Shown: piece by piece, positions 1 through 64,000 of the stretch
Layout: every line of letters starts with the position of its first letter
Position numbering within the stretch: the first letter of the stretch is position 1
Assembly: GCF_016863295.1 (NCBI RefSeq)
Contig: NZ_BOOP01000042.1
Span: forward strand, 1-64,000
Length of the DNA: 64,000 bases
From: Planotetraspora phitsanulokensis
GTDB taxonomy: Bacteria; Actinomycetota; Actinomycetes; Streptosporangiales; Streptosporangiaceae
Direction of reading: 5' to 3'
Made by a program: the position numbers and the translations under genes
Notes under the pieces: generated by a model
Told to the model about the DNA's origin: nothing
What the model saw: the letters and a program-made list of their open reading frames with translations, nothing else
Database searches by the model: none

Positions 1-115
1 GACCCGTCGAAGCCTAGTGATGCTTTGTCCGGACTTAGTACCGCGAAAGGGGGGTGTCGGCAAGGCCTGCAGGGGTGCGGTGACCGAAGGGATCATTCAA
101 GCGGCGGGAACGGGA

Positions 116-147
116 GAGCGCCCCGCCGCGATCGCGACGGGGCGCTC
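116..147. terminator. Hairpin terminator after rtcB
   Basis: A perfect 10-bp inverted repeat (GAGCGCCCCG and CGGGGCGCTC) encloses a 12-nt loop and begins about 20 nt beyond the rtcB stop codon on the minus strand. There is no run of T, as is usual for actinobacterial terminators. It may also stop transcription entering from the left edge. Nothing recognisable was found in positions 1-115. Confidence 0.6.
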
Positions 148-166
148 GGCCGTTCCGGCCTGATGG

Positions 167-1321
167 TCAGCCCTTGTAGTTGAACACCTGGTGGAGGGTG
201 TGGCGGATCTCGACCAGGTCCTTCTGGTCATCCATCACGCGGTCGATCGGCTTGTAGGCCTCCGGGTGCTCGTCGACCAGGGCCGCGGCCCGGCCGGCGT
301 TCCACGTGCGGCCGCGCATCGCCTCCGCCAGCGACGTCGCCGTCAGCTCACGCTTGGCCCGGCCGCGGGACATCCTGCGCCCCGCCCCGTGCGAGCACGA
401 GTTGTACGACGCCGCGCTGCCGCGCCCGCGCACGATGTACGACTGCGTCCCCATCGAGCCGGGGATGACGCCCTCGTCGCCGGTGTCGGCCTTGATGGCC
501 CCCTTGCGGGTGATCCACAGCTGCTTGCCGTCGTGCTCCTCCTGCTGGGTGAAGTTGTGGTGGCAGTTGATCGTGCGGACCCGCCTGCCCTTGCCGGTGA
601 CCTGGAAGAGCGCATTGCTCAGCACCGTGTCCATCCGGGCACGCGAGGCCATGGCGTAACGCTGCGACCAGAGCATGTCCTCGATGTAGGCGGTGAACTC
701 AGGCGTGCTCTGCACCAGGTACGCGAGGTCCGGATCCTCCAGCCCGATGGCCTGGCGCTTCATCGACTTCTTGGCGTCGGCGATGTGCCGGGTGGCGAGC
801 TGGTTGCCGATCCCGCGCGAGCCCGAGTGCAGCACCGTCCAGACCCGGTCGCGTTCGTCGAGGCAGACCTCGACGAAATGGTTGCCGGATCCGAGCGTGC
901 CGAACTGGACCGACACGGTCTTCTCCTGCTTGGGCGTGAGGTCGCTGTGCGGGCGTCCCAGCTCGCCCAGCACACGATCCACGGCGCGGTCCTCGTGACC
1001 CTTTCCCACGCCGGCCGGGATCCGCCGCTCCACCAGCGGCATCAGGGCGTCGAGCGTCTCGGGCAGGTCGGCGGCCGTCAGCGTCGTCTCGGTCGCGATC
1101 ATTCCGCAACCGATGTCCACGCCGACGGCGGCGGGGATGATCGCCCCCTCGGTGGGGATCACGGATCCGACCGTCGCCCCGATTCCGACGTGCGCGTCGG
1201 GCATGAGCGCGACGTGGCCCGAGACGAAGGGCAGCCGTGCGGTCCGCGCGGCCTGCTGGATGGCACCTTCGTCGATCTCGCTGGCCCAGGACAGGAGGTT
1301 GGGCGCGACCTCGCTAGGCAT
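167..1321 (-). CDS. rtcB: RNA-splicing ligase RtcB family protein
   Basis: This is a tRNA/RNA ligase of the RtcB family, which joins 2',3'-cyclic phosphate (or 3'-phosphate) and 5'-hydroxyl RNA ends using GTP and Mn2+. Visible signatures are MPDAHVGIG (residues 40-48), GVDIGCGM with the metal-binding Cys72, the HSGSRGIG block, NCHHNF, and the C-terminal SHGAGR segment that carries the histidine guanylated in the family. At 384 aa it matches the shorter bacterial RtcB form. The start at 1321 was chosen because GAGGAG lies 6 nt upstream; an in-frame start at 1354 lacks a good ribosome site. No archease or RtcA gene is nearby, so the gene appears to be transcribed alone. The repair role is inferred from the family; its substrate in this organism is unknown. 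Confidence 0.93.
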   Translation of the reverse strand: MPSEVAPNLLSWASEIDEGAIQQAARTARLPFVSGHVALMPDAHVGIGATVGSVIPTEGAIIPAAVGVDIGCGMIATETTLTAADLPETLDALMPLVERRIPAGVGKGHEDRAVDRVLGELGRPHSDLTPKQEKTVSVQFGTLGSGNHFVEVCLDERDRVWTVLHSGSRGIGNQLATRHIADAKKSMKRQAIGLEDPDLAYLVQSTPEFTAYIEDMLWSQRYAMASRARMDTVLSNALFQVTGKGRRVRTINCHHNFTQQEEHDGKQLWITRKGAIKADTGDEGVIPGSMGTQSYIVRGRGSAASYNSCSHGAGRRMSRGRAKRELTATSLAEAMRGRTWNAGRAAALVDEHPEAYKPIDRVMDDQKDLVEIRHTLHQVFNYKG

Positions 1322-1568
1322 GATGATCTCCTCTGTTCGTGGTCCAGTTTGCACACGTCACAGCTGAGTTCCCACTGATTTTCCGGGAAGGTGGGGGCAG
1401 CCGGGAGCAGTTCCCGCCACAAGCGTTTTCGCTCTCCGTCGCCGGATATTCTGGTTGATACGGTGACGCGCGGTGGTTGTCGGGAACAAAGCGTGATCAA
1501 GTCGGGTTGTCGCCAGGAAGACGCCGGGCCTTTAGGCTTGGATCTTCTCTCGCCATGGAGGTCCCCTC

Positions 1569-2558
1569 GTGCTGGTTGACTCGTTCGGTCGGACGGCGAC
1601 TGATCTTCGGGTCTCGCTGACCGACCGGTGCAACCTGCGGTGCACGTACTGCATGCCGCCCGAGGGCCTCGACTGGCTTCCGAAGCCCGAGCTCCTGACC
1701 GCTGACGAGATCGTCAGGCTCGTGCGGATCGGGGTGGAAGGCCTCGGCATCACCGAGGTCCGCTTCACCGGCGGCGAGCCGCTTCTCCGGCGGGAGCTGG
1801 TGGAGATCGTCACCGCGACCGCCGCCCTGAGCCCGCGCCCCCAGGTCTCGGTCACCACCAACGGCATCGGCCTGGCGCGCCTCGCGGGGCCGCTCGCCGA
1901 CGCCGGGCTCGACCGCGTGAACGTCTCGCTCGACACCCTCGACCGCGACACGTTCGTACGGCTCTCGCACCGCGACCGGCTCTCCGACGTGCTGGCCGGG
2001 CTCGCCGCGGCCGAAGCGGCGGGACTCAACCCGGTGAAGGTCAACGCGGTCCTCATGCGCGGCGTCAACGAGAACGAGGCGGTGCCCCTGCTGCGCTACT
2101 GCCTCGATCGGGGATACGAGCTGCGCTTCATCGAGCAGATGCCCCTCGACGCCCAGCACGGCTGGCAGCGCGAGAACATGATCACTGCCGACGAGATCCT
2201 CGGCGCTCTCAAGGACGCCTTCGACCTCACGGAGGACGACCCGGGCAAGCGCGGCAGCGCCCCGGCCGAGCTGTTCCTGGTCGACGGCGGCCCCCGGCGC
2301 GTGGGCGTGATCGGCTCGGTCACCCGGCCGTTCTGCGGCGCCTGCGACCGCGTCCGGATCACCGCCGACGGCCAGGTCCGCAACTGCCTGTTCGCCACCG
2401 AGGAGTCGGATCTGCGCGCCGCCCTGCGTGCCGGGGCCTCCGACGAGGATCTCGCCGAACGGTGGATGGCCGCGGTACGCGGGAAGAAGGCCGGGCACGG
2501 CATCGACGATCCGGCGTTCCTGCAGCCGGCCCGGCCCATGTCCGCCATCGGCGGCTGA
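1569..2558 (+). CDS. moaA: GTP 3',8-cyclase MoaA
   Basis: MoaA is a radical SAM enzyme that converts GTP to 3',8-cyclo-GTP, the first step of molybdenum cofactor synthesis. The N-terminal cluster motif CNLRCTYC holds Cys21, Cys25 and Cys28. The C-terminal second cluster region reads CGACDRVRITADG followed by NCLF, and the protein ends in Gly-Gly, which is needed for activity in this family. The length of 329 aa is normal. The GTG start at 1569 has GGAGG 7 nt upstream. A TAGGCT hexamer at 1533-1538 could be its -10 box, giving a short leader; no Moco riboswitch fold was recognised in the 247-nt upstream spacer. mobA follows 19 nt downstream. The nitrate reductase at 31.9 kb is a likely user of the cofactor. 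Confidence 0.95.
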   Translation: MLVDSFGRTATDLRVSLTDRCNLRCTYCMPPEGLDWLPKPELLTADEIVRLVRIGVEGLGITEVRFTGGEPLLRRELVEIVTATAALSPRPQVSVTTNGIGLARLAGPLADAGLDRVNVSLDTLDRDTFVRLSHRDRLSDVLAGLAAAEAAGLNPVKVNAVLMRGVNENEAVPLLRYCLDRGYELRFIEQMPLDAQHGWQRENMITADEILGALKDAFDLTEDDPGKRGSAPAELFLVDGGPRRVGVIGSVTRPFCGACDRVRITADGQVRNCLFATEESDLRAALRAGASDEDLAERWMAAVRGKKAGHGIDDPAFLQPARPMSAIGG

Positions 2559-2577
2559 CGCGGTCCGGCGAGGCGTG

Positions 2578-3300
2578 ATGAGCACGGCGCCGGAGGGCCC
2601 GGGCACGCGGGGCGTCCCCGTGAACTGCGACGCCGTGCCGTACGACGCCGTCATCCTGGCCGGTGGACGGGCCGAGCGTCTGGGCGGGCTGGACAAACCC
2701 GGCGCCCTCGTCGCCGGGCGCCCGCTGATCGAACATGTCGCCTCGGCCGTGTCCGGGGCCGGACGGCTGATCGTCGTGGGTCCCGCGCGCGACCTCACGC
2801 GTGAGCCCGCGATGGCGGACGGTGAGCCGCCGGCGGGGGAGCGCGGCGCGCTCCGCGGGGAAACCGCCGCGCTCGGCGCAGTGGTCTTCACCAGTGAGGA
2901 CCCACCCGGAGGTGGCCCGGTCCCCGCCCTGCGCGCGGGACTCGCGGAGGTGCGCGCACGATGGCTGGCGCTGCTCGCCGCCGACCTGCCCTTCCTCGTC
3001 GCGGACCACGTCGCCGCACTGTTCCGCGCCGCGCGTGCGGGGGAGACGACGACGGCGGCGGCGGGAGCCGTTCTCGTCGACGACGGAGGCCGGGAGCAGT
3101 GGCTCACCGGCGTGTGGCGGACGGATGCCCTCGTCGACGCGCTGGACGCGTACGAGGGCCGGTCGCTGCACCGGCTGCTGGGACCACTCGAACCGGTGCG
3201 CGTTCATCTGCCCGCCGCGGAGGACGGGCGCGCGCCGTGGTTCGATTGCGACACGATCGACGATCTCGGCGCCGCACGCGAACGAGCAAGCGGTGCGTAA
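2578..3300 (+). CDS. mobA: Molybdenum cofactor guanylyltransferase (MobA-like)
   Basis: This nucleotidyltransferase of the MobA family transfers GMP from GTP to molybdopterin, giving the guanine dinucleotide form used by nitrate reductases. The nucleotide-binding signature LAGGRAERLGGLDKP lies at residues 27-41; the second half keeps the LAADLPFLV and WFDCDTIDDL segments typical of MobA. It is 240 aa long from the ATG at 2578, which lies 19 nt after moaA; an upstream in-frame start would run inside moaA and was rejected. It is probably co-transcribed with moaA and the downstream small gene. The specificity (GMP rather than CMP) is inferred from the family and from the nearby nitrate reductase. 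Confidence 0.87.
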   Translation: MSTAPEGPGTRGVPVNCDAVPYDAVILAGGRAERLGGLDKPGALVAGRPLIEHVASAVSGAGRLIVVGPARDLTREPAMADGEPPAGERGALRGETAALGAVVFTSEDPPGGGPVPALRAGLAEVRARWLALLAADLPFLVADHVAALFRAARAGETTTAAAGAVLVDDGGREQWLTGVWRTDALVDALDAYEGRSLHRLLGPLEPVRVHLPAAEDGRAPWFDCDTIDDLGAARERASGA

Positions 3301-3332
3301 GTACGACGGACAGTCACGAACGAGGAGTGCGC

Positions 3333-3590
3333 ATGAACGTGCTTGAGGAGTGGACCGCGCTGGTCTGCAGGGAACTCGGCATCGACCCGGCCCGGGTGGA
3401 CAGGAACGCCGTGCTCGACCTGACGAGAGAGGTGGCGCACGGCGTCGCACGGCCGGCCGCCCCGCTCACGGCGTATCTGGTCGGTCTCGCGCAGGGAGCG
3501 GGGACCGCGCCCGACGACGCCGTCGCACGGTTGTCAAGCCTTGCGCGCGACTGGGAGAAGACGACCGGGGAAACATCCGGCGACGCTTAA
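3333..3590 (+). CDS. DUF6457 small protein
   Basis: This is an 85-aa acidic, probably helical protein matching the actinobacterial DUF6457 family: it starts MNVLEEWTALVCRELG and contains LDLTREVAHGVARPAAPLTAYLVGL. The start is preceded by GAGGAG. It sits 32 nt after mobA; proteins of this family are regularly found beside, or fused to, MobA in actinobacteria, suggesting a helper role in molybdenum cofactor maturation. No catalytic motif, signal peptide or membrane segment is visible, and the family has no established function that I know of. The assignment rests on sequence resemblance and position. Confidence 0.75.
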   Translation: MNVLEEWTALVCRELGIDPARVDRNAVLDLTREVAHGVARPAAPLTAYLVGLAQGAGTAPDDAVARLSSLARDWEKTTGETSGDA

Positions 3591-3642
3591 CGGACGCGTA
3601 GGGGAAGTCGGCGCGAAATCGGCCTGAATACAGAAAGGGCGA

Positions 3643-3675
3643 CGCCGGGTGGTTACGGGGGCAAACCACCCGGCG
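3643..3675. terminator. Strong hairpin terminator after the moaA operon
   Basis: A perfect 12-bp stem (CGCCGGGTGGTT with AACCACCCGGCG) encloses a 9-nt loop and is followed by CGCTTTC. It lies 52 nt after the DUF6457 stop, ending the moaA-mobA operon; it can also serve the convergent DUF3099 gene. Confidence 0.8.
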
Positions 3676-3793
3676 CCGCTTTCATCGGCGTTCCGACGGG
3701 GGCCCGGAACGCCGGCACCAGCGCTCCGACGGGGGACCAGAGCGCTTGGTTATGACTCTACACCTCTGACCCATGGGTTGCGTCAAGACTTTG

Positions 3794-4114
3794 TCACGAC
3801 CCGATCTCGCGTCGATGGCGTGGTATCTCGTTTTGGTTAGATTCCGTCATGTCCGAGGGCGGAATGACGTCCTGACCTCGTTGATTGGCCCCGACAACGG
3901 CAAGGTATGGCAAAAGGACCGCGCCCGCCACGAGGAGCGCCTTCACGGGCCACGGAGCCGGTACGGCGACGGCGAGAATGAGGCAGACGAGCCGGATGCC
4001 CATCTTGATGAGATAGCTGATCTCGCGGCGCCTGATGTCGTCGGACAGGGAGGGCTGGGCGTCCGTCACGCTGTGGACGACGGGGGCGCGCCTGAGCCTG
4101 CGCCATGGGTTCAC
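3794..4114 (-). CDS. DUF3099 membrane protein
   Basis: This is a 106-aa protein of the actinobacterial DUF3099 family. The N-terminal part has the family hallmark VHSVTDAQPSLSDDIRRRE, followed by two hydrophobic segments (around residues 40-58 and 61-78) that should form a membrane hairpin; the C-terminal tail is short and polar. The GTG start at 4114 is preceded by GGAAG; longer readings upstream overlap the divergent dodecin promoter. Its function is unknown. It is divergently transcribed from dodecin with an 85-nt spacer. Confidence 0.8.
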   Translation of the reverse strand: MNPWRRLRRAPVVHSVTDAQPSLSDDIRRREISYLIKMGIRLVCLILAVAVPAPWPVKALLVAGAVLLPYLAVVGANQRGQDVIPPSDMTESNQNEIPRHRREIGS

Positions 4115-4199
4115 ACTTCCACGGTAGACCCAGCCGGGCTCGGGCACGTCGGCGCCGTGGCGATACGATCGCGCCCAGACGAGAGGCGAGGAGCATGCG

Positions 4200-4415
4200 A
4201 TGACGGACCGTACGTACCGGGTGACGGAGATCGTCGGAACCTCTACGGAGAGCGTCGACCAGGCCATCCGCAATGGCGTTCGCCGGGCCGGGCAGACCCT
4301 CCGCCACCTCGACTGGTTCGAGGTGACCGAGGTGCGCGGGCAGATCGAGGACGGCGAGGTCGCCCACTTCCAGGTCGGCATGAAGGTCGGCTTCCGCCTG
4401 GAGGACGCCGGGTAG
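4200..4415 (+). CDS. Dodecin family flavin-binding protein
   Basis: Dodecins assemble into hollow dodecamers that store or buffer flavins, and sometimes CoA. This 71-aa protein has the family beta-alpha-beta-beta pattern with RVTEIVGTSTES at the N-terminus, the flavin-stacking Trp39 (DWFEV) and Gln58 (HFQVGMKVGF). The spacing between Trp and Gln is the same as in the known archaeal dodecin as I recall it. GAGGAG lies upstream of the ATG. A GATACGAT sequence about 35 nt upstream is a possible -10 region. It is a single-gene unit facing the tldE end. Confidence 0.93.
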   Translation: MTDRTYRVTEIVGTSTESVDQAIRNGVRRAGQTLRHLDWFEVTEVRGQIEDGEVAHFQVGMKVGFRLEDAG

Positions 4416-4448
4416 GCGCGGCCGGAGTCCCCGGCCGCGCCCGCGCCG

Positions 4449-5818
4449 TCAGTTCGCCTGGCTCACCGTCGACATGTTGAAGTCGGGAACGCGCATCGCC
4501 GGCATCACCGTGCGGGTGAAGTAGTCGTTCCACTCGCGGGGCAGGGTCTGCGCGCTCGCGCCGACCTCGGCCACGCGTCCGAGCAGGTCCACCGGAGACT
4601 CGTTGAACCGGAAGTTGTTGACCTCGCCGACGACCTCCCCGTTTTCCACCAGGTAGACGCCGTCTCTGGTCAGACCGGTCAGCAGCAGCGTCTGCGGGTC
4701 GACCTCGCGGATGTACCACAGGCACGTGAGCAGCAGCCCGCGCTCCGTCGAGGCGATCATCTCCTCCAGCGAGCGGCCGCCCTCGGGCCCCGTCATGATC
4801 AGGTTGTCGATCTGCGGGGTGGCGGCCAGGCCGGTCAGCTCGGCCGAGTGACGGGTCTGGAGCAGGTTCCGCAGCGTGCCGTCCGCGATCCAGTCCGTCG
4901 CGCCGAGCCGCGCGCCGTTGTCGAACACCGACTGCTCGCGGCTTGAGGCGTGCGCGACGACGAACGGCGAGCACTCGATGCCCGGATAGGCCGGGTCGCT
5001 GTACAGCCGCACCGGCAGCGGCGACAGCCGGTCGCCGACGCGGGTGCCGCCGCCGGTCCTGGAGAAGACCGTCCGGCCGTCGGCCGCGTCGCGCGCGCCC
5101 GCCGTCCAGTACAGATAGATCATCAGGTCGGCCACCGCCGTGGGAGGCAGGATCGTCTCGTACCGTCCGGCCTCGAGGTCGACGCGCCGCTTGGACCACT
5201 CGAGCCGCTGGGCCAGGCTCGCGTCGAGCGCCGCCACGTCGACGTCGGCGAAGTCGCGCGTGGCCACGCCCGTCCACGCGGACCTCGACATGTCCGCGGA
5301 CTTGGCGTTGAGCTCGAGCCGTCCCGTCGGCTGGTCGTGCCGCAGCCGCAGGCCGGTCGACGAGCCGACGAACGTCGACGTCATGATGTGCTCGGCGAAG
5401 CCGTACAGCTTGCGGCCGGAGGTCTCCGCCGCCGCGAACGACTCGCCGAGCGCCGGGGCGAAGTCGCGGAAGATGTCGATGGAGGTCGGCTCGACCTCGC
5501 GGTCCCAGCCGTCCAGGGAGGTGCCCTCGATCAGCGGGCGCGCGTCGTCCGACGGCTGCGCGTCCCTGGCGGCCGCGTCCGCCGCGGCGACCACATCGGC
5601 GAGCTGGTCCGGCCGTACGGCGGCGCGGGACACCACCCCGACACCCTGCCCGGCGACGGAGATGACCGTCAGCTGCGACGAGCGGGCGACCCCGTTGGTC
5701 GTCAGCGTGTTGCCCGCGAAACGCAGGTTGGCGGTGGACCCCTCGTCCACGATCACGATGCAGTCGTCGGCCTCGCTCAGCGCGAGCGCCCGCTCGACCG
5801 TCTCCTGTGGCGTGCTCA

Positions 5819-5819
<1 letters not shown>
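4449..5819 (-). CDS. tldE: TldD/PmbA family metalloprotease subunit (TldE-like)
   Basis: This is the second member of a TldD-TldE pair. In E. coli these form a heterodimeric zinc protease that unfolds and cleaves peptides, including microcin B17 and CcdA; TldE itself lacks the zinc site. The protein is 456 aa, begins with a PmbA-like N-terminal domain (SEADDCIVIVDEGSTANLRFAGN), has no HExxxH motif, and ends with the characteristic NNFRFNESPVDLLGRV region. Its ATG overlaps the TGA of tldD (TGATG), so the two are translationally coupled. No RiPP precursor or modification enzyme is adjacent, so the substrate is unknown. Confidence 0.9.
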
Positions 5820-7312
<1,493 letters not shown>

Positions 7313-7326
7313 GTCCACGATCCTAA

Positions 7327-8094
<768 letters not shown>

Positions 8095-8133
8095 GCCGCG
8101 CACCCGCGGACCGACGAGAGACTGGAGCTGAAC

Positions 8134-8898
8134 ATGGGTTTGCTGGACGGTAAGCGACTGCTGGTCACCGGCGTCCTGACCGACTCCTCGATCGCCTTCA
8201 ACGTGGCGAAGCTCGCCCAGGAGGAGGGCGCCCAGATCGTGCTGACCGGCTTCGGCCGCCTCAGCCTCGTCGAGCGCATCGCCAAGCGCCTCCCCGAGCC
8301 GCCCCCGGTGATCGAGCTGGACGTGCAGAACACCGAGCACCTCGACACCCTGGCCGCCCGCGTCGGCGAGCACGTCGGGGGGCTCGACGGCGTGGTGCAC
8401 TCCATCGGGTTCGCTCCGCAGACCGCGCTGGGCGGCAACTTCCTCAACACCTCGTGGGAGGACGTCTCCACCGCCCTCCACGTCTCGACGTACTCCTTCA
8501 AGTCGCTGGCCGTCGCCTGCCTCCCGCTGATGAAGGACGGCGGCGCGATCGTCGGCCTCGACTTCGACGCGACCAAGGCCTGGCCGGTCTACGACTGGAT
8601 GGGCGTCGCCAAGGCCGGGCTCGAGTCCGCCTCGCGCTACCTCGCCCGCGACCTCGGCAAGCACGGCATCCGGGTCAACCTGGTCGCGGCCGGCCCGCTG
8701 CGGACGATGGCGGCCAAGAGCATCCCCGGCTTCAGCGAGTTCGAGGAGAGCTGGCCGGCCAAGGCGCCCCTCGGCTGGGACCTGGCCGACACCGCCCCCG
8801 CGGCCAGGGCCTGCGTCGCGCTGCTGTCGGACTGGTTCCCCGCCACCACGGGCGAGATCGTGCACGTCGACGGCGGCGTGCACGCGATGGGCACCTGA
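8134..8898 (+). CDS. fabI: Enoyl-ACP reductase FabI (InhA-type)
   Basis: This NADH-dependent enoyl-ACP reductase completes each cycle of fatty acid elongation. Visible features are VTGVLTDSSIAF (the FabI-type cofactor loop), HSIGFAP, and the YxxMxxxK active site with Tyr153, Met156 and Lys160. It has 254 aa, is of the InhA subgroup and is the expected target of isoniazid/triclosan-type inhibitors. TGGAGCTGAAC precedes the ATG. It follows fabG in a probable operon. Its stop is only 6 nt from the stop of the convergent LacI gene. Confidence 0.94.
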   Translation: MGLLDGKRLLVTGVLTDSSIAFNVAKLAQEEGAQIVLTGFGRLSLVERIAKRLPEPPPVIELDVQNTEHLDTLAARVGEHVGGLDGVVHSIGFAPQTALGGNFLNTSWEDVSTALHVSTYSFKSLAVACLPLMKDGGAIVGLDFDATKAWPVYDWMGVAKAGLESASRYLARDLGKHGIRVNLVAAGPLRTMAAKSIPGFSEFEESWPAKAPLGWDLADTAPAARACVALLSDWFPATTGEIVHVDGGVHAMGT

Positions 8899-8904
8899 CC
8901 GGCC

Positions 8905-9927
8905 TCACGGCCCCGGCGGGACCTCACCGGAACCCCGGACGATCAGCTCCACCGGCACGGTCACCTGACGCACCTCGGTCGCCGGGTCGGCGATGCGTGC
9001 CCGGAGCATGTCGATCGCGGTGCTGCCGATCGCATCGGTGTCCTGGGCGATCACGGTGAGGTCCGGCCGCAGCAGGGTGGCGAGCTCGGAGTCGTCGAAG
9101 CCGATCAGCGCCACGTCCACGGCGTCCGTGCCGAGGTGCCGGAGCACCTCCACGCTGAGCTGCGCGTTGCCCGTGACGATCGCGGTCGCGGGCGCCGGCC
9201 CGCCGAGGGCGGCCCGCACGGCCTCCCGGATGCGCCCGCTCTCGACCTGCCCCGTGTGCAGCATCGTGTCGAGGGTGCCGCCGTGCGCGGTGACGCACTC
9301 GCGGAAGGCCCTGGCACGTTCCCGCGCCGTGTAGATGCGCTCGTCGTCGCCGATGTAGGCGATGCGGTCGTGGCCGTGCCGTACGAGATGGCGGTAGGCC
9401 GTCTCTATGCCCGACCTGTTGTCGGACAGCACGCAGTCGACGTCGAGGCCGAGCACGGGACGGTCGACGGCGACCAGTGACAGGCCCGCCTCCAGCTCCG
9501 GAACCAGGTAGCCGTGGTCGTCGCCGATGGGCTCGAGCACGATGCCGTCGAACCTGCGGCGGCACATCGACTCGACGACGTGCCTCTCGAGGGTCTCGTC
9601 GTCCTCGGTGGAGGCCGCCAGGACCATCAGGTCGGCCGCCCTCGCGGCGCGTTCCACCGCGCGCAACACGGGGTTGACGTGGGACAGCTGGCGTACGGCC
9701 GCGCCGAGGGTTCCGGTGACGCCGAGGCGCAGATGCCGGGCGCGCTCGTCGGGGCGGTAGCCGAGCGTGGCGATGGCCGTCCGCACCCGCTGGACGAGCT
9801 CGGGACCCACGGTGGAATCCTGATTGACGACGCGTGAGACCGTCCGGAGCGCCACACCGGCCTCCCTGGCGACGTCGACCATGGTCGGTCTCCGGTTGCG
9901 GCGCGCGCCGCTCACCTTTCCCCCCAT
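8905..9927 (-). CDS. LacI-family transcriptional regulator
   Basis: This is a repressor of the LacI/GalR family, about 340 aa. The N-terminal helix-turn-helix reads TMVDVAREAGVALRTVSRVVN, followed by a hinge and a periplasmic-binding-protein-like sensor domain ending around VPVELIVRGSGE. The ATG at 9927 gives the usual short arm before the helix-turn-helix; a start at 9963 (12 residues longer) is also possible. It is divergent from the sugar ABC operon, with a perfect palindromic operator (10043-10058) in the spacer. It most likely represses that operon until an imported mannoside-type sugar binds; the effector is inferred, not seen. Confidence 0.9.
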   Translation of the reverse strand: MGGKVSGARRNRRPTMVDVAREAGVALRTVSRVVNQDSTVGPELVQRVRTAIATLGYRPDERARHLRLGVTGTLGAAVRQLSHVNPVLRAVERAARAADLMVLAASTEDDETLERHVVESMCRRRFDGIVLEPIGDDHGYLVPELEAGLSLVAVDRPVLGLDVDCVLSDNRSGIETAYRHLVRHGHDRIAYIGDDERIYTARERARAFRECVTAHGGTLDTMLHTGQVESGRIREAVRAALGGPAPATAIVTGNAQLSVEVLRHLGTDAVDVALIGFDDSELATLLRPDLTVIAQDTDAIGSTAIDMLRARIADPATEVRQVTVPVELIVRGSGEVPPGP

Positions 9928-10012
9928 GAGCTCATCATCTGCATGATCGCCACTATCGGCCATTCCGGAGGTATTACGACTGTCGTGACCAACTTGTTGC
10001 AAGCCTCGCTCT

Positions 10013-10040
10013 TTGAAACGTCTGAGTAACACTCTACCTT
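10013..10040 (+). promoter_or_regulatory. Promoter of the mannoside ABC operon
   Basis: TTGAAA (10013-10018) and TACCTT (10035-10040) form a -35/-10 pair with a 16-nt spacer. The predicted start site, about 10047, falls inside the LacI-type operator at 10043-10058, the classic arrangement for repression. Confidence 0.55.
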
Positions 10041-10042
10041 TC

Positions 10043-10058
10043 GAGATAACGTTATCTC
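10043..10058. promoter_or_regulatory. LacI-family operator
   Basis: GAGATAACGTTATCTC is a perfect 16-bp palindrome with the central CG usual in LacI/GalR operators. It lies between the repressor gene and the operon and covers the predicted transcription start site. A weaker CTTG-N3-CAAG repeat lies near 9993-10003. Confidence 0.8.
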
Positions 10059-10103
10059 AGCTTGGCTTCGGGGAGCCCCTCATTGGCAAGGGAGGTCTGT
10101 GCT

Positions 10104-11390
10104 GTGCGCAGATCGATAGTATTTTGCCTGGTCACAACGCTTGCTGTGGCCGGATGCGGCGTCGGTGAGAAGCCGTCGGCGACGCCGGCGTCAGGCGGGA
10201 AGGTCGAGCTGTCCTTCCTGGTCTTCGAGACGCCGAACCTGAACGCGGCCTTCTGGGACGCGGCCATCGCGCGGGCCTCGGCGAAGGTCCCGGGGGTGAC
10301 CATCAAGAAGCTGGTCACGCCCAACGTCGACCGCACCGGCTACGCCAAGCAGCTGGACGCCTCGGGCCACCTCCCCGACATCCTGCAGTCGGTCAACCCC
10401 GCGGGCTTCGCCGAGGCCGGGAAGCTCGCCGCCTTCACCGACGACGAGCTGAAGAACTTCATCGCCCCCACGGCGGGCGCGGTCGACGGCAAGGTCTACC
10501 AGCTGCCGTACAACACGCAGGTCATCCCGGTCGTCTACTACAACAAGGACGCCTTCGCGAAGGCCGGCATCACCGAGACGCCGAAGACCTACCAGGACCT
10601 GCTCGACGTCAGCGCCAAGCTCAAGGCGAAGGGCGTCACGCCGTTCGTCGTCGGCGGCGGCGGCGCGGACACCTGGGCCGACATGTACCCGCTGACCGGG
10701 ACCGTCGCCACCGACGTCTACGCCAAGACGCCCGACTTCCTCACGCAGCGCAAGGACGGCAAGGTGAAGTTCGCCGACGCCGACTTCACCAAGGCCGCGC
10801 AGAAGGTCGCCGACCTGGCCAAGCAGGGCTACATCGACCCGGCGGGCCTGAGCCGCTCCTACGCCGACACCGAGCAGGCCTTCCGCGACGGCAAGGGCGC
10901 CATGTACCCGATGGGCTCCTGGTTCGCCACCTCGGCCGACAACAACAAGCCCGGTTTCGAGATCGGGGCCTTCCCATGGCCCTCCGACGACGGCACGCCG
11001 GTCACCCCCACCTTCACCGGTGGCGGCACGTCGGTCAGCGCCTCGGCCCCGAACGTGGATCTGGCGAAGAAGTGGGCGCTCGCGTTCGACGAGGACAAGG
11101 AGAACAACGACGCCTTCGTCAAGCTCGACGGCTCCATCCCTGCCATCAAGGGCTACACCCCGCCGACCGACATGGGCCCCGTCTACCAGGCGACCGTCGC
11201 CATCTACCAGCAGGGCATGAAGGACAACTCCATCGTCAACGCCTTCTCGCAGGAGACCGGTGACGGATCGTTGCCCCCCGGCCTCGCCGACAAGTCCGCC
11301 CTGGGCGTCCAGGACCTGATCACCGGCAAGAAGACGGCCGGGGAGTTCGCGTCCTACCTCGACGACCAGTGGACCAAGGCGACCCAGTAG
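10104..11390 (+). CDS. Sugar ABC transporter substrate-binding lipoprotein
   Basis: This is an extracytoplasmic solute-binding protein of family 1. The N-terminus is a lipoprotein signal with lipobox AVAG-Cys18; the mature part resembles maltose/oligosaccharide binders (LPDILQSVNPAGFAEAGKL, VYYNKDAFAKAGI, AMYPMGSWF). It is 428 aa from the GTG at 10104, which has GGAGG 8 nt upstream; a longer reading from 10062 would add a stretch that breaks the signal peptide. It is the first gene of the LacI-controlled operon and would hand sugar to the two permeases that follow. No ATPase is encoded here, so a shared MsiK-type ATPase elsewhere is likely. Confidence 0.93.
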   Translation: MRRSIVFCLVTTLAVAGCGVGEKPSATPASGGKVELSFLVFETPNLNAAFWDAAIARASAKVPGVTIKKLVTPNVDRTGYAKQLDASGHLPDILQSVNPAGFAEAGKLAAFTDDELKNFIAPTAGAVDGKVYQLPYNTQVIPVVYYNKDAFAKAGITETPKTYQDLLDVSAKLKAKGVTPFVVGGGGADTWADMYPLTGTVATDVYAKTPDFLTQRKDGKVKFADADFTKAAQKVADLAKQGYIDPAGLSRSYADTEQAFRDGKGAMYPMGSWFATSADNNKPGFEIGAFPWPSDDGTPVTPTFTGGGTSVSASAPNVDLAKKWALAFDEDKENNDAFVKLDGSIPAIKGYTPPTDMGPVYQATVAIYQQGMKDNSIVNAFSQETGDGSLPPGLADKSALGVQDLITGKKTAGEFASYLDDQWTKATQ

Positions 11391-11407
11391 GACCAGGCTC
11401 GCGTCTC

Positions 11408-12394
11408 ATGACAGAAACCCAGCACGGCACGCGCGGCGAGGCTCGCCCCGCCGCGCCCCGTCCATCACAGAGCCCCCGGGCGGGAGGGCCCGCCGGCGCA
11501 CGCCGGCGCTCGTCCGCCCGCATCGGGCCCAAGCTCGGCCGATTCAGCCTGTTCGCCCTTCCCGGGCTGCTGGCGTACGTGGTGTTCGTCCTGATCCCGA
11601 TCGGCATGACCGGCTACTACAGCTTCACCAACCGCAACCCCTTCAACCCGCCGACGAAGTGGGTGGGGCTGCGCAACTACGGTGACCTGCTCGGCGACCA
11701 GGAGTTCCGCCAGGCCCTGGTCAACACGGTGATCATCACGGTGATCGTCGCGGTGTTCGCCAACGTGGGCGGCCTGCTCATCGCGATGCTGCTCGACCGG
11801 CCGACCAGGCTCTACGTGGCGCTGCGCGGCATCTTCTTCACGCCCGTGGTGCTCAGCGCGGTCGTCATCAGCGTCATCTGGCAGGCGGTGCTCACCGACG
11901 ACGGCCTGCTGAACTCCCTGCTGCGCGGCGTCGGCGTCGACGACCCTCCCGGGTGGCTGTCCGATCCCGACCTCGCCCTGTACTCGATCGCGTGGATCAT
12001 CACCTGGCAGATGCTCGGCTTCTGCGTCGTGGTCTACCTGGCCGGTCTCCAGGGCGTGCCGCGTGAACTGCAGGAGGCGGCGTCGATCGACGGGGCCGGA
12101 CGGTTCGCCCGGTTCCGCAACGTCACGTGGCCCATGCTGGCCCCGGCCCTGACGATCAACACGGTGATGCTCCTGATCACCGGGTTCAAGGCCTACGACC
12201 AGATCCAGGTGATCACGAACGGCGGGCCCGGCACCGGCACGACCAGCACCATGGCGTTCCAGGTCGTGCAGACCGCCTTCAACGGCAACCACATCGGCTA
12301 CTCCTCGGCGATGGCAGCGGTGATGCTCGCGCTGGTCGCGACCGTCTCGGTGATCGCGCTGAGGCTGCTGCAGCGACGCGAGGTGACGCAGTGA
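11408..12394 (+). CDS. Sugar ABC transporter permease (MalF type)
   Basis: This is an inner-membrane permease of the carbohydrate uptake family. A proline- and arginine-rich cytoplasmic N-terminus (about 45 residues) precedes about six membrane segments; the ATPase-contact EAA loop reads ELQEAASIDGAGRFARFRNVTWPML. It is 328 aa from the ATG at 11408, 17 nt after the lipoprotein gene. Its TGA overlaps the ATG of the next permease (TGATG). Confidence 0.92.
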   Translation: MTETQHGTRGEARPAAPRPSQSPRAGGPAGARRRSSARIGPKLGRFSLFALPGLLAYVVFVLIPIGMTGYYSFTNRNPFNPPTKWVGLRNYGDLLGDQEFRQALVNTVIITVIVAVFANVGGLLIAMLLDRPTRLYVALRGIFFTPVVLSAVVISVIWQAVLTDDGLLNSLLRGVGVDDPPGWLSDPDLALYSIAWIITWQMLGFCVVVYLAGLQGVPRELQEAASIDGAGRFARFRNVTWPMLAPALTINTVMLLITGFKAYDQIQVITNGGPGTGTTSTMAFQVVQTAFNGNHIGYSSAMAAVMLALVATVSVIALRLLQRREVTQ

Positions 12395-13224
12395 TGGACG
12401 ACCGTACGCACTCATGGCTGCGGCCCCTCGTGGCGGTCTTCGTCGGGGCGGTGTTCTTCCTGCCGCTCTATCTGGTGGTCGTCAACGTGTTCAAACCGGG
12501 CGCCGACATCGTGCCGCACCCGGCCGGCCTGCCCGTGCCGCCGACGTTCGACAACATCAGCGCCGTCCTGTCCCGGCCCGACAACCTCTTCACGTTCGGG
12601 CTGATCAACAGCGTCGCGGTCACCGCGCTGTCGATCACCATCCTGACGGTGTTGTCGGCCATGCTCGGCCACTACCTGGCCAGGTCGAAGCGCGTGCTCG
12701 CGAAGGTCGCCATGGTGACGCTGCTGTGCGGGCTGATGATCCCGGTGCCGGTGATCCTCGAGCCGATCACGGGCGTGCTGAAGACCCTGGGGCTGATGAC
12801 CACCCTGCAGGGCCTCATCCTGGTCAACGTCGGCTACTACGTGCCGTTCGGCGTGCTGCTGTTCATGGGTTTCGTCAGGTCCGTCCCCCTGGAACTGGAG
12901 GAGGCCGCCGAACTCGACGGCGCGAGCAAGCTGCGCGTGTTCTGGCAGGTGGTCTTCCCGCTGCTGCGGCCGGCCTCGGCGAGCGTGCTCATCTTCCTCG
13001 GCGTGTGGATCTGGAACGACTTCCTGACCCCGCTCATCCTCCTCGGGCCCGACAGCGGCACCACCGTGACCGTCGGCGTCTACCGGGCCATCGGCCAGCA
13101 CCAGTCGGACTTCGGCGCGGTGTTCGCCTTCATGTTCCTCGCCACGCTGCCGATCCTGATCTTCTACCTCGCCCTGCAGAAGAACTTCGTGAAGGGCCTG
13201 ACCGGCGGCGCCGTCAAGGGATAG
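12394..13224 (+). CDS. Sugar ABC transporter permease (MalG type)
   Basis: This is the second permease of the importer, 276 aa, with about six membrane segments and an EAA loop LELEEAAELDGASKLRVFW. Its start overlaps the previous stop by one base, so synthesis of the two permeases is coupled. Together with the upstream lipoprotein it forms a CUT1-type oligosaccharide importer; an external ATPase is required because none is encoded in the operon. Confidence 0.92.
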   Translation: MDDRTHSWLRPLVAVFVGAVFFLPLYLVVVNVFKPGADIVPHPAGLPVPPTFDNISAVLSRPDNLFTFGLINSVAVTALSITILTVLSAMLGHYLARSKRVLAKVAMVTLLCGLMIPVPVILEPITGVLKTLGLMTTLQGLILVNVGYYVPFGVLLFMGFVRSVPLELEEAAELDGASKLRVFWQVVFPLLRPASASVLIFLGVWIWNDFLTPLILLGPDSGTTVTVGVYRAIGQHQSDFGAVFAFMFLATLPILIFYLALQKNFVKGLTGGAVKG

Positions 13225-13272
13225 CTCCCGTTCCGCCGCCGTTACCCGTTTCCACTCGAGCAAAGGCCCTTC

Positions 13273-16200
13273 ATGCTGACGATCGACGCCGTCGAGTCCA
13301 CCGAGCTCTTCGTCGGTCCCGACGACGCCCCCCGCCAGGTCCTGCGCGTACGGACCTCGGCGACCTCGCCCACCGAGCCTCTCGACCTGACCGTCTCCGG
13401 CGGCGCCGTCGGCACGCTGTCCGGTGTGCCGGGAACGGGGACGCACGAGATCCCCGTGAGCACCGACGCGGCCCCGGGCAGCGTCGTGGAGGTCACGGTG
13501 GCGGCGGCGGGCGGGGAGGGCACGGCGTCGGGGCGGGGCACCCTCACCGTCGCGGAACCCGGCTGGACGGTGTTCCTGGTCTCCCACTTCCACTACGACC
13601 CGGTCTGGTGGAACACCCAGGCCGGATACGCCAGCGAGTGGGACGCGCTGCCGGACGCCCAGGACGTGCGGATGAGCTTCCAGTTCACCGCCTTCCAGCT
13701 CATCGACGCGAACCTGGAGCTGGCCAGGCGCGACGCCGACTACCGCTTCGTGCTCGCGGAGGTCGACTACCTCAAGCCCTACTGGGACGCCTTCCCGGAG
13801 AACCGCGAGATCCTGCGCAGGCTGGTCGCCGAGGGACGCCTGGAGATCATGGGCGGCACCTACAACGAGCCGAACACCAACCTCACCGGCGCCGAGACCA
13901 CGATCCGCAACGCGGTCTACGGCGTCGGGTTCCAGCGCGACATCCTGGGCGGCGAGCCCGCCACCGCCTGGCAACTTGACGCGTTCGGGCACGACCCGCA
14001 GTTCCCCGGCCTGATGGCCGACGCCGGACTGACCTCCAGCGCGTGGGCGCGCGGGCCGTTCCACCAGTGGGGGCCCTCGCTGCAGATGGGCACCTACGAC
14101 ACCCCGCACGGCGACCCGTCCGGGATGCAGTTCCGCAGCGAGTTCGAGTGGATCTCGCCGAGCGGGCGCGGCCTGCTGACCAACTTCATGGCCGCCCACT
14201 ACAGCGCCGGCTGGTCGATGGACTCGGCGCAGACACTCGCCGACGCCGAGGAGTCGGTCTACGGGCTGTTCCTGCGGATGAAGAAGGTGGCCGCCACGCG
14301 GAACGTGCTGATCCCCGTCGGCACCGACTACAGCCCGCCCAACAAGTGGCTGACCGAGATCCACCGCGACTGGAACTCCCGCTACACCTGGCCCCGCGTC
14401 CTGTGCGCGCTGCCCCGCGACTTCTTCGGCGCCGTCTCGGCCGAGCTGGCCGCCACCGGAGCCCGGCTGTCGCCGCAGACGCGGGACATGAACCCGGTCT
14501 ACACCGGCAAGGACGTGTCCTACATCGACACCAAGCAGGCCCAGCGCGCCGCGGAGAACGAGCTGCTCGACGCGGAGAAGTTCGCCGCGCTGGCCTGCCT
14601 GGCGGGCGGCGCGGCCTACCCCGAGGCCGCCCTGGACAAGGCCTGGCGGCAGCTCGTGTACGGCGCGCACCACGACGCGATCACCGGGACCGAGTCCGAC
14701 CAGGTCTACCTCGACCTGCTGGCCGGCTGGCGGGAGGCGTTCGATCTGGCCGGCCAGGTGCACGACGCCGCGTTGCGCCATCTCGCCGCGCGCGTCGACA
14801 CCGGCGCCGGGTCCGGGGGCCGCGCCGTCGTCGTGTTCAACGCCATGGCCTGGCCGCGCACCGACGTCGTCCGCGTCACCGTGCCTGCCCCGTTCTATGG
14901 CCTGACGGACGAGGATGGCGCCGCCGTGCCCGTCGTCGTCGAGCGGCAGGACGACGCCGCGGCCGAGGTGGTGTTCGTCGCCGCCGAGGTGCCCTCCGTG
15001 GGCTACCGCACCTATCACCTGGCGGCGTCGGGCGCCCCCGAGGCCGCGGGCTGGCGGCCGCACGGCTCGCCGGTCATCGCCAACGAGCACCACCGGCTGA
15101 CCGTCGACCCCGAGCGAGGGGGAGCCGTGCGGAGCCTGGTCGACCTGGCGACCGGCCACGAGCTCGTCACGCCCGGCGAGGTGGGCAACGAGATCGTCGT
15201 CTACGACGAGTACACCGAGCATCCCGTCTTCCGTGAGGGACCCTGGCACCTGGTGCCCACGGGGGTGTCGGCCGGATCGGCGTCCGCGCCGGCCATATCC
15301 GTCGTCGCCGAGCGTTCGGCGCTGGGCGAGCGCGTCACGGTCACGGGGGCGATCGGCACGCTCGGCTACACCCAGGTGATCACCCTGTGGCGTGGGGTGG
15401 GCCGGGTCGACTGCAGCACCCGCCTGGACGGCTTCGACGGCGAGGACAAGCTGGTACGGCTGCGCTGGCCGTCCCTCGTGGCCGGTGCGCGGCCGGTCTC
15501 CGAGGTCGGTCACGCGGTCGTCGGGCGTTCCTTCGCGCACCCCGACGTCGACGCCGCCCTGCACCCCTGGACGCTCGACAACCCGGCCTACCAGTGGTTC
15601 GGACTGAGCTCGATGGCCAGAGTCGTGCTGCGCCCCGGCGACGGCGGGCCGGTCAGGTCGCACGCCGTCGGCGTCGCCGAGATCGTGGTGCCGCGGGAGA
15701 GCGACGCCGCCGAGCTGGGCCGCGACCTCGCCGTCCGGCTCGCCCAGTCGGGCGTGACCGCGACGTGCACACACGCGGAGGGCAACAGGTACGGCCTGCT
15801 GTCGTTCGACTCCAACCTGCCCGACGCCCGGATCGTGGTGGGCGGACCCGCCGACAACGAGTTCACCGCCGCCGTCCTCGCGGCCGCGGACCCCCATTAC
15901 GCCCGGGAACTCGAGCGCGCTCTCGAAGCCGAAGGACGGGCGCTGCTCTGGATCCCCGCCACCCGGCCGGTCACCGAGGTCTTCCACCCCGAGGCCGACC
16001 TCCGGGAGCCCGGCGACCTGCCGGTTCTCGTGGTGGCGTCGAGGGGCGACGTCCGGGAGGCCGTCGCGGACCTGGTCGCCGACCTCGCCGACAGCGTGAT
16101 CGAGGTGAGCCAGCCGTCCGAGCTGTTCGGCGAGGAGGACCTCGACCACCGGACCGTCGCCGTGCTGAACCGGGGCGTGCCCGGATTCGCGGTCGACACG

Positions 16201-17544
16201 AGGGGACGCCTCCACCTGTCGCTCATGCGCTCGTGCACCGGCTGGCCCTCCGGCGTCTGGATCGACCCGCCGAGGCGGACCACCCCGGACGGGAGCGGCT
16301 TCCAGCTCCAGCACTGGACCCACACCTTCGACTACGCGGTCGCGTCGGGCACGGGGGACTGGCGGGACGCGGGCATCGTGGCACGGGCGCACGACTTCAA
16401 CCACCCGCTGCGCGCCGTCGTCGAAGAGCCCCACGACGGGCGGCTGCCGTCCTCGGCCGCGCTGCTGAACGTGGAGGGCGGCGCCGTGCTGGCGGCCTTC
16501 AAGGCCGCGGGCAACCCCACCGCCCACGGCCGGGCGCGGCCGGCCGATCCGCGCGACGGCGTCACCGCCCGCCTGTACGAACCCCACGGACGCGAGGCGT
16601 CGTTCACCCTCGGCTCCCACGTGCCGTTCGCGGAGGCCGCGCTCGCCGACGTCCTGGAGGTCGAGACCGGCGAGGCCAAGACCCGCGACGGCGTCCTCCA
16701 CGCCGACATCGGCCCCAGCCAGGTCGCGACGTATGTGCTGCGCGCCCGGCCGGACGACTCCGCGGAACCCGCAGGCCAGGCGGACGGGCCCGTGGAGCGG
16801 CTCGGCCCGGCGGCCGAGCCCGCCCAGCCGGTCTTCGCCCGGTTCTGGCTGCACAACCGGGGCTCGGCGCCGCTCGGCTACCAGCCGATGAGCGTCCACG
16901 TCCGCGCCGCCTCCGAGGACCCGCTCGCGGACGAACCCGCTCGGCTGCGCGTGACCCTGGCGAGCGACCTGACCGACGCGGCCGGAGAAGGGGAGGTGTC
17001 CGTCGTGGTTCCGGACGGCTGGGACGCCTCCCCCCGGGACCGGCCCGTACGGCTGGGCCCGGGCGGCTGGACGGAGTTCGACGTCGCGCTGACCCCGCCG
17101 GCGGACGCCGGGCCCGGTCCGTGGCCCGTGGCGGTCCGGCTCGAGTACGGCGGTCAGACGCACGAGGACGTCGTCTTCGTCGACGGGGACGCCCGCCCAG
17201 CCCGAGGCGGAGACGCCGGCCTGCTCGAGGTGGAGGTGCCGGCCGACGGGCTGGAGCTCACACCGGGGCGGCAGGGCTCGTGGACGGTCCGGCTGCGCAA
17301 CCTGGCCGCCTTCGACATCAGGGGAGAGGCCCAGGTGATCAGCCCCTGGGGCACGTGGGACCTCGTCGGCCCCGGCGTCCATCCTGTGGAGGTGCCCGCG
17401 GGCGCCACCGCCGACCTCGTGATCGAGGCCGGCGCGCCGCTGGACGCGCGGCCCGGTACGTGGTGGGTCCTGGTGAAGTGCATGTGGTTCGGCCGGGTGT
17501 CGTACTCGCCCGCCGTCCCGTTGCGCGTGCGGGACGGCCGATGA
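13273..17544 (+). CDS. Glycoside hydrolase family 38 alpha-mannosidase with C-terminal NEW3-like domain
   Basis: This large 1423-aa enzyme is most likely a retaining alpha-mannosidase of family GH38. After an N-terminal beta domain (about 100 residues) the catalytic region contains HFHYDPVWW (His105, His107, Asp109), the nucleophile region WQLDAFGHDP with Asp236, and the zinc-ligand region HHDAITGTESDQ (His466/467). A long beta-sandwich follows, then C-terminal repeats resembling NEW3/alpha-galactosidase-associated domains from about residue 1170. There is no signal peptide, so it acts in the cytoplasm on imported sugars. It lies 48 nt after the permeases and overlaps the next gene by 4 nt. 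HFHYDP departs from the more usual HxHxDPGW, marking a bacterial subfamily; exact linkage specificity cannot be read from sequence. Confidence 0.88.
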   Translation: MLTIDAVESTELFVGPDDAPRQVLRVRTSATSPTEPLDLTVSGGAVGTLSGVPGTGTHEIPVSTDAAPGSVVEVTVAAAGGEGTASGRGTLTVAEPGWTVFLVSHFHYDPVWWNTQAGYASEWDALPDAQDVRMSFQFTAFQLIDANLELARRDADYRFVLAEVDYLKPYWDAFPENREILRRLVAEGRLEIMGGTYNEPNTNLTGAETTIRNAVYGVGFQRDILGGEPATAWQLDAFGHDPQFPGLMADAGLTSSAWARGPFHQWGPSLQMGTYDTPHGDPSGMQFRSEFEWISPSGRGLLTNFMAAHYSAGWSMDSAQTLADAEESVYGLFLRMKKVAATRNVLIPVGTDYSPPNKWLTEIHRDWNSRYTWPRVLCALPRDFFGAVSAELAATGARLSPQTRDMNPVYTGKDVSYIDTKQAQRAAENELLDAEKFAALACLAGGAAYPEAALDKAWRQLVYGAHHDAITGTESDQVYLDLLAGWREAFDLAGQVHDAALRHLAARVDTGAGSGGRAVVVFNAMAWPRTDVVRVTVPAPFYGLTDEDGAAVPVVVERQDDAAAEVVFVAAEVPSVGYRTYHLAASGAPEAAGWRPHGSPVIANEHHRLTVDPERGGAVRSLVDLATGHELVTPGEVGNEIVVYDEYTEHPVFREGPWHLVPTGVSAGSASAPAISVVAERSALGERVTVTGAIGTLGYTQVITLWRGVGRVDCSTRLDGFDGEDKLVRLRWPSLVAGARPVSEVGHAVVGRSFAHPDVDAALHPWTLDNPAYQWFGLSSMARVVLRPGDGGPVRSHAVGVAEIVVPRESDAAELGRDLAVRLAQSGVTATCTHAEGNRYGLLSFDSNLPDARIVVGGPADNEFTAAVLAAADPHYARELERALEAEGRALLWIPATRPVTEVFHPEADLREPGDLPVLVVASRGDVREAVADLVADLADSVIEVSQPSELFGEEDLDHRTVAVLNRGVPGFAVDTRGRLHLSLMRSCTGWPSGVWIDPPRRTTPDGSGFQLQHWTHTFDYAVASGTGDWRDAGIVARAHDFNHPLRAVVEEPHDGRLPSSAALLNVEGGAVLAAFKAAGNPTAHGRARPADPRDGVTARLYEPHGREASFTLGSHVPFAEAALADVLEVETGEAKTRDGVLHADIGPSQVATYVLRARPDDSAEPAGQADGPVERLGPAAEPAQPVFARFWLHNRGSAPLGYQPMSVHVRAASEDPLADEPARLRVTLASDLTDAAGEGEVSVVVPDGWDASPRDRPVRLGPGGWTEFDVALTPPADAGPGPWPVAVRLEYGGQTHEDVVFVDGDARPARGGDAGLLEVEVPADGLELTPGRQGSWTVRLRNLAAFDIRGEAQVISPWGTWDLVGPGVHPVEVPAGATADLVIEAGAPLDARPGTWWVLVKCMWFGRVSYSPAVPLRVRDGR

Positions 17545-18284
17545 TCGCCGCGATCGTGGCGGGCAGCCCCATCACCGTCGAGGAGGTCGAGCGCCGTGTG
17601 ACGCTGCTCCGCGACGGGCGGCGCGGCGACCTGCTGCCGGCGGACGGCACGACGGAGGGGCGTCAGCTCCGCCGCTGGGTGACCCAGATCATGGTCGCCG
17701 AGCGGGTGGTCGCGGACGAAGCTGCCAGGCGCGGCGTCGTCGCGACCCCGGAGACGCCGCCTCTTCGGCTCGACGCGGTCGCGAGGCTGGAGCTCGGCAG
17801 CGTCGTCGCGGCCGTCCTGTCGGAGGACCCGCTCGCCCAGGCGCTCTACCGCGACATGACGGCGGACGTCACCGTCCCCGAGCCGGACGTGCTCCGCTAC
17901 TACGCCGAGAACCAGGACAGGTACCGGACCAGGACCGCCAGGCTGGTGACCCACTGGCGGGACGGCAGGCCGGTCAACGGAGGCCGGTGGTACACCGTGT
18001 CGCCGGGCGAACTGCCCGAACCGGCGGACCAGGCGGTCTTCTCCGCTCCCGAGGGCTCCCACGTGGGCCCGCTCGACGGCCACACCTTCACCGTCGGCCC
18101 GTTCCAGGGCCGCGAGATCGGCTTCGAAAAGGTGGCGCAGGCCATCAGGGCGTCGTTGCTCGCCGCGCGGCGGCGGCGGCACTTCGCCCTGTGGGCCGAC
18201 GTCCACTGTGCCCGGGCGCAGCTCATGCCCGGTTTCGAACACCCCGGGGACATCGGCCACCCGGACCACACCCACCGCCATTGA
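17541..18284 (+). CDS. SurA/parvulin-like protein of unknown function (DUF7158-like)
   Basis: This 247-aa protein begins within the GH38 gene (ATGA overlap), so it is translationally coupled to the mannosidase. The N-terminal part (IVAGSPITVEEVERRV) resembles the start of the SurA N-terminal domain, a central helical region follows, and the C-terminal half (RYYAENQDRYRT, then FQGREIGFEKVAQAIRASLLAARRRRHFALW) has the layout of a peptidyl-prolyl isomerase/chaperone, but it has no export signal and the parvulin core is poor. The tail is histidine-rich. Related proteins have carried misleading names such as malonyl-ACP transacylase. Tight coupling suggests help in folding or assembly of the very large mannosidase; this is inference. 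Confidence 0.5.
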   Translation: MIAAIVAGSPITVEEVERRVTLLRDGRRGDLLPADGTTEGRQLRRWVTQIMVAERVVADEAARRGVVATPETPPLRLDAVARLELGSVVAAVLSEDPLAQALYRDMTADVTVPEPDVLRYYAENQDRYRTRTARLVTHWRDGRPVNGGRWYTVSPGELPEPADQAVFSAPEGSHVGPLDGHTFTVGPFQGREIGFEKVAQAIRASLLAARRRRHFALWADVHCARAQLMPGFEHPGDIGHPDHTHRH

Positions 18285-18294
18285 GAGGCCCCCC

Positions 18295-21066
18295 ATGAGA
18301 AGACCGCGAAAAGCAGTCTTAGCCGCAACTCTCACCGCCGCCCTCACCACCTCGCTGCTGACCGCCGGACCGGCCAGGGCCGCGACCCCCACGCCCGACC
18401 AGCAGTGGGCCCAGATCCAGCAGATCGTCGGCGCGATCAAGGGACGCTGGACCGACCAGGCCTACACCGGCGCGGTCAGCCGTTCGATGCCCGACACCGC
18501 GCTGCTCGGCAACGGCGATGTCGGCGTCACCTCCGCGGGAGGCGACGGCTACAAGACCTTCTACATCTCCAAGGGCGACTTCTGGACCGGGAATCCCAAC
18601 CCGTCCTTCGTCGCGCTCGGCTCGGTGACGATCACCCCGGCGTCCGGCACGGGCGGCTCCGGCAACCTCGCGCTCGGCGCCACGGCGACCGCGTCGAGCT
18701 CCCACCCGTCCTTCCCGCCGTCCAGGGCGGTCAACGGCGGATGGGCGTCCGGCTACGAGGGCTGGGTGTCCGACATCGGCAAGCCGCAGACGCTCACCCT
18801 CGACCTCGGTACGGCTAAGACCTTCAACCGGTACGTCCTGCGGCACGATGCCGCGGCACGCCCGGCGGAGACGGCCAACAACACCAAGAACTGGACCCTC
18901 CAGGTCAGCACCGACAACTCGACCTGGACCACCGTCGACACCGTCACCGGCAACACCGCGAACGTCACCGACCGGACCTTCGCCACGCGGACCGCGCGGT
19001 ACCTGCGGCTGAACATCACCGAGCCGACCCAGGGCACCACGACCGACTCGATCAACAACCCCCGCGGCCGCATCGGCCAGTTCGAGCTGTACAACGGGAG
19101 CGGCTCCACCACCCCCTCGGGGCCGTTCACCGAGGAGCAGAACATCCTGAAGGGCGACGTCGAGACGTCGATGACGATCGGCGGCACCCCCGTCTCGATG
19201 ACGACCTGGACCGGCGCGACCGACAACCTCGTCGTCACCCGCATCACGTCGCTCGGCTCGTCGGCCGTGCGGCTGAAGGTGCAGACCGCGACCGGCTCCC
19301 CCGACGCGCGCTCCGGGTTCACGAGCACCTCGGGCGTCTCGGGCAACACCGTCTGGGCCACCCGCCAGACAGCGGCCGGATCGAGGTGGGTCTCCCGGGC
19401 GTCCCTCGCCAGCCGTGTCGTCGGCGGCAGCCTCGTGGGCGCGCCCACGGCTAGCGGCGCGGCGGGCACGTTCACCTTCGACCTGCCGGCGGGCCAGACG
19501 GTGAACATCGTGACCGGCGTCGCCGGAGGCGGTCCCAACCCGGCCGACCCCGCTCCGGCCGCCCGCTCACTGGCCGACGCCCAGAGCGCGGGCTCGCTCG
19601 ACGGCCTCTACAACGGGCACGTCGACTGGTGGAAGCAGTACTGGCTCAAGTCGTACGTCGACCTCGACGACGACACGCTGGAGCGGTTCTACTACGGCTC
19701 GCTCTACCTGCTCGGCTCGGCCAGCCGGGCCGGCAAGACCGCTCCCGGCCTGTACGGCATCTGGGCGACGAGCGACTTCCCGCAGTTCAACGGGGACATG
19801 CACCTCAACTACAACTGGATGGCCAATTTCTACGGCGCCTACTCGAGCAACCGGCCCGAGCTCGCCCTGCCGTACTTCGACCTGGTGACGGCTTATCTGC
19901 CGGAGGCCAGGCGCAGGGCCCAGCAGGACCTCACGCGCGTCAAGCCCGACTACATCAGCAGGCGCTTCCCGAGCGGGGGCATGCCGAACGGCGTGCTCTT
20001 CCCGGTCGGCATCGCCCCGTTCGGCGCCACCGCCGACGACAACTACCACCAGCAGGTGGTGAACTCGCTGTTCACCGCGACGCAGTACATCTCCTACTAC
20101 GACTACACCCAGGACCGGGCGTTCCTGCAGAACACGGCCTACCCCTTCATGAAGGAGGTCGCCGCGTTCTTCCAGAACTACCTGGAGTTCGACTCGGCCG
20201 CCCAGCGGTACGTGTTGTGGTCGGGGCCGCACGAGGGCACCTGGGGGAAGAACTCCAGCCCTGACGTCGGCCTGCTCAAGCACCTGCTGACCTCGCTGAT
20301 CAACGCCAGCGTCGACCTCAACGTCGACTCCGGGCCGCGCACGACCTGGCAGGGCATCCTGTCCAAGCTGCCGCCCACGCCGAAGACCACCTACAACGGC
20401 CAGACCGTCTACGCGCTGGCCGACCCGGGCACGATCACCGGCGGCGACACCCGCGACATCCACCCCGGCGACAACACCGTCAACCTCGAGTTCGTCCACC
20501 CGGGTGAAGTACTCGGAATCAACGGGCCCGCCGCCGACAGGCAGACCGCCGTCACCACGCTCGACGTCATGAACTCCTGGGGCCAGGACAACAGCTTCCC
20601 CAAGGTGTTCACCCAGGCCGCCCGTGTCGGCTACCCCGCCCAGAGTCTCATCGACAAGCTGAAGGCCCAGATCAACGGCAAGATGGCCGCCAACCTGCGG
20701 ATCCGCGATCCCTTCCACGGCCTGGAGAAGACCGGGGCGATCGAGGCGATCGACGACATGCTCCTGCAGACCGACGGCGGCGTCATGCGGGTCTTCCCCG
20801 TCTGGCCGTCGTCGAAGAACGGCTCCTTCGTCAAGCTCCGGGACAAGGGCGGCATGCTCGTCTCGAGTGCACGCGCCGGAGGGCAGGTGAGCTACGTCGA
20901 CATCACCAGCCTCGCCGGCAAGGCCGTACGTCTCCAGAACCCCTGGCCGGGACGCGCGGTCCGGGTCGCCAGGGCGGACGGTTCCACGGTCGCCTTCACC
21001 ACGGCCAACGACCAGATCAACTTCCCCACCCAGCAGGGGACGACCTACACCGTCACGCCGGCCTGA
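18295..21066 (+). CDS. Secreted GH95-like glycosidase with inserted F5/8 type C (CBM32-like) domain
   Basis: This 923-aa exported protein has a Sec signal ending near Ala29 (AGPARA). The N-terminal beta-sandwich (GRWTDQAYTGAVSRSMPDTALLGNGD) is interrupted at residues 124-267 by a discoidin/F5-8C domain (NLALGATATASSS to QFELYN), then resumes. A six-hairpin alpha/alpha barrel follows (FYYGSLYLLGSAS, GLYGIWATSDFPQFNGDMHLNYNWM), then a C-terminal part with AIDDMLLQTDGGVMRVFPVWP, as in GH95 fucosidase-like enzymes. It probably cleaves terminal sugars outside the cell so the products can enter by the upstream transporter. The start at 18295 is preceded by GAGAGG, 10 nt after the previous gene. True alpha-fucosidase or galactosidase activity is not certain. 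Confidence 0.8.
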   Translation: MRRPRKAVLAATLTAALTTSLLTAGPARAATPTPDQQWAQIQQIVGAIKGRWTDQAYTGAVSRSMPDTALLGNGDVGVTSAGGDGYKTFYISKGDFWTGNPNPSFVALGSVTITPASGTGGSGNLALGATATASSSHPSFPPSRAVNGGWASGYEGWVSDIGKPQTLTLDLGTAKTFNRYVLRHDAAARPAETANNTKNWTLQVSTDNSTWTTVDTVTGNTANVTDRTFATRTARYLRLNITEPTQGTTTDSINNPRGRIGQFELYNGSGSTTPSGPFTEEQNILKGDVETSMTIGGTPVSMTTWTGATDNLVVTRITSLGSSAVRLKVQTATGSPDARSGFTSTSGVSGNTVWATRQTAAGSRWVSRASLASRVVGGSLVGAPTASGAAGTFTFDLPAGQTVNIVTGVAGGGPNPADPAPAARSLADAQSAGSLDGLYNGHVDWWKQYWLKSYVDLDDDTLERFYYGSLYLLGSASRAGKTAPGLYGIWATSDFPQFNGDMHLNYNWMANFYGAYSSNRPELALPYFDLVTAYLPEARRRAQQDLTRVKPDYISRRFPSGGMPNGVLFPVGIAPFGATADDNYHQQVVNSLFTATQYISYYDYTQDRAFLQNTAYPFMKEVAAFFQNYLEFDSAAQRYVLWSGPHEGTWGKNSSPDVGLLKHLLTSLINASVDLNVDSGPRTTWQGILSKLPPTPKTTYNGQTVYALADPGTITGGDTRDIHPGDNTVNLEFVHPGEVLGINGPAADRQTAVTTLDVMNSWGQDNSFPKVFTQAARVGYPAQSLIDKLKAQINGKMAANLRIRDPFHGLEKTGAIEAIDDMLLQTDGGVMRVFPVWPSSKNGSFVKLRDKGGMLVSSARAGGQVSYVDITSLAGKAVRLQNPWPGRAVRVARADGSTVAFTTANDQINFPTQQGTTYTVTPA

Positions 21067-21095
21067 CCTTCCAGAGGAAAGGCCGCGGACGAGCC

Positions 21096-21129
21096 CCCGG
21101 CCGAGGAAGGTGATGCCTCCTCGGCCGGG
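21096..21129. terminator. Hairpin terminator ending the mannoside operon
   Basis: A perfect 12-bp stem (CCCGGCCGAGGA with TCCTCGGCCGGG) encloses a 10-nt loop, 30 nt after the GH95-like gene and 40 nt before the stop of the convergent secreted-protein gene. It can terminate both. Confidence 0.8.
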
Positions 21130-21168
21130 CCCTCACCGGCGTCCCGCCTGTGCGCCGCCGAGTGACGC

Positions 21169-22122
21169 TCAGGCGAGACGATGCCGCCCGGACGTCCGCG
21201 CCGGGCGGACACCACCCTCGAACGGGATCGACTCGAGCTGCTCCATCCGGGCCCGCCGCGCCGAGACCACACGCGTGGCCAGCACCGCCGACAGGAGGAG
21301 CGCCGCCGTCAGGGCCGTTCCCGCCGCGTCGTACGGCTGGGACGGACGCACCGGATCGGACTTCAGCCCGCCCTTGAGCCCGGGGATCTCCTGGTTGCCT
21401 GGCCACAGGAGGGGGATGGCGCCGTCCTCGTCGAGGTTCACACGCGGGTCCGGCGCGACGTCCTTGCCGCCCGCCGGGGTGAATCGCGGCAACTCGATCG
21501 TCCGGGCCGGTTCGGATGGAAGCGTTCCCGCGGGCGTCCTGGCCGGGGGCCGGTCCGCGGGCCGAGGCTTCGCGGGCGGCTTCGCCGGCGGCGGCGCGGC
21601 CTGCTCCCCGTCGCAGTCGCCGCCGAGGACCGGCAACTCGATGCACGCCCCCGGGGTCGGCTCCGCCCCCTCGCCGGGCGTGCCGCCGCCGGATCCACCG
21701 GAGCCCGAGCCCCCCGACCCTCCGGAACCTCCGGACGTGCCGGTCAGCGGGTCCGTCACCTTCTTGACCGTTCCCCCCACCACATCGACGGTGGAGTCGA
21801 CGGTGTCGTCGACCGCCTCTCCGACCCCGCTGACGGCGCCGCCCGTCCCTTCCGTCACCCCGCCGACCACGTCGTCGACGCCCTTCGTCACGGGTGCCGT
21901 CAGACCGCCCGTCGCACCGTCGACCACGTCCGTCACCCCGTCGACCGTGTCGCCCACGCCGCCGAGGATCGAGCACAGGCCGCCCGTCACCGAGGAGATC
22001 AGGCCGCTCCCCGTGCAGTCCATCGCCTGCGCCGGTTGTGCCGCCACCAAGGGAATCCCACCAGTGAGAGCGAACGCCAATGCCCCGGCGGATATCGCGG
22101 AGGCATTACGTGCGATCCCCAT
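21169..22122 (-). CDS. Secreted low-complexity surface protein with C-terminal membrane anchor
   Basis: This is an unrecognised 317-aa protein. It has a Sec signal (cleavage near AAQPAQA), a region rich in Val, Asp, Gly and Thr with repeated D-G/D-V units (residues about 45-125), a Gly/Ser linker, a Pro-rich stretch with Cys pairs (GACIELPVLGGDCDGE), and a single hydrophobic segment near the C-terminus (TALTAALLLSAVLA) followed by Arg/Lys-rich residues. No LPXTG is seen. The layout suggests a protein anchored in the membrane or wall and spanning the peptidoglycan. The ATG at 22122 has GGAAGGGGG upstream. Function unknown; it is not a chaplin. Confidence 0.6.
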   Translation of the reverse strand: MGIARNASAISAGALAFALTGGIPLVAAQPAQAMDCTGSGLISSVTGGLCSILGGVGDTVDGVTDVVDGATGGLTAPVTKGVDDVVGGVTEGTGGAVSGVGEAVDDTVDSTVDVVGGTVKKVTDPLTGTSGGSGGSGGSGSGGSGGGTPGEGAEPTPGACIELPVLGGDCDGEQAAPPPAKPPAKPRPADRPPARTPAGTLPSEPARTIELPRFTPAGGKDVAPDPRVNLDEDGAIPLLWPGNQEIPGLKGGLKSDPVRPSQPYDAAGTALTAALLLSAVLATRVVSARRARMEQLESIPFEGGVRPARTSGRHRLA

Positions 22123-22242
22123 CTGTCCCCTTCCGTCCCACAAACTTCGTCTCGCGCTACTCTTGCCACTCTTCGCCGGAGCACCAAGTTATGCAGCACC
22201 AAGTTGCGATTCGGTATCGATGCGTGATACGTGAGGCCGTCT

Positions 22243-22619
22243 CTCGTTTTTGATTGCCGCGCCTCCGGCGCGGCGGGCTCGGGGCGCCCTTTAGGCCGGG
22301 ACTTCCCTCGTCACGTCCTCGCTGCGGGCGTTCCTCAGTCCAGCTCCCGGCCGCGCCCCTCGCATGATCCTGGAGCTCGATCCCCCCGGAACCCATTGCA
22401 AACGGGTCACGAAGACCTGCCTGCGGTGCGCAACCGTCACGCGAGGGGCGCGGCGGTGTCTGGACTGAGGAGAGAGTGGGGAGCGAGGAACGAGCGACCC
22501 CGAACGACGAGGGAAGACGCCGCCAAAAAGGGCGCCCCGAGCACGCGCGAGCGGAGCGAGCGCCATCAAACACTGCGCCCCGAGCCCGCCGGACCGGAGG
22601 GCCGGCAATCAAACACGAG
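22243..22619. repeat. BIME-like structured inverted-repeat element
   Basis: The 500-nt spacer 22123-22624 holds no convincing gene but a long two-armed inverted repeat. The outer 45 bp (22243-22287 against 22575-22619) agree at 40 positions, and each copy carries its own GC hairpin. The right arm has an additional related unit at 22532-22574. Inner pairs follow: 22302-22312 with 22506-22516, 22334-22343 with 22460-22469 (both perfect), and 22351-22367 with 22437-22453 (one mismatch). The centre (22368-22436) is unpaired or locally folded. The arrangement resembles paired REP sequences (BIME). It ends 5 nt before the aldo/keto reductase stop. The remaining part, 22123-22242, shows nothing recognisable beyond the promoter region of the secreted protein. 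Confidence 0.75.
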
Positions 22620-22624
22620 CGCAA

Positions 22625-23560
22625 TTAGACACTCACGTCGTCGAGGGCGTCGCGGATCTCGCGGGGGAGGGTCAGGTGCTCGGCCTCGAGCACGCCGAGC
22701 AGTTGGGCGTGGGTGCGGGCGCCGACGATGGCCGACGACACGCCCGGGCGGTCGCGGACCCAGGCGAGGGCGACGGCGAGGGGAGACACGCCCAGGCCAT
22801 CGGCGGCGGTGGAGACGGACTCGACGATGCTGCGGCCGCGTTCGTCGAGATAGGGCCGGACGAACTCGGCGAAGTGCGGGGTCGCGGCCCGGGAGTCGGC
22901 GGGGATCCCGGTGCGGTACTTCCCGGTCAGCACGCCACGCCCGAGCGGCGACCAGGCCAGTACGCCCGCCCCGACGTGGTCGGCCGCGGGGAACACCTCC
23001 ACCTCCGCCTCGCGGGCCAGGAGCGAGTATTCGACCTGGGCTCCCACCAGGGGTGCGCGGGACTCGCCCGCCCGCTGCCAGACCGCCGCGGCCGCGAGCT
23101 GCCATCCGGCGTAGTTGCACACCCCGGCGTATGCCGTACGGCCCGTGGAGACGGCGTGGTCGACGGCGGCGAGCGTCTCCTCCAGGGGGATGCGCGGATC
23201 GAACGCGTGCATCTGCCACAGGTCGACCTCGTCGAGGCCCAGCCGGGCGAGCGAGGCGTCGAGCGCCCGGATGAGGTGGCGGCGGGAGCCGTCCGCGCCG
23301 CCCTCGGAGGTCAGGACCGCCTTGGTGGCGATCACCAGTTCGTCACGGGGGACCACGTCGCGGATCAGCCGGCCGATCAGCCGCTCGGCGTCGCCCCCGC
23401 CGTAGACGTCGGCGGTGTCGATCAGCGTGCCCCCGGCGTCGGCGAACGCGGTGATCTGAGCCGTGGCCTCCTCGGCGGACGTGTCGCGGGCCCAGGTCAT
23501 CGTGCCGAGGCCGATGCGGGACACGGTCAGACCGCTGCGCCCGACAAATCGCTGATCCAT
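22625..23560 (-). CDS. Aldo/keto reductase
   Basis: This 311-aa NAD(P)H-dependent oxidoreductase adopts the (beta/alpha)8 aldo/keto reductase fold. The catalytic tetrad is visible as Asp and Tyr in DTADVYGGG, Lys in ATKAVL, and His in WQMHAFD; the cofactor-binding end reads SSAIVGARTHAQLL. It is most like the general bacterial subgroup annotated as general stress protein 69/YajO-like reductases; the substrate is unknown. Its ATG lies 9 nt after a TAGTCT hexamer on the minus strand and lacks a ribosome site, so the transcript is probably leaderless or nearly so. It is divergent from uppP with only 35 nt between start codons. Confidence 0.9.
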   Translation of the reverse strand: MDQRFVGRSGLTVSRIGLGTMTWARDTSAEEATAQITAFADAGGTLIDTADVYGGGDAERLIGRLIRDVVPRDELVIATKAVLTSEGGADGSRRHLIRALDASLARLGLDEVDLWQMHAFDPRIPLEETLAAVDHAVSTGRTAYAGVCNYAGWQLAAAAVWQRAGESRAPLVGAQVEYSLLAREAEVEVFPAADHVGAGVLAWSPLGRGVLTGKYRTGIPADSRAATPHFAEFVRPYLDERGRSIVESVSTAADGLGVSPLAVALAWVRDRPGVSSAIVGARTHAQLLGVLEAEHLTLPREIRDALDDVSV

Positions 23561-23595
23561 TGCGGGGTAAGACTAGCCGATAGGCTGTCCGGACC
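23561..23595. promoter_or_regulatory. Compact divergent promoter, aldo/keto reductase and uppP
   Basis: Within the 35 nt between the two start codons there is a forward -10 hexamer TAGGCT (23581-23586, 9 nt before the uppP ATG) and a reverse TAGTCT (positions 23575 to 23570, 9 nt before the reductase ATG). Neither gene has a Shine-Dalgarno sequence. Their -35 regions would extend into each other's coding start, so the two promoters probably compete for polymerase. Confidence 0.5.
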
Positions 23596-24414
23596 ATGGA
23601 CGTACTTCAGGCCACCATTCTCGGCATCGTCCAGGGGCTCACCGAGTTCCTGCCGATCTCGAGCTCAGCGCACTTGCTCATCGTTCCCAAGCTCGCCGGC
23701 TGGGCCGACCCGGGAGCCGCGTTCACCGCGGTCATCCAACTCGGGACCATGGCGGCAGTGGTGATCTACTTCTGGCGCGACATCATCCGGATCTTCACGA
23801 CCTGGTTGCGCAGCCTGTGGACGCCCGAGCTGCGTCAGGATCTCGACGCGAGGATGGGCTGGTACATCGGCCTGGGCACGGTCCCCATCGGAGTCGCGGG
23901 TCTGGTCTTCAAGGACGCGATCGAGGGCCCCGCGCGCAACCTGTGGCTGAACGCGGCCATGCTCATCGTCTTCGGCCTCCTTCTGCTGCTCGCCGACCAG
24001 TTCGGCCGCAAGAAGAAGGAGCTCGGCGACCTCACCATGCGCGACGGCCTCATCATCGGCGCCTGGCAGATGCTCCCGCTGATCCCCGGCGCCTCGCGCT
24101 CCGGCTCGACGATGACCGGCGCCATGTTCCTCGGCTACACGCGTGAGGCGGCGGCGCGGTACTCCTTCCTCCTGTCGATCCCCGCGGTGGTCCTCTCCGG
24201 GCTCTTCGAGTTCCGCCACTTCGGCGACGGCGGTGGGGTGCCCGTGACCCCCACGGTGATCGCCACCGTCGTCTCGTTCATCGTGGGGTACGCCTCGATC
24301 GCCTGGCTCCTGAAGTACGTCGCCAAGCACTCCACCAACATCTTCGTCATCTACCGGGTCTTCGCCGGGACCTTCCTGCTCACTCTGCTGAGCCTGGGCG
24401 TGATCTCCTCGTGA
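23596..24414 (+). CDS. uppP: Undecaprenyl-diphosphatase UppP (BacA)
   Basis: This integral membrane phosphatase recycles undecaprenyl diphosphate to the monophosphate carrier for peptidoglycan precursors; overproduction gives bacitracin resistance. The first signature is QGLTEFLPISSSAH (Glu17, His26) and the second is PGASRSGST (residues 164-172, Arg168); about eight membrane segments are seen over 272 aa. The start is leaderless by context. Its TGA overlaps the GTG of the next gene (GTGA), coupling it to the phosphatase of the actinobacterial trio. As I recall, the order from uppP to mshC is shared with Mycobacterium tuberculosis (Rv2136c to Rv2130c). Confidence 0.95.
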   Translation: MDVLQATILGIVQGLTEFLPISSSAHLLIVPKLAGWADPGAAFTAVIQLGTMAAVVIYFWRDIIRIFTTWLRSLWTPELRQDLDARMGWYIGLGTVPIGVAGLVFKDAIEGPARNLWLNAAMLIVFGLLLLLADQFGRKKKELGDLTMRDGLIIGAWQMLPLIPGASRSGSTMTGAMFLGYTREAAARYSFLLSIPAVVLSGLFEFRHFGDGGGVPVTPTVIATVVSFIVGYASIAWLLKYVAKHSTNIFVIYRVFAGTFLLTLLSLGVISS

Positions 24415-25112
24415 CGACCGTCCTGCTCGTACGGCACGGCCTCACGGCCATGACGGGGCCCGTGCTGGCCGGGTGGACCCCCGGCGTCCATCTGAACGAG
24501 CGCGGGCGCGAGCAGGCCGAGGCGCTCGGCCGGCGCCTGGCGTCCCTGGAACTCGACGCCATCGTCTCCAGCCCGCTGGAGCGCTGCCAGGAGACGGCCG
24601 CCGCGGTCGCCCGGAACAGGGCCGTGCCGGTGCAGACCGACGACAGGTTCGGCGAGTGCGGCTACGGCGACTGGACGGGCAGGCCGCTGAAGGAACTGGC
24701 CGAGGAGCCGCTGTGGCGGGTCGTGCAGGCCCATCCCAGCGCGGCAGTCTTCCCGGGCGGCGAGGCGCTCGCCGACGTCCAGAGCCGGGCGGTGCGGGCC
24801 GTACGGGACTGGAACGAGCGGCTGGGCGAGAAGGCGACCTATGTCGTCTGCAGCCACGGTGATGTGATCAAGGCGATCGTGGCGGACGCCCTCGGGTTGC
24901 ACCTCGACCAGTTCCAGCGGATAACCGCGGACCCGGCGTCGCTCACCGCGATCCGCTACACCCCCTTGCGTCCCTTCCTGCTCAGATCCAACGACATCGG
25001 GGGAGATGTCGCCGATCTGATGCCTCGCGAGGAGGTTGCGGGAGAGTCAGACGGGGGAGAAAACCCCACCGGGAGCGACGCCGCTGTCGGCGGTGGACCA
25101 GGGACGACATAG
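24411..25112 (+). CDS. Histidine phosphatase, MSMEG_4193 family
   Basis: This 233-aa protein of the phosphoglycerate-mutase/histidine-phosphatase superfamily has the catalytic LLVRHG with His9, a second arginine block SSPLERCQET, and the C-terminal SHGDVIKAI histidine. It belongs to the MSMEG_4193 (TIGR03848) branch, described as one of three genes conserved together in actinobacteria with unknown function. The GTG start overlaps the uppP stop by 4 nt. The last 35 residues are low-complexity and acidic/Gly-rich. Phosphatase or phosphomutase activity is expected, acting on a product of the kinase-like partner; the substrate is unknown. Confidence 0.88.
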   Translation: MTTVLLVRHGLTAMTGPVLAGWTPGVHLNERGREQAEALGRRLASLELDAIVSSPLERCQETAAAVARNRAVPVQTDDRFGECGYGDWTGRPLKELAEEPLWRVVQAHPSAAVFPGGEALADVQSRAVRAVRDWNERLGEKATYVVCSHGDVIKAIVADALGLHLDQFQRITADPASLTAIRYTPLRPFLLRSNDIGGDVADLMPREEVAGESDGGENPTGSDAAVGGGPGTT

Positions 25113-25124
25113 GGTCGGGCTATG
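25110..25124 (+). promoter_or_regulatory. Possible leaderless promoter of the DUF3090 gene
   Basis: TAGGGT (25110-25115) lies 6 nt before the ATG at 25122, with no ribosome site. The same spacing occurs at several other genes in the window. It overlaps the end of the phosphatase gene, so it would be an internal operon promoter. Confidence 0.4.
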
Positions 25125-25700
25125 CCGGTCTTCGACTATGATCCGCCTGACAGGTTCGTGGCCGGTGCCGTCGGGCAACCGGGTGCACGGGCCTTCTTCC
25201 TGCAAGCCCGAGGTCAGGGCAGGGTCACGACCGTGGCGCTCGAGAAATTCCAGGTGGCCGTGCTCGCCGATCGGCTGGACGAGCTGCTGGACGAGGTGCT
25301 GCGCCGCAGCGGCGGCCGTGCGCCCGTGCCCGCCATGGCCCCGGCCGACCTGACCGACGAGGGCCCCCTCGACCTGCCCATCGACGAGGACTTCCGGGTG
25401 GGGACCATGGCGCTCGCCTGGGACCCCGAGACCTCGCAGGTCGTGATCGAGGCCCAGGAGGCCACCGAGGGCGACGAGGACGACGAGCCGTTCGTCATGG
25501 AGGTCGACGACGACCGCCTCGAGCCCGCCATTCTCCGGGTCCGGATCAGCCCCGCCGCCGCGCGCGCGTTCAGCCGCCGGGCCCTCGACGTGGTGGCGGC
25601 CGGGCGGCCTCCGTGCCCGTTGTGCGGCCAGCCTCTTGACCCCGACGGCCACATCTGCGTGCGCCTCAACGGCCACCACCCCGGGGGGCTGTCGGTGTGA
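25122..25700 (+). CDS. DUF3090 family protein
   Basis: This 192-aa protein of family DUF3090 (TIGR03847) is the second member of the conserved trio. The N-terminal domain starts MPVFDYDPPDRFVAG; the middle is strongly acidic (EATEGDEDDEPFVMEVDDDR). The C-terminus carries a treble-clef-like metal site: Cys165-x2-Cys168, then His177-x-Cys179, followed by a His-rich end (GHHPGG). No enzyme motif is visible. It is 9 nt from the phosphatase gene and 49 nt before the kinase-like gene. Metal binding is inferred from the CxxC and HxC spacing. Confidence 0.85.
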   Translation: MPVFDYDPPDRFVAGAVGQPGARAFFLQARGQGRVTTVALEKFQVAVLADRLDELLDEVLRRSGGRAPVPAMAPADLTDEGPLDLPIDEDFRVGTMALAWDPETSQVVIEAQEATEGDEDDEPFVMEVDDDRLEPAILRVRISPAAARAFSRRALDVVAAGRPPCPLCGQPLDPDGHICVRLNGHHPGGLSV

Positions 25701-25749
25701 GCGAGACCACGAGGATGGCCGCCCGCGGGGCGGCCGGGCAGGGAGCCGG

Positions 25750-26511
25750 ATGACGGCTGAGGGCGAGCCGACCCCCGGCGACCTCGACGGGTCAGGGCTG
25801 GACGACGAGACCGCCATGCGGCTGCTGCGCGACGGCACGCTGGACGTGGCCGGCCGGCTCGTCGAGGCGACGAACATGACGTTGTACTGCTCCATACGCC
25901 TCGGCCGGCAGGTGGCCGCGTGCGTCTACAAGCCGGTGCGCGGTGAGCGCCCGCTGTGGGACTTCCCCGACGGCACCCTTGCGGCGCGCGAGGTGGCGGC
26001 CTACGAGGTGGCGGCGGCCACCGGCTGGCGGATCGTCCCGCCCACGGTCTACCGCGACGGCCCGTTCGGCCCGGGCATGGTCCAGTTGTGGATCGACACC
26101 GATCCCGAGGCCGACCTGCTGGCCCTGGTCCGCAGCCGGCACCCGGGGCTGCGGCGGATGGCGGTCTTCGACGCGGTGGTCAACAACGCCGACCGCAAGG
26201 GCGGCCACCTGCTGCCGCTGGGGGACGGGCATGTCTACGGGGTCGACCACGGTGTGTGCTTCTCGGCCGACGACAAGCTGCGCACGGTGTTATGGCAGTG
26301 GCGGGGCAAGCAGTTGTCCCGCGACGCGGTGACCATGCTGACGGGCCTGGAGCGCGACCTCGAGCGCGGACGGCTGGGCAGGCGGCTGCGTGAACTGCTG
26401 ACGCCCGCCGAGGTGGAGGCCACGTGGTTGCGGGTCAAGCGGCTGCTCCAGACCGGCATCCATCCGTATCCGTCAGAGGACTGGCCGGCGATTCCATGGC
26501 CGCCGATCTAG
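25750..26511 (+). CDS. SCO1664 family kinase-like protein
   Basis: This 253-aa protein is the third member of the trio (TIGR03843, SCO1664 family), distantly related to phosphatidylinositol 3-/4-kinases and HipA-like kinases. The sequence shows a P-loop-like basic start (ACVYKPVRGERPLWDF), the hinge WRIVPPTVYRDGPFGPGMVQLWI, and the catalytic-like FDAVVNNADRKGGHLL with VYGVDHGVCF as the metal-binding Asp region. The start at 25750 follows GGGAG. With a phosphatase and a zinc-ribbon protein beside it, a phosphorylation/dephosphorylation cycle on an unknown substrate is a reasonable guess. Kinase activity has not been shown to my knowledge. Confidence 0.85.
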   Translation: MTAEGEPTPGDLDGSGLDDETAMRLLRDGTLDVAGRLVEATNMTLYCSIRLGRQVAACVYKPVRGERPLWDFPDGTLAAREVAAYEVAAATGWRIVPPTVYRDGPFGPGMVQLWIDTDPEADLLALVRSRHPGLRRMAVFDAVVNNADRKGGHLLPLGDGHVYGVDHGVCFSADDKLRTVLWQWRGKQLSRDAVTMLTGLERDLERGRLGRRLRELLTPAEVEATWLRVKRLLQTGIHPYPSEDWPAIPWPPI

Positions 26512-26578
26512 TACTTGCGATAAATGCTCTGATTGTGCACTCTGCAGGAGTCTCTACCGATTCTGGAGGGAACGCACG

Positions 26579-27328
26579 TTGTGTACGGTCATCGTGAGTG
26601 TGGAGCCGGAAGCCGAGGTTCCGGTGCTCCTGGTCGGGGTGCGTGACGAGTTCGTCACGCGGCCGTGGCTGTCTCCCGACCGGCACTGGCCGGATCGGCC
26701 GGGGCTGATCGGCGGCCGGGACCTTCAGGCCGGCGGCACCTGGCTCGCGGTCGCCCCCGCCGCCCGGCGGGTGGGCGTGCTCCTCAACGGCCACGGGGTC
26801 CCCGCGCCCGAGGAGCTCCGCCGCACGCGCGGCGACCTGCCCCTCGAGGCGGCCGAGGCGGGAGAGCTCCCGCGCATCGACCTGTTCCGGTACGACCCCT
26901 TCCATCTCGTCGTCGCCGGTCTGGACGGCGTACGGCTGTGGAGCTGGGACGGTGAGCGGCTCGCCGAGGACAAGCTGCCGCAGGGTGTCCACATGCTGGT
27001 CAACAGCGGCTGGGAACGGGGCGACGATCATCCCCGGGTCGCGGCCTTCCGCCCCGCCTTCGCGTACGCGCAGCGCCCGCGATGGCTGAACGGCGGCTCC
27101 CCTGATCGATTCTGGGGAGAGTGGCTGGAGTTGGCGTCGGGCGCCGGGCTGGCCGTCGACGACCCCAGGGCGCTGATCTTCCGGCAGCGGCTGGAGGACG
27201 GCCGGGTCTTCGCGAGCCTGTCCGTCAGCCTCGTCGCGGTCGCCGAGGAGGGCGTGCGCTTCGACTTCTGGCCCACGCCGGGGGACCCCTCGTCCTGGTA
27301 TCGGGTGGATACGGGTGATCCCGCCTGA
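26579..27328 (+). CDS. NRDE (TANGO2-like) family protein
   Basis: This 249-aa protein starts MCTVIVS and continues through [11 protein letters not shown], with [14 protein letters not shown] and HMLVNSGWE; these mark the NRDE/TANGO2 family, which shares the fold of N-terminal nucleophile hydrolases, with Cys2 as the presumed nucleophile. The start codon must be TTG at 26579: GGAGGG lies 8 nt upstream and only this reading places Cys at position 2. The biochemical activity is unknown; the eukaryotic relative TANGO2 has been linked to heme and lipid handling. It lies between the trio and mshC. Confidence 0.85.
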
Positions 27329-27350
27329 GCCCAGCCCGCGGTCACGCGGA

Positions 27351-27366
27351 TAGGCTGCACAACATG
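27351..27366 (+). promoter_or_regulatory. Leaderless promoter of mshC
   Basis: TAGGCT (27351-27356, context GATAGGCT) lies 7 nt before the ATG, and no Shine-Dalgarno sequence is present. The same octamer precedes uppP and metH. Confidence 0.5.
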
Positions 27367-28575
27367 CGATCGTGGTCTGCGCCGAACATCCCCAAATTGC
27401 CCGGTTCGGGCGTTCCGCTCCGTCTGTACGACACCGCCGCCCGCGACGTTCGCGAGACCAGGCCGTCGGGACAGGCTCGGATGTACGTCTGCGGCATCAC
27501 GCCGTACGACGCCACCCATCTGGGGCACGCCAACACCTATCTGGCCTTCGACCTGGTCAACCGGGCATGGCGGGACGCCGGCCACGAGGTCCACTACACC
27601 CAGAACGCCACAGACGTGGACGACCCCCTGCTCGAGCGCGCCCAGGCGACCGGCGTGGACTGGCAGGACCTGGCCGACCGTGAGATCGACCTGTTCCGTT
27701 CCGACATGGAGGCCCTGCGCATCCTGCCGCCCCGTGAGTACGTCGGGGTGACCGAGGTCGTCGACGAGATCGCCGCCCTCGTGGGCAGGCTCACCGAGCG
27801 GGGCGCGACCTACCGGCTCGACGGCGACGTCTACTTCTCGGTGGCCGCCGCGCCCAAGTTCGGCGCGGTGTCGGGCTACTCGGAGGAGCTGATGCTGGAG
27901 CTGTTCCGCGAGCGCGGCGGCGACCCCGACCGGCCGGGCAAGCGCCATCCGCTCGACTGGCTGCTCTGGAGGGCCCAGCGGCCCGGCGAGCCGTCCTGGG
28001 CGTCGCCTTTCGGCCCCGGCCGTCCCGGCTGGCACGTGGAGTGCACGGCCATCGCCCTGCGGAACCTCGGCAGTGGGTTCGACGTGGCGGGCGGCGGCTC
28101 CGACCTGATCTTCCCGCACCACGAGATGGGCGCGTGCGAGGGCCACGTGGCCACCGGAGAGTGGCCGTACGCCCGGGCCTACGTGCACGCGGGCATGGTC
28201 GCGCTCGACGGCGAGAAGATGTCGAAGTCCAAGGGCAACCTCGTCTTCGTCTCCAAGCTCCGCCCCGCGGCCGATCCCATGGCCGTACGGCTGGCGCTGC
28301 TGGCCCACCACTACCGGTCCGACTGGGAGTGGACGCAGGAGCAGCTCGAGCAGGCCGAGGAGCGCCTCGCCCGGTGGAGGGCGGCCGTGGGCCGCGCGTC
28401 CGGCCCGGACGGCCTGGCGGTGCTGGCCGCGGTCAGGGAGCGGATCGCCGACGACCTCGACGCCCCGGGGGCCCTCGCGGTCATCGACGAGTGGGCCGAG
28501 GGGGAGGGCGCCGACACGACGGCCCCCGCCCTGGTGCGGGACGTCGCGGACGCCCTGCTCGGCGTCGAGCTCTGA
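27364..28575 (+). CDS. mshC: Cysteine--D-glucosaminyl-inositol ligase MshC
   Basis: MshC joins cysteine to GlcN-Ins in mycothiol synthesis, the main thiol of actinobacteria. It is a 403-aa relative of cysteinyl-tRNA synthetase: the zinc/HIGH-like region reads [19 protein letters not shown], the second zinc region [11 protein letters not shown] with FPHHEMG, and the KMSKS loop EKMSKSKGN. It has the shorter C-terminus that separates MshC from CysS, and the MshC-type N-terminus ([16 protein letters not shown]). The ATG at 27364 is probably leaderless. Its stop is 6 nt from the convergent amidase stop. Confidence 0.95.
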
Positions 28576-28581
28576 GCGGGT

Positions 28582-29451
28582 TCAGGAAGGCCGGGGGCCC
28601 GTCCACGGATGATCGTGCGGGCCCAGCCCCGGGCCGTGGTCGTAGGCCCTGAGCGGCCTCTGTAGATGCGCCTGTCCTTCGATGATGAGGCCGGGCGCGG
28701 CGAGCAGGGCGGGGTCCGGCACGGCGGGGTCCGGCAGGGCGAGGCGTGCGTCGTCCGACCGGGCCCGCCCGCCGAGCCTGCGGGCCACGTCCTCGCGGAG
28801 CTGGGGGAGGTGGGCGTAGAGGCGGTCACCGGGACACGAGGTGGCGTTGAGGTCCCGGTGCCCGATGATCGCCTTGGCGGGGTCGAGCTCGTAGACCCCG
28901 CACAACCAGGCCAGCAGGCTGGTCAGGGAGGCGAGCTGGGCCTCGGTGGGCAGGTCGTCCGTGTACGTGCCCTCGGTCTCGATGCCGAGGGTGTGCCGAT
29001 TGTGGTCGGCGACCTGAGCGCCCATGACGTGCTTGCGCTCCTCGATGGCGGGCAGCGTCCTGTTGCGGCCCTCCATGATCTGGCCGCCCCGGCCGACGGT
29101 GAACTGCTCGCCGATGTCCGCCCAGTCGTTGTGGTGCATGTGGTAACGCTGGATCGCGCGTGACAGCCGGAACGCGGCGTCCAGGCTCTGGTCGCTCGTG
29201 TTGGGTGTGGCCGTGTGATGGATGACGAGCCGGTCGGGAGTCCGGTTGAGGATCACCGCCTTGGTCTTGGGCGGCGCCGCGTGCCACTCGCTGCGCGTGT
29301 AGATGCGCGGGCGGGCCGGCCCTCCGGAGAACGCCTGAGCCGACGCTCCGAGCAGGAGGCCGCCGGCCAGCCCGGTTCCCGCGAGCAGAAACGCCCGGCG
29401 GGTGACGGGCGTTTCGCGCAGCCTCGGGCCGGACTGTGAGAACGCGGGCAT
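28582..29451 (-). CDS. Tat-exported N-acetylmuramoyl-L-alanine amidase (PGRP type)
   Basis: This 289-aa peptidoglycan hydrolase cuts the bond between MurNAc and the L-Ala of the stem peptide. The N-terminus has a twin-arginine signal (TRRAFLLAGTGLAGG) with cleavage around GASAQA. The Amidase_2/PGRP domain carries the zinc ligands His-His in VIHHTATPN and GHRDLNATSCPG, as well as GRGGQIMEGRN. The C-terminal 60 residues are Pro-rich and without a known domain. The start at 29451 has GGGAGGG upstream. It is transcribed alone; the 248-nt spacer to the left of def shows nothing recognisable. Confidence 0.92.
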   Translation of the reverse strand: MPAFSQSGPRLRETPVTRRAFLLAGTGLAGGLLLGASAQAFSGGPARPRIYTRSEWHAAPPKTKAVILNRTPDRLVIHHTATPNTSDQSLDAAFRLSRAIQRYHMHHNDWADIGEQFTVGRGGQIMEGRNRTLPAIEERKHVMGAQVADHNRHTLGIETEGTYTDDLPTEAQLASLTSLLAWLCGVYELDPAKAIIGHRDLNATSCPGDRLYAHLPQLREDVARRLGGRARSDDARLALPDPAVPDPALLAAPGLIIEGQAHLQRPLRAYDHGPGLGPHDHPWTGPRPS

Positions 29452-29699
29452 GACCCTCCCATGTGAGCGGTGGACTTCGGGGGTCCACATCCGGCGGGAG
29501 GTTGCGTCGATATCCCCGGCCTCTGCGCTCGCTATTCCTCTCCGCAGAAAACCGGTCCTTTGTCAGCCGATATGTCCTGGAAATATTACCGACGCCGAAT
29601 ATCCTGTCGTCCTGATCGCACGCTGAATACCCGGAATGGTCTCTCGTGCACATTTCACGCAGCCATTGTCCGGTAATGGGGCCCTGCGGCCGGATCGGC

Positions 29700-30176
29700 T
29701 CAGGGGATGGCGGCCAGGAAACGCCGCTGGTCCTCGTCGGGCAGGGCGTCGATGAACAGCACGCCGTCCAGGTGGTCCGCCTCGTGCTGCAGGACCCTGG
29801 CCAGGAGTCCGATCGCCCTCACCGTGATCGGCTTGCCGTACATGTCCCTGCCGCGGACGACCACAGAGAACGACCTGGCCCGCGGCCACCACATGCCCGG
29901 CGCGGACAGGCAGGCCTCGTCCGCGACGATCATGCGATCCGACGGTTCGAGACGCGGATTGACGATGTGCCCGGACTTGCCGTCCAGATCGAACGCGAGC
30001 ACCCGGAGCGGGACTCCGATCTGGGGAGCGGCGAGCCCGGCGCGTCCCGGGCCGGCTCGCATGGTGGCGGTGAGTGACCGGACGAGGTCCCTGAGGGACC
30101 GGTCGAAGACGGTGACGGGTTCGGCTACGCTCCGTAGCACTGGATCTGCGAACATCCGGATCTGACGGACAGTCAT
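29700..30176 (-). CDS. def: Peptide deformylase
   Basis: This metalloenzyme removes the formyl group from nascent N-terminal formyl-methionine. All three motifs are present: GRAGLAAPQ (residues 44-52 region), EACLS with metal ligand Cys89, and HEADH with His131, Glu132 and His135. Motif 2 has EAC in place of the usual EGC, a mark of divergent (secondary) deformylases found in actinomycetes beside the housekeeping copy. It is 158 aa from the ATG at 30176 with GGGAG upstream. No fmt gene is adjacent, which also suggests a secondary copy. Confidence 0.9.
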   Translation of the reverse strand: MTVRQIRMFADPVLRSVAEPVTVFDRSLRDLVRSLTATMRAGPGRAGLAAPQIGVPLRVLAFDLDGKSGHIVNPRLEPSDRMIVADEACLSAPGMWWPRARSFSVVVRGRDMYGKPITVRAIGLLARVLQHEADHLDGVLFIDALPDEDQRRFLAAIP

Positions 30177-30282
30177 GCACGCTCCCCGCGGCGAAGACGA
30201 CACCACAACGAAAGTCCCCAGTTTGGCGTTGTACCAACCTTTGTTAAATCCGTATTGCATGGGTGATAGGTATATTTCGTAC

Positions 30283-30341
30283 GTTACGCAGGTGCGCCAC
30301 ATGTAACGCCCGCACGGTCACAGAGAGTCAATGTGCGTAAC
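30283..30341. promoter_or_regulatory. Cluster of GTNAC sites upstream of narK (possible GlnR region)
   Basis: Four GTNAC pentamers lie at 30283 (GTTAC), 30303 (GTAAC), 30317 (GTCAC) and 30337 (GTAAC), with start-to-start spacings of 20, 14 and 20. GlnR boxes in actinobacteria use GTNAC half-sites and control nitrate and nitrite genes, but the matching GAAAC half-sites are poor and the spacing is 20 rather than 22. It may be GlnR or another nitrogen regulator. Confidence 0.3.
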
Positions 30342-30389
30342 GCGCCCCTCCTAGCTTCGTGATCCTCCCGATCCGACGCAGGAGGAACG

Positions 30390-31754
30390 ATGACCGTGAC
30401 CGAGGCAGCGGGGACCGCCCCGGCGAAGGGGCGCTGGATCAGCGACTGGCGTCCAGATGATCCCGGTTTCTGGGAGGGCACGGGCGCACGGGTCGCCCGG
30501 CGCAACCTCGTCCTGTCGATCCTGGCGGAGCACCTCGGCTTCACCCTCTGGACCGTGTGGAGCATCGTCGCAGTCAAACTCGGGGCGTACCGGTTCTCCA
30601 CCGACCAGCTGTTCTGGATCGTCGCGCTGCCCAATCTGGTGGGGTCGGCCCTGCGCGTGCCCTACACCTTCGCGCCGGCCGTGTTCGGCGGCAGGAACTG
30701 GACGGTCGTCAGCGCGCTGCTGCTCCTGGTCCCCGCCGTCCTCCTGGCGGTGGCGGTGGGCGACTCGGGCACGCCGTACTGGGCGTTCCTCGCGATCGCG
30801 GCCACCGCGGGCCTCGGCGGGGGGAACTTCGCCTCCAGCATGGCGAACATCAGCTACTTCTACCCCCAGTCGAGACAGGGGTGGGCGCTCGGCCTCAATG
30901 CCGCGGGCGGCAACATCGGGGTCAGTTCGGTGCAGCTGCTCATGCCGATCGTGATCGGCGCCTTCGGGCTCGCCGCCGCAGGCCTGTTCTGGGTGCCGTT
31001 CATCCTCGCGGCGGCGGTCGGGGCCTTCGCGTTCATGGACAACCTGACCGTCGCGAAGAACGCCCCGAGGGAACAGCTCAAGATCATCGGCAGAGGGCAG
31101 ACCTGGATCATGTCGATCCTCTACATCGGCACCTTCGGCTCGTTCATCGGCTACTCGACGGCCTTCCCGCTGCTGATCAAGTCGCAGTTCCCCGGCGAGA
31201 CGTCGCTCGTGACGTACGCGTTCGCGGGCTCGCTCCTCGGCTCGCTCGTGCGCCCCCTCGGCGGCAGGCTGTCCGACCGGCTCGGGGGCGCGCGGGTGAC
31301 GTTCGTGAACTTCGCCGCGATGGCCGGCGCGCTGTTCCTGGTCTGGAGCGGGCTCGAGGCGCACAGCCCCGGCCTGTTCTTCGGCGCCTACCTGCTGCTG
31401 ATCGCCACGTCCGGCGTCGGCAACGGCGCGACCTACCGCATGATTCCGGCGATCTTCCGGGCGAAGGCCCTGGCGGAGGTCGCGCCGGGCGACGAAGACG
31501 CGCGCCGGGAGGCGCTGGCGACCGGGCGCAGGGACGCGTCGGCCGCCATCGGGATCATCTCGGCGGTGGGGGCGTTCGGCGGGTTCTTCATCAACCGGGG
31601 ATTCGGCGCGTCGATCGCGTCCACGGGCGGCGCCGGCGCCGCGCTCATGGCCTTCGCCGCCTTCTACGCGGGATGTCTCGCGCTGACGTGGTTCTGCTAC
31701 CTGCGGACCGTGGGGCTGCGGCTCGCCCCCAGCCTCGCCGCCGCGCGCCCGTGA
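30390..31754 (+). CDS. narK: Nitrate/nitrite transporter NarK (MFS)
   Basis: This 454-aa major facilitator protein of the nitrate/nitrite porter family has about 12 membrane segments. It begins with the conserved ISDWRPDDPGFWEGTGARVARRN segment (first part quoted only as a guide), and has the nitrate signatures GLGGGNFASSMANISYF and GNGATYRMIPAIF. The ATG at 30390 has AGGAGG upstream. It is the first gene of the nitrate block; a 149-nt spacer separates it from the reductase, so a second promoter is possible there. It likely imports nitrate (or exports nitrite) for assimilation. Confidence 0.93.
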   Translation: MTVTEAAGTAPAKGRWISDWRPDDPGFWEGTGARVARRNLVLSILAEHLGFTLWTVWSIVAVKLGAYRFSTDQLFWIVALPNLVGSALRVPYTFAPAVFGGRNWTVVSALLLLVPAVLLAVAVGDSGTPYWAFLAIAATAGLGGGNFASSMANISYFYPQSRQGWALGLNAAGGNIGVSSVQLLMPIVIGAFGLAAAGLFWVPFILAAAVGAFAFMDNLTVAKNAPREQLKIIGRGQTWIMSILYIGTFGSFIGYSTAFPLLIKSQFPGETSLVTYAFAGSLLGSLVRPLGGRLSDRLGGARVTFVNFAAMAGALFLVWSGLEAHSPGLFFGAYLLLIATSGVGNGATYRMIPAIFRAKALAEVAPGDEDARREALATGRRDASAAIGIISAVGAFGGFFINRGFGASIASTGGAGAALMAFAAFYAGCLALTWFCYLRTVGLRLAPSLAAARP

Positions 31755-31903
31755 CCCCAGGCCCAGGCCTGGCCGCGGCGCGCCCGTGATCCCACGGCTT
31801 CCCGACGTCGCCGCGGCGCGCCTCGAAGGGCTCACAACCGGCCGGCCGCACGGTGAGCGCGGTTAGCGGCTTGTAGCACAGCAGTAACAGAAGGGACCCC
31901 GCT

Positions 31904-34048
31904 GTGAAACCGCCTGAAAGCACCATCGGACCCATGCCGATCTCACTGTCGCCTCCGGGGCCTGTGATGCCCCAGGACCAGATGAGGACGGCCACGCACT
32001 GCCCGTACTGCGCGCTGCAGTGCGGCATGCACGTCGTGGACGGACGCGCAGGAGGCGGGGGGATCGGCGTCGAGCCCCGTGAGGACATCCCCGCCAACGC
32101 GGGGAGCCTCTGCCAGAAGGGCTGGACCGCCGCGGGGCTGCTGGATTCGCCCGAGCGCCTGACCTCGCCGCGCCTCCACGGGAGACCGGTCGGCTGGGAC
32201 GAGGCGCTGGACTTCGTGGCCGGGCGTATCCGCGCCGTCCAGGAGCGGTACGGGCCCGACGCGGTCGCCGTGTTCGGAGGCGGCGGGCTGACGAACGAGA
32301 AGGCCTATCTGCTCGGCAAGTTCGCCCGCGTGGTCCTGCGGACGAGCCAGATCGACTACAACGGCAGGTTCTGCATGTCGGCGGCGGCCGCCGCCGCGAA
32401 CCGGGCGTTCGGCATGGACCGGGGACTGCCGTTCCCGATCACCGACATCGGCCGGGCCGGCGCGGTCCTGCTCGCCGGGGTCAACGTCGCCGAGACCATG
32501 CCGCCGTTCGTCAGGCACCTGACGAGGATGCGGGAGGGCGGCGGCCGGCTGGTGGTCATCGACCCGCGGGCTACGCGGACAGCCAAGCTCGCCGATCTCC
32601 ACCTGAGGCCCGCGCCGGGGACGGACCTCGCGCTGGCCCTTGGCCTGCTCCACGTCGCGATCGCCGACGGCCACGCCGACCTGGACTATCTGGCGGGGCG
32701 CACGACCGGGTTCGAGCCGGTCCGCACCTCGGTCGCGGGCTGGTGGCCCGAGCGCGCCGAGCGCGTGACCGGCGTGCCGGTGGCCGCCATGCGCGAGGCC
32801 GTGCGGATCCTCGGTGAGGCGGAGCGCGCGATGATCCTCACCGGACGCGGCGCCGAGCAGCACGCCAAGGGCACCGACACCGTCACGTCCTTCGTCAACC
32901 TCGCGCTCGTCCTCGGCCTGCCGGGCAGGGAGGGCTCCGGGTACGGGTGCGTCACGGGCCAGGGCAACGGCCAGGGCGGCCGCGAACACGGGCAGAAGGC
33001 CGACCAGCTTCCCGGCTACCGCAAGATCGACGATCCGGCCGCGCGGGCCCACGTCGCGTCCGTCTGGGGGATCGATCCCGGCGACCTGCCGGGACCGGGC
33101 AGGTCCGCGTTCGAGATGCTCGACGCGCTCGGCACCCCCGGCGGCCCGCGGGCGCTGCTCGTGTTCGGCTCCAATCCCGCCGTCTCCGCTCCGGACGCCG
33201 CGCGGGTGGCCCGCGGGCTCGGCGCGCTCGACCTGCTCGTGGTCTCCGACATCGTGACGTCCGAGACCGCGGCGATGGCCGACGTGATCCTGCCGACCAC
33301 GCAATGGGCGGAGGAGTCCGGCACGGTCACGAACCTGGAGGGGCGGGTGCTGCTGCGCCGGAGGGCGGCCGATCCGCCGCACGGCGTGCGCAGCGACCTG
33401 TCCATCCTGTCCGGCCTCGCCGAACGGCTGGCGCACCGGGAGGGCTTCCCCGCGGACCCCGGGACGGTCTTCGGCGAGCTCCGCCGGGCCTCGCAGGGAG
33501 GGATCGCCGACTACTCGGGCGTCACCTACGAGCGGATAGCAGCGGAGACGGGCGTGTTCTGGCCGTGCCCGGCGGAGGGGCCGGGCGAGGCGGCCCATCC
33601 GGGAACCCCGCGTCCCTTCCTTGAGCGCTTCGCCACCCCGGACGGCCTGGCCCGCCTCGTGCCCGTGGACCACCGGCCGCCCGCCGAGGACGTCGACGCC
33701 GACTTCCCGATCTACCTGACGACCGGCCGGGTCCTGGCGCACTACCAGTCCGGAGCTCAGACGCGCCGCATCCCCGAGCTCAACCAGGCGTCCCCGGAGG
33801 TGTTCGTCGAGCTGCACCCCGACCTGGCCGAACGGCTCGGCGTCGAGCCCGGCGGCAGGGTCCGCGTGCGGAGCCGGCGCGGTGCCGTCGAGGCCGTGGC
33901 CAAGGTAAGTCCGGTGGTCCTGCCGGACACCGTGTTCATGCCCTTCCACTGGGAGGGCGTCAACAGGCTGACCAACGCCGCCCTCGATCCGGTGTCCAGG
34001 ATGCCGGAGTTCAAGGTCTGCGCGGTCGCGGTGGAGCGTGTCGCGTGA
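31904..34048 (+). CDS. nasA: Assimilatory nitrate reductase, molybdopterin subunit
   Basis: This cytoplasmic 714-aa molybdenum enzyme reduces nitrate to nitrite. An N-terminal [4Fe-4S] site (Cys33, Cys36, Cys40, Cys70 in CPYCALQCG and SLCQKG) leads to the bis-MGD domain with RFCMSAAAAA (probable Mo-ligand cysteine), GQGNGQGGREHGQ and the C-terminal dinucleotide-binding domain (TTGRVLAHYQSGAQTRR). There is no Tat signal, which fits assimilatory rather than respiratory reductases. The GTG start at 31904 has GAAGGGA upstream; ATGs at 31934 and 31967 are alternatives. It overlaps the next gene by 4 nt. Confidence 0.93.
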   Translation: MKPPESTIGPMPISLSPPGPVMPQDQMRTATHCPYCALQCGMHVVDGRAGGGGIGVEPREDIPANAGSLCQKGWTAAGLLDSPERLTSPRLHGRPVGWDEALDFVAGRIRAVQERYGPDAVAVFGGGGLTNEKAYLLGKFARVVLRTSQIDYNGRFCMSAAAAAANRAFGMDRGLPFPITDIGRAGAVLLAGVNVAETMPPFVRHLTRMREGGGRLVVIDPRATRTAKLADLHLRPAPGTDLALALGLLHVAIADGHADLDYLAGRTTGFEPVRTSVAGWWPERAERVTGVPVAAMREAVRILGEAERAMILTGRGAEQHAKGTDTVTSFVNLALVLGLPGREGSGYGCVTGQGNGQGGREHGQKADQLPGYRKIDDPAARAHVASVWGIDPGDLPGPGRSAFEMLDALGTPGGPRALLVFGSNPAVSAPDAARVARGLGALDLLVVSDIVTSETAAMADVILPTTQWAEESGTVTNLEGRVLLRRRAADPPHGVRSDLSILSGLAERLAHREGFPADPGTVFGELRRASQGGIADYSGVTYERIAAETGVFWPCPAEGPGEAAHPGTPRPFLERFATPDGLARLVPVDHRPPAEDVDADFPIYLTTGRVLAHYQSGAQTRRIPELNQASPEVFVELHPDLAERLGVEPGGRVRVRSRRGAVEAVAKVSPVVLPDTVFMPFHWEGVNRLTNAALDPVSRMPEFKVCAVAVERVA

Positions 34049-35448
34049 GGCTCGTGGTGGTGGGCAACGGGATGGCCGGGTCACGCCTCGTCAGCGAGGT
34101 GCGCTCGCGGAGCCGGGACGTCCGGATAGCGGTCTTCGGGGCGGAGGCGCGGCAGCCGTACAACCGGGTGCTGCTGTCCAACGTGCTGGCGGGCACCTCC
34201 ACCCCCGACCAGGCCCGCCTGGTGGACCCCGCCTGGTACGGCGAGCACGACGTGACCGCGCGCCTGGGGGTCCGGGTGACCGCGATCGACCGGGATCGCA
34301 AGGCGGTCCTCGCGTCCGACGGGACGCGTGAGCCGTACGACGTGCTGGTGCTGGCCACCGGCAGCGAGCCGGTGGTGCCGCCGATCCCCGGAGCGGAGCG
34401 CGCGATGCCGTTCCGGACCCTGGACGACTGCGATCGGATCAGGAACGCGGCGACGTCGGCGCGTGGCGTGGTGGTCGTCGGAGGCGGCCTGCTGGGCATC
34501 GAGGCGGCACGCGGACTCGCCGGGCGGGGCGTTGCGGTGACGCTGCTGCACCTGGGCGATCACCTGATGGAGCGGCAACTCGACGCGGAGGCGGGCCTGG
34601 TCCTGCGGCAGACCCTCGGGGCGCTCGGCGTCCGGGTGCGCACCGGAGTGACGGTGAGCGCCGTACACGAGCACCGGGTGGACCTGTCCACGGGCGAGTC
34701 GATGGACGCCGACCTGGTCGTCCTCGCGTGCGGCGTCCGGCCGGTGGTCGGCCTCGCCCGCGACGCCGGGCTGGAGGTGGACCGCGGCGTCGTCGTCGAC
34801 GACGAACTGCGCACGGACGATCCCGCGATCTTCGCGATCGGGGAGTGCGCCCAGCACGCCGGCATGGTCTACGGGCTCGTCTCGCCCGCCTGGGAGCAGG
34901 CGGCCGTCGCCGCCGACGTCATCACGGGGGCCGACCGGACCGCGCGCTACCGCGGATCTCGCATGGTGACGCGGCTCAAGGCCAGGAGCGTCGAACTGGC
35001 GGCGATGGGGGAGACCCACCTGACCGACGAGCAGGCGGAGATCGTCAGCTTCAGCCACCACAGAAACGGCACCTACCGCAAGCTCGTCATCCGGGACGGC
35101 CGGCTGGTCGGGGCGATCCTGCTGGGCGAGACGCCGGCCGTCGGCACGCTGACCCGGCTGTTCGACCGGGGAGGACCACTCCCCGCGGATCGGGCCGGGC
35201 TGTTGTTCCCCGGCGTCACAGCCGATGTCGCGGTGGCGCAGAGCCCGGTCAGGATGCCCGACTCGGCGCAGGTCTGCCACTGCAACAACGTGACGAAGGG
35301 CCAGATCAGGGCTTGCTGGGAGGCCGGCGCACGGGATCTGCCGGCCGTGACGGCCGCGACGGCGGCCACCACCGGATGCGGCGGCTGCCGTGACGCGGTG
35401 GAAGGAATCGTCGGGTGGTTGTCGGAGCAGGAAGGGGTAAGCGCATGA
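34045..35448 (+). CDS. FAD-dependent oxidoreductase with C-terminal BFD [2Fe-2S] domain
   Basis: This 467-aa protein probably feeds electrons to the nitrate reductase. It has an FAD/NAD-binding pyridine nucleotide-disulphide fold (VVVGNGMAGSRLV at the start, VVVVGGGLLGIEAARGL for NAD) and a C-terminal BFD-type iron-sulfur domain with CHCNNVTKG and CGGC. It looks like the first half of NirB and is a counterpart of the NasB/NasC electron-transfer subunits. Start GTG overlaps the reductase stop (GTGA); its own stop overlaps nirB (ATGA). Role inferred from domain content and position. Confidence 0.88.
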   Translation: MRLVVVGNGMAGSRLVSEVRSRSRDVRIAVFGAEARQPYNRVLLSNVLAGTSTPDQARLVDPAWYGEHDVTARLGVRVTAIDRDRKAVLASDGTREPYDVLVLATGSEPVVPPIPGAERAMPFRTLDDCDRIRNAATSARGVVVVGGGLLGIEAARGLAGRGVAVTLLHLGDHLMERQLDAEAGLVLRQTLGALGVRVRTGVTVSAVHEHRVDLSTGESMDADLVVLACGVRPVVGLARDAGLEVDRGVVVDDELRTDDPAIFAIGECAQHAGMVYGLVSPAWEQAAVAADVITGADRTARYRGSRMVTRLKARSVELAAMGETHLTDEQAEIVSFSHHRNGTYRKLVIRDGRLVGAILLGETPAVGTLTRLFDRGGPLPADRAGLLFPGVTADVAVAQSPVRMPDSAQVCHCNNVTKGQIRACWEAGARDLPAVTAATAATTGCGGCRDAVEGIVGWLSEQEGVSA

Positions 35449-37913
35449 CCTCCGCACCCGGGACCCGGGTCGTCGTCGTGGGATGCGGGCCCACCGCGCA
35501 CCGGCTGGTCGAAACCCTCGTCGCCCGCGGATTCCCCGGGCCGATCACCGTCTTCGGGGAGGAGCCGCGGCCGGCGTACGACCGGGTCGCGCTCACCTCG
35601 TACCTCCAGGGCAGGAGCGCCGAGGACCTCACCTATCCCGTCCCCGACGGCGTCACGCTCCAGCTGGGCAGCAGGGTGACCGGCATCGACCGGGACGGCC
35701 TCACCGTCGTCACGGACACGGGACAGGCCGAGCCGTACGACGTCCTGGTGCTCGCCACCGGATCGGCGCCGTTCGTGCCGCCCGTGCCGGGGCGCGACCT
35801 GCCGGGTTGCTTCGTGTACCGGACGCTCGACGACCTGGACGCGATCAGGGATGCGGCGCGGGAGGCCACCTCCGGGGTGGTCGTCGGGGGAGGGCTGCTC
35901 GGCCTGGAGGCCGCGGACGCCCTGCGCGGGCTCGGGCTGCGCACCCACATCGTCGAGATGAGCGACCGGCTGATGCCCCGGCAGGTCGACGCGGGCGGCG
36001 GCGCCGTGCTCCGCGGCCACGTCGAGGCGCTGGGCCTGGCCGTCCACGCGGGCAGCGGGGTGCGGGCGATCGAGCCGGGCCCGGACGGCAGGGCCGCGCG
36101 GCTGGTGCCGCCGCAGGGCGACGCGATCGAGGCCGAGGTCGTGGTGTTCTCCGCGGGAATCCGGCCTCGCGACGAGCTGGCCCGCTCGTGCCGGCTGGAC
36201 GTCGGCGAGCGCGGCGGCATCGTCGTCGACGCGGGGATGCGGACCTCCGACGAGCACATCTACGCGATCGGCGAGTGCGCGCTCGCGGGCGGGGCCGTGT
36301 ACGGCCTGGCCGGGCCGTGCTTCACCCAGGCCGAGGTCGCCGCCGACCGGATCATGGGCGGGACGGCGTCGTTCGAGGGCGCGGACATGTCCACGAAGCT
36401 CAAGCTGCTCGGCGTCGAGGTGGCCCAGTTCGGGGAGATGTCCGGGGCGCTCGACGTGACCTACCTCGACCCCGTCGCGGGCGTCTACAAGAAGCTGTTC
36501 GTCAGCGACGACGCCAAGACGCTGCTCGGCGGCATCTGCGTGGGCGACGCGGCGCCGTACGACACGTTGCGGCCGTTCGTCGGCAGGGCGCTGCCCGGGT
36601 CCCCGAGCGACCTGCTCTTCGCTGGCGCCGGCGCGTCCGTCGAGCTGCCGGACGACGCGCAGGTCTGCTCCTGCAACAACGTCAGCAAGGGCAAGGTCCG
36701 CACCGCCATCGCGGAGGCCGGGCTGACCGACGTTCAGGGCGTCAAGGACTGCACGCGCGCCGGGACCACCTGCGGCAGCTGCGTGCCGATGCTCAGGCGC
36801 ATCCTCGCCGAGTCCGGAGTCGACGTCGGGAAGGGACTGTGCGAGCACTTCGCCCTCAGCCGGGCGGAGCTGTTCGACATCGTCCTCGTCCGCGGGATCA
36901 CCACGTTCTCCCAGCTCGTCGCCGAACACGGCACGGGACGCGGCTGCGACGTCTGCAAACCCGTCGTCGCCTCGATCCTGGCGTCGCTCGGCAACGGCCA
37001 CATCCTCGACGGCGAGCAGGCGGCGCTGCAGGACACCAACGACCACTTCCTGGCCAACATCCAGAAGAACGGCACCTACTCGGTCGTCCCGCGCGTCCCC
37101 GGCGGGGAGATCACGCCGGACAAGCTCATCGTCATCGGCGAGGTGGCCCGCGACTTCGGGCTCTACACGAAGATCACCGGGGGCCAGCGCATCGATCTGC
37201 TGGGCGCCCGCGTCGAGCAGCTGCCGGGCATCTGGGCGCGGCTCGTGGCGGCCGGGTTCGAGTCCGGCCACGCGTACGGCAAGGCGCTGCGCACCGTGAA
37301 GTCCTGCGTCGGCTCCACCTGGTGCAGGTACGGCGTGCAGGACTCGGCGGGCCTGGCGGTGGCCCTGGAACTGCGCTACCGCGGCCTGCGCTCCCCGCAC
37401 AAGCTCAAGGCCGCCGTCTCCGGCTGCGCCCGCGAGTGCGCGGAGGCGCGGTCGAAGGACTTCGGGATCATCGCGACGGAGCGGGGCTGGAACCTCTACG
37501 TGGGCGGCAACGGCGGGTTCACGCCCCGGCACGCCGACCTGCTCGTCGCGGACCTGCCCGCCGACGACCTGGTCCGGGTCATCGACAGGTTCCTGATGTT
37601 CTACATCCGCACGGCCGACCGGCTCCAGCGGACGTCGGCGTGGATCGAGGGGCTCGAAGGCGGCCTCGACTACCTCAGGGCGGTCGTCCTGGACGACTCC
37701 CTCGGCATCTGCGCGGACCTCGAGGCCCAGATGGAGCGGCACGTCGAGTCCTACGTCGACGAGTGGCGCGCCGCCATCGAGGACCCCGACAAGCTCCGCC
37801 GTTTCGTCAGCTTCGTGAACGCCCCCGGCATCCCCGACCCCACGATCGTGTTCGAGACCGAGCGTGACCAGATCCGGCCGGTGCCGGTCGTCCTGGAGGG
37901 AGTACGCGCATGA
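35445..37913 (+). CDS. nirB: Nitrite reductase large subunit NirB
   Basis: NirB is the 822-aa siroheme/[4Fe-4S] subunit of NAD(P)H-dependent assimilatory nitrite reductase, making ammonium. Domains in order: FAD/NAD-binding, two BFD-like [2Fe-2S] regions (CSCNNVSKGKV with CGSC; GCDVCKPVV), ferredoxin-like half-domain, then the siroheme domain with TVKSCVGSTWCRYG and SGCARECAEA giving the four cluster cysteines, and NLYVGGNGG. The start at 35445 has GGAAGGGG. It is coupled to the genes on both sides by 4-nt overlaps. Confidence 0.95.
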   Translation: MTSAPGTRVVVVGCGPTAHRLVETLVARGFPGPITVFGEEPRPAYDRVALTSYLQGRSAEDLTYPVPDGVTLQLGSRVTGIDRDGLTVVTDTGQAEPYDVLVLATGSAPFVPPVPGRDLPGCFVYRTLDDLDAIRDAAREATSGVVVGGGLLGLEAADALRGLGLRTHIVEMSDRLMPRQVDAGGGAVLRGHVEALGLAVHAGSGVRAIEPGPDGRAARLVPPQGDAIEAEVVVFSAGIRPRDELARSCRLDVGERGGIVVDAGMRTSDEHIYAIGECALAGGAVYGLAGPCFTQAEVAADRIMGGTASFEGADMSTKLKLLGVEVAQFGEMSGALDVTYLDPVAGVYKKLFVSDDAKTLLGGICVGDAAPYDTLRPFVGRALPGSPSDLLFAGAGASVELPDDAQVCSCNNVSKGKVRTAIAEAGLTDVQGVKDCTRAGTTCGSCVPMLRRILAESGVDVGKGLCEHFALSRAELFDIVLVRGITTFSQLVAEHGTGRGCDVCKPVVASILASLGNGHILDGEQAALQDTNDHFLANIQKNGTYSVVPRVPGGEITPDKLIVIGEVARDFGLYTKITGGQRIDLLGARVEQLPGIWARLVAAGFESGHAYGKALRTVKSCVGSTWCRYGVQDSAGLAVALELRYRGLRSPHKLKAAVSGCARECAEARSKDFGIIATERGWNLYVGGNGGFTPRHADLLVADLPADDLVRVIDRFLMFYIRTADRLQRTSAWIEGLEGGLDYLRAVVLDDSLGICADLEAQMERHVESYVDEWRAAIEDPDKLRRFVSFVNAPGIPDPTIVFETERDQIRPVPVVLEGVRA

Positions 37914-38272
37914 CCTCGCTCGCCGTGACGCACGCGCCGGCCGAGGCCGGCACGTGGACGCGGGTCTGCCGCCACGCCGACCTCATCGCCGAACGCGGTG
38001 TGGCGGCCCTGATCGGCCCGCACCAGGTGGCGGTCTTCCTGACGTTCGACGGAGGGCTGTACGCGCTCGGGAACCGGGACCCCTACAGCGGGACCCACGT
38101 GATGTCCCGGGGGATCGTCGGCACCAGGAACGGCGAGCCCTGCGTGGCGTCGCCCATGCACAAGCAGGTCTTCTCCCTCGTCACGGGTGCCTGCGTGGAC
38201 GACCCCTCCGTCGTCGTCCCGACCTATCCGATTCGCGTCAACGACGAAACCGTGGAGGTGAGCGTGGCATGA
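37910..38272 (+). CDS. nirD: Nitrite reductase small subunit NirD
   Basis: NirD is the 120-aa partner of NirB with a Rieske-like fold. It keeps the fold sequence (VAVFLTFDGGLYALGNRDPYSG, VASPMHKQVFSL) but lacks the Cys-His pairs of a true Rieske cluster, as usual for NirD. It starts within the last codons of nirB (ATGA) and overlaps the HemD-like gene likewise. Confidence 0.94.
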   Translation: MTSLAVTHAPAEAGTWTRVCRHADLIAERGVAALIGPHQVAVFLTFDGGLYALGNRDPYSGTHVMSRGIVGTRNGEPCVASPMHKQVFSLVTGACVDDPSVVVPTYPIRVNDETVEVSVA

Positions 38273-39432
38273 CCGCGCTTTTGGACGATCCCCTGGTCGC
38301 ACCGGAGACGGCGCCCGACGCGCTGGCCGGGTTCACCATCGGGGTGACCGCGACGCGGCGTCGCGAGGAGTTCTCCGCGCTGCTGGAGCGCCGCGGCGCC
38401 CGAGTGGTCCAGGCCCCCGCCATCCGCCTGGTGCCCCTGGCCGAGGACACCGGCCTGCTCGCCGCCACCCGGGCCTGCCTGGAGGCTCCGATCGACTACG
38501 TGGTGATCACCACGGGTGTGGGCTTCCGCGGGTGGATGGCCGCGACCGAAGGGTGGGGGCTGTCCGCCGACATCGCCCTTCACTTCGAGGCCGCCCGGCT
38601 GCTTCCCCGGGGGCCCAAGGCGCTCGGGGCGGTCCGCGCGGCCGGGCTGACCGACTTCTGGACGCCCGCCACGGAGTCGTGTGAGGAGGTGAAGGACTAC
38701 CTCCTGGCCCAGGACCTCCGCGGCCGCCGCATCGCCGTGCAGCTGCACGGCGAGCCGCTGACCGGGTTCGTCGCCGCGCTGCGCGAGGCCGGCGCCGAGG
38801 TCATCGAGGTGCCCGTCTACCGATGGCTGCCCTACCGCGACACCTCGCCTCTGCGCCGCCTGGTGAGCCAGACGGTGACGGGCTCGGTGGACGCAGTGGC
38901 GTTCACCAGTGCCCCCGCGGTGATCGCGATGCTGAACGCCGCCCGTGCCGAGGGCCTGGAGGATGCGCTGATCGCGGCCTTCAACACGCACGTGGTCGCC
39001 GCCTGCGTGGGCTCGGTCACCTCCGCCCCACTGGAGGCCCGCGGCGTCCGGGTCGTCCAGCCGGAACGGCCCAGGCTCGGCGCGCTCGCGCGCACCCTCG
39101 CCCGTCACCTGCCCGTGAGCGGCGTCACGCGGATCGTCGCGGGCGGCCACGATCTGGAGATCCGCGGGCACGCGGTGGTCGTCGACGGCGAGCTCAAGCC
39201 GCTGCCTCCAGCGCCGATGTCGGTGCTCAAGCGGCTCGCCGAACGACCGGGCCACGTGGTCGCACGCGCGGAACTGCGCGTGGTCCTGCCCGGTGGCCCG
39301 TCGAGAGACTCGGCCGAGCACGCGGTCGAGATGGCGATCACCCGCCTGCGCCGGGCGCTCGGCCCCTCCGGCATCGTGGAGACGGTGGTCAAGCGGGGCT
39401 ACCGCCTGGCCGTCGCGCGGGACGAACGATGA
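38269..39432 (+). CDS. Uroporphyrinogen-III synthase-like protein fused to a winged-helix DNA-binding domain
   Basis: This 387-aa two-domain protein has an N-terminal HemD-like region (about residues 20-270; IGVTATRRREEFSALLERRGA, VITTGVGFRGW, VAFTSAPAVIAML) followed by an OmpR/PhoB-type winged helix (residues about 295-385; PMSVLKRLAERPGHVVARAEL, AEHAVEMAITRLRRALG, VVKRGYRLA). The M. tuberculosis relative Rv0260c, as I recall, lies in a similar setting with cbiX and nitrate genes. It may make siroheme precursor, sense it, or regulate the operon. It is co-translated with nirD and the chelatase gene. Whether the HemD part is catalytic cannot be decided from sequence. Confidence 0.85.
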   Translation: MTALLDDPLVAPETAPDALAGFTIGVTATRRREEFSALLERRGARVVQAPAIRLVPLAEDTGLLAATRACLEAPIDYVVITTGVGFRGWMAATEGWGLSADIALHFEAARLLPRGPKALGAVRAAGLTDFWTPATESCEEVKDYLLAQDLRGRRIAVQLHGEPLTGFVAALREAGAEVIEVPVYRWLPYRDTSPLRRLVSQTVTGSVDAVAFTSAPAVIAMLNAARAEGLEDALIAAFNTHVVAACVGSVTSAPLEARGVRVVQPERPRLGALARTLARHLPVSGVTRIVAGGHDLEIRGHAVVVDGELKPLPPAPMSVLKRLAERPGHVVARAELRVVLPGGPSRDSAEHAVEMAITRLRRALGPSGIVETVVKRGYRLAVARDER

Positions 39433-40220
39433 CGACCACCCTCGTCCTCGCTGCGCACGGGGCCCGCGGCGAGGAGTGGGGGGCCGTCATGCGCGACCTC
39501 GCGGAGCTGGTGCGGCGCGCCCGCCCCGGGCGGCCGGTGGAGCTCGGCTTCCTGGAGCTCAGCTCGCCCGCCCTCACCGACGTGCTGGCCGCAGTCCCCG
39601 GGCCCGTGGTGGTCGTCCCGCTGCTGCTCGCCGGGGGCTACCACGTGCACATCGACCTGCCGTCCGTGATCGCGCGGACCCGCCCGGACGCGCGGGTCAC
39701 CGGGCAGCTCGGGCCGCACCCGCTGCTGACCGCGGTGCTCGCCCGGCGGCTTGTGGCCGCGGGTCTCCGGTCGTGCGACGCCGTAGTCCTCGGGGCGGCA
39801 GGCTCGTCGGACCCCGCCGCCCTCGAGGACGTCCGGGCCGCCGCGCGGCTGCTGTCCGTACGGCTCTCGCGCCCGGTGACGGCCGCCTTCGCCTCGGCGG
39901 GGAGCCCCACGGTGTCCCAGGCGCTGGACCGGATCAGGTCCGGGCCCGCCCCCCGTGCCGTGATCGCGTCCTACCTGCTCGCCCCGGGGCTCTTCCACGA
40001 GCGCCTGATCGCTTCGGGGGCCGACGCGGTCAGCGCCCCCATCGGCGCCGACGAGGACGTGGCCGCGCTGGTGTGGCGGAGGTTCGACGAGGCCGTCGCC
40101 GCCGGGCGCTCCACGTCGCCGCGCCGGACGGTCCAGGCCCCATCCGTGCCGAGCCTGTCCCTGATCGCGGATTCCCCGTCGCCGGGCGGATCACGCGTCA
40201 CGGGCGCATCTGACGCGTGA
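39429..40220 (+). CDS. Sirohydrochlorin chelatase-like protein (CbiX family)
   Basis: This 263-aa protein carries two chelatase half-domains, as in long CbiX/SirB proteins. LVLAAHGARG near the N-terminus holds the metal-binding His; PLLLAGGYHVHIDLP holds the second His pair, and IASYLLAPGLFHERL is the C-terminal counterpart. It probably inserts iron into sirohydrochlorin to give the siroheme of NirB. It is the last gene of the overlapped block; its final codons form the terminator stem. Confidence 0.88.
   Translation: MTTTLVLAAHGARGEEWGAVMRDLAELVRRARPGRPVELGFLELSSPALTDVLAAVPGPVVVVPLLLAGGYHVHIDLPSVIARTRPDARVTGQLGPHPLLTAVLARRLVAAGLRSCDAVVLGAAGSSDPAALEDVRAAARLLSVRLSRPVTAAFASAGSPTVSQALDRIRSGPAPRAVIASYLLAPGLFHERLIASGADAVSAPIGADEDVAALVWRRFDEAVAAGRSTSPRRTVQAPSVPSLSLIADSPSPGGSRVTGASDA
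40191..40220. terminator. Hairpin at the end of the nitrite/siroheme operon
   Basis: TCACGCGTCA and TGACGCGTGA form a perfect 10-bp stem with a 10-nt loop. The right arm includes the stop codon of the chelatase gene. Confidence 0.6.
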
Positions 40221-40345
40221 CGGCCGGGTCGTCAGGGACCTGAACCGCACCCGATCGGTCGTGATCCGCAGGGAGTTGCCTCTTCCTGTGGCGTCGCGCT
40301 CGAGGTCGTCACGGCAGAGCAGGCCGGCCGACGTGGTGACTGGCT

Positions 40346-40393
40346 CCCCTTGGCAAGCAGGAAGTCAGGGGTTCGAATCCCCTGGGCTCCACC
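40346..40393 (+). other. 3' half of a tRNA or tmRNA gene (possible attachment-site remnant)
   Basis: The T arm is intact: AGGGG-TTCGAAT-CCCCT at 40367-40383, followed by a 7-nt acceptor strand GGGCTCC, discriminator A (40391) and CC. No matching 5' half (acceptor strand, D arm, anticodon stem) occurs at the expected distance upstream, so the gene is incomplete. Integrating elements recreate exactly such 3' ends at attachment sites. The acceptor sequence could derive from a tRNA or from tmRNA. Confidence 0.6.
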
Positions 40394-40440
40394 CGGAAGG
40401 CGTACCCGAACGCGGTCCGAGACGCAGGGGCAGGCGCACG

Positions 40441-41193
40441 TCAGACGTCGCCAATCCGCGCATGTTCGGCGGATGCATCGCCGCCTGCTGCGGACGGGCT
40501 TGCCAGGTCGCTTGGTGTGCTGTGGGCGCCGAGTTGGGCTTCGAGGCCGTCGAGGATGGCTTGGAGGCCGAACTGGAAGGTGTTGTCGGGGGTCGCGGCG
40601 TAGTCGGTGGCGGCTGTGTCGAGGCGGGCGCGCAGCCGTGGGAACTGCGCCGCGATCTCGTGAGCCTTTGCCATGCTTTCGTGCATCAGCGCCTCGGCGT
40701 TGCCGCCGTCGCGGCCGAGCTTCTTGGTGAACGAGGCGGCTGCGGCCGGGACGAGGGCGTTGCCGAGTACAAAGGTGAAGACGGTGGCTGCCGCCTGATC
40801 GGCCTGCGCACCGGTGAATCCGGCCGCCTCGTAGACGGCGTAGCCGTGGTCGTCGTGGCGGGCCTTGCCGGGGCCGAAGATCATGTACGAGCCGAAGGCC
40901 TGCACCAGCCAGGAGTGGCGGGTGAGCATCGCGTGCAGGTCGGTGGCCATCTGCGTGGCGGCTGTCCGCCAGTCCATCGTGGCCAGGTCGGGTAGCGCGA
41001 TCTGGTGCCATACCTCGTCGCCGGCGAGGGTGATGAGGTTGTCCTTGCTGCCCACGTGCCAATAGACGGCGGTGGCCGCAGAGCCCAGCCGCTTGCCCAG
41101 CGCGCGCATGTTCAGGCCTTCCAGGCCTTCGTCGTCCAGCAGGTCGATGGCTGCCTTGACGATCTGTTCGCGGGTCAGCGTGTCACGCGGCAT
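40441..41193 (-). CDS. TetR-family transcriptional regulator
   Basis: This 250-aa repressor has an N-terminal helix-turn-helix (TREQIVKAAIDLLDDEGLEGLNMRALGKRLG, with SAATAVYWHVGSKDNLI) and a C-terminal ligand domain resembling the TetR_C/tetracycline-repressor class. The ATG at 41193 was preferred over a GTG at 41211. It is divergent from a serine hydrolase gene, and the 120-nt spacer carries three copies of a 17-bp palindromic site, so it probably represses the hydrolase and itself. It lies directly after the tRNA remnant. Confidence 0.88.
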   Translation of the reverse strand: MPRDTLTREQIVKAAIDLLDDEGLEGLNMRALGKRLGSAATAVYWHVGSKDNLITLAGDEVWHQIALPDLATMDWRTAATQMATDLHAMLTRHSWLVQAFGSYMIFGPGKARHDDHGYAVYEAAGFTGAQADQAAATVFTFVLGNALVPAAAASFTKKLGRDGGNAEALMHESMAKAHEIAAQFPRLRARLDTAATDYAATPDNTFQFGLQAILDGLEAQLGAHSTPSDLASPSAAGGDASAEHARIGDV

Positions 41194-41221
41194 CCGCCCA
41201 CCATATGCCACCCGACTCGTT

Positions 41222-41238
41222 TTTGCACAATGTTCAAG
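41222..41238. promoter_or_regulatory. TetR operator copy 1
   Basis: TTTGCACAATGTTCAAG matches the 17-bp pattern CTTGMACNNNGTKCAAG at most positions. It is nearest to the TetR gene, about 30 nt before its start, where it could block TetR transcription. Confidence 0.6.
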
Positions 41239-41244
41239 AAGCCA

Positions 41245-41261
41245 CTTGCACAGCGTTCAAG
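41245..41261. promoter_or_regulatory. TetR operator copy 2
   Basis: CTTGCACAGCGTTCAAG is in the same orientation as copy 1. It overlaps the -35 hexamer (41246-41251) of the hydrolase promoter. Confidence 0.65.
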
Positions 41262-41274
41262 TATGAACTAGCGT
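41246..41274 (+). promoter_or_regulatory. Promoter of the serine hydrolase gene
   Basis: TTGCAC (41246-41251) and TAGCGT (41269-41274) are separated by the ideal 17 nt. The predicted transcription start (about 41281) falls inside operator copy 3, so repressor binding to copies 2 and 3 would cover the whole promoter. Confidence 0.65.
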
Positions 41275-41278
41275 CCTA

Positions 41279-41295
41279 CTTGAACGCAGTGCAAG
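41279..41295. promoter_or_regulatory. TetR operator copy 3 (inverted)
   Basis: CTTGAACGCAGTGCAAG is the reverse complement of the copy 2 pattern and lies over the predicted start site of the hydrolase mRNA. Confidence 0.65.
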
Positions 41296-41313
41296 TCGCT
41301 GAACGGAGATGAG

Positions 41314-42693
41314 ATGTCACAGAACACGCTGGCGCAGTTCGTCGACACGACGGCCACCAAGTTCGGTGTTCCCGGCGTCGCCGTCGGGGTGTGGGTGGGC
41401 GGGCGGGAGTTGTACGCATGTCACGGCGTGACGAGCGTCGAGAACCCGCTGCCCGTCGACGCCGACACAATGTTCGTGCTGGGCTCGGTCACGAAGTCCT
41501 TCACCGCGACCGCGCTGATGCGCCTGGTCGCCGAGGGGCGGGTCGAACTGGACGCGCCGGTCAGCCGGTATGTCCCGGAGCTCGTGCTGCCGGACGAGCG
41601 GGCCGCGGCGGAGATCACCGTGTTGCAACTGCTCAACCACACCGCGGGGCTGGACTGGAGGATGAGCGCCGAGACCGGCGAGGGGGACGACGCCCTGGCC
41701 GCGTATGTGGCGCAGATGGCTGAGTCGGAGCTCATCGCGCCGCCCGGTGCCCGGGCCTCCTACAGCCAGGTGGGGTACAACCTCGCCGGGAGGATCATCG
41801 AAAAGGTCACGGGTCTGACCTATGAGCAGGCCGTCGCCTCGCTCCTGTTTGAGCCGCTGGGGCTGTCGCACAGTTCCTTCGCAACCAACGACGTCATGAC
41901 CCGGCGGTTCGCGGTGGGGCACAACCTCGGCGAGGACGGAACGCCGGCCGTCGCCCGGCAATGGAAGGACACCCGCGCCAACAACCCCGGCGGTGGCGGC
42001 GCGTCCTCGGTGGTGGACCAGCTTCGATGGGCCCGGTTCCATCTCGGTGACGGTCGCGCGGAGGACGGTGCCCAGGTGCTGCCCGCCGAGGTGCTGCAGC
42101 AGATGAAGGAGCAGACGGTCGAACTGCGGGGCAGCACGCTCGGCGACGCCTTCGGCATCTGCTGGTTCCTGCGCGACGTGGACGGCGTTCGCACCGTCGG
42201 GCACGGCGGATCGGCCAACGGCCAGTTCGCCGAGCTTCTCATCGTGCCCGAACGGGACTTCGCCGTCGTCGCGCTGTCCAACGCGGGCCCAGACGGAGGC
42301 CTCGCCTTCAACCAGGCCGTCGTCCGCTGGGCGCTCGAGCACTACCTGGGGGTGGTCGAGCGGGACCCGGAGCCGCTTCCCTTTGACGAGGCCCGGGCCC
42401 GGGAGGTTGTCGGAAGCTACGACAACGACTTGATGACGCTCATCATCGCCACGAATGGGACCGGATTGACGATCGAATGCAGGATCAAACCGGAAATCCG
42501 CGCGGCCACGGACACCGAACTTCCCCCGGATCTCCCGCCGGCCGATCTCGGCCTGCTGGCCGGCGACGAATACATCGTCACCGAGGGCGGTCTGAAAGGT
42601 CAGCGCGGCTTCTTCACCCGCGACGACGGCACGGTCGTCGGAGGAGGACTCGCCGGCCGGTTGTTCAAGCGCGCCCCGGCGGCCTCCGAATAG
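41314..42693 (+). CDS. Serine hydrolase of the beta-lactamase/penicillin-binding family
   Basis: This 459-aa cytoplasmic-looking enzyme has the class C beta-lactamase/DD-peptidase fold. The SxxK motif is Ser58-Val-Thr-Lys61, the second motif around Tyr150 reads YSQ instead of YSN, and the third is HGG in VGHGGSANG. A small C-terminal beta-barrel (about residues 360-450) resembles DUF3471-type domains. No signal peptide is present, so it is probably an esterase or peptidase for small molecules and not a wall enzyme. GGAG precedes the ATG. It is controlled by the divergent TetR through three operators. Confidence 0.88.
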   Translation: MSQNTLAQFVDTTATKFGVPGVAVGVWVGGRELYACHGVTSVENPLPVDADTMFVLGSVTKSFTATALMRLVAEGRVELDAPVSRYVPELVLPDERAAAEITVLQLLNHTAGLDWRMSAETGEGDDALAAYVAQMAESELIAPPGARASYSQVGYNLAGRIIEKVTGLTYEQAVASLLFEPLGLSHSSFATNDVMTRRFAVGHNLGEDGTPAVARQWKDTRANNPGGGGASSVVDQLRWARFHLGDGRAEDGAQVLPAEVLQQMKEQTVELRGSTLGDAFGICWFLRDVDGVRTVGHGGSANGQFAELLIVPERDFAVVALSNAGPDGGLAFNQAVVRWALEHYLGVVERDPEPLPFDEARAREVVGSYDNDLMTLIIATNGTGLTIECRIKPEIRAATDTELPPDLPPADLGLLAGDEYIVTEGGLKGQRGFFTRDDGTVVGGGLAGRLFKRAPAASE

Positions 42694-42810
42694 CAGCGGT
42701 CGCGGTCGGTGCCGGGCCGTACCCGCCTGGCACTGTCCGGCGGGTGCGACCCGGCGACCAGCCACTCACACCCGACTGACGTGCCGTTCGCGCGCGCGAG
42801 CCGCAGGTCG

Positions 42811-42839
42811 AGGCCGGTTCCGATCATCGGAACCGGCCT
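42811..42839. terminator. Perfect hairpin terminator in the 42.7-43.1 kb spacer
   Basis: AGGCCGGTTCCGAT and its exact complement flank a single base (effective loop GATCATC), followed by CTCTGTAG. It lies 117 nt after the hydrolase gene and can end transcription from both sides. Confidence 0.75.
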
Positions 42840-42849
42840 CTGTAGTTCT

Positions 42850-43124
42850 CTGAGCCTGGATCCACCGCGATCCACCGTGAGCCACCGGTTGCCTGGCCTG
42901 ACCCGCCCGAACCTCGGTCACTGCACCTCGACGGCCTTGCCGGTCACCAGCGCCTCCGGGCGTGCATCCTCACCCTTGACCCGATGATCACGTGGACAGG
43001 CCGCGACCCGCGCGCGGCGGGTCCGTCACGCCCTCCACCCCGCGGCCGAACGGCGGAAACGCTCTCGTACAGGAATCGGACCCAGAAACGATCAGCCGAG
43101 ATCAAACCGTGGATCCAGGCTCAG
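42850..43124. repeat. 16-bp perfect inverted repeat bordering a 243-bp segment
   Basis: CTGAGCCTGGATCCAC (42850-42865) recurs inverted at 43109-43124, where it includes the stop codon of the prolyl oligopeptidase gene. The enclosed DNA has no complete gene. On the minus strand 42980-42918 reads as an open frame with strong GC at third positions that ends in TGA, which looks like the C-terminal remnant of a lost gene. It may be a degenerate insertion or a rearrangement scar. Confidence 0.4.
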
Positions 43125-45247
43125 TGTGCTTCCGCGGCGGTCTCGTGAATACGCGTGGTTGTCGTTTCCAGTGATAGACCGGTGTATTTTCCGGCGAAGG
43201 CCAGGATGTCCGCCGCCAGGGCGCGTTCTTTACTCGCGGGAAAGGCGGCGTGGGCGGTGTCGGGTTCTCGGCGCATGAGAATCGGCCGGTCGCTGCTGGT
43301 GGCATGTTGAAGGGCCGCGCACATTTTGGTGACGTGGGCCTCTCCGGTCTGCAGATCGGTTTCCGCGCCGGCAAAAAGAAAGGCGGGATAAGGAGCTCCG
43401 GGCGTGACGTTGTGGTAAGGCGAGTAGGAGAGCAGCCATTGGAGTTGTTCGGATTGGGAGGCGGTGCCGAATTCGTCGGTCCATGTGCATCCCAGGCCGA
43501 AGTGTTCGTAGCGCACCATGTCACAGAGGGGGCCTTCGGCGATGACCGCGGCGTACAGGTCCGGTCGCTGTGTTGCGGCGGCGGTGACCAGTAGTCCGCC
43601 GCCCGATTGTCCATGGATCGCCAGTTGGTCGCGGGTGGTTCGGCCGGTGTCGATGAGCCAGGTCGCGGCGTCGTTGAAGTCGCTCACCGCGCGGTGTTTG
43701 TGTGGTCCGCGGCCGGCGTCGTGCCAGCGTTGGCCTTCTTCGCCGCCTCCCCGTACACAGGCGACCGCGTAGGTGCCGCCCGCGCCGACCCATGCCGCTG
43801 CCATGGGGGAGAACCATGGGCGCATCGGCATGCCGAAGCTGCCGTAGCCGTACAGGAGGGTGGGCCGGGGGCCCTGATCCTCTTCAGCCGGGGTGAAAAG
43901 GAACAGCGTGATCTCGGTACCGTCGCCGGCACGATAGCGAACGCTGCGACTGCGGATTTCTGGAGTATGCCCGGCTGTTGTGGCGCCGGCTTCCTGCTCC
44001 GTCTTTCCGCTCGTGGCGTCATAGCGGTAGATGGTGGGGGGCGTGGTCGCGTCGCAGTAGCTGAACCATGCGTGACGTCCGTGCGGGATGGTCGTGCGCA
44101 GGGATGACACGACGCCCGCGCCGGGAAGGGGCAGTTCGCCGAGCATTCGGCCACTGGCCAGGTCGTGCAGTGTCAGGGCGGAGCTGCCGTGGCGGGTGCG
44201 TGCCACCAGAAGGAGGGGCTGCGCAAGTGCCGGGTCGTCCAGGACCAGGCACTCGTCCAAGGGAGCTTCGGGATCTTCGGCGACGAGCGTGCGCCATGCA
44301 GCCGGGTCGGTGTCGTGCCGGTGCGCCGTACAGATGCGGCCGCACGGGGCCTGGTAGTCGGTGACCAGCAGCAGATCGCCGTCCGCGAGGAAGCGTGGGA
44401 GAGTACGGGCGCGTATGGCGGGCCCGTCCACGATCTTGACGAACTGCGGGGCTTCCGGGTCGACGAGCTCCGCCACGTACACGTCGTTGTGTGAGGCGGG
44501 CCCGGACGTCGCAGTGATCGCCAGATGACGTCCGTCGGCGCTGACCGTGAGCCCGTAATAGTGGTCCGGGGCATCGTCGCCGCCGAACACCACCGTGTCG
44601 GCCTGCCAGGGCGAACCGATCCGATGCAACCTCACCCGCCGGTGCAAGCGCAGGTCGCCGGGGGCCAGTTCCTCATCGGGAACACGGCTGACGTAGTAGA
44701 ACGCGTCTCCTCCCGGCAGCCAGGCGAGCGAGGTGTTGCGGGCGCGTGGCAACGGCCCGTCCACCACCTCGCCGGTACGCACGTCCAGCACCATGATGTC
44801 GCTGCCGGGCTGCTCGGCGACCTCCATTTGGACGGCCACACGCTCGCCCTCGCGCGATGGCCACCAGGCGTACAACCCGGTATGGCCGGACGGATCGATC
44901 TCCACCGGATCGACCAGCACCCGCCTGTTTCCCTCGGCGTCGACGACGAGCAGGCGCTGTTGCTCGTCCCCGCGGAGCTGCTCGGCGAGGAACATGACCG
45001 AACCCCGCGCCATCGGAGGCTCCGAGACGCCGAAGGAGGACACCTGATCCACCAAGGACGCCCACGATTGCTTCTCGTGCCATCCGGTGCGATGCGTCTG
45101 GAAGAGACGATCCTGGGCCGCCGCCCAGTCCTGCACGCACGCATCATCGCCGTCTTCCAACCACCGGTAGGGATCGGAGACCGGGAACCCGAACAGATCC
45201 TCCACCACATCGCTGCGCCGAGCGGCAGGGTAAGACAATCGCGCCAC
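43121..45247 (-). CDS. Prolyl oligopeptidase family serine peptidase (S9A)
   Basis: This 708-aa peptidase has a beta-propeller domain (residues about 70-410) and an alpha/beta hydrolase domain. The catalytic serine is in GQSGGGLLV, the aspartate in GAETDLQ, the histidine in DTAHAAF; the oxyanion region reads LYGYGSFG. The N-terminus DLFGFPVSDPYRWLED is typical. There is no signal peptide, so it cleaves short proline-containing peptides in the cytoplasm. GTG at 45247 has GGGGGC at good spacing; a TTG at 45259 is an alternative. Relatives process leaders of some ribosomal peptides, but no clear precursor was found. Confidence 0.9.
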   Translation of the reverse strand: MARLSYPAARRSDVVEDLFGFPVSDPYRWLEDGDDACVQDWAAAQDRLFQTHRTGWHEKQSWASLVDQVSSFGVSEPPMARGSVMFLAEQLRGDEQQRLLVVDAEGNRRVLVDPVEIDPSGHTGLYAWWPSREGERVAVQMEVAEQPGSDIMVLDVRTGEVVDGPLPRARNTSLAWLPGGDAFYYVSRVPDEELAPGDLRLHRRVRLHRIGSPWQADTVVFGGDDAPDHYYGLTVSADGRHLAITATSGPASHNDVYVAELVDPEAPQFVKIVDGPAIRARTLPRFLADGDLLLVTDYQAPCGRICTAHRHDTDPAAWRTLVAEDPEAPLDECLVLDDPALAQPLLLVARTRHGSSALTLHDLASGRMLGELPLPGAGVVSSLRTTIPHGRHAWFSYCDATTPPTIYRYDATSGKTEQEAGATTAGHTPEIRSRSVRYRAGDGTEITLFLFTPAEEDQGPRPTLLYGYGSFGMPMRPWFSPMAAAWVGAGGTYAVACVRGGGEEGQRWHDAGRGPHKHRAVSDFNDAATWLIDTGRTTRDQLAIHGQSGGGLLVTAAATQRPDLYAAVIAEGPLCDMVRYEHFGLGCTWTDEFGTASQSEQLQWLLSYSPYHNVTPGAPYPAFLFAGAETDLQTGEAHVTKMCAALQHATSSDRPILMRREPDTAHAAFPASKERALAADILAFAGKYTGLSLETTTTRIHETAAEAH

Positions 45248-45285
45248 GAACGCCCCCAATGCATCGCCCGTCTGACATAGGTCGA

Positions 45286-45315
45286 GGTACTGCGGCCCAT
45301 GCGGACCGCAGTACC
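45286..45315. terminator. Hairpin upstream of the oligopeptidase gene (terminator or attenuator)
   Basis: GGTACTGCGG and CCGCAGTACC form a perfect 10-bp stem with a 10-nt loop. It lies between a possible 31-codon reading frame and the oligopeptidase start on the same strand, where it could act as an attenuator or as a terminator for the small gene. Confidence 0.5.
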
Positions 45316-45324
45316 CCGGCTCAT

Positions 45325-45420
45325 TCAGTTACGACTGGCCGCGAAGAATGTCGGCCTGCCAGCCGCGCACGCCCCCGATGCGGGGAGCCGGACCGGAATC
45401 GCGATACGGTAGGTGTCCAT
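45325..45420 (-). CDS. Possible 31-residue leader peptide or small protein
   Basis: Within the 572-nt spacer 45248-45819, which holds no recognisable gene, an ATG at 45420 opens a 31-codon frame preceded by GGGAGG at about 9 nt. The product starts MDTYRIAIPVRLP and ends FFAASRN, with one cysteine. An overlapping frame from 45424 to 45329 (also 31 codons, starting MYGHLPYRD) has a better-spaced ribosome site but weaker third-position GC. A hairpin follows immediately, then the oligopeptidase gene. No family is recognised; it may not be translated. Confidence 0.25.
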   Translation of the reverse strand: MDTYRIAIPVRLPASGACAAGRPTFFAASRN

Positions 45421-45819
45421 ACATGTCGGCCTCCCGAATGCGCCGATTCGCCCGGAATGGGCGATTACGAGAGCAATGTCCCCTCGGCTGCGATCGATAA
45501 ACAGAGGCGTCATTCTCGACGGTGAGCGCCGAACCTCCTGGATCATCGGCACGTGCGGCGGAGAACCGGCCCGGCCATATCGGCAATTCTTCCTGTTAAA
45601 TTTCGTGCAAGAGGAGAAGGCGTCCTGGTATGCCGTGTGCAGATCAATCTCGCGCAGAAGTAATTCGGCGCCTTTCGAGATAGATCCCAGGGCATCGGCC
45701 GGGCGAGCCTCAAGACGCCACGTGGTCCCCTGCCGCTGGGGCTGCCCGCGAACATCGCAAGCAGGCCGGCAAGATCTCAAGAGATCGCGCGTACCCGAGC
45801 GACATCCACGGGACACTCC

Positions 45820-46674
45820 CTAGCCGTCGGTGCCGCGGTCCCGGCGTCGCAGGTACCGCTCGAACTCGGCCGCGATGGCGTCGCCGCTCGCCTCGGGCAG
45901 CTCGGCCGCGTCCTTGCGCTCCTCGAGCTCCTTGACGTACTCCGCGACCTCGGAATCCTGGGACGCCAGCTCGTCGACCCCGTGCTCCCAGGCGCGGGCC
46001 TCCTCGGCCAGATCGCCGTACGGCATGGGGATGTCGAGCATGTCCTCGATCCGGCGCAGCAGCGCCAGCGTGGCCTTCGGGTTGGGCGGCTGGGCCACGT
46101 AGTGGGGGATCGACGCCCACAGCGACATGGCCTGCAGCCCCGCGGAGCCGAGCGAGTGCTGGAGCACTCCGACGATACCGGTGGGCCCTTCGTACTTGGT
46201 CAGCTCGAGGTTGAGCGCCCGGGCGAGACCGGGATCGCTCACGGACCCGGCGACCGGGACCGGACGGGTGTGCGGCGAGTCGTTGAGCAGCGCGCCGAGC
46301 AGGATCGCGAAGTCGACGCCCAGATCGTGGCAGAGCCCGACGATCTCGGCGCAGAACGACCGCCAGCGCATGTTGGGCTCGATGCCGCGCAGGAGCACCA
46401 CGTCGCGCTTGGCGCCCGGCGGGCGGGCGAGCAGCAGACGGGTGGTCGGCCAGATGATCGACCGGGTGAGACCCTCGCCGAGCTCCACCATCGGCCGGGT
46501 CACCTGGAAGTCGTAGTAATCCTCCGGGTCCAGCTCGACGAGCGGGATCGCCTTCCACATCGTCTCGAGGTGTGCGATGACGCCGCTGGAGGCCTCACCT
46601 GCGTCGTTCCACCCCTCGAACGCGGCGATGAGCACCGGGTCGACGAGCTCAGGGAGCCCTTCGAACTCGATCAC
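45820..46674 (-). CDS. PAC2 family protein
   Basis: This 284-aa protein of the PAC2 (proteasome assembly chaperone 2-like) family begins VIEFEGLPELVDPVLIAAFEGWNDAGEAS, with the conserved GWNDAG, and contains RSFCAEIVGLCHDLGVDFAILLGALL. The C-terminus is charged and helical. The GTG at 46674 has GGGAGG 6 nt upstream. The same neighbour pair with metH occurs in mycobacteria (Rv2125 and metH, from memory). Its exact role in actinobacteria, which have proteasomes, is not established. Confidence 0.9.
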   Translation of the reverse strand: MIEFEGLPELVDPVLIAAFEGWNDAGEASSGVIAHLETMWKAIPLVELDPEDYYDFQVTRPMVELGEGLTRSIIWPTTRLLLARPPGAKRDVVLLRGIEPNMRWRSFCAEIVGLCHDLGVDFAILLGALLNDSPHTRPVPVAGSVSDPGLARALNLELTKYEGPTGIVGVLQHSLGSAGLQAMSLWASIPHYVAQPPNPKATLALLRRIEDMLDIPMPYGDLAEEARAWEHGVDELASQDSEVAEYVKELEERKDAAELPEASGDAIAAEFERYLRRRDRGTDG

Positions 46675-46844
46675 GCGCCGCCTCCCTAACTGGGCCACTG
46701 ATTTATCGTTCAACCCAAGACTATTCGGTGAGGGTACCCGGGCGTCACCCACGAACATCACCGGGCCTTCGTTGTGCCCGGAAACACAGGGGACACGAGG
46801 CCTCCAAGGGAGATCATGTGGAATATGTCGTGACACCCAGCCGA

Positions 46845-46860
46845 TAGGCTTTGACGCATG
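46845..46860 (+). promoter_or_regulatory. Leaderless promoter of metH
   Basis: TAGGCT (46845-46850, context CCGATAGGCT) lies 7 nt before the ATG of metH, with no ribosome site. No cobalamin riboswitch fold was recognised in the 183-nt spacer, and a leaderless start would leave no room for one. Confidence 0.5.
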
Positions 46861-49800
46861 ACCAGCAGACCCTCCTTCCGCGAAGCGCTGTCCGAGCGAG
46901 TCTTGGTCGCCGACGGGGCGATGGGGACGATGCTGCAGTCCTACGACCCCACCTTGGACGACTTCCAGGGCCACGAGGGCTGCAACGACGTGCTCAACGT
47001 GAGCCGTCCCGACATCGTCAAGGCCGTGCACGACGCGTATCTCGCGGTGGGCGTCGACTGCGTCGAGACCAACACGTTCAACGCCAACCAGGCGGCCCTG
47101 GGCGAGTACGGCATAGCCGACCGGATCTTCGAGCTCTCCGAGGCGGGCGCGCGCCTGGCCAGGGAGCAGGCAGACACGTGGTCGACGGCCGACCACCCCC
47201 GGTTCGTCCTCGGCTCCATGGGGCCGGGCACCAAGCTCCCCACCCTCGGCCACCTGCCGTACATGACCCTCCGCGACGCCTACGCCGATAACGCCGCCGG
47301 CCTGATCGCGGGCGGGGCGGACGCGCTGATCATCGAGACGTGCCAAGACCTGCTGCAGGTCAAGGCCGCCGTCGTCGGTGCGAAGCGGGCCGTCGCGGAC
47401 TCGGGGCGGGATGTGCCGATCATCACGCAGGTCACCATCGAGACCAACGGCGCGATGTTGCTGGGCTCCGAGATCGGCGCGGCGCTGACCGTCATCGAGC
47501 CGCTGGGCGTCGACCTGATCGGCCTCAACTGCGCCACCGGGCCGGCCGAGATGAGCGAGCACCTGCGCTACCTGGCCAAGCACGCCCGCCTGCCGCTGTC
47601 GTGCATGCCGAACGCGGGCCTTCCCCAGCTCACCTCCGACGGGGCCTACTACCCCCTCACGCCCGACGAGCTCGCCGACGCGCACGAGGGCTTCACCCGC
47701 GACTACGGCCTCGCACTGATCGGCGGGTGCTGCGGCACGACGCCCGAGCACCTGCGCAAGGTCGTCGAGCGCAACGCCGGCAAGGCCCGCGCCGTGCGGC
47801 GGCCCCGCCCGGAGGCGGGAGCGGCCTCGCTCTACCAGCACGTCCCCTTCCGCCAGGACACCTCCTACCTCGCGATCGGCGAGCGGACCAACGCCAACGG
47901 CTCCAAGGCGTTCCGTGAGGCGATGCTCGCCGGGAACTACGAGGAGTGCGTGGAGATCGCCAGGGCGCAGGCCCGCGACGGCGCCCACATGCTCGACCTG
48001 TGCGTCGACTACGTCGGCCGCGACGGCGTGACGGACATGAAGGAGCTGGCGTTCCGCTTCGCCACCGCCTCGACGCTGCCGATCGTGATCGACTCGACCG
48101 AGCCCGCGGTCATCGAGGCCGGCCTGGAGATGCTCGGCGGCCGCGCGGTCGTCAACTCGGTCAACTACGAAGACGGCGACGGCCCCGACTCCCGCTTCAC
48201 CAAGGTGATGCGGCTGGTCAAGGAGCACGGCGCCGCCGTGGTCGCGCTGACCATCGACGAGGAGGGCCAGGCCCGCACCGCCGAGTGGAAGGTCCGCGTC
48301 GCCACCCGGATCATCGAGGACCTGACCACGAACTGGGGGACGAAGGTCGAGGACATCATCGTCGACTGCCTCACCTTCCCCATCGCCACGGGCCAGGAGG
48401 AGACCCGCCGCGACGGCATCGAGACCATCGAGGCGATCCGCGAGCTCAAGCGGCGTTATCCGACGGTCCAGACGACGCTCGGCCTCTCGAACGTGTCCTT
48501 CGGCCTCAACCCGGCCGCGCGGATCGTGCTCAACTCGGTCTTCCTCAACGAGTGCGTCAACGCCGGGCTCGACTCGGCCATCGTGCACGCCTCCAAGATC
48601 CTCCCGATGGCGCGGATCCCCGACGAACACCGCCAGGTGGCGCTCGACCTGGTCTACGACCGCCGCCGGGAGGGCTACGACCCCCTGCAGCGGTTCATGG
48701 AGCTGTTCGAAGGGGTGGACGCGGCCGCCATGAAGGCCGACAAGGCGGCGGAGCTCCTCGGGCTGCCCCTGTGGGAGCGGCTCAAGCGGCGCATCATCGA
48801 CGGGGAGAAGAAGGGGCTGGAGGGCGACCTCGACGAGGCGCTGACTCAGCGGCCGGCCCTGGAGATCATCAACGACGTGCTGCTCGACGGCATGAAGACT
48901 GTGGGCGAGCTGTTCGGCTCCGGCCAGATGCAGCTGCCGTTCGTCCTCCAGTCCGCCGAGGTCATGAAGACCGCGGTGGCCCAGCTCGAGCCGTATATGG
49001 ACCGCATCGACGGCGCCACCAAGGGCCGGATCGTGCTCGCCACGGTCAAGGGCGACGTGCACGACATCGGCAAGAACCTGGTGGACATCATCTTGTCCAA
49101 CAACGGCTACGAGGTCGTGAACCTCGGCATCAAGCAGCCGGTGTCGGCCATCCTCGAGGCCGCCGACGACGAGAAGGCCGACGTGATCGGCATGTCCGGA
49201 CTTCTCGTGAAATCGACGGTCATCATGAAGGAGAACCTCGAGGAGATGAACTCCCGGGGCATCGCGGACAAGTATCCGGTTCTCCTGGGTGGAGCCGCCC
49301 TGACCAGGGCGTACGTGGAACAGGACCTCGCCGATCTCTATCAGGGCGAGGTCAGGTACGCCAGGGACGCGTTCGAGGGGCTGCGGCTGATGGACGCCTT
49401 CATGGCGGTCAAGCGCGGCGAGGAGGGGGCGCAGCTGCCCGCGCTGCGCGAGCGCCGGGTGAAGACCGGCGCGGTCCTGCAACGGACCGCCGTCGAGGAC
49501 CTGCCGTCCCGCTCCGACGTCGCGGCCGACAACCCCGTGCCGACGCCGCCGTTCTTCGGCGACCGGGTGGTCAAGGGCATCCCGCTTGCCGAATACGCGG
49601 CCTTCCTCGACGAGCGGGCCACGTTCATGGGCCAGTGGGGGCTCAAGGGGGCCCGCGGCGACGACGGGGCCTCCTACGAGGAGCTCGTGGAGACCGAGGG
49701 CCGGCCGAGGCTCCGCATGTGGCTCGACCGGCTGCAGACGGAGAACCTGCTCGAGGCCGCCGTCGTGTACGGATACTTCCCGTGCGTCAGCGAGGGCGAC

Positions 49801-50322
49801 AACCTGATCATCCTCGACGAGGCGGGGAACGAGCGGACCCGGTTCACCTTCCCGCGCCAGCGGCGCGACCGGCACCTGTGCCTGTCGGACTTCTTCCGGT
49901 CGCGCGACTCCGGAGAGGTCGACCTCATCGCCTTCCAGGTGGCCACAATGGGCAGCCGGATCAGCGAGGCGGCCGCGGAGCTGTTCGCGAAGGACGCCTA
50001 CCGCGACTACCTGGAGCTCCACGGACTGTCGGTGCAGCTCACCGAGGCCCTCGCGGAGTACTGGCACGCCAGGGTCCGGTCTGAGTTGGGCATCGGCGGC
50101 GACGAGTCCCTCGCCGACATGCTCAAGGTCAACATCGCGGGCTGCCGCTATTCCTTCGGGTACCCGGCCTGCCCGAACCTGGAGGACCAGGTTCAGCTCA
50201 TGGAGCTGCTCGATCCGTCGCGCATCGGCGTCACCCTGTCGGAGGAGTTCCAGCTCCACCCCGAGCAGGCCACGTCGGCGCTGATCACCCATCATCCCGA
50301 GGCGAAGTACTTCAACGTCTAG
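46858..50322 (+). CDS. metH: Cobalamin-dependent methionine synthase MetH
   Basis: MetH transfers a methyl group from methyltetrahydrofolate via cobalamin to homocysteine. The 1154-aa protein has all four modules: homocysteine-binding with zinc cysteines Cys225, Cys291 and Cys292 (NCATG, GGCCGT), the pterin-binding domain (YLAIGERTNANGSKAF), the B12 domain with GDVHDIG (His735 as the cobalt ligand), and the C-terminal SAM-binding activation domain (AEYWHARVR, GYRYSFGYPACP-like segment). It is leaderless and probably a single-gene unit. Confidence 0.97.
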   Translation: MTSRPSFREALSERVLVADGAMGTMLQSYDPTLDDFQGHEGCNDVLNVSRPDIVKAVHDAYLAVGVDCVETNTFNANQAALGEYGIADRIFELSEAGARLAREQADTWSTADHPRFVLGSMGPGTKLPTLGHLPYMTLRDAYADNAAGLIAGGADALIIETCQDLLQVKAAVVGAKRAVADSGRDVPIITQVTIETNGAMLLGSEIGAALTVIEPLGVDLIGLNCATGPAEMSEHLRYLAKHARLPLSCMPNAGLPQLTSDGAYYPLTPDELADAHEGFTRDYGLALIGGCCGTTPEHLRKVVERNAGKARAVRRPRPEAGAASLYQHVPFRQDTSYLAIGERTNANGSKAFREAMLAGNYEECVEIARAQARDGAHMLDLCVDYVGRDGVTDMKELAFRFATASTLPIVIDSTEPAVIEAGLEMLGGRAVVNSVNYEDGDGPDSRFTKVMRLVKEHGAAVVALTIDEEGQARTAEWKVRVATRIIEDLTTNWGTKVEDIIVDCLTFPIATGQEETRRDGIETIEAIRELKRRYPTVQTTLGLSNVSFGLNPAARIVLNSVFLNECVNAGLDSAIVHASKILPMARIPDEHRQVALDLVYDRRREGYDPLQRFMELFEGVDAAAMKADKAAELLGLPLWERLKRRIIDGEKKGLEGDLDEALTQRPALEIINDVLLDGMKTVGELFGSGQMQLPFVLQSAEVMKTAVAQLEPYMDRIDGATKGRIVLATVKGDVHDIGKNLVDIILSNNGYEVVNLGIKQPVSAILEAADDEKADVIGMSGLLVKSTVIMKENLEEMNSRGIADKYPVLLGGAALTRAYVEQDLADLYQGEVRYARDAFEGLRLMDAFMAVKRGEEGAQLPALRERRVKTGAVLQRTAVEDLPSRSDVAADNPVPTPPFFGDRVVKGIPLAEYAAFLDERATFMGQWGLKGARGDDGASYEELVETEGRPRLRMWLDRLQTENLLEAAVVYGYFPCVSEGDNLIILDEAGNERTRFTFPRQRRDRHLCLSDFFRSRDSGEVDLIAFQVATMGSRISEAAAELFAKDAYRDYLELHGLSVQLTEALAEYWHARVRSELGIGGDESLADMLKVNIAGCRYSFGYPACPNLEDQVQLMELLDPSRIGVTLSEEFQLHPEQATSALITHHPEAKYFNV

Positions 50323-50344
50323 CTTTTCGGGCTCACGCGGAATG

Positions 50345-50381
50345 CGGGCCGAGGCGGCGGTGTTGACGCCACCCCGGCCCG
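50345..50381. terminator. Possible terminator after metH
   Basis: CGGGCCG pairs with CGGCCCG, with additional internal GGCG-CGCC pairing, 22 nt after the metH stop. The stem is interrupted, so this is moderately supported. Confidence 0.4.
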
Positions 50382-50491
50382 GGCCGTCCTCCTCCCGGCT
50401 CCCCGGGGTGAGGAGGGCTTCGGGGAGACCTCTACCATGTTGGGTCCCCCCTCTTGCTCGACGGAGGCGCTCAGCCGGGGGAAGGGGTCTT

Positions 50492-51133
50492 GTGGACGCT
50501 GTGCTGTTCGACATGGACGGTCTGCTCGTCGACACCGAGCGGGTCTGGTTCGAGGTCGAGGAGGAGGTCGTCGGCCGCCTCGGCGGAACGTGGGGGCCGG
50601 AACACCAGGAGCAGCTGGTCGGGGGGTCCTGGGAGCGGACCGTCGCCTACATGCTGGCGCTGACCCGGACCGACGTCGATCCGGCCATCGTGGGGGAGTG
50701 GCTGATCGAGGGCATGGAGAGCCGCCTGTCCACGGGGGTCGTGCTGATGCCGGGGGCCGTCGAGCTCCTGCGCAGCCTCGGCGACCACGGGATCCGCACC
50801 GCGCTGGTCACCTCCTCGCTCCGGGTGATCGCCGACGCCGTCCTGAAGAGCGTCGGCCGGGAGCACTTCGAGGTGATCGTGACGGCCGACGACGTCTCGC
50901 GGACCAAGCCTGACCCCGAGCCCTACCTGACCGCGGCCGCGCTGCTCGCGGTGAATCCGGCGCGGTGCGTCGTCCTGGAGGACTCGCCGAACGGCGTGGC
51001 CTCGGCGACGGCGGCCGGCTGCCGGGTCGTGGCGGTGCCGAGCGTGCTCCCGATCGCGCCGGGCGAAGGCCGGCTCGTCATGCCCTCGCTCCTGGACGTG
51101 AACGTCGATCTGCTGCGGTCGCACATCCTCTGA
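50492..51133 (+). CDS. HAD-superfamily phosphatase (subfamily IA)
   Basis: This 213-aa hydrolase has the HAD motifs FDMDGLLVDTE (nucleophile Asp in motif 1), VTSS (motif 2), KPDPEPYL (motif 3 Lys) and LEDSPNGVASATAAG (motif 4). The cap domain is helical and of the beta-phosphoglucomutase/phosphatase type. The GTG at 50492 follows GGGGGAAGGGG. The physiological substrate is not evident. The same kind of HAD gene often follows metH in actinobacteria, which may be mere synteny. Confidence 0.88.
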   Translation: MDAVLFDMDGLLVDTERVWFEVEEEVVGRLGGTWGPEHQEQLVGGSWERTVAYMLALTRTDVDPAIVGEWLIEGMESRLSTGVVLMPGAVELLRSLGDHGIRTALVTSSLRVIADAVLKSVGREHFEVIVTADDVSRTKPDPEPYLTAAALLAVNPARCVVLEDSPNGVASATAAGCRVVAVPSVLPIAPGEGRLVMPSLLDVNVDLLRSHIL

Positions 51134-51181
51134 TCGCGGGAGCCGTACGGGCCGCTTGACGCCGCGCGCCCCGATTCCGTG

Positions 51182-51330
51182 CATGATCACGAATAGTGTT
51201 CGTGCCGGTCACGTCGTGTGCGGCCGGATGCGCATGATCACGGTCGTGCTGACGAGATGGCGTGCGGCCGAATGTGTACATGATCACGGCCGAGGGCTGT
51301 GAGGGCGCGCGGAGGTGTAGTTGATCATCC
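51182..51330. repeat. CATGATCACG repeats in the spacer after the HAD gene
   Basis: The decamer CATGATCACG occurs at 51182, 51233 and 51279, with a degenerate TTGATCATCC at 51321. Between copies the sequence GTGYGGCCGRATG also recurs, so these are about 50-bp degenerate tandem units, each centred on the palindrome TGATCA. They occupy most of the 271-nt spacer 51134-51404, which has no other recognisable content. Confidence 0.6.
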
Positions 51331-51404
51331 CCGCGCGGAGCGGCGGGCCGCGTGCCAGGATGGAAGGTGCCGTGATGTCCGGGCCGTGACTTAGGGGAAC
51401 CGCC

Positions 51405-51878
51405 ATGACCTTCGACCAGATCGCCTGGCTGCCACTCAGCGCCGGGGTGACCGCGGTGGGGATCGCGCTGAGCTATCTGGCCTTCCGCCGCAGGGGCCTC
51501 GCCGCGGGGTTGCGCGCCACCGCCTGGTCGCTGCTTCCCCTGGCGGCCTACCTCACCGGAGCCCTCAGGACGGTGTGGAACATCGGCTCCGCCGTCGTGG
51601 GCTTCGTCACGGGTCTCGTCTTCTCCCCGATGGTCTGGGCGGGCGTCGCCGTCACCGGTGTGTCGGTTCTGCTCTTCTTCGTCTCAGGCGGGATGCGGGG
51701 CCGGGCCCTGTCCCGAGCACGCGCCGGGGGCGCCGACCCGGAGGCGGCCACGAAGGCGGCGCCGCGGAAGCAGGCCAAGCCGGCCGGGCCGCAGCCCGTC
51801 GAAGGGGGCGCCAAGCCCGCGCCCGCCGACGATTTCTCCGACATCGAGGACATCCTCAAGCGGCGTGGGATCAGCTGA
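51405..51878 (+). CDS. Small three-segment membrane protein of unknown function
   Basis: This 157-aa protein has an N-terminal membrane part with three hydrophobic segments (residues about 8-26, 38-62 and 70-88), a Lys/Pro/Ala-rich linker, and a conserved-looking acidic end (DDFSDIEDILKRRGIS). Relatives in actinomycetes are often mislabelled 'cellulose synthase', but no glycosyltransferase motif is present. ATG at 51405 follows GGGGAACC. The terminal motif resembles a short interaction peptide; the function is unknown. Confidence 0.65.
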   Translation: MTFDQIAWLPLSAGVTAVGIALSYLAFRRRGLAAGLRATAWSLLPLAAYLTGALRTVWNIGSAVVGFVTGLVFSPMVWAGVAVTGVSVLLFFVSGGMRGRALSRARAGGADPEAATKAAPRKQAKPAGPQPVEGGAKPAPADDFSDIEDILKRRGIS

Positions 51879-52194
51879 AAATCTCAGATGTCAGGACTTG
51901 TTACACCCATCGACGTTCTGTCACGGATCTGCGACACAACTGAAACGAGACCCCGACAATCCTTCCAAGATCAACACGAATGAGTTTCGCATGAATCACA
52001 GTTGAACAACAGGCGGCCTCAGAGTCCTGGTCACTGCAGCTCAGCGCATACATTGTGCGTTCCAGAGGCACCACACACCGGGCCTCACGCACAATGTCGT
52101 CTGCGATCCAGGGGGCCCCGACACCCATGGCCGCGCGTAGCAAGGTCAGTAAGGAAGTCAGCACCTTGGTCATGGGACCGCGCAAGGAGGGTCT
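51879..52194. other. 316-nt non-coding spacer before the peptide ABC operon
   Basis: No gene was found here. It is noticeably less GC-rich than its surroundings in the first half. An 11-bp perfect inverted repeat (ACATTGTGCGT at 52050-52060, ACGCACAATGT at 52087-52097, 26-nt gap) may be an operator. A GGAGGG ribosome site at the right end belongs to the permease gene. The operon promoter should lie here. Confidence 0.5.
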
Positions 52195-53187
52195 ATGACC
52201 GCGCCGCTGGACGTGCCCGGCTCCGAGCTCGAGGCCACGCCGGAATCCGCACTCGCGGCGGGTGAAGCCAAGGCCATTCAGGGCCGGTCGCTCGGTCAGA
52301 TCGCCTGGATGCGCCTCAAACGCGACAAGGTGGCGCTCGCCGGCGGCTTCGTGGTGATCTTCCTGATCCTGGTGGCGATCTTCGCACCGGTGATCGCCGG
52401 AATCTTCGGCCAGGACCCCACGCAGTTCAACTCCGATCTCATCGACCCGGCCACGCTGGTGCCCAAGAGCGGTACGGGCATAAGCGCCGACCACCTCTTC
52501 GGGCTCGAGCCCGTCAACGGCCGGGACATCTTCAGCCGCGTCGTCTACGGCGCCCGCATCTCGCTGCTGATCGCCTTCCTCGCGACGTTGTTGTCCGTCG
52601 CCATCGGCACGCTGCTCGGTGTCACGGCGGGATATTTCGGCGGCATCGTCGACTCGATCATCAGCAAGGCGATGGACGTCTTCCTGGCCTTCCCGATCCT
52701 GGTCTTCGCCATCGCGCTCGCGGGCGTCGTCCCGGACACCGCGTTCGGCCTGACCGGCGACACTCTGCGGGTCTCCCTCCTGATCTTCATCATCGGCTTC
52801 TTCAACTGGCCGTACATCGGCCGCATCATCCGCGGGCAGACGTTGTCGCTGCGTGAGCGGGAGTTCGTGGACGCGGCCCGGAGCCTGGGCGCCCGCGGGC
52901 CGTACATCATCTTCCGCGAGATGTTGCCCAACCTCGTCGCGCCGATCCTGATCTACGCGACGTTGCTGATCCCGACGAACGTGCTCTTCGAGGCGGCGCT
53001 GTCGTTCCTCGGCGTCGGTGTCAGGCCGCCCACCCCCACGTGGGGCGGCATGTTGTCGGACGCGGTCCGGTTCTACACGGTTCCGCACTTCATGTTCTTC
53101 CCCGGCATGGCGATCTTCATCACCGTCCTGGCGTTCAACCTGTTCGGCGATGGCCTGAGGGATGCCCTCGATCCGAAGGCTCGATGA
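52195..53187 (+). CDS. Peptide ABC transporter permease (DppC/OppC type)
   Basis: This 330-aa inner-membrane permease has an N-terminal OppC-type domain (WMRLKRDKVALAGGFVVIFLI), about six membrane segments, and an EAA loop EFVDAARSLGARGPYIIFREMLPN. AAGGAGGG precedes the ATG. It is the first gene of a five-gene dipeptide/oligopeptide/nickel-type import operon (order C-A-B-D-F), which is unusual because the binding-protein gene normally comes first. Confidence 0.92.
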   Translation: MTAPLDVPGSELEATPESALAAGEAKAIQGRSLGQIAWMRLKRDKVALAGGFVVIFLILVAIFAPVIAGIFGQDPTQFNSDLIDPATLVPKSGTGISADHLFGLEPVNGRDIFSRVVYGARISLLIAFLATLLSVAIGTLLGVTAGYFGGIVDSIISKAMDVFLAFPILVFAIALAGVVPDTAFGLTGDTLRVSLLIFIIGFFNWPYIGRIIRGQTLSLREREFVDAARSLGARGPYIIFREMLPNLVAPILIYATLLIPTNVLFEAALSFLGVGVRPPTPTWGGMLSDAVRFYTVPHFMFFPGMAIFITVLAFNLFGDGLRDALDPKAR

Positions 53188-53240
53188 ATTCTCTCGATTT
53201 CCGGTAAGTTCCCCGGCTCTACCAATCAAGGGATCCGTAG

Positions 53241-55013
53241 ATGCAGAAAACAACGAGACTGGGCGTGGCCGCGCTGAGCGCGGTCCTCGCTCTCGGCCTC
53301 GCCGCCTGTGGAGGCGGTTCGAGCAGCACGCCGCCGGCGTCCGGTGGGGCGACGGCGGCCGGAGCGACGGGCGAGTTCAACGGCGCCCTCACCGCGGTGG
53401 TCAACCCGTCGGACAAGAAGGGGGGCATCCTCAAGTTCGCGAACGCGGGTGACTGGGACTCCCTCGACCCGGGCGACACGTACTACGGCTACTCCTGGAA
53501 CTTCATCCGGCTCTACGGCCGCTCGCTGGTGATGTTCAAGTCCGCGCCCGGCAAGGAGGGCAACGAGCTGACGCCCGACCTCGCCGAGGGCCTGGGCACG
53601 CCGAGCGACGACGCCAAGACCTGGACCTACAAGCTCAAGGCCGGCATCAAGTTCGAGGACGGCACCCCCGTCACGTCCAAGGACGTGAAGTACGGCGTCG
53701 AGCGGTCGTTCGACAAGGAGGTGTTCCCCGACGGGTACACCTACTTCAACGACTTCCTGAACTGGCCCAAGGACTACAAGGGCGCCTACAAGTCGAAGGA
53801 CGTCAACACCGACAGCGCCATTGAGACGCCGGACGACCAGACGATCGTCTTCCACCTCAAGCAGCCGCTGAGCAACTTCGACTACTTCGCCCAGCTTCCC
53901 GCCACCATCCCCGTCCCCAAGGACAAGGACACCGGCGCGAAGTACAAGGAGCACGTGATCGCCACCGGGCCGTACAAGTTCGACAAGAACGAGATCGGCA
54001 AGGGCTTCACGCTCGTCCGCAACGACCAGTGGGACCCGGCGACCGACCCGAACCGCAAGGCGCTGCCCGACGGTTACGACGTCGCCACCAACGTCAACGC
54101 CGACGACATCGACAACCGGATCCTCGCCGGTGACCTCGACGTCGACATCGCGGGCACCGGTGTGCAGCCGGCCGCCCTCGGCCGCGTCCTGCCCGACCCG
54201 GCTCTGAAGGCCGGCACGGACAACCCGACCGGCACCCGCCTCTGGTACACGTCGATCAACGGCAACGTCCCGCCGCTCGACAACATCGAGTGCCGCAAGG
54301 CCGTCGAGTACGCGGCCGACAAGACGGCGCTGCAGACCGCCTGGGGCGGCGAGTTCGCCGGTGGTCAGATCGCCACCAGCCTGCTGCCGCCGTCGATCCC
54401 CGGCCACGAGGACTTCAACACCTGGGTTCCGGGCGCCGACAACAAGGGTGACGTCACCAAGGCCAAGGAGGCGCTGACCGCCTGTGGCCAGCCGAACGGC
54501 TTCGAGACCAACATCTCCTACCGGGCCGAGCGTCCGAAGGAGAAGGCGGCCGCCGAGGCGCTCCAGCAGTCGCTGGGCCGCGTGGGCATCAAGCTGACCC
54601 TGAAGCCCTTCCCGCAGGCCGACTACTTCGCCCTGTACGCCGGCAAGCCGGGCTACGCCAAGGACAACAAGCTCGGCCTGGCCATGAACGGCTGGCAGTC
54701 GGACTGGCCCGACGGCTTCGGCTTCCTCCAGCAGATCGTCGACAGCCGTGTCATCCGTGACACCGGCGGTTCCTCGAACGTCAGCGTCCGCGACCCCGAG
54801 GTCGACAAGCTGATCGACCAGGCGATGGAGCAGACCGACGCCAACGCCCGCAACGGCATCTGGACCCAGATCGACAAGAAGGTCATGGATGACGCGTACA
54901 TCCTGCCGAACGTCTGGGCGAAGGCTCTGCTGGTGCGCAGCAAGAACGCGACGAACGTCTTCGTCAACGACGCGTACGGCATGTACGACTACCTCGGCAT
55001 GGGCGTCAAGTAA
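53241..55013 (+). CDS. Peptide ABC transporter substrate-binding lipoprotein (family 5)
   Basis: This 590-aa extracytoplasmic binding protein is a family 5 (DppA/OppA) lipoprotein with lipobox LAA-Cys23 and a Gly/Ser/Ala-rich linker. The mature domain shows LRFA-like start GGILKFANAGDWDSLDPGD, WTYKLKAGIKFEDGTPVTSKDV and RKAVEYAADK, all characteristic. The ligand cannot be read from sequence; peptides are most likely. A strong hairpin after it probably sets its higher mRNA level. Confidence 0.93.
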   Translation: MQKTTRLGVAALSAVLALGLAACGGGSSSTPPASGGATAAGATGEFNGALTAVVNPSDKKGGILKFANAGDWDSLDPGDTYYGYSWNFIRLYGRSLVMFKSAPGKEGNELTPDLAEGLGTPSDDAKTWTYKLKAGIKFEDGTPVTSKDVKYGVERSFDKEVFPDGYTYFNDFLNWPKDYKGAYKSKDVNTDSAIETPDDQTIVFHLKQPLSNFDYFAQLPATIPVPKDKDTGAKYKEHVIATGPYKFDKNEIGKGFTLVRNDQWDPATDPNRKALPDGYDVATNVNADDIDNRILAGDLDVDIAGTGVQPAALGRVLPDPALKAGTDNPTGTRLWYTSINGNVPPLDNIECRKAVEYAADKTALQTAWGGEFAGGQIATSLLPPSIPGHEDFNTWVPGADNKGDVTKAKEALTACGQPNGFETNISYRAERPKEKAAAEALQQSLGRVGIKLTLKPFPQADYFALYAGKPGYAKDNKLGLAMNGWQSDWPDGFGFLQQIVDSRVIRDTGGSSNVSVRDPEVDKLIDQAMEQTDANARNGIWTQIDKKVMDDAYILPNVWAKALLVRSKNATNVFVNDAYGMYDYLGMGVK

Positions 55014-55059
55014 CAACCCTGCACATCCGATAGATCCGCGCTACGCGTGAACGCGGCAA

Positions 55060-55087
55060 GGGGGCCGGCTCGTGAGAGCCGGCCCCC
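55060..55087 (+). terminator. Intra-operon hairpin between binding protein and second permease
   Basis: A perfect 12-bp stem (GGGGGCCGGCTC with GAGCCGGCCCCC) has a GTGA tetraloop. It sits 46 nt after the binding-protein gene and 15 nt before the permease start, so it should act as a partial terminator or a 3' stabiliser that raises binding-protein over permease expression. Confidence 0.75.
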
Positions 55088-55102
55088 GGAGCCGGGGGGA
55101 CT

Positions 55103-56116
55103 GTGGTCACATACATCATCCGGCGGCTGATCTGGTCGGTCGTGATGCTCTCCATCGTGAGCATCATCACGTTCGCCATCTTCTTCCTGGTGCCGCGCCT
55201 GGCCGGCGCGACATCGGAGGATCTCGCCGCCCGTTACGTCGGGCGTACCGCCTCGGCGGAGCAGGTCAAGGTAGCCGCTGAGAAGCTGGGCTTCAACGAT
55301 CCGCTCGTCGTGCAGTACGGGCGCTTCGCCAAGGGCATCGTGGCCGGCGCCGACTACGACTACGGCCCCGGCGTCGAGCACTGCCCGGCGCCCTGCTTCG
55401 GGTACTCCTTCCTCACCCGGCTGCCGGTCTGGCCGGACCTGCTCGACCGGCTCCCCGTCACGGTCTCCCTGGCGATCGGGGCCGCGGTGATCTGGGTCAT
55501 CGCCGGAGTCGCCACCGGCGTGCTGTCCGCGCTGAGACGCGGCAGCTTCTTCGACCGGGCGGCGATGGGCATCGCCCTCGCGGGCGTGTCGCTACCCATC
55601 TTCTTCACCGGAATCGTGTCGCTCGTGGTGTTCAGCTACGGCCTGCACATCACGGCACCGGGCAACACCTATACGCCTTTCCTCGACAACCCGGCCACGT
55701 GGGCGTACAACCTGCTGTTGCCGTGGATCACGCTCGCCTTCCTGTACGCCGCCGGGTACGCCCGGCTCACCCGGGCGGGCATGCTGGAGACGATGGGCGA
55801 GGACTACATCCGGACCGCGCGGGCCAAGGGCCTGCCGGAACGGGTCGTGGTCGCCAAGCACGGCCTGCGCGGCGCGCTCACCCCCATCCTTACGATCTTC
55901 GGTCTCGACCTGGGACTGCTGCTCGGCGGCGCGGTGCTCACCGAGAGCACCTATTCCCTGCCGGGCATGGGCAAGTACGCCATCGACGCCATCAGCCATC
56001 AGGACCTTCCCCAGGTCATGGGCGTGACGCTCGTCGCCGCGTTCTTCGTGGTCTTCGCGAACCTGGTCGTCGACCTCCTGTACGCCGTGGTCGACCCGAG
56101 GGTGAGGCTCGTGTGA
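55103..56116 (+). CDS. Peptide ABC transporter permease (DppB/OppB type)
   Basis: This 337-aa permease has the OppB-type N-terminus (VTYIIRRLIWSVVMLSIVS), a large external loop with the sequence EHCPAPCFGYSF (a Cys pair), about six membrane segments and an EAA loop with DYIRTARAKGLPERVV. The GTG start at 55103 has GGGGGA upstream. It pairs with the DppC-type permease. Confidence 0.92.
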   Translation: MVTYIIRRLIWSVVMLSIVSIITFAIFFLVPRLAGATSEDLAARYVGRTASAEQVKVAAEKLGFNDPLVVQYGRFAKGIVAGADYDYGPGVEHCPAPCFGYSFLTRLPVWPDLLDRLPVTVSLAIGAAVIWVIAGVATGVLSALRRGSFFDRAAMGIALAGVSLPIFFTGIVSLVVFSYGLHITAPGNTYTPFLDNPATWAYNLLLPWITLAFLYAAGYARLTRAGMLETMGEDYIRTARAKGLPERVVVAKHGLRGALTPILTIFGLDLGLLLGGAVLTESTYSLPGMGKYAIDAISHQDLPQVMGVTLVAAFFVVFANLVVDLLYAVVDPRVRLV

Positions 56117-56180
56117 GCGAGCGAAGCGAGCGAACGAATAAGCACGGGAGCCCGCGAATGAGGCCGACGAAGGAGGGCTC

Positions 56181-57206
56181 GTGAGCTTTCTTGAACTGAA
56201 GGACCTGAAGGTCCACTTCCCGACCGACGACGGCCTGGTCAAGTCCGTGGACGGGCTCTCCTTCTCGCTCGACCGCGGCAAGACCCTCGGCATCGTGGGG
56301 GAGTCCGGCTCCGGCAAGAGCGTCACCTCACTGGGCATCCTCGGCCTGCACAAGGGCGGGCGCGCCAAGCTCGGCGGCGAGATCTGGCTGGACGGCGAGG
56401 AGCTGGTCAGCGCCAGCGCCGACCACGTGCGGACGCTCCGCGGCAAGAAGATGGCGATGATCTTCCAGGATCCGCTGTCCGCGATGCACCCGTTCTATAC
56501 GGTGGGCGCCCAGATCATCGAGGCGTACCGCATCCACAACAACGTCAGCAAGAAGGTCGCGCGCAAGCACGCGATCGACCTGCTGGGCCGGGTCGGCATC
56601 CCGCAGCCGGACCGCCGGGTGGACAGCTACCCGCACGAGTTCTCCGGCGGCATGCGGCAGCGGGCCATGATCGCGATGGCGCTGAGCTGCGACCCCGAAC
56701 TGCTGATCGCCGACGAGCCGACCACGGCCCTCGACGTCACCGTCCAGGCGCAGATCCTCGACCTGATGCGTGACCTCCAGCGCGACTTCAACGCCGCCCT
56801 GATCATCATCACGCACGACCTGGGCGTGGTCGCCGAGCTGTCCGACGACATTCTGGTCATGTACGGCGGCAAGTGCATCGAGTACGGCACCGCCGAGGAC
56901 ATCTTCGAACGGCCCGAGCACCCCTACACCTGGGGTCTGCTGGGCTCCATGCCCCGGCTCGACCGCGATCGGACCGAACGGCTCCTGCCGATCAAGGGCT
57001 CGCCGCCCTCGCTGATCAACGTGCCGGCCGGGTGCGCCTTCCATCCGCGTTGCACCTTCGAGGACCGCACGGACGGCAAGGCCAAGAGCGAGGTCCCGCA
57101 GCTCGTGGAGACCGAGGGTGGTCACCTGGTGCGCTGCCACATGCCACGTGACATGCGGCGCTCCATCTGGGAGACCGAGATCAAGCCGAGCCTGGAGGCG
57201 TCATGA
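56181..57206 (+). CDS. Peptide ABC transporter ATP-binding protein (DppD type)
   Basis: This 341-aa ATPase has Walker A GESGSGKS, the Q-loop FQDPLSAM, signature FSGGMRQR, Walker B LLIADEPTTALD and the H-loop ITHD. The C-terminal oligopeptide-type extension (HPRCTFEDR) contains the Cys residues expected for a [4Fe-4S]-like site. The GTG start at 56181 follows AAGGAGGG. The 64-nt spacer before it holds a GCGAGCGAAGCGAGCG repeat. Confidence 0.94.
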   Translation: MSFLELKDLKVHFPTDDGLVKSVDGLSFSLDRGKTLGIVGESGSGKSVTSLGILGLHKGGRAKLGGEIWLDGEELVSASADHVRTLRGKKMAMIFQDPLSAMHPFYTVGAQIIEAYRIHNNVSKKVARKHAIDLLGRVGIPQPDRRVDSYPHEFSGGMRQRAMIAMALSCDPELLIADEPTTALDVTVQAQILDLMRDLQRDFNAALIIITHDLGVVAELSDDILVMYGGKCIEYGTAEDIFERPEHPYTWGLLGSMPRLDRDRTERLLPIKGSPPSLINVPAGCAFHPRCTFEDRTDGKAKSEVPQLVETEGGHLVRCHMPRDMRRSIWETEIKPSLEAS

Positions 57207-57284
57207 GCCGGCGCGGTGAGCGAGACACGACGAACGCGGCGTCCCGCCGGAGCGGAGCGCGAGTCGTCACGCGAGGAGAGACCC

Positions 57285-58295
57285 ATGAGTGAGCCCCTGC
57301 TGTCCGTCCAGGGGCTGGAGAAGCATTTCCCCGTGACCAAGGGGCTCCTCCAGCGCCAGGTGGCGGCGGTCAAGGCCGTCGACGGCGTCAGCTTCGACGT
57401 CGTCAAGGGCGAGACGCTCGGCCTGGTGGGCGAGTCGGGATGCGGCAAGACGACGACCGGGCGGCTGATCACCCGGCTCATCGAGCCGACCGGCGGGAAG
57501 ATCGTCTTCGAGGGCAACGACATCACGCACATGTCCCAGGGCCGGATGCGCCCGCTCCGCCGGGACGTGCAGATGATCTTCCAGGACCCCTACAGCTCGC
57601 TCAACCCCCGGCACACGGTCGGCGCCATCGTCGGCGCCCCGTTCCGGATCCAGGGGATCAAGACCGAGCAGGGCACCAAGAAGGCGGTCCAGGAGATCCT
57701 GGAGCTGGTCGGTCTCAACCCGGAGCACTACAACCGGTATCCGCACGAGTTCTCCGGCGGCCAGCGGCAGCGCATCGGCATCGCCAGGACCCTGGCGCTC
57801 AAGCCGAAGCTGATCATCGCGGACGAGCCGGTCTCCGCGCTCGACGTGTCGATCCAGGCCCAGGTGGTCAACCTCCTGGAGGACCTGCAGGGCGAGCTCG
57901 ACCTGACCTATGTGGTGATCGCGCACGACCTGTCGGTGGTCCGGCACATCAGCGACCGGGTCGCGGTGATGTACCTCGGCAAGATCGTCGAGCTGGCCGA
58001 CCGCAAGAGCCTGTACGAGTCGCCCATGCACCCGTACACGAACGCGCTGCTGTCCGCCGTGCCGATCCCCGACCCCAAGGGGCGCGGGCGGGAGCGCATC
58101 CGGCTCCAGGGCGACGTGCCGTCCCCGCTCAACCCGCCGCCCGCCTGCCGGTTCCACACCCGGTGCTGGAAGGCCCAGGAGATCTGCAAGACGGTCGAGC
58201 CGCCGCTGGAGACGGTCGCCACCGGCCACCAGGTCGCCTGCCACTTCCCGGAGAACACCACGGCGGCCGCGGAGCCCGCGGCCACCACCGCCTGA
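57285..58295 (+). CDS. Peptide ABC transporter ATP-binding protein (DppF type)
   Basis: This 336-aa partner ATPase has Walker [10 protein letters not shown]-loop [11 protein letters not shown], signature FSGGQRQR, Walker [13 protein letters not shown] and IAHD, with the oligopeptide-type C-terminal region ([12 protein letters not shown]). The ATG at 57285 with GAGGAGAG was preferred to an upstream ATG at 57216, which would add a low-complexity start. It ends the operon. Confidence 0.94.
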
Positions 58296-58318
58296 CCGGA
58301 CGGCGGCCCGAAGGGCTT

Positions 58319-58369
58319 CCGGCGGTACGGCTCCCGCGCCCCCCCCGAGCGTGGGAGCCGTACCGCCGG
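58319..58369. terminator. Strong bidirectional terminator after the peptide operon
   Basis: A 20-bp stem with a single G-U mismatch (58319-58338 with 58350-58369) has an 11-nt C-rich loop. It separates the convergent peptide-transporter operon and the MacB-type exporter gene, which ends at 58378. Confidence 0.85.
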
Positions 58370-58377
58370 ATCTCCGG

Positions 58378-60918
58378 TCACTGCGTGGCGATCGCCCGCA
58401 GCACGTCCATTCTGGCCGCCCGGCGCGCCGGCCAGACCGCCGCGAGCACGCCGACCAGTGCCGCCGCCGCCAGATAGGCGCCGAGCCGGCCGGCGGGCAC
58501 GGCGAGGACATCGATGCCCTGGCCGGCGAGCGCACGCTGGACCGCCCAGCCGAAGCCGATTCCGACGGCGATCCCGAGCAGCGCGCCGAAGACCGAGATG
58601 AGCACCGACTCGTAGCGGATCATCCGGCGCAGCTGGCGCCTGCCCATCCCGACCGCCCGGAGCAGCCCGATCTCGCGCGTCCGCTCGATCACCGACAGGG
58701 CGAGCGTGTTGATGATGCCGAGGATCGCGATCACGATCGAGAGCACCAGCAGGGCGGTGATCATCGTGAGGAGCTGCCCGACGCTCGCGCGGGCCTGCTC
58801 CTTGATGTCGGACCGATCCTGCAGCGTCAGGTTGGGATAGGCCGCCAGGGAGGACTCCAGACCCCTGCGGACGGCCGCCGCGTCGGCGGCGGGGGCCTTG
58901 ACGACGAGGACGGTGGAGACCCGGGAGTCCGGATAGTGGGCCGCGTGGGTGGCCTCTCCCAGAAGGTACGGCCCGGCCATGGGGTTGTCCGCGTAGACAC
59001 CCGCGATCCTGATCGTCGCGAAGGCGCCGTCGGCGTACTGGGCCCGCACCGCCGACCCCGTCGTCCAGCCGCCCGCGGCGGCCGTCCCGGCGTCGACCAG
59101 GATCTCGTCGGCGCCTGCGGCGAGCGTGCCCGACTCCATCTCGAGCCCGAACGGCCCGGCCAGCTCGGCGGGGTCGCCGACGGCGGCGAACACCTGCTGA
59201 TCGCCCAGTCTGACCTGGGCGTACGTCATCGGCGTCGCGCTCTTCACCCCCGGCACGGCCGCGAGGTCCGCCGCCACCGACGGGTCGAACGACCCGGGCG
59301 GCCCGAAGCCGCCGCCGGCCGACACCTGGAAGTCGGCGCCCAGCGAGCCGTCGAGCGACTTGTCGATGGAGGCCGTCATCGAGGCCGCGAGCACCGACAC
59401 CGTGGCGATCAGAGCCATGCCGATCATGAGGGCCGCGGCAGTGGCGGAGGTTCGGCGGGGGTTGCGCTGCGCGTTCCCGCTGCCGAGCCTGGCCGTCGTG
59501 CCGAACAGGCGCACGAGGGGCGCCCCCAGCAGCCGGGTGACCGGCCGCGCGAACAGCGGGCTCAGCATGGCGACCGCCAGGAACACCAGCAGCGCGCCGG
59601 CCCCGACCAGCGCCAGCGGGTCCCCGCCGTCGCCCGTGAGGCCGGTCGCGAGCAGAGCGCCTCCGGCGGCGCCCAACAGCCCGCCGGCCACGGCGCGGGC
59701 GCGCAACGACCGGACCGGGGGCGCCACGTCGTCCCGCAGCGCCGCCACCGGCGGCGTCTTCGCCGCACGGCGAGCCGGGAAGAACGCCGCGACCAGGGTG
59801 ACGGCGACGCCGACCGTGAGGGTCCACACGACCGTCGACGGCGCGATGACCAGGCCGGTCGTCGGCAGGTCGGCGCCCACCGCGGAGAACAGGCCACGCA
59901 GCCCGACCGCCAGCCCGGCCCCCGCGAGCAGGCCGGCGATCGAGCCGAGCAGTCCCACCCCGAGCGCCTCGCCCATGACCGCGAGGGTCACCTGGCGGCG
60001 GGACGCCCCGACGGCGCGCAGCAGCGCCAGATCCCTGGTCCGCTGCGCGACCAGCATCGAGAACGTGTTGAAGATGATGAACGAGCCCACGAAGATCGAG
60101 ATGACGCCGAAGGTGAGCAGGAACGTGCTGAGGAAGCCGAGGAGCTCCTTGACGTCGCCGGCCGCGTCGTCGGCGGCCTGCTGGGCCGTGATCGCCTCGA
60201 ATCCCGCGGGCACGACCGCGTTCACCCGCCCGGCCAGCTCGGCGGGGGAGACCCCGTCCGCCGCCTTGGCCACGATCCCGGAGAAGGCGCCCGGCTCGGC
60301 CAGCAGCCGCTGCGCGGTGGAGGGCTCGAACGCGGCGTAGGTGACGCCGCCCGTCTGACCTTTCGCGCCGACCTTGAAGACCCCGACCACCTCGTACGGC
60401 TCTGCCGGGCCCTTCGCGACGGCCTTCACCTGGTCGCCGGTCGTGTATCCGGTCTTCTGGGCGGTCACCGAGTCGAGGGCGACCTCATCGGGTGCCGCGG
60501 GGCCCCGTCCGCTGACGAGGGTGTAGTCCGACAGGGACGACGGCCAGCCGATCCCCATCTGCGGCGGGCCGTTCCCTCCGACGATCTTCCCGTCCCTGCC
60601 GACGATCGCCGCGAAGCCCGTGATCTGGCCGCGGGCCTCGGCGACGCCGTCCACGCGGCGGACCTGGTCGAGGACGGAGGCCGGAACCGGCTTCGCGGCG
60701 AGGTCGTCGGTTCCGCCCGTGAACGCCCGCGTGCCCTGCACCGTCACGTCAACCGTTTGCGTGCCCTCGGCGAACAGCTCGTCGAAGGCCTTGTCGGTCG
60801 TGCCGGAGAAGATCAGGGTTCCGGCCACGAACGCCGTGCCCAGCACCACGGCGAGCGCCGTGAGGCCGAGACGCAGCTTGTGCGCGGCGAGGTTCTTCAG
60901 GGTCAGCCGGAGGATCAT
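58378..60918 (-). CDS. MacB/FtsX-type ABC transporter permease
   Basis: This 846-aa permease carries two FtsX domains (each three membrane segments plus one N-terminal segment) and MacB-like extracellular domains. It begins MILRLTLKNLAAHKLRLGLTAL; FtsX segments include FLLTFGVISIFVGSFIIFNTF and LTMITALLVLSIVIAILGIINTLALSV. Proteins like this export peptides or lipids or act as sensors for antimicrobial peptides. The start at 60918 overlaps the ATPase stop by 4 nt. Confidence 0.92.
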   Translation of the reverse strand: MILRLTLKNLAAHKLRLGLTALAVVLGTAFVAGTLIFSGTTDKAFDELFAEGTQTVDVTVQGTRAFTGGTDDLAAKPVPASVLDQVRRVDGVAEARGQITGFAAIVGRDGKIVGGNGPPQMGIGWPSSLSDYTLVSGRGPAAPDEVALDSVTAQKTGYTTGDQVKAVAKGPAEPYEVVGVFKVGAKGQTGGVTYAAFEPSTAQRLLAEPGAFSGIVAKAADGVSPAELAGRVNAVVPAGFEAITAQQAADDAAGDVKELLGFLSTFLLTFGVISIFVGSFIIFNTFSMLVAQRTRDLALLRAVGASRRQVTLAVMGEALGVGLLGSIAGLLAGAGLAVGLRGLFSAVGADLPTTGLVIAPSTVVWTLTVGVAVTLVAAFFPARRAAKTPPVAALRDDVAPPVRSLRARAVAGGLLGAAGGALLATGLTGDGGDPLALVGAGALLVFLAVAMLSPLFARPVTRLLGAPLVRLFGTTARLGSGNAQRNPRRTSATAAALMIGMALIATVSVLAASMTASIDKSLDGSLGADFQVSAGGGFGPPGSFDPSVAADLAAVPGVKSATPMTYAQVRLGDQQVFAAVGDPAELAGPFGLEMESGTLAAGADEILVDAGTAAAGGWTTGSAVRAQYADGAFATIRIAGVYADNPMAGPYLLGEATHAAHYPDSRVSTVLVVKAPAADAAAVRRGLESSLAAYPNLTLQDRSDIKEQARASVGQLLTMITALLVLSIVIAILGIINTLALSVIERTREIGLLRAVGMGRRQLRRMIRYESVLISVFGALLGIAVGIGFGWAVQRALAGQGIDVLAVPAGRLGAYLAAAALVGVLAAVWPARRAARMDVLRAIATQ

Positions 60919-61721
60919 CGGTCCAGGCCCTTCATGCGCTCCAGCACGCCCTGAGCGGTCGGCGCGGCGAGCTGGTCGACGATGCGGCCGTCCGCGAGGA
61001 AGACGACGAGGTCGGCGTAGGAGGCCGCCACGGGGTCGTGGGTCACCATGACGACGGTCTGGCCCATCTCCCGCACCGAGTTGCGCAGGAACGACAGGAC
61101 CTCGGCGCCGGAACGCGAGTCGAGGTTCCCGGTGGGCTCGTCGGCGAAGATGATCTCGGGCTTGCTCGCCAGGGCGCGCGCGCAGGCCACCCGCTGCTGC
61201 TGGCCGCCGGACAACTCGGACGGCCGGTGCCGCAGCCGGGGGCGCAGCCCCACCGTGTCGATCACCGCGTCGAGCCAGGCCTGATCGGGCCGCACGCCCG
61301 CGATGTCCATCGGGAGGGTGATGTTCTCCAGTGCGGTCAACGTCGGGATCAGGTTGAAGGACTGGAAGACGAATCCGATCCTGTCGCGGCGCAGCCGGGT
61401 CAGCCGCCTGTCGTCCAGGCGGGTCAGCTCGACGTCGCCGACGAACACCTCGCCGCCGGTCACGCTGTCCAGGCCGGCGAGGCAGTGCATCAGGGTCGAC
61501 TTGCCCGATCCGGACGGACCCATGATCGCGGTGAATCGCCCACCGGGGATGCCCAGGGTCACTCCGTCGAGCGCGGACACGCGGGCGTCGCCGGTGCCGT
61601 ACACCTTGGTCACGCCGACCGCCCGTGCGGCCAGCGGGCCTGCGGACCGGATCTCGTCATCGGTCGTGGGCGCGGGGCCGGTGAGGTCTCTGTACGCGGA
61701 GGTCGTCAGGGGGAACGTCAT
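60915..61721 (-). CDS. ABC transporter ATP-binding protein (MacB/LolD-like)
   Basis: This 268-aa ATPase has Walker A GPSGSGKST, Q-loop FVFQSFNLIP, signature LSGGQQQR, Walker B IIFADEPTGNLDS and the H-loop MVTHD. The 40-residue N-terminal extension ahead of the domain is unusual. Its ATG is preceded 6 nt upstream by TAGCGT (61733-61728, minus), suggesting a leaderless mRNA. It partners with the permease downstream. The nearby two-component system is a likely regulator. Confidence 0.93.
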   Translation of the reverse strand: MTFPLTTSAYRDLTGPAPTTDDEIRSAGPLAARAVGVTKVYGTGDARVSALDGVTLGIPGGRFTAIMGPSGSGKSTLMHCLAGLDSVTGGEVFVGDVELTRLDDRRLTRLRRDRIGFVFQSFNLIPTLTALENITLPMDIAGVRPDQAWLDAVIDTVGLRPRLRHRPSELSGGQQQRVACARALASKPEIIFADEPTGNLDSRSGAEVLSFLRNSVREMGQTVVMVTHDPVAASYADLVVFLADGRIVDQLAAPTAQGVLERMKGLDR

Positions 61722-61727
61722 GCTTCG

Positions 61728-61733
61728 ACGCTA
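61728..61733 (-). promoter_or_regulatory. Leaderless promoter of the ABC ATPase gene
   Basis: TAGCGT (read on the minus strand, context CATAGCGT) ends 6 nt before the ATG of the ATPase gene; no Shine-Dalgarno sequence is present. Confidence 0.5.
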
Positions 61734-61810
61734 TGGGCGCCCGTGCGCCGGGGGATCGGCCTCCGGGACCGACTCGACCTGCCCCTGCGGCAGGAGAACC
61801 CCGACCGGCC

Positions 61811-61830
61811 CCTACTCCCCGAGGAGTAGG
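61811..61830. promoter_or_regulatory. Palindrome CCTACTCC-CCGA-GGAGTAGG
   Basis: A perfect 8-bp inverted repeat with a 4-nt centre lies between the response regulator stop (61835) and the ABC exporter start (61721). It could be a regulator binding site for the exporter promoter, about 80 nt upstream of the -10 hexamer, or a terminator for the regulator gene. Confidence 0.45.
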
Positions 61831-61834
61831 CCTC

Positions 61835-62518
61835 TCAGGGCAGCGCGCCCGGGGTGATCAGGCCCGTCTCGTACGCGAGGACGACGGCCTGGACCCGGTC
61901 GCGCAGGCCCAGCTTCGTGAGGACGTTGCCGACGTGGGTCTTGACGGTCGTCTCGCTGACCACCAGCTCGGCGGCGATCTCGGCGTTGGACATGCCCTTG
62001 GCGATCAGGCGGAGGACCTCGAGCTCCCGCTCGGTCAGCCGGTCGACCCGGGCCGGCGTCGACTGCTGGTGCGCCGAGGGCAGCCGCATCGCGAAGCGGT
62101 CGAGCAGGCGGCGCGTGACGCTCGGGGCGACGATCGCGTCGCCCGCCGCGACCACCCGGATGGCCTGCACGAGCTCGTCCGGCGGGACGTCCTTGAGCAG
62201 GAAGCCGCTCGCGCCCGCCCGTAACGCCTCCACGATGTACTCGTCGAGGTCGAACGTGGTCAGCACGAGCACCTTCGGCACATGAACGCTCGGCGCCGCC
62301 TCCCGCACGATGCGCCGGGTCGCCTCGATGCCGTCCATGCCGGGCATGCGGACGTCCATGAGGACGACGTCCGGCAGGAGGGCGCGCGACTGGTCCATGG
62401 CCGTCGACCCGTCCCCGGCCTCCCCGACGACGGTGACGTCCTTCTCCGCCTCGAGGATGAAGCGGAAACCCGTGCGCAGCAGCGGCTGGTCGTCCACCAG
62501 CAGGACCCGGATCGTCAT
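61835..62518 (-). CDS. NarL/LuxR-type response regulator
   Basis: This 227-aa two-component regulator has an N-terminal receiver domain (VLLVDDQPLLR, phosphoacceptor Asp55 in VLMDVRMPGMDG, Lys in GFLLKDV) and a C-terminal LuxR helix-turn-helix (LTERELEVLRLIAKGMSNAEIA, VSETTVKTHVGNVLTKLGLR). The ATG at 62518 gives the standard receiver start; an earlier frame adds 34 disordered residues. It follows the kinase gene with a gap of about 50 nt and precedes the exporter on the same strand, which it probably controls. Confidence 0.93.
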   Translation of the reverse strand: MTIRVLLVDDQPLLRTGFRFILEAEKDVTVVGEAGDGSTAMDQSRALLPDVVLMDVRMPGMDGIEATRRIVREAAPSVHVPKVLVLTTFDLDEYIVEALRAGASGFLLKDVPPDELVQAIRVVAAGDAIVAPSVTRRLLDRFAMRLPSAHQQSTPARVDRLTERELEVLRLIAKGMSNAEIAAELVVSETTVKTHVGNVLTKLGLRDRVQAVVLAYETGLITPGALP

Positions 62519-62570
62519 GATCCGGCCACCGGCGGCGCGGGGTGCCGGAGGGAGGGGGTCACCCTGTTCG

Positions 62571-63788
62571 TCATGCTCTGTCCTTGAGGGGGAATCGGGC
62601 CCGGACCTCGAATCCGCCACCGTCGCGGGGGCCGATCCTCAGGACTCCACCATAGAGCGCCACCCGCTCCTTGATGCCGACGAGGCCGTGACCCGTTCCG
62701 TTCGACGGCTGGGCGAGCTCCGCCGCGGCACCTCTGCCGTCGTCCTCGACGTGGACCGTCAGCTCCCCGCCCTCCTGGCGTACGGTGACCCAGGCACGGG
62801 CGGTGGGGCCGGCGTGGCGGAGGCTGTTGGTGAGCGCCTCCTGAATGAGACGGTAGGCCGCCAGGTCGAGGCCGGGGGGCAGGCCGAGCCGCTCGCCCTC
62901 GACCCAGAGCTGGGTGCGCAGGCCCGCCTCCCGCATCTGCTCGACCAGCGTGGGGAGGTCGTGCATGCCCGGCTGCGGCTCGCGCTCCGCGGGACCGTCG
63001 GTGCGCAGGACGCCGACGATGTTGCGCATCTCCGCCATCGCGGTGCGTCCCATCTCCTCGATCGCGGTGAGCGCGTCACGTGCCACGTCGGGATCGGCGT
63101 CGAGCATCCTGCGCGCGGCGGAGGCCTGGACCGTCATGACGCTGACGTGGTGGGCGACCACGTCGTGCAACTCGCGCGCGATCCGCGAGCGCTCCTCGGC
63201 CCTGGCGGCGCGCGTGTCGGCCTCCCGCGCCCGCTCCAGCCGGTCGGCCCGCTGGGTCAGCTCCGCCAGATAGGCCCGGCGCAGCCGTACGCTCCGGCCG
63301 ATGACCCAGCACAGCATCATCACCACGAGGACCACCAGCTGATCCATCCACGACAGCGGCTGGGGCCCGATGGCTATGGTGACGGCGGTTCCGATGACGA
63401 AGACGGCGACCGCGGCGAGGCTCAGCGCGAGACCCCGGTAGGCCGCCACCGTGTAGAGCAGGACGAGCCCGCCGATGCCGCAGAGCCCGGCGTTGTAGCC
63501 GAGCCCGTTCAGCACCGCCTCCGGCACGCCGGTCAGCACGAGCAGCACGAACGGCCAGCGTCGCCGGAAGGCCACCGGGAGCGTGCACAGGGCCGCCGCG
63601 AACAGGCTGAACCAGTCGGGGGCGCGTACCGGCACGGGGGGCGCCCCCTGCCAGTTCGCGACCCCCTCGGTGCCCGTCAGCAGGATGAAGAACAGAGAGG
63701 CCGCCGTCAGCACCACCGCGAGGACCGAGTCGCTGATCGGAGGAAGAGCTCGGATCCAGGACCGCGGATTCACGGGGGTGGTGCGCAC
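62571..63788 (-). CDS. Sensor histidine kinase (HisKA_3 type)
   Basis: This 405-aa membrane kinase has four to six N-terminal membrane segments (about residues 20-155), a coiled region, the dimerisation/phosphoacceptor motif ERSRIARELHDVVAHHVSVM (His in ELHD), and a HATPase domain (IQEALTNSLRHAG; VEDDGRG; GHGLVGIKERV). It resembles DesK-type kinases that sense membrane state. GTG at 63788 follows TAAATT by 6 nt with no ribosome site, so its mRNA is likely leaderless. It forms a pair with the response regulator. Confidence 0.92.
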   Translation of the reverse strand: MRTTPVNPRSWIRALPPISDSVLAVVLTAASLFFILLTGTEGVANWQGAPPVPVRAPDWFSLFAAALCTLPVAFRRRWPFVLLVLTGVPEAVLNGLGYNAGLCGIGGLVLLYTVAAYRGLALSLAAVAVFVIGTAVTIAIGPQPLSWMDQLVVLVVMMLCWVIGRSVRLRRAYLAELTQRADRLERAREADTRAARAEERSRIARELHDVVAHHVSVMTVQASAARRMLDADPDVARDALTAIEEMGRTAMAEMRNIVGVLRTDGPAEREPQPGMHDLPTLVEQMREAGLRTQLWVEGERLGLPPGLDLAAYRLIQEALTNSLRHAGPTARAWVTVRQEGGELTVHVEDDGRGAAAELAQPSNGTGHGLVGIKERVALYGGVLRIGPRDGGGFEVRARFPLKDRA

Positions 63789-63953
63789 GTATCAAATTTA
63801 GGTCGTGACGGGACGGAGCAACCCTGCGCGCGGCGGATATCGGCCTCCTTCGCACGGAGGAGACGCGCATCACAGGCCGGGCGGCGGGCCGCCGCCGGTC
63901 CCTGCGCCGCGGCGGACCGGCCTACAACTCGTCCGTGGCGGACCGCGGCCTGC

Positions 63954-63973
63954 CACGTCCTCGCGAGGACGTG
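63954..63973. repeat. Perfect 20-bp palindrome
   Basis: CACGTCCTCGCGAGGACGTG is self-complementary over all 20 bases. It lies in the 212-nt right-edge spacer, which has no gene. Another hairpin follows at 63979-63996 (CCGGTGC-TCGG-GCACCGG). Both may belong to a terminator of a gene outside the window. Confidence 0.5.
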
Positions 63974-63978
63974 CCGGG

Positions 63979-63996
63979 CCGGTGCTCGGGCACCGG
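63979..63996. terminator. Hairpin at right edge
   Basis: CCGGTGC and GCACCGG form a perfect 7-bp stem around TCGG. It is probably a terminator belonging to the next gene beyond the window; no other content was recognised between 63789 and 63953. Confidence 0.4.
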
Positions 63997-64000
63997 CGGG

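Follow-up and report, generated by a model that had tools for sequence, protein, structure and literature searches.

The element behind the gene at 22625..23560

The window, i.e. the whole stretch of 64 kb analysed here, contains an element of 377 nt (22243-22619) that lies between a minus-strand open reading frame ending at 22625 and another at 21169-22143. The first of these (22625..23560) I take, from its sequence, to be an aldo/keto-reductase-like gene. An earlier, sequence-only reading of the locus had described inverted arms, and these are indeed present: 22243-22287 and 22575-22619, 45 nt each, pair at 40 of 45 positions (89% complementary). Among the 25 inverted repeats listed of the 66 in 64 kb, this is the sole long one near 90%, and the two longer pairs outside the element are 70-75% complementary and 3-24 kb apart. 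The compensatory change noticed between the arms, unit positions 18 and 28 being C-G in the left copy and G-C in the right, was confirmed by eye, and the related block thought to adjoin the right copy was recovered as a 72% direct repeat (22518-22560 vs. 22561-22603). Pairing of inner blocks between the arms, also suspected, is reflected in three further inverted matches inside the element (22350-22367 with 22437-22454, 94%; 22332-22343 with 22460-22471, 100%; 22287-22312 with 22506-22531, 81%). As had been suggested, the 377 nt were folded, and both strands are far more stable than shuffled sequences, at -236.7 (+) and -252.5 (-) kcal/mol (z = -10.7 on each strand, with 0 of 100 shuffles folding as low).

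The unit that the sequence-only reading put forward is a real repeat, but it comprises only the outer hairpin and one stem arm. What actually repeats is the entire half-element (left, 22246-22363; right, 22441-22573), and the 377-nt element consists of two units of about 115-140 nt of one structured repeat family, placed head to head. On its pyrimidine-rich strand each half-element has the order P1 hairpin, outer stem P2, inner stem P3, TTCCCTCGTC, apical hairpin P4 and TCCTCAGTCCAG. The features are the following:

22246..22363, + (the pyrimidine-rich strand): unit A, in the order tail, P1, P2, P3, motif, P4, motif, P3', P2'; stem limits by eye
22256..22274, +: P1, small hairpin of unit A (the GC hairpin of the sequence-only reading), with the loop C-GGA-G on the opposite strand
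22277..22287, +: left arm of P2 of unit A, GCTCGGGGCGC, with partner 22353-22363
22294..22302, +: left arm of P3 of unit A, with partner 22343-22352; covariation
22303..22312, +: conserved motif TTCCCTCGTC of unit A
22313..22331, +: P4, apical hairpin of unit A, a short copy of 19 nt
22332..22343, +: conserved motif TCCTCAGTCCAG of unit A
22364..22440, no strand: spacer between the head-to-head units, different in sister species
22441..22573, -: unit B, with its pyrimidine-rich strand on -; stem limits by eye
Within unit B, -: motifs at 22460-22471 and 22506-22515, P4 at 22472-22505, P1 at 22545-22563 (of the GCGCGAGCGGAGCGAGCGC type)
22575..22619, -: extra outer module (P2 arm, P1 hairpin, tail) adjoining unit B, which is the right arm of the sequence-only reading
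22625..23560, -: presumed aldo/keto-reductase-like gene, just behind whose stop codon the element starts; synteny

A hammerhead-like ribozyme, suggested by CTGAGGA beside GGGAA, was considered and dropped, as its core does not fit. Elsewhere in the window, at 34330-36746, adjoining stretches are alike (direct repeats of 77-79% at 34330/35730 and 35248/36639), perhaps as tandem paralogues.

A dispersed family with a nested hairpin

The sequence-only reading was to be given up if its unit were confined to this locus and its hairpins did not covary. Searches of the own genome and of relatives found the unit elsewhere in both, and the hairpins covary (see below), so that this objection falls away. 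With an E cut-off of 10, BLAST of the region against the genome that contains it returned 73 matches, in which one place is often represented by both of its strands; 13 places were read. The exact pattern of the two motifs occurs as 15 units in this genome, six of which form three head-to-head pairs, the rest being single; it is found in 16 of 41 genomes, with the reversed pattern, as a control, giving 0 in all 41. By BLAST, 20 of 60 genomes are positive, i.e. the own genome, 4 of 4 from the same genus, 15 of 32 from other genera of the family and 0 of 23 outside the family. A scan of one genome per species yielded at least 119 stretches with the pattern, and the list of named genera is a lower bound. 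The 80 listed with names fall in genera of the Streptosporangiaceae and Thermomonosporaceae, in Kribbella, Virgisporangium, Actinophytocola and Gordonia, and in some metagenome bins, one of them of Spirochaetaceae. The family is thus wide but patchy across the actinobacteria, with members in Streptosporangiaceae, Actinomadura and relatives, Kribbella, Virgisporangium and Actinophytocola.

Several observations were made in passing. Units or outer modules sit at contig ends (L017, L011, the start of G000:C27), as is expected if repeats break the assembly, and copy counts are therefore lower bounds. Tandem arrays with a period of about 115 nt occur at L101-L104 and L032 (G009), versus the head-to-head pairs of the window's genus, and in Thermocatellispora (L153) an open reading frame runs through repeated units, whose translation would be a repeated peptide. 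Two viral contigs (L228, L229) have one exact pattern match each, while a distant-mode search of a plasmid collection with 81 bases of unit A gave no match. The Spirochaetaceae metagenome bin (L180), far from the actinobacteria, holds one two-motif match with a short P4, which may be a CGTC-type REP or a binning error.

In 58 units from many genera, standard pairs fill 90.4% of the cells of P3 and the base of P4, compared to 67.2% after shuffling. The covariation score is 0.567 vs. 0.173 in shuffles, none of 500 of which scored as high, and slid versions of the test reached at most 0.118; covarying hairpins, as anticipated from the arms alone, are supported. The nested hairpin is under selection, its stems changing with compensation around two kept motifs of 10-12 nt, although the invariance of these motifs in the 58 units is in part due to the units having been picked by them. 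In a half-site check in one Kribbella genome (G062), all 34 half-sites were found to be in full units, 33 of these being exact and the other carrying one change in its partner motif.

The two strands are not equivalent with respect to folding. Over 289 unique units, P3 on the purine strand has 118 G.T vs. 57 A.C cells, some of the eight positions leaning the opposite way, and P4 has 459 G.A of 1391 cells and no C.T, under a scoring that favoured G.A. A good C-GNA-G hairpin is present at P1 in 224 of the 289 units, and inside the stem of these, with equal scores for G.T and A.C, I counted 63 G.T, 6 A.C, 131 G.A and 3 C.T. A count at fixed stem length gave the opposite wobble bias (161 A.C, 92 G.T) because it ran past the stem. 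Of 80 sampled units, 78 with RNA and 77 with DNA parameters fold to a lower energy on the purine strand, and these observations point to the purine-rich strand as the folded and recognised form. Since GNA loops occur in stable DNA mini-hairpins, single-stranded DNA is the likely form; RNA is the alternative, since the better-folding strand does not tell the two apart.

At the window site, G002 and G003 have the full pair and G001 and G004 a half or remnant with changed flanks, whereas inspection by eye revealed no unit in G009 and G036, and the sequence taken from G030 stops short of this position. The orthologous copies vary in their spacer and hairpins, with P1 of unit A being of one hairpin type in G000 and of another in G002. 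At a second site, presumably the prs-rplY interval as judged from the gene sequences, 11 genomes were searched and 8 read (G036 did not align; G011 and G020 were not read). G000 has the unit, G003 an altered form of it, G002 just P1 and the tail, and G004 a version lacking the P3/P4 hairpin; no unit was seen in G001, G009, G013, G028 and G030. A clean empty site for a copy of the window's genus was not found at this interval, sister species having remnants and other genera nothing. In G001 the interval (L330) holds another repeat family, with several inverted and direct copies like GTGATCATGCAGAA(C/G)TTC, in the place where sister species have the hairpin unit.

The copies read in the window's genus lie between genes. 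According to a crude gene caller, 6 of the 13 units read in the window's genome are at most 40 nt behind the stop codon of the upstream gene, and 0 of 13 have a gene start at the right end, the nearest being 65 nt away.

Start codons as insertion sites in Kribbella

Kribbella genomes hold from 1 to 56 exact units. The Kribbella units follow a start codon (RTGRC) immediately on its 3' side and themselves end in ATGAC, so that the gene keeps a start. The unit reads as a leader of about 40 codons, whose TGA stop overlaps the new ATG. I examined all 33 exact units of G062 (31 loci) for an open reading frame of at least 100 codons, or open to the end of the fetched stretch: in 31 of 33 it begins at the RTG of the unit's right end, and 30 of 33 are at starts with the codon-position GC pattern of a real gene, the exception among the 31 being L278. 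As the control frames also give open reading frames (+1 0/33, +2 11/33, antisense 9, 16 and 9), their length alone is not specific, and it is the GC pattern that adds specificity. Single units were found at nearly all G062 places read. Among 81 unique Kribbella units, the RTG at the right end is present in 76 and absent in 5, and in 60 of the 65 with RTGR[CG] on the left the spacing is 2 mod 3 without a stop, which makes the leader stop overlap the new start. The length of P4 leaves the same remainder mod 3 in 81 of 81, four copies differing by 9 or 18; a unit outside this set (G065:C2:944476) is 1 nt shorter.

In order to judge the excess at starts, RTGRC was counted in 26 Kribbella loci (217 kb, units masked) with a crude gene caller that overcounts non-coding DNA, giving 72 occurrences at starts (253 genes) and 301 outside coding sequence. 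On the assumption that every non-coding site is equivalent, about 19% would be expected at starts, vs. the 30 of 33 observed in G062. Real targeting of start codons in Kribbella, beyond mere tolerance, is likely, with two reservations: non-coding DNA is overcounted by the caller, and part of the excess could come from selection against damage to promoters. Insertion at start codons is seen in Kribbella only; outside this genus, the right end of a unit resembles its left flank only weakly (shared words average 4.33 vs. 4.01, a value reached by 1 of 200 permutations).

The same Kribbella sites are filled in some genomes and empty in others, an empty allele being found at five of seven sites tested. 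Locus L280 carries three units. Of nine other Kribbella genomes, eight lack the unit at its site 1901 (the ninth did not align). At site 1000 seven are empty, G061 is filled and G060 has a 12-nt footprint, and at site 2862 three are empty and six did not align. At site 1901, the empty form (G063) reads CTGATGGC followed directly by GACTATCGCG, and the filled form reads CTGATGGC, the unit ending in ATGAC, and CACGATCGCA: the insertion is 3' of ATGGC, and ATGAC was brought by the element. Site 5338 of L347 is empty in 7 of 7 genomes, and the filled gene begins M-T-R-E-A-F-L-V, as it does in four of the seven empty ones (G062, G063, G064, G066; translated by eye). Both site 1901 and site 5338 fit an insertion that follows a short target on its 3' side and leaves no evident duplication, although a duplication followed by substitution may be an alternative at these sites. 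At site 5403 of L350, whose unit lacks the RTG at the right end, five of seven genomes are empty, one is filled and one not aligned, with the filled form being 120 nt longer. No empty allele was found at L350 site 2360, which aligned in 0 of 7 genomes, nor at L347 site 5472, filled in G062 and not aligned in the other six.

In the literature searched I found no account of insertion into start codons, nor of a repetitive element at Kribbella start codons, and the letters of the motifs were not found linked to these bacteria in titles and the beginnings of abstracts. As far as these searches reach, insertion into start codons is the new part of this family.

Mobility and comparison with known repeats

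RAYT transposases had been proposed as movers of the element. A search for the Y1 domain (Y1_Tnp, PF01797, E <= 0.001) does not support this, with no match in the window's genome and none in 15 of 19 further genomes (9 of 9 Kribbella, G002-G004, G036, one Virgisporangium and one Actinophytocola); the remaining four, G001, G009, G011 and G030, do have matches. None of the 14 neighbour clusters of largest spread is a transposase-like family, the largest being, to judge from its sequence, presumably an ABC-transporter ATPase. An autonomous copy was sought through half-sites, and none was found in G062. In G060 there are 16 half-sites vs. 16 exact units, and in G063 28 vs. 25, where six places were read and each is full-unit-like, some with a shortened P4.

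Dispersed, folded into a compensated nested hairpin and present or absent at the same Kribbella sites, the family behaves like a small mobile repeat of the single-strand type. I consider it probable that two copies of a small structured mobile repeat, non-autonomous and facing each other head to head, make up the element. In Kribbella this repeat inserts at start codons, and it would be moved by a non-Y1 enzyme acting in trans. The enzyme would recognise the folded purine-rich single strand, and the target may be picked by its likeness or pairing to the element's own end. The copy pair in the window would be an older insertion behind a gene, with an effect that is presumably at most that of a 3' hairpin. 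More tentative is the proposal of a mobile class that targets start codons, in which the end of the folded strand would pair with RTGRC, insert 3' of it by means of a non-Y1 enzyme and restore the ATG, the stop-overlapping leader keeping the host gene translated.

Alternatively, the units could be a structured RNA or leader element (attenuator, terminator or 3' stabiliser), kept for a function in the mRNA and spread by copying. The strong covariation, the excess of G.T over A.C on one strand, the Kribbella units directly at starts with the frame kept and the 6 of 13 units close behind stop codons in the window's genome (crude gene caller) are in line with this. However, the mRNA in Kribbella carries the pyrimidine strand, which is the one that folds less well, units are present or absent at orthologous genes, and both orientations occur within the window element; Rfam has no match for it at the gathering score, a permissive search of 22150-22700 giving only three sub-threshold matches (E 1.6-5.4). 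I regard the RNA explanation as unlikely. Still less probable is a true REP/BIME family moved by a RAYT, a Y1 HUH enzyme, that was missed by the assemblies or lost. Head-to-head pairs, tandem arrays, intergenic sites and GNA-loop hairpins would all be expected of such a family, and four genomes do have Y1_Tnp matches, yet insertions differ between Kribbella species in which, as in the window's genome, no match was found. Moreover, GTAG is not a fixed tag, since among 289 units just 45 contain it anywhere on the purine strand and 10 on the pyrimidine strand, and the unit is far larger than a REP of 20-40 bp. An ordinary MITE of a classical DDE insertion sequence would likewise be short, palindromic, multi-copy and polymorphic in its insertions, but single units, when inspected by eye, have no terminal inverted repeats, there is no duplication of the target at the clean empty site (the left ATGGC being native and the right ATGAC from the element), and in G062 the half-sites are all in full units, with no longer copy having that end found there; this origin is very improbable.

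To return to the mobile repeat, insertions that differ between species without a Y1 match, a defined target and empty sites make the mover of such repeats a testable question, and the two fixed motifs provide a sequence handle for finding the partner protein. For a mobile element, entering start codons while leaving the gene readable would be an uncommon means of avoiding harm.

The BIME-like character ascribed to the element holds with regard to a dispersed structured repeat with covarying hairpins, partly in head-to-head pairs, but not with regard to movement by RAYT. As in REP/BIME elements with a GTAG tag, small multi-copy intergenic hairpin palindromes are found, some head to head, and such palindromes in inverted pairs are present in the window's genome. 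Unlike these, the family has a unit of 115-140 nt with a nested structure, compared to 20-40 bp in REPs, and no Y1 match was found in the window's genome or the nine Kribbella genomes searched. IS200/IS605 elements and their non-autonomous relatives resemble the family in inserting 3' of a short target without evident duplication, in an element end that resembles the target, in hairpins near the ends and in a guide-like pairing (the guide idea being from PMC8266576); in the present family, inspection by eye suggests that a single arm, GTCAT, has the potential to pair with the two ATGAC copies. Unlike these systems, the family is without a Y1 match in the window's genome and the nine Kribbella genomes searched, and it is classed neither as REP/BIME nor as derived from IS200/IS605, because the Y1 enzyme was not found.

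Further likenesses are with the CGTC-tagged REPs and the Rickettsia palindromic elements, which, in PMC3733652 and PMC10969869, have CGTC before a hairpin, a CCA-like tail, head-to-head dimers with no dedicated transposase reported, and some copies read inside genes. In the present family CGTC precedes P4, in units that were selected by that motif. Dimers occur in the window's genus, with no transposase-like cluster among the 14 shown, and G062 places have mostly single units. A CGTC REP has a stem of 8-9 bp with A-T at the first two positions, whereas P4 of the family is mostly G-C (first pair G-C in 46 of 58 units, second C-G in 49 of 58), and because of this difference in stem composition the family is not classed as a CGTC REP. 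It also differs in having the CGTC tag on the strand opposite the GNA loops, the extra stems P1-P3 and the insertion into start codons. 'Actinobacteria', 'Kribbella' and 'Streptosporangium' have 0 occurrences in the main text of PMC3733652. CGTC-type repeats were described in that paper as mostly head-to-head dimers that lack a dedicated transposase; they are the nearest known kind, and the family presented here bears on what moves them.
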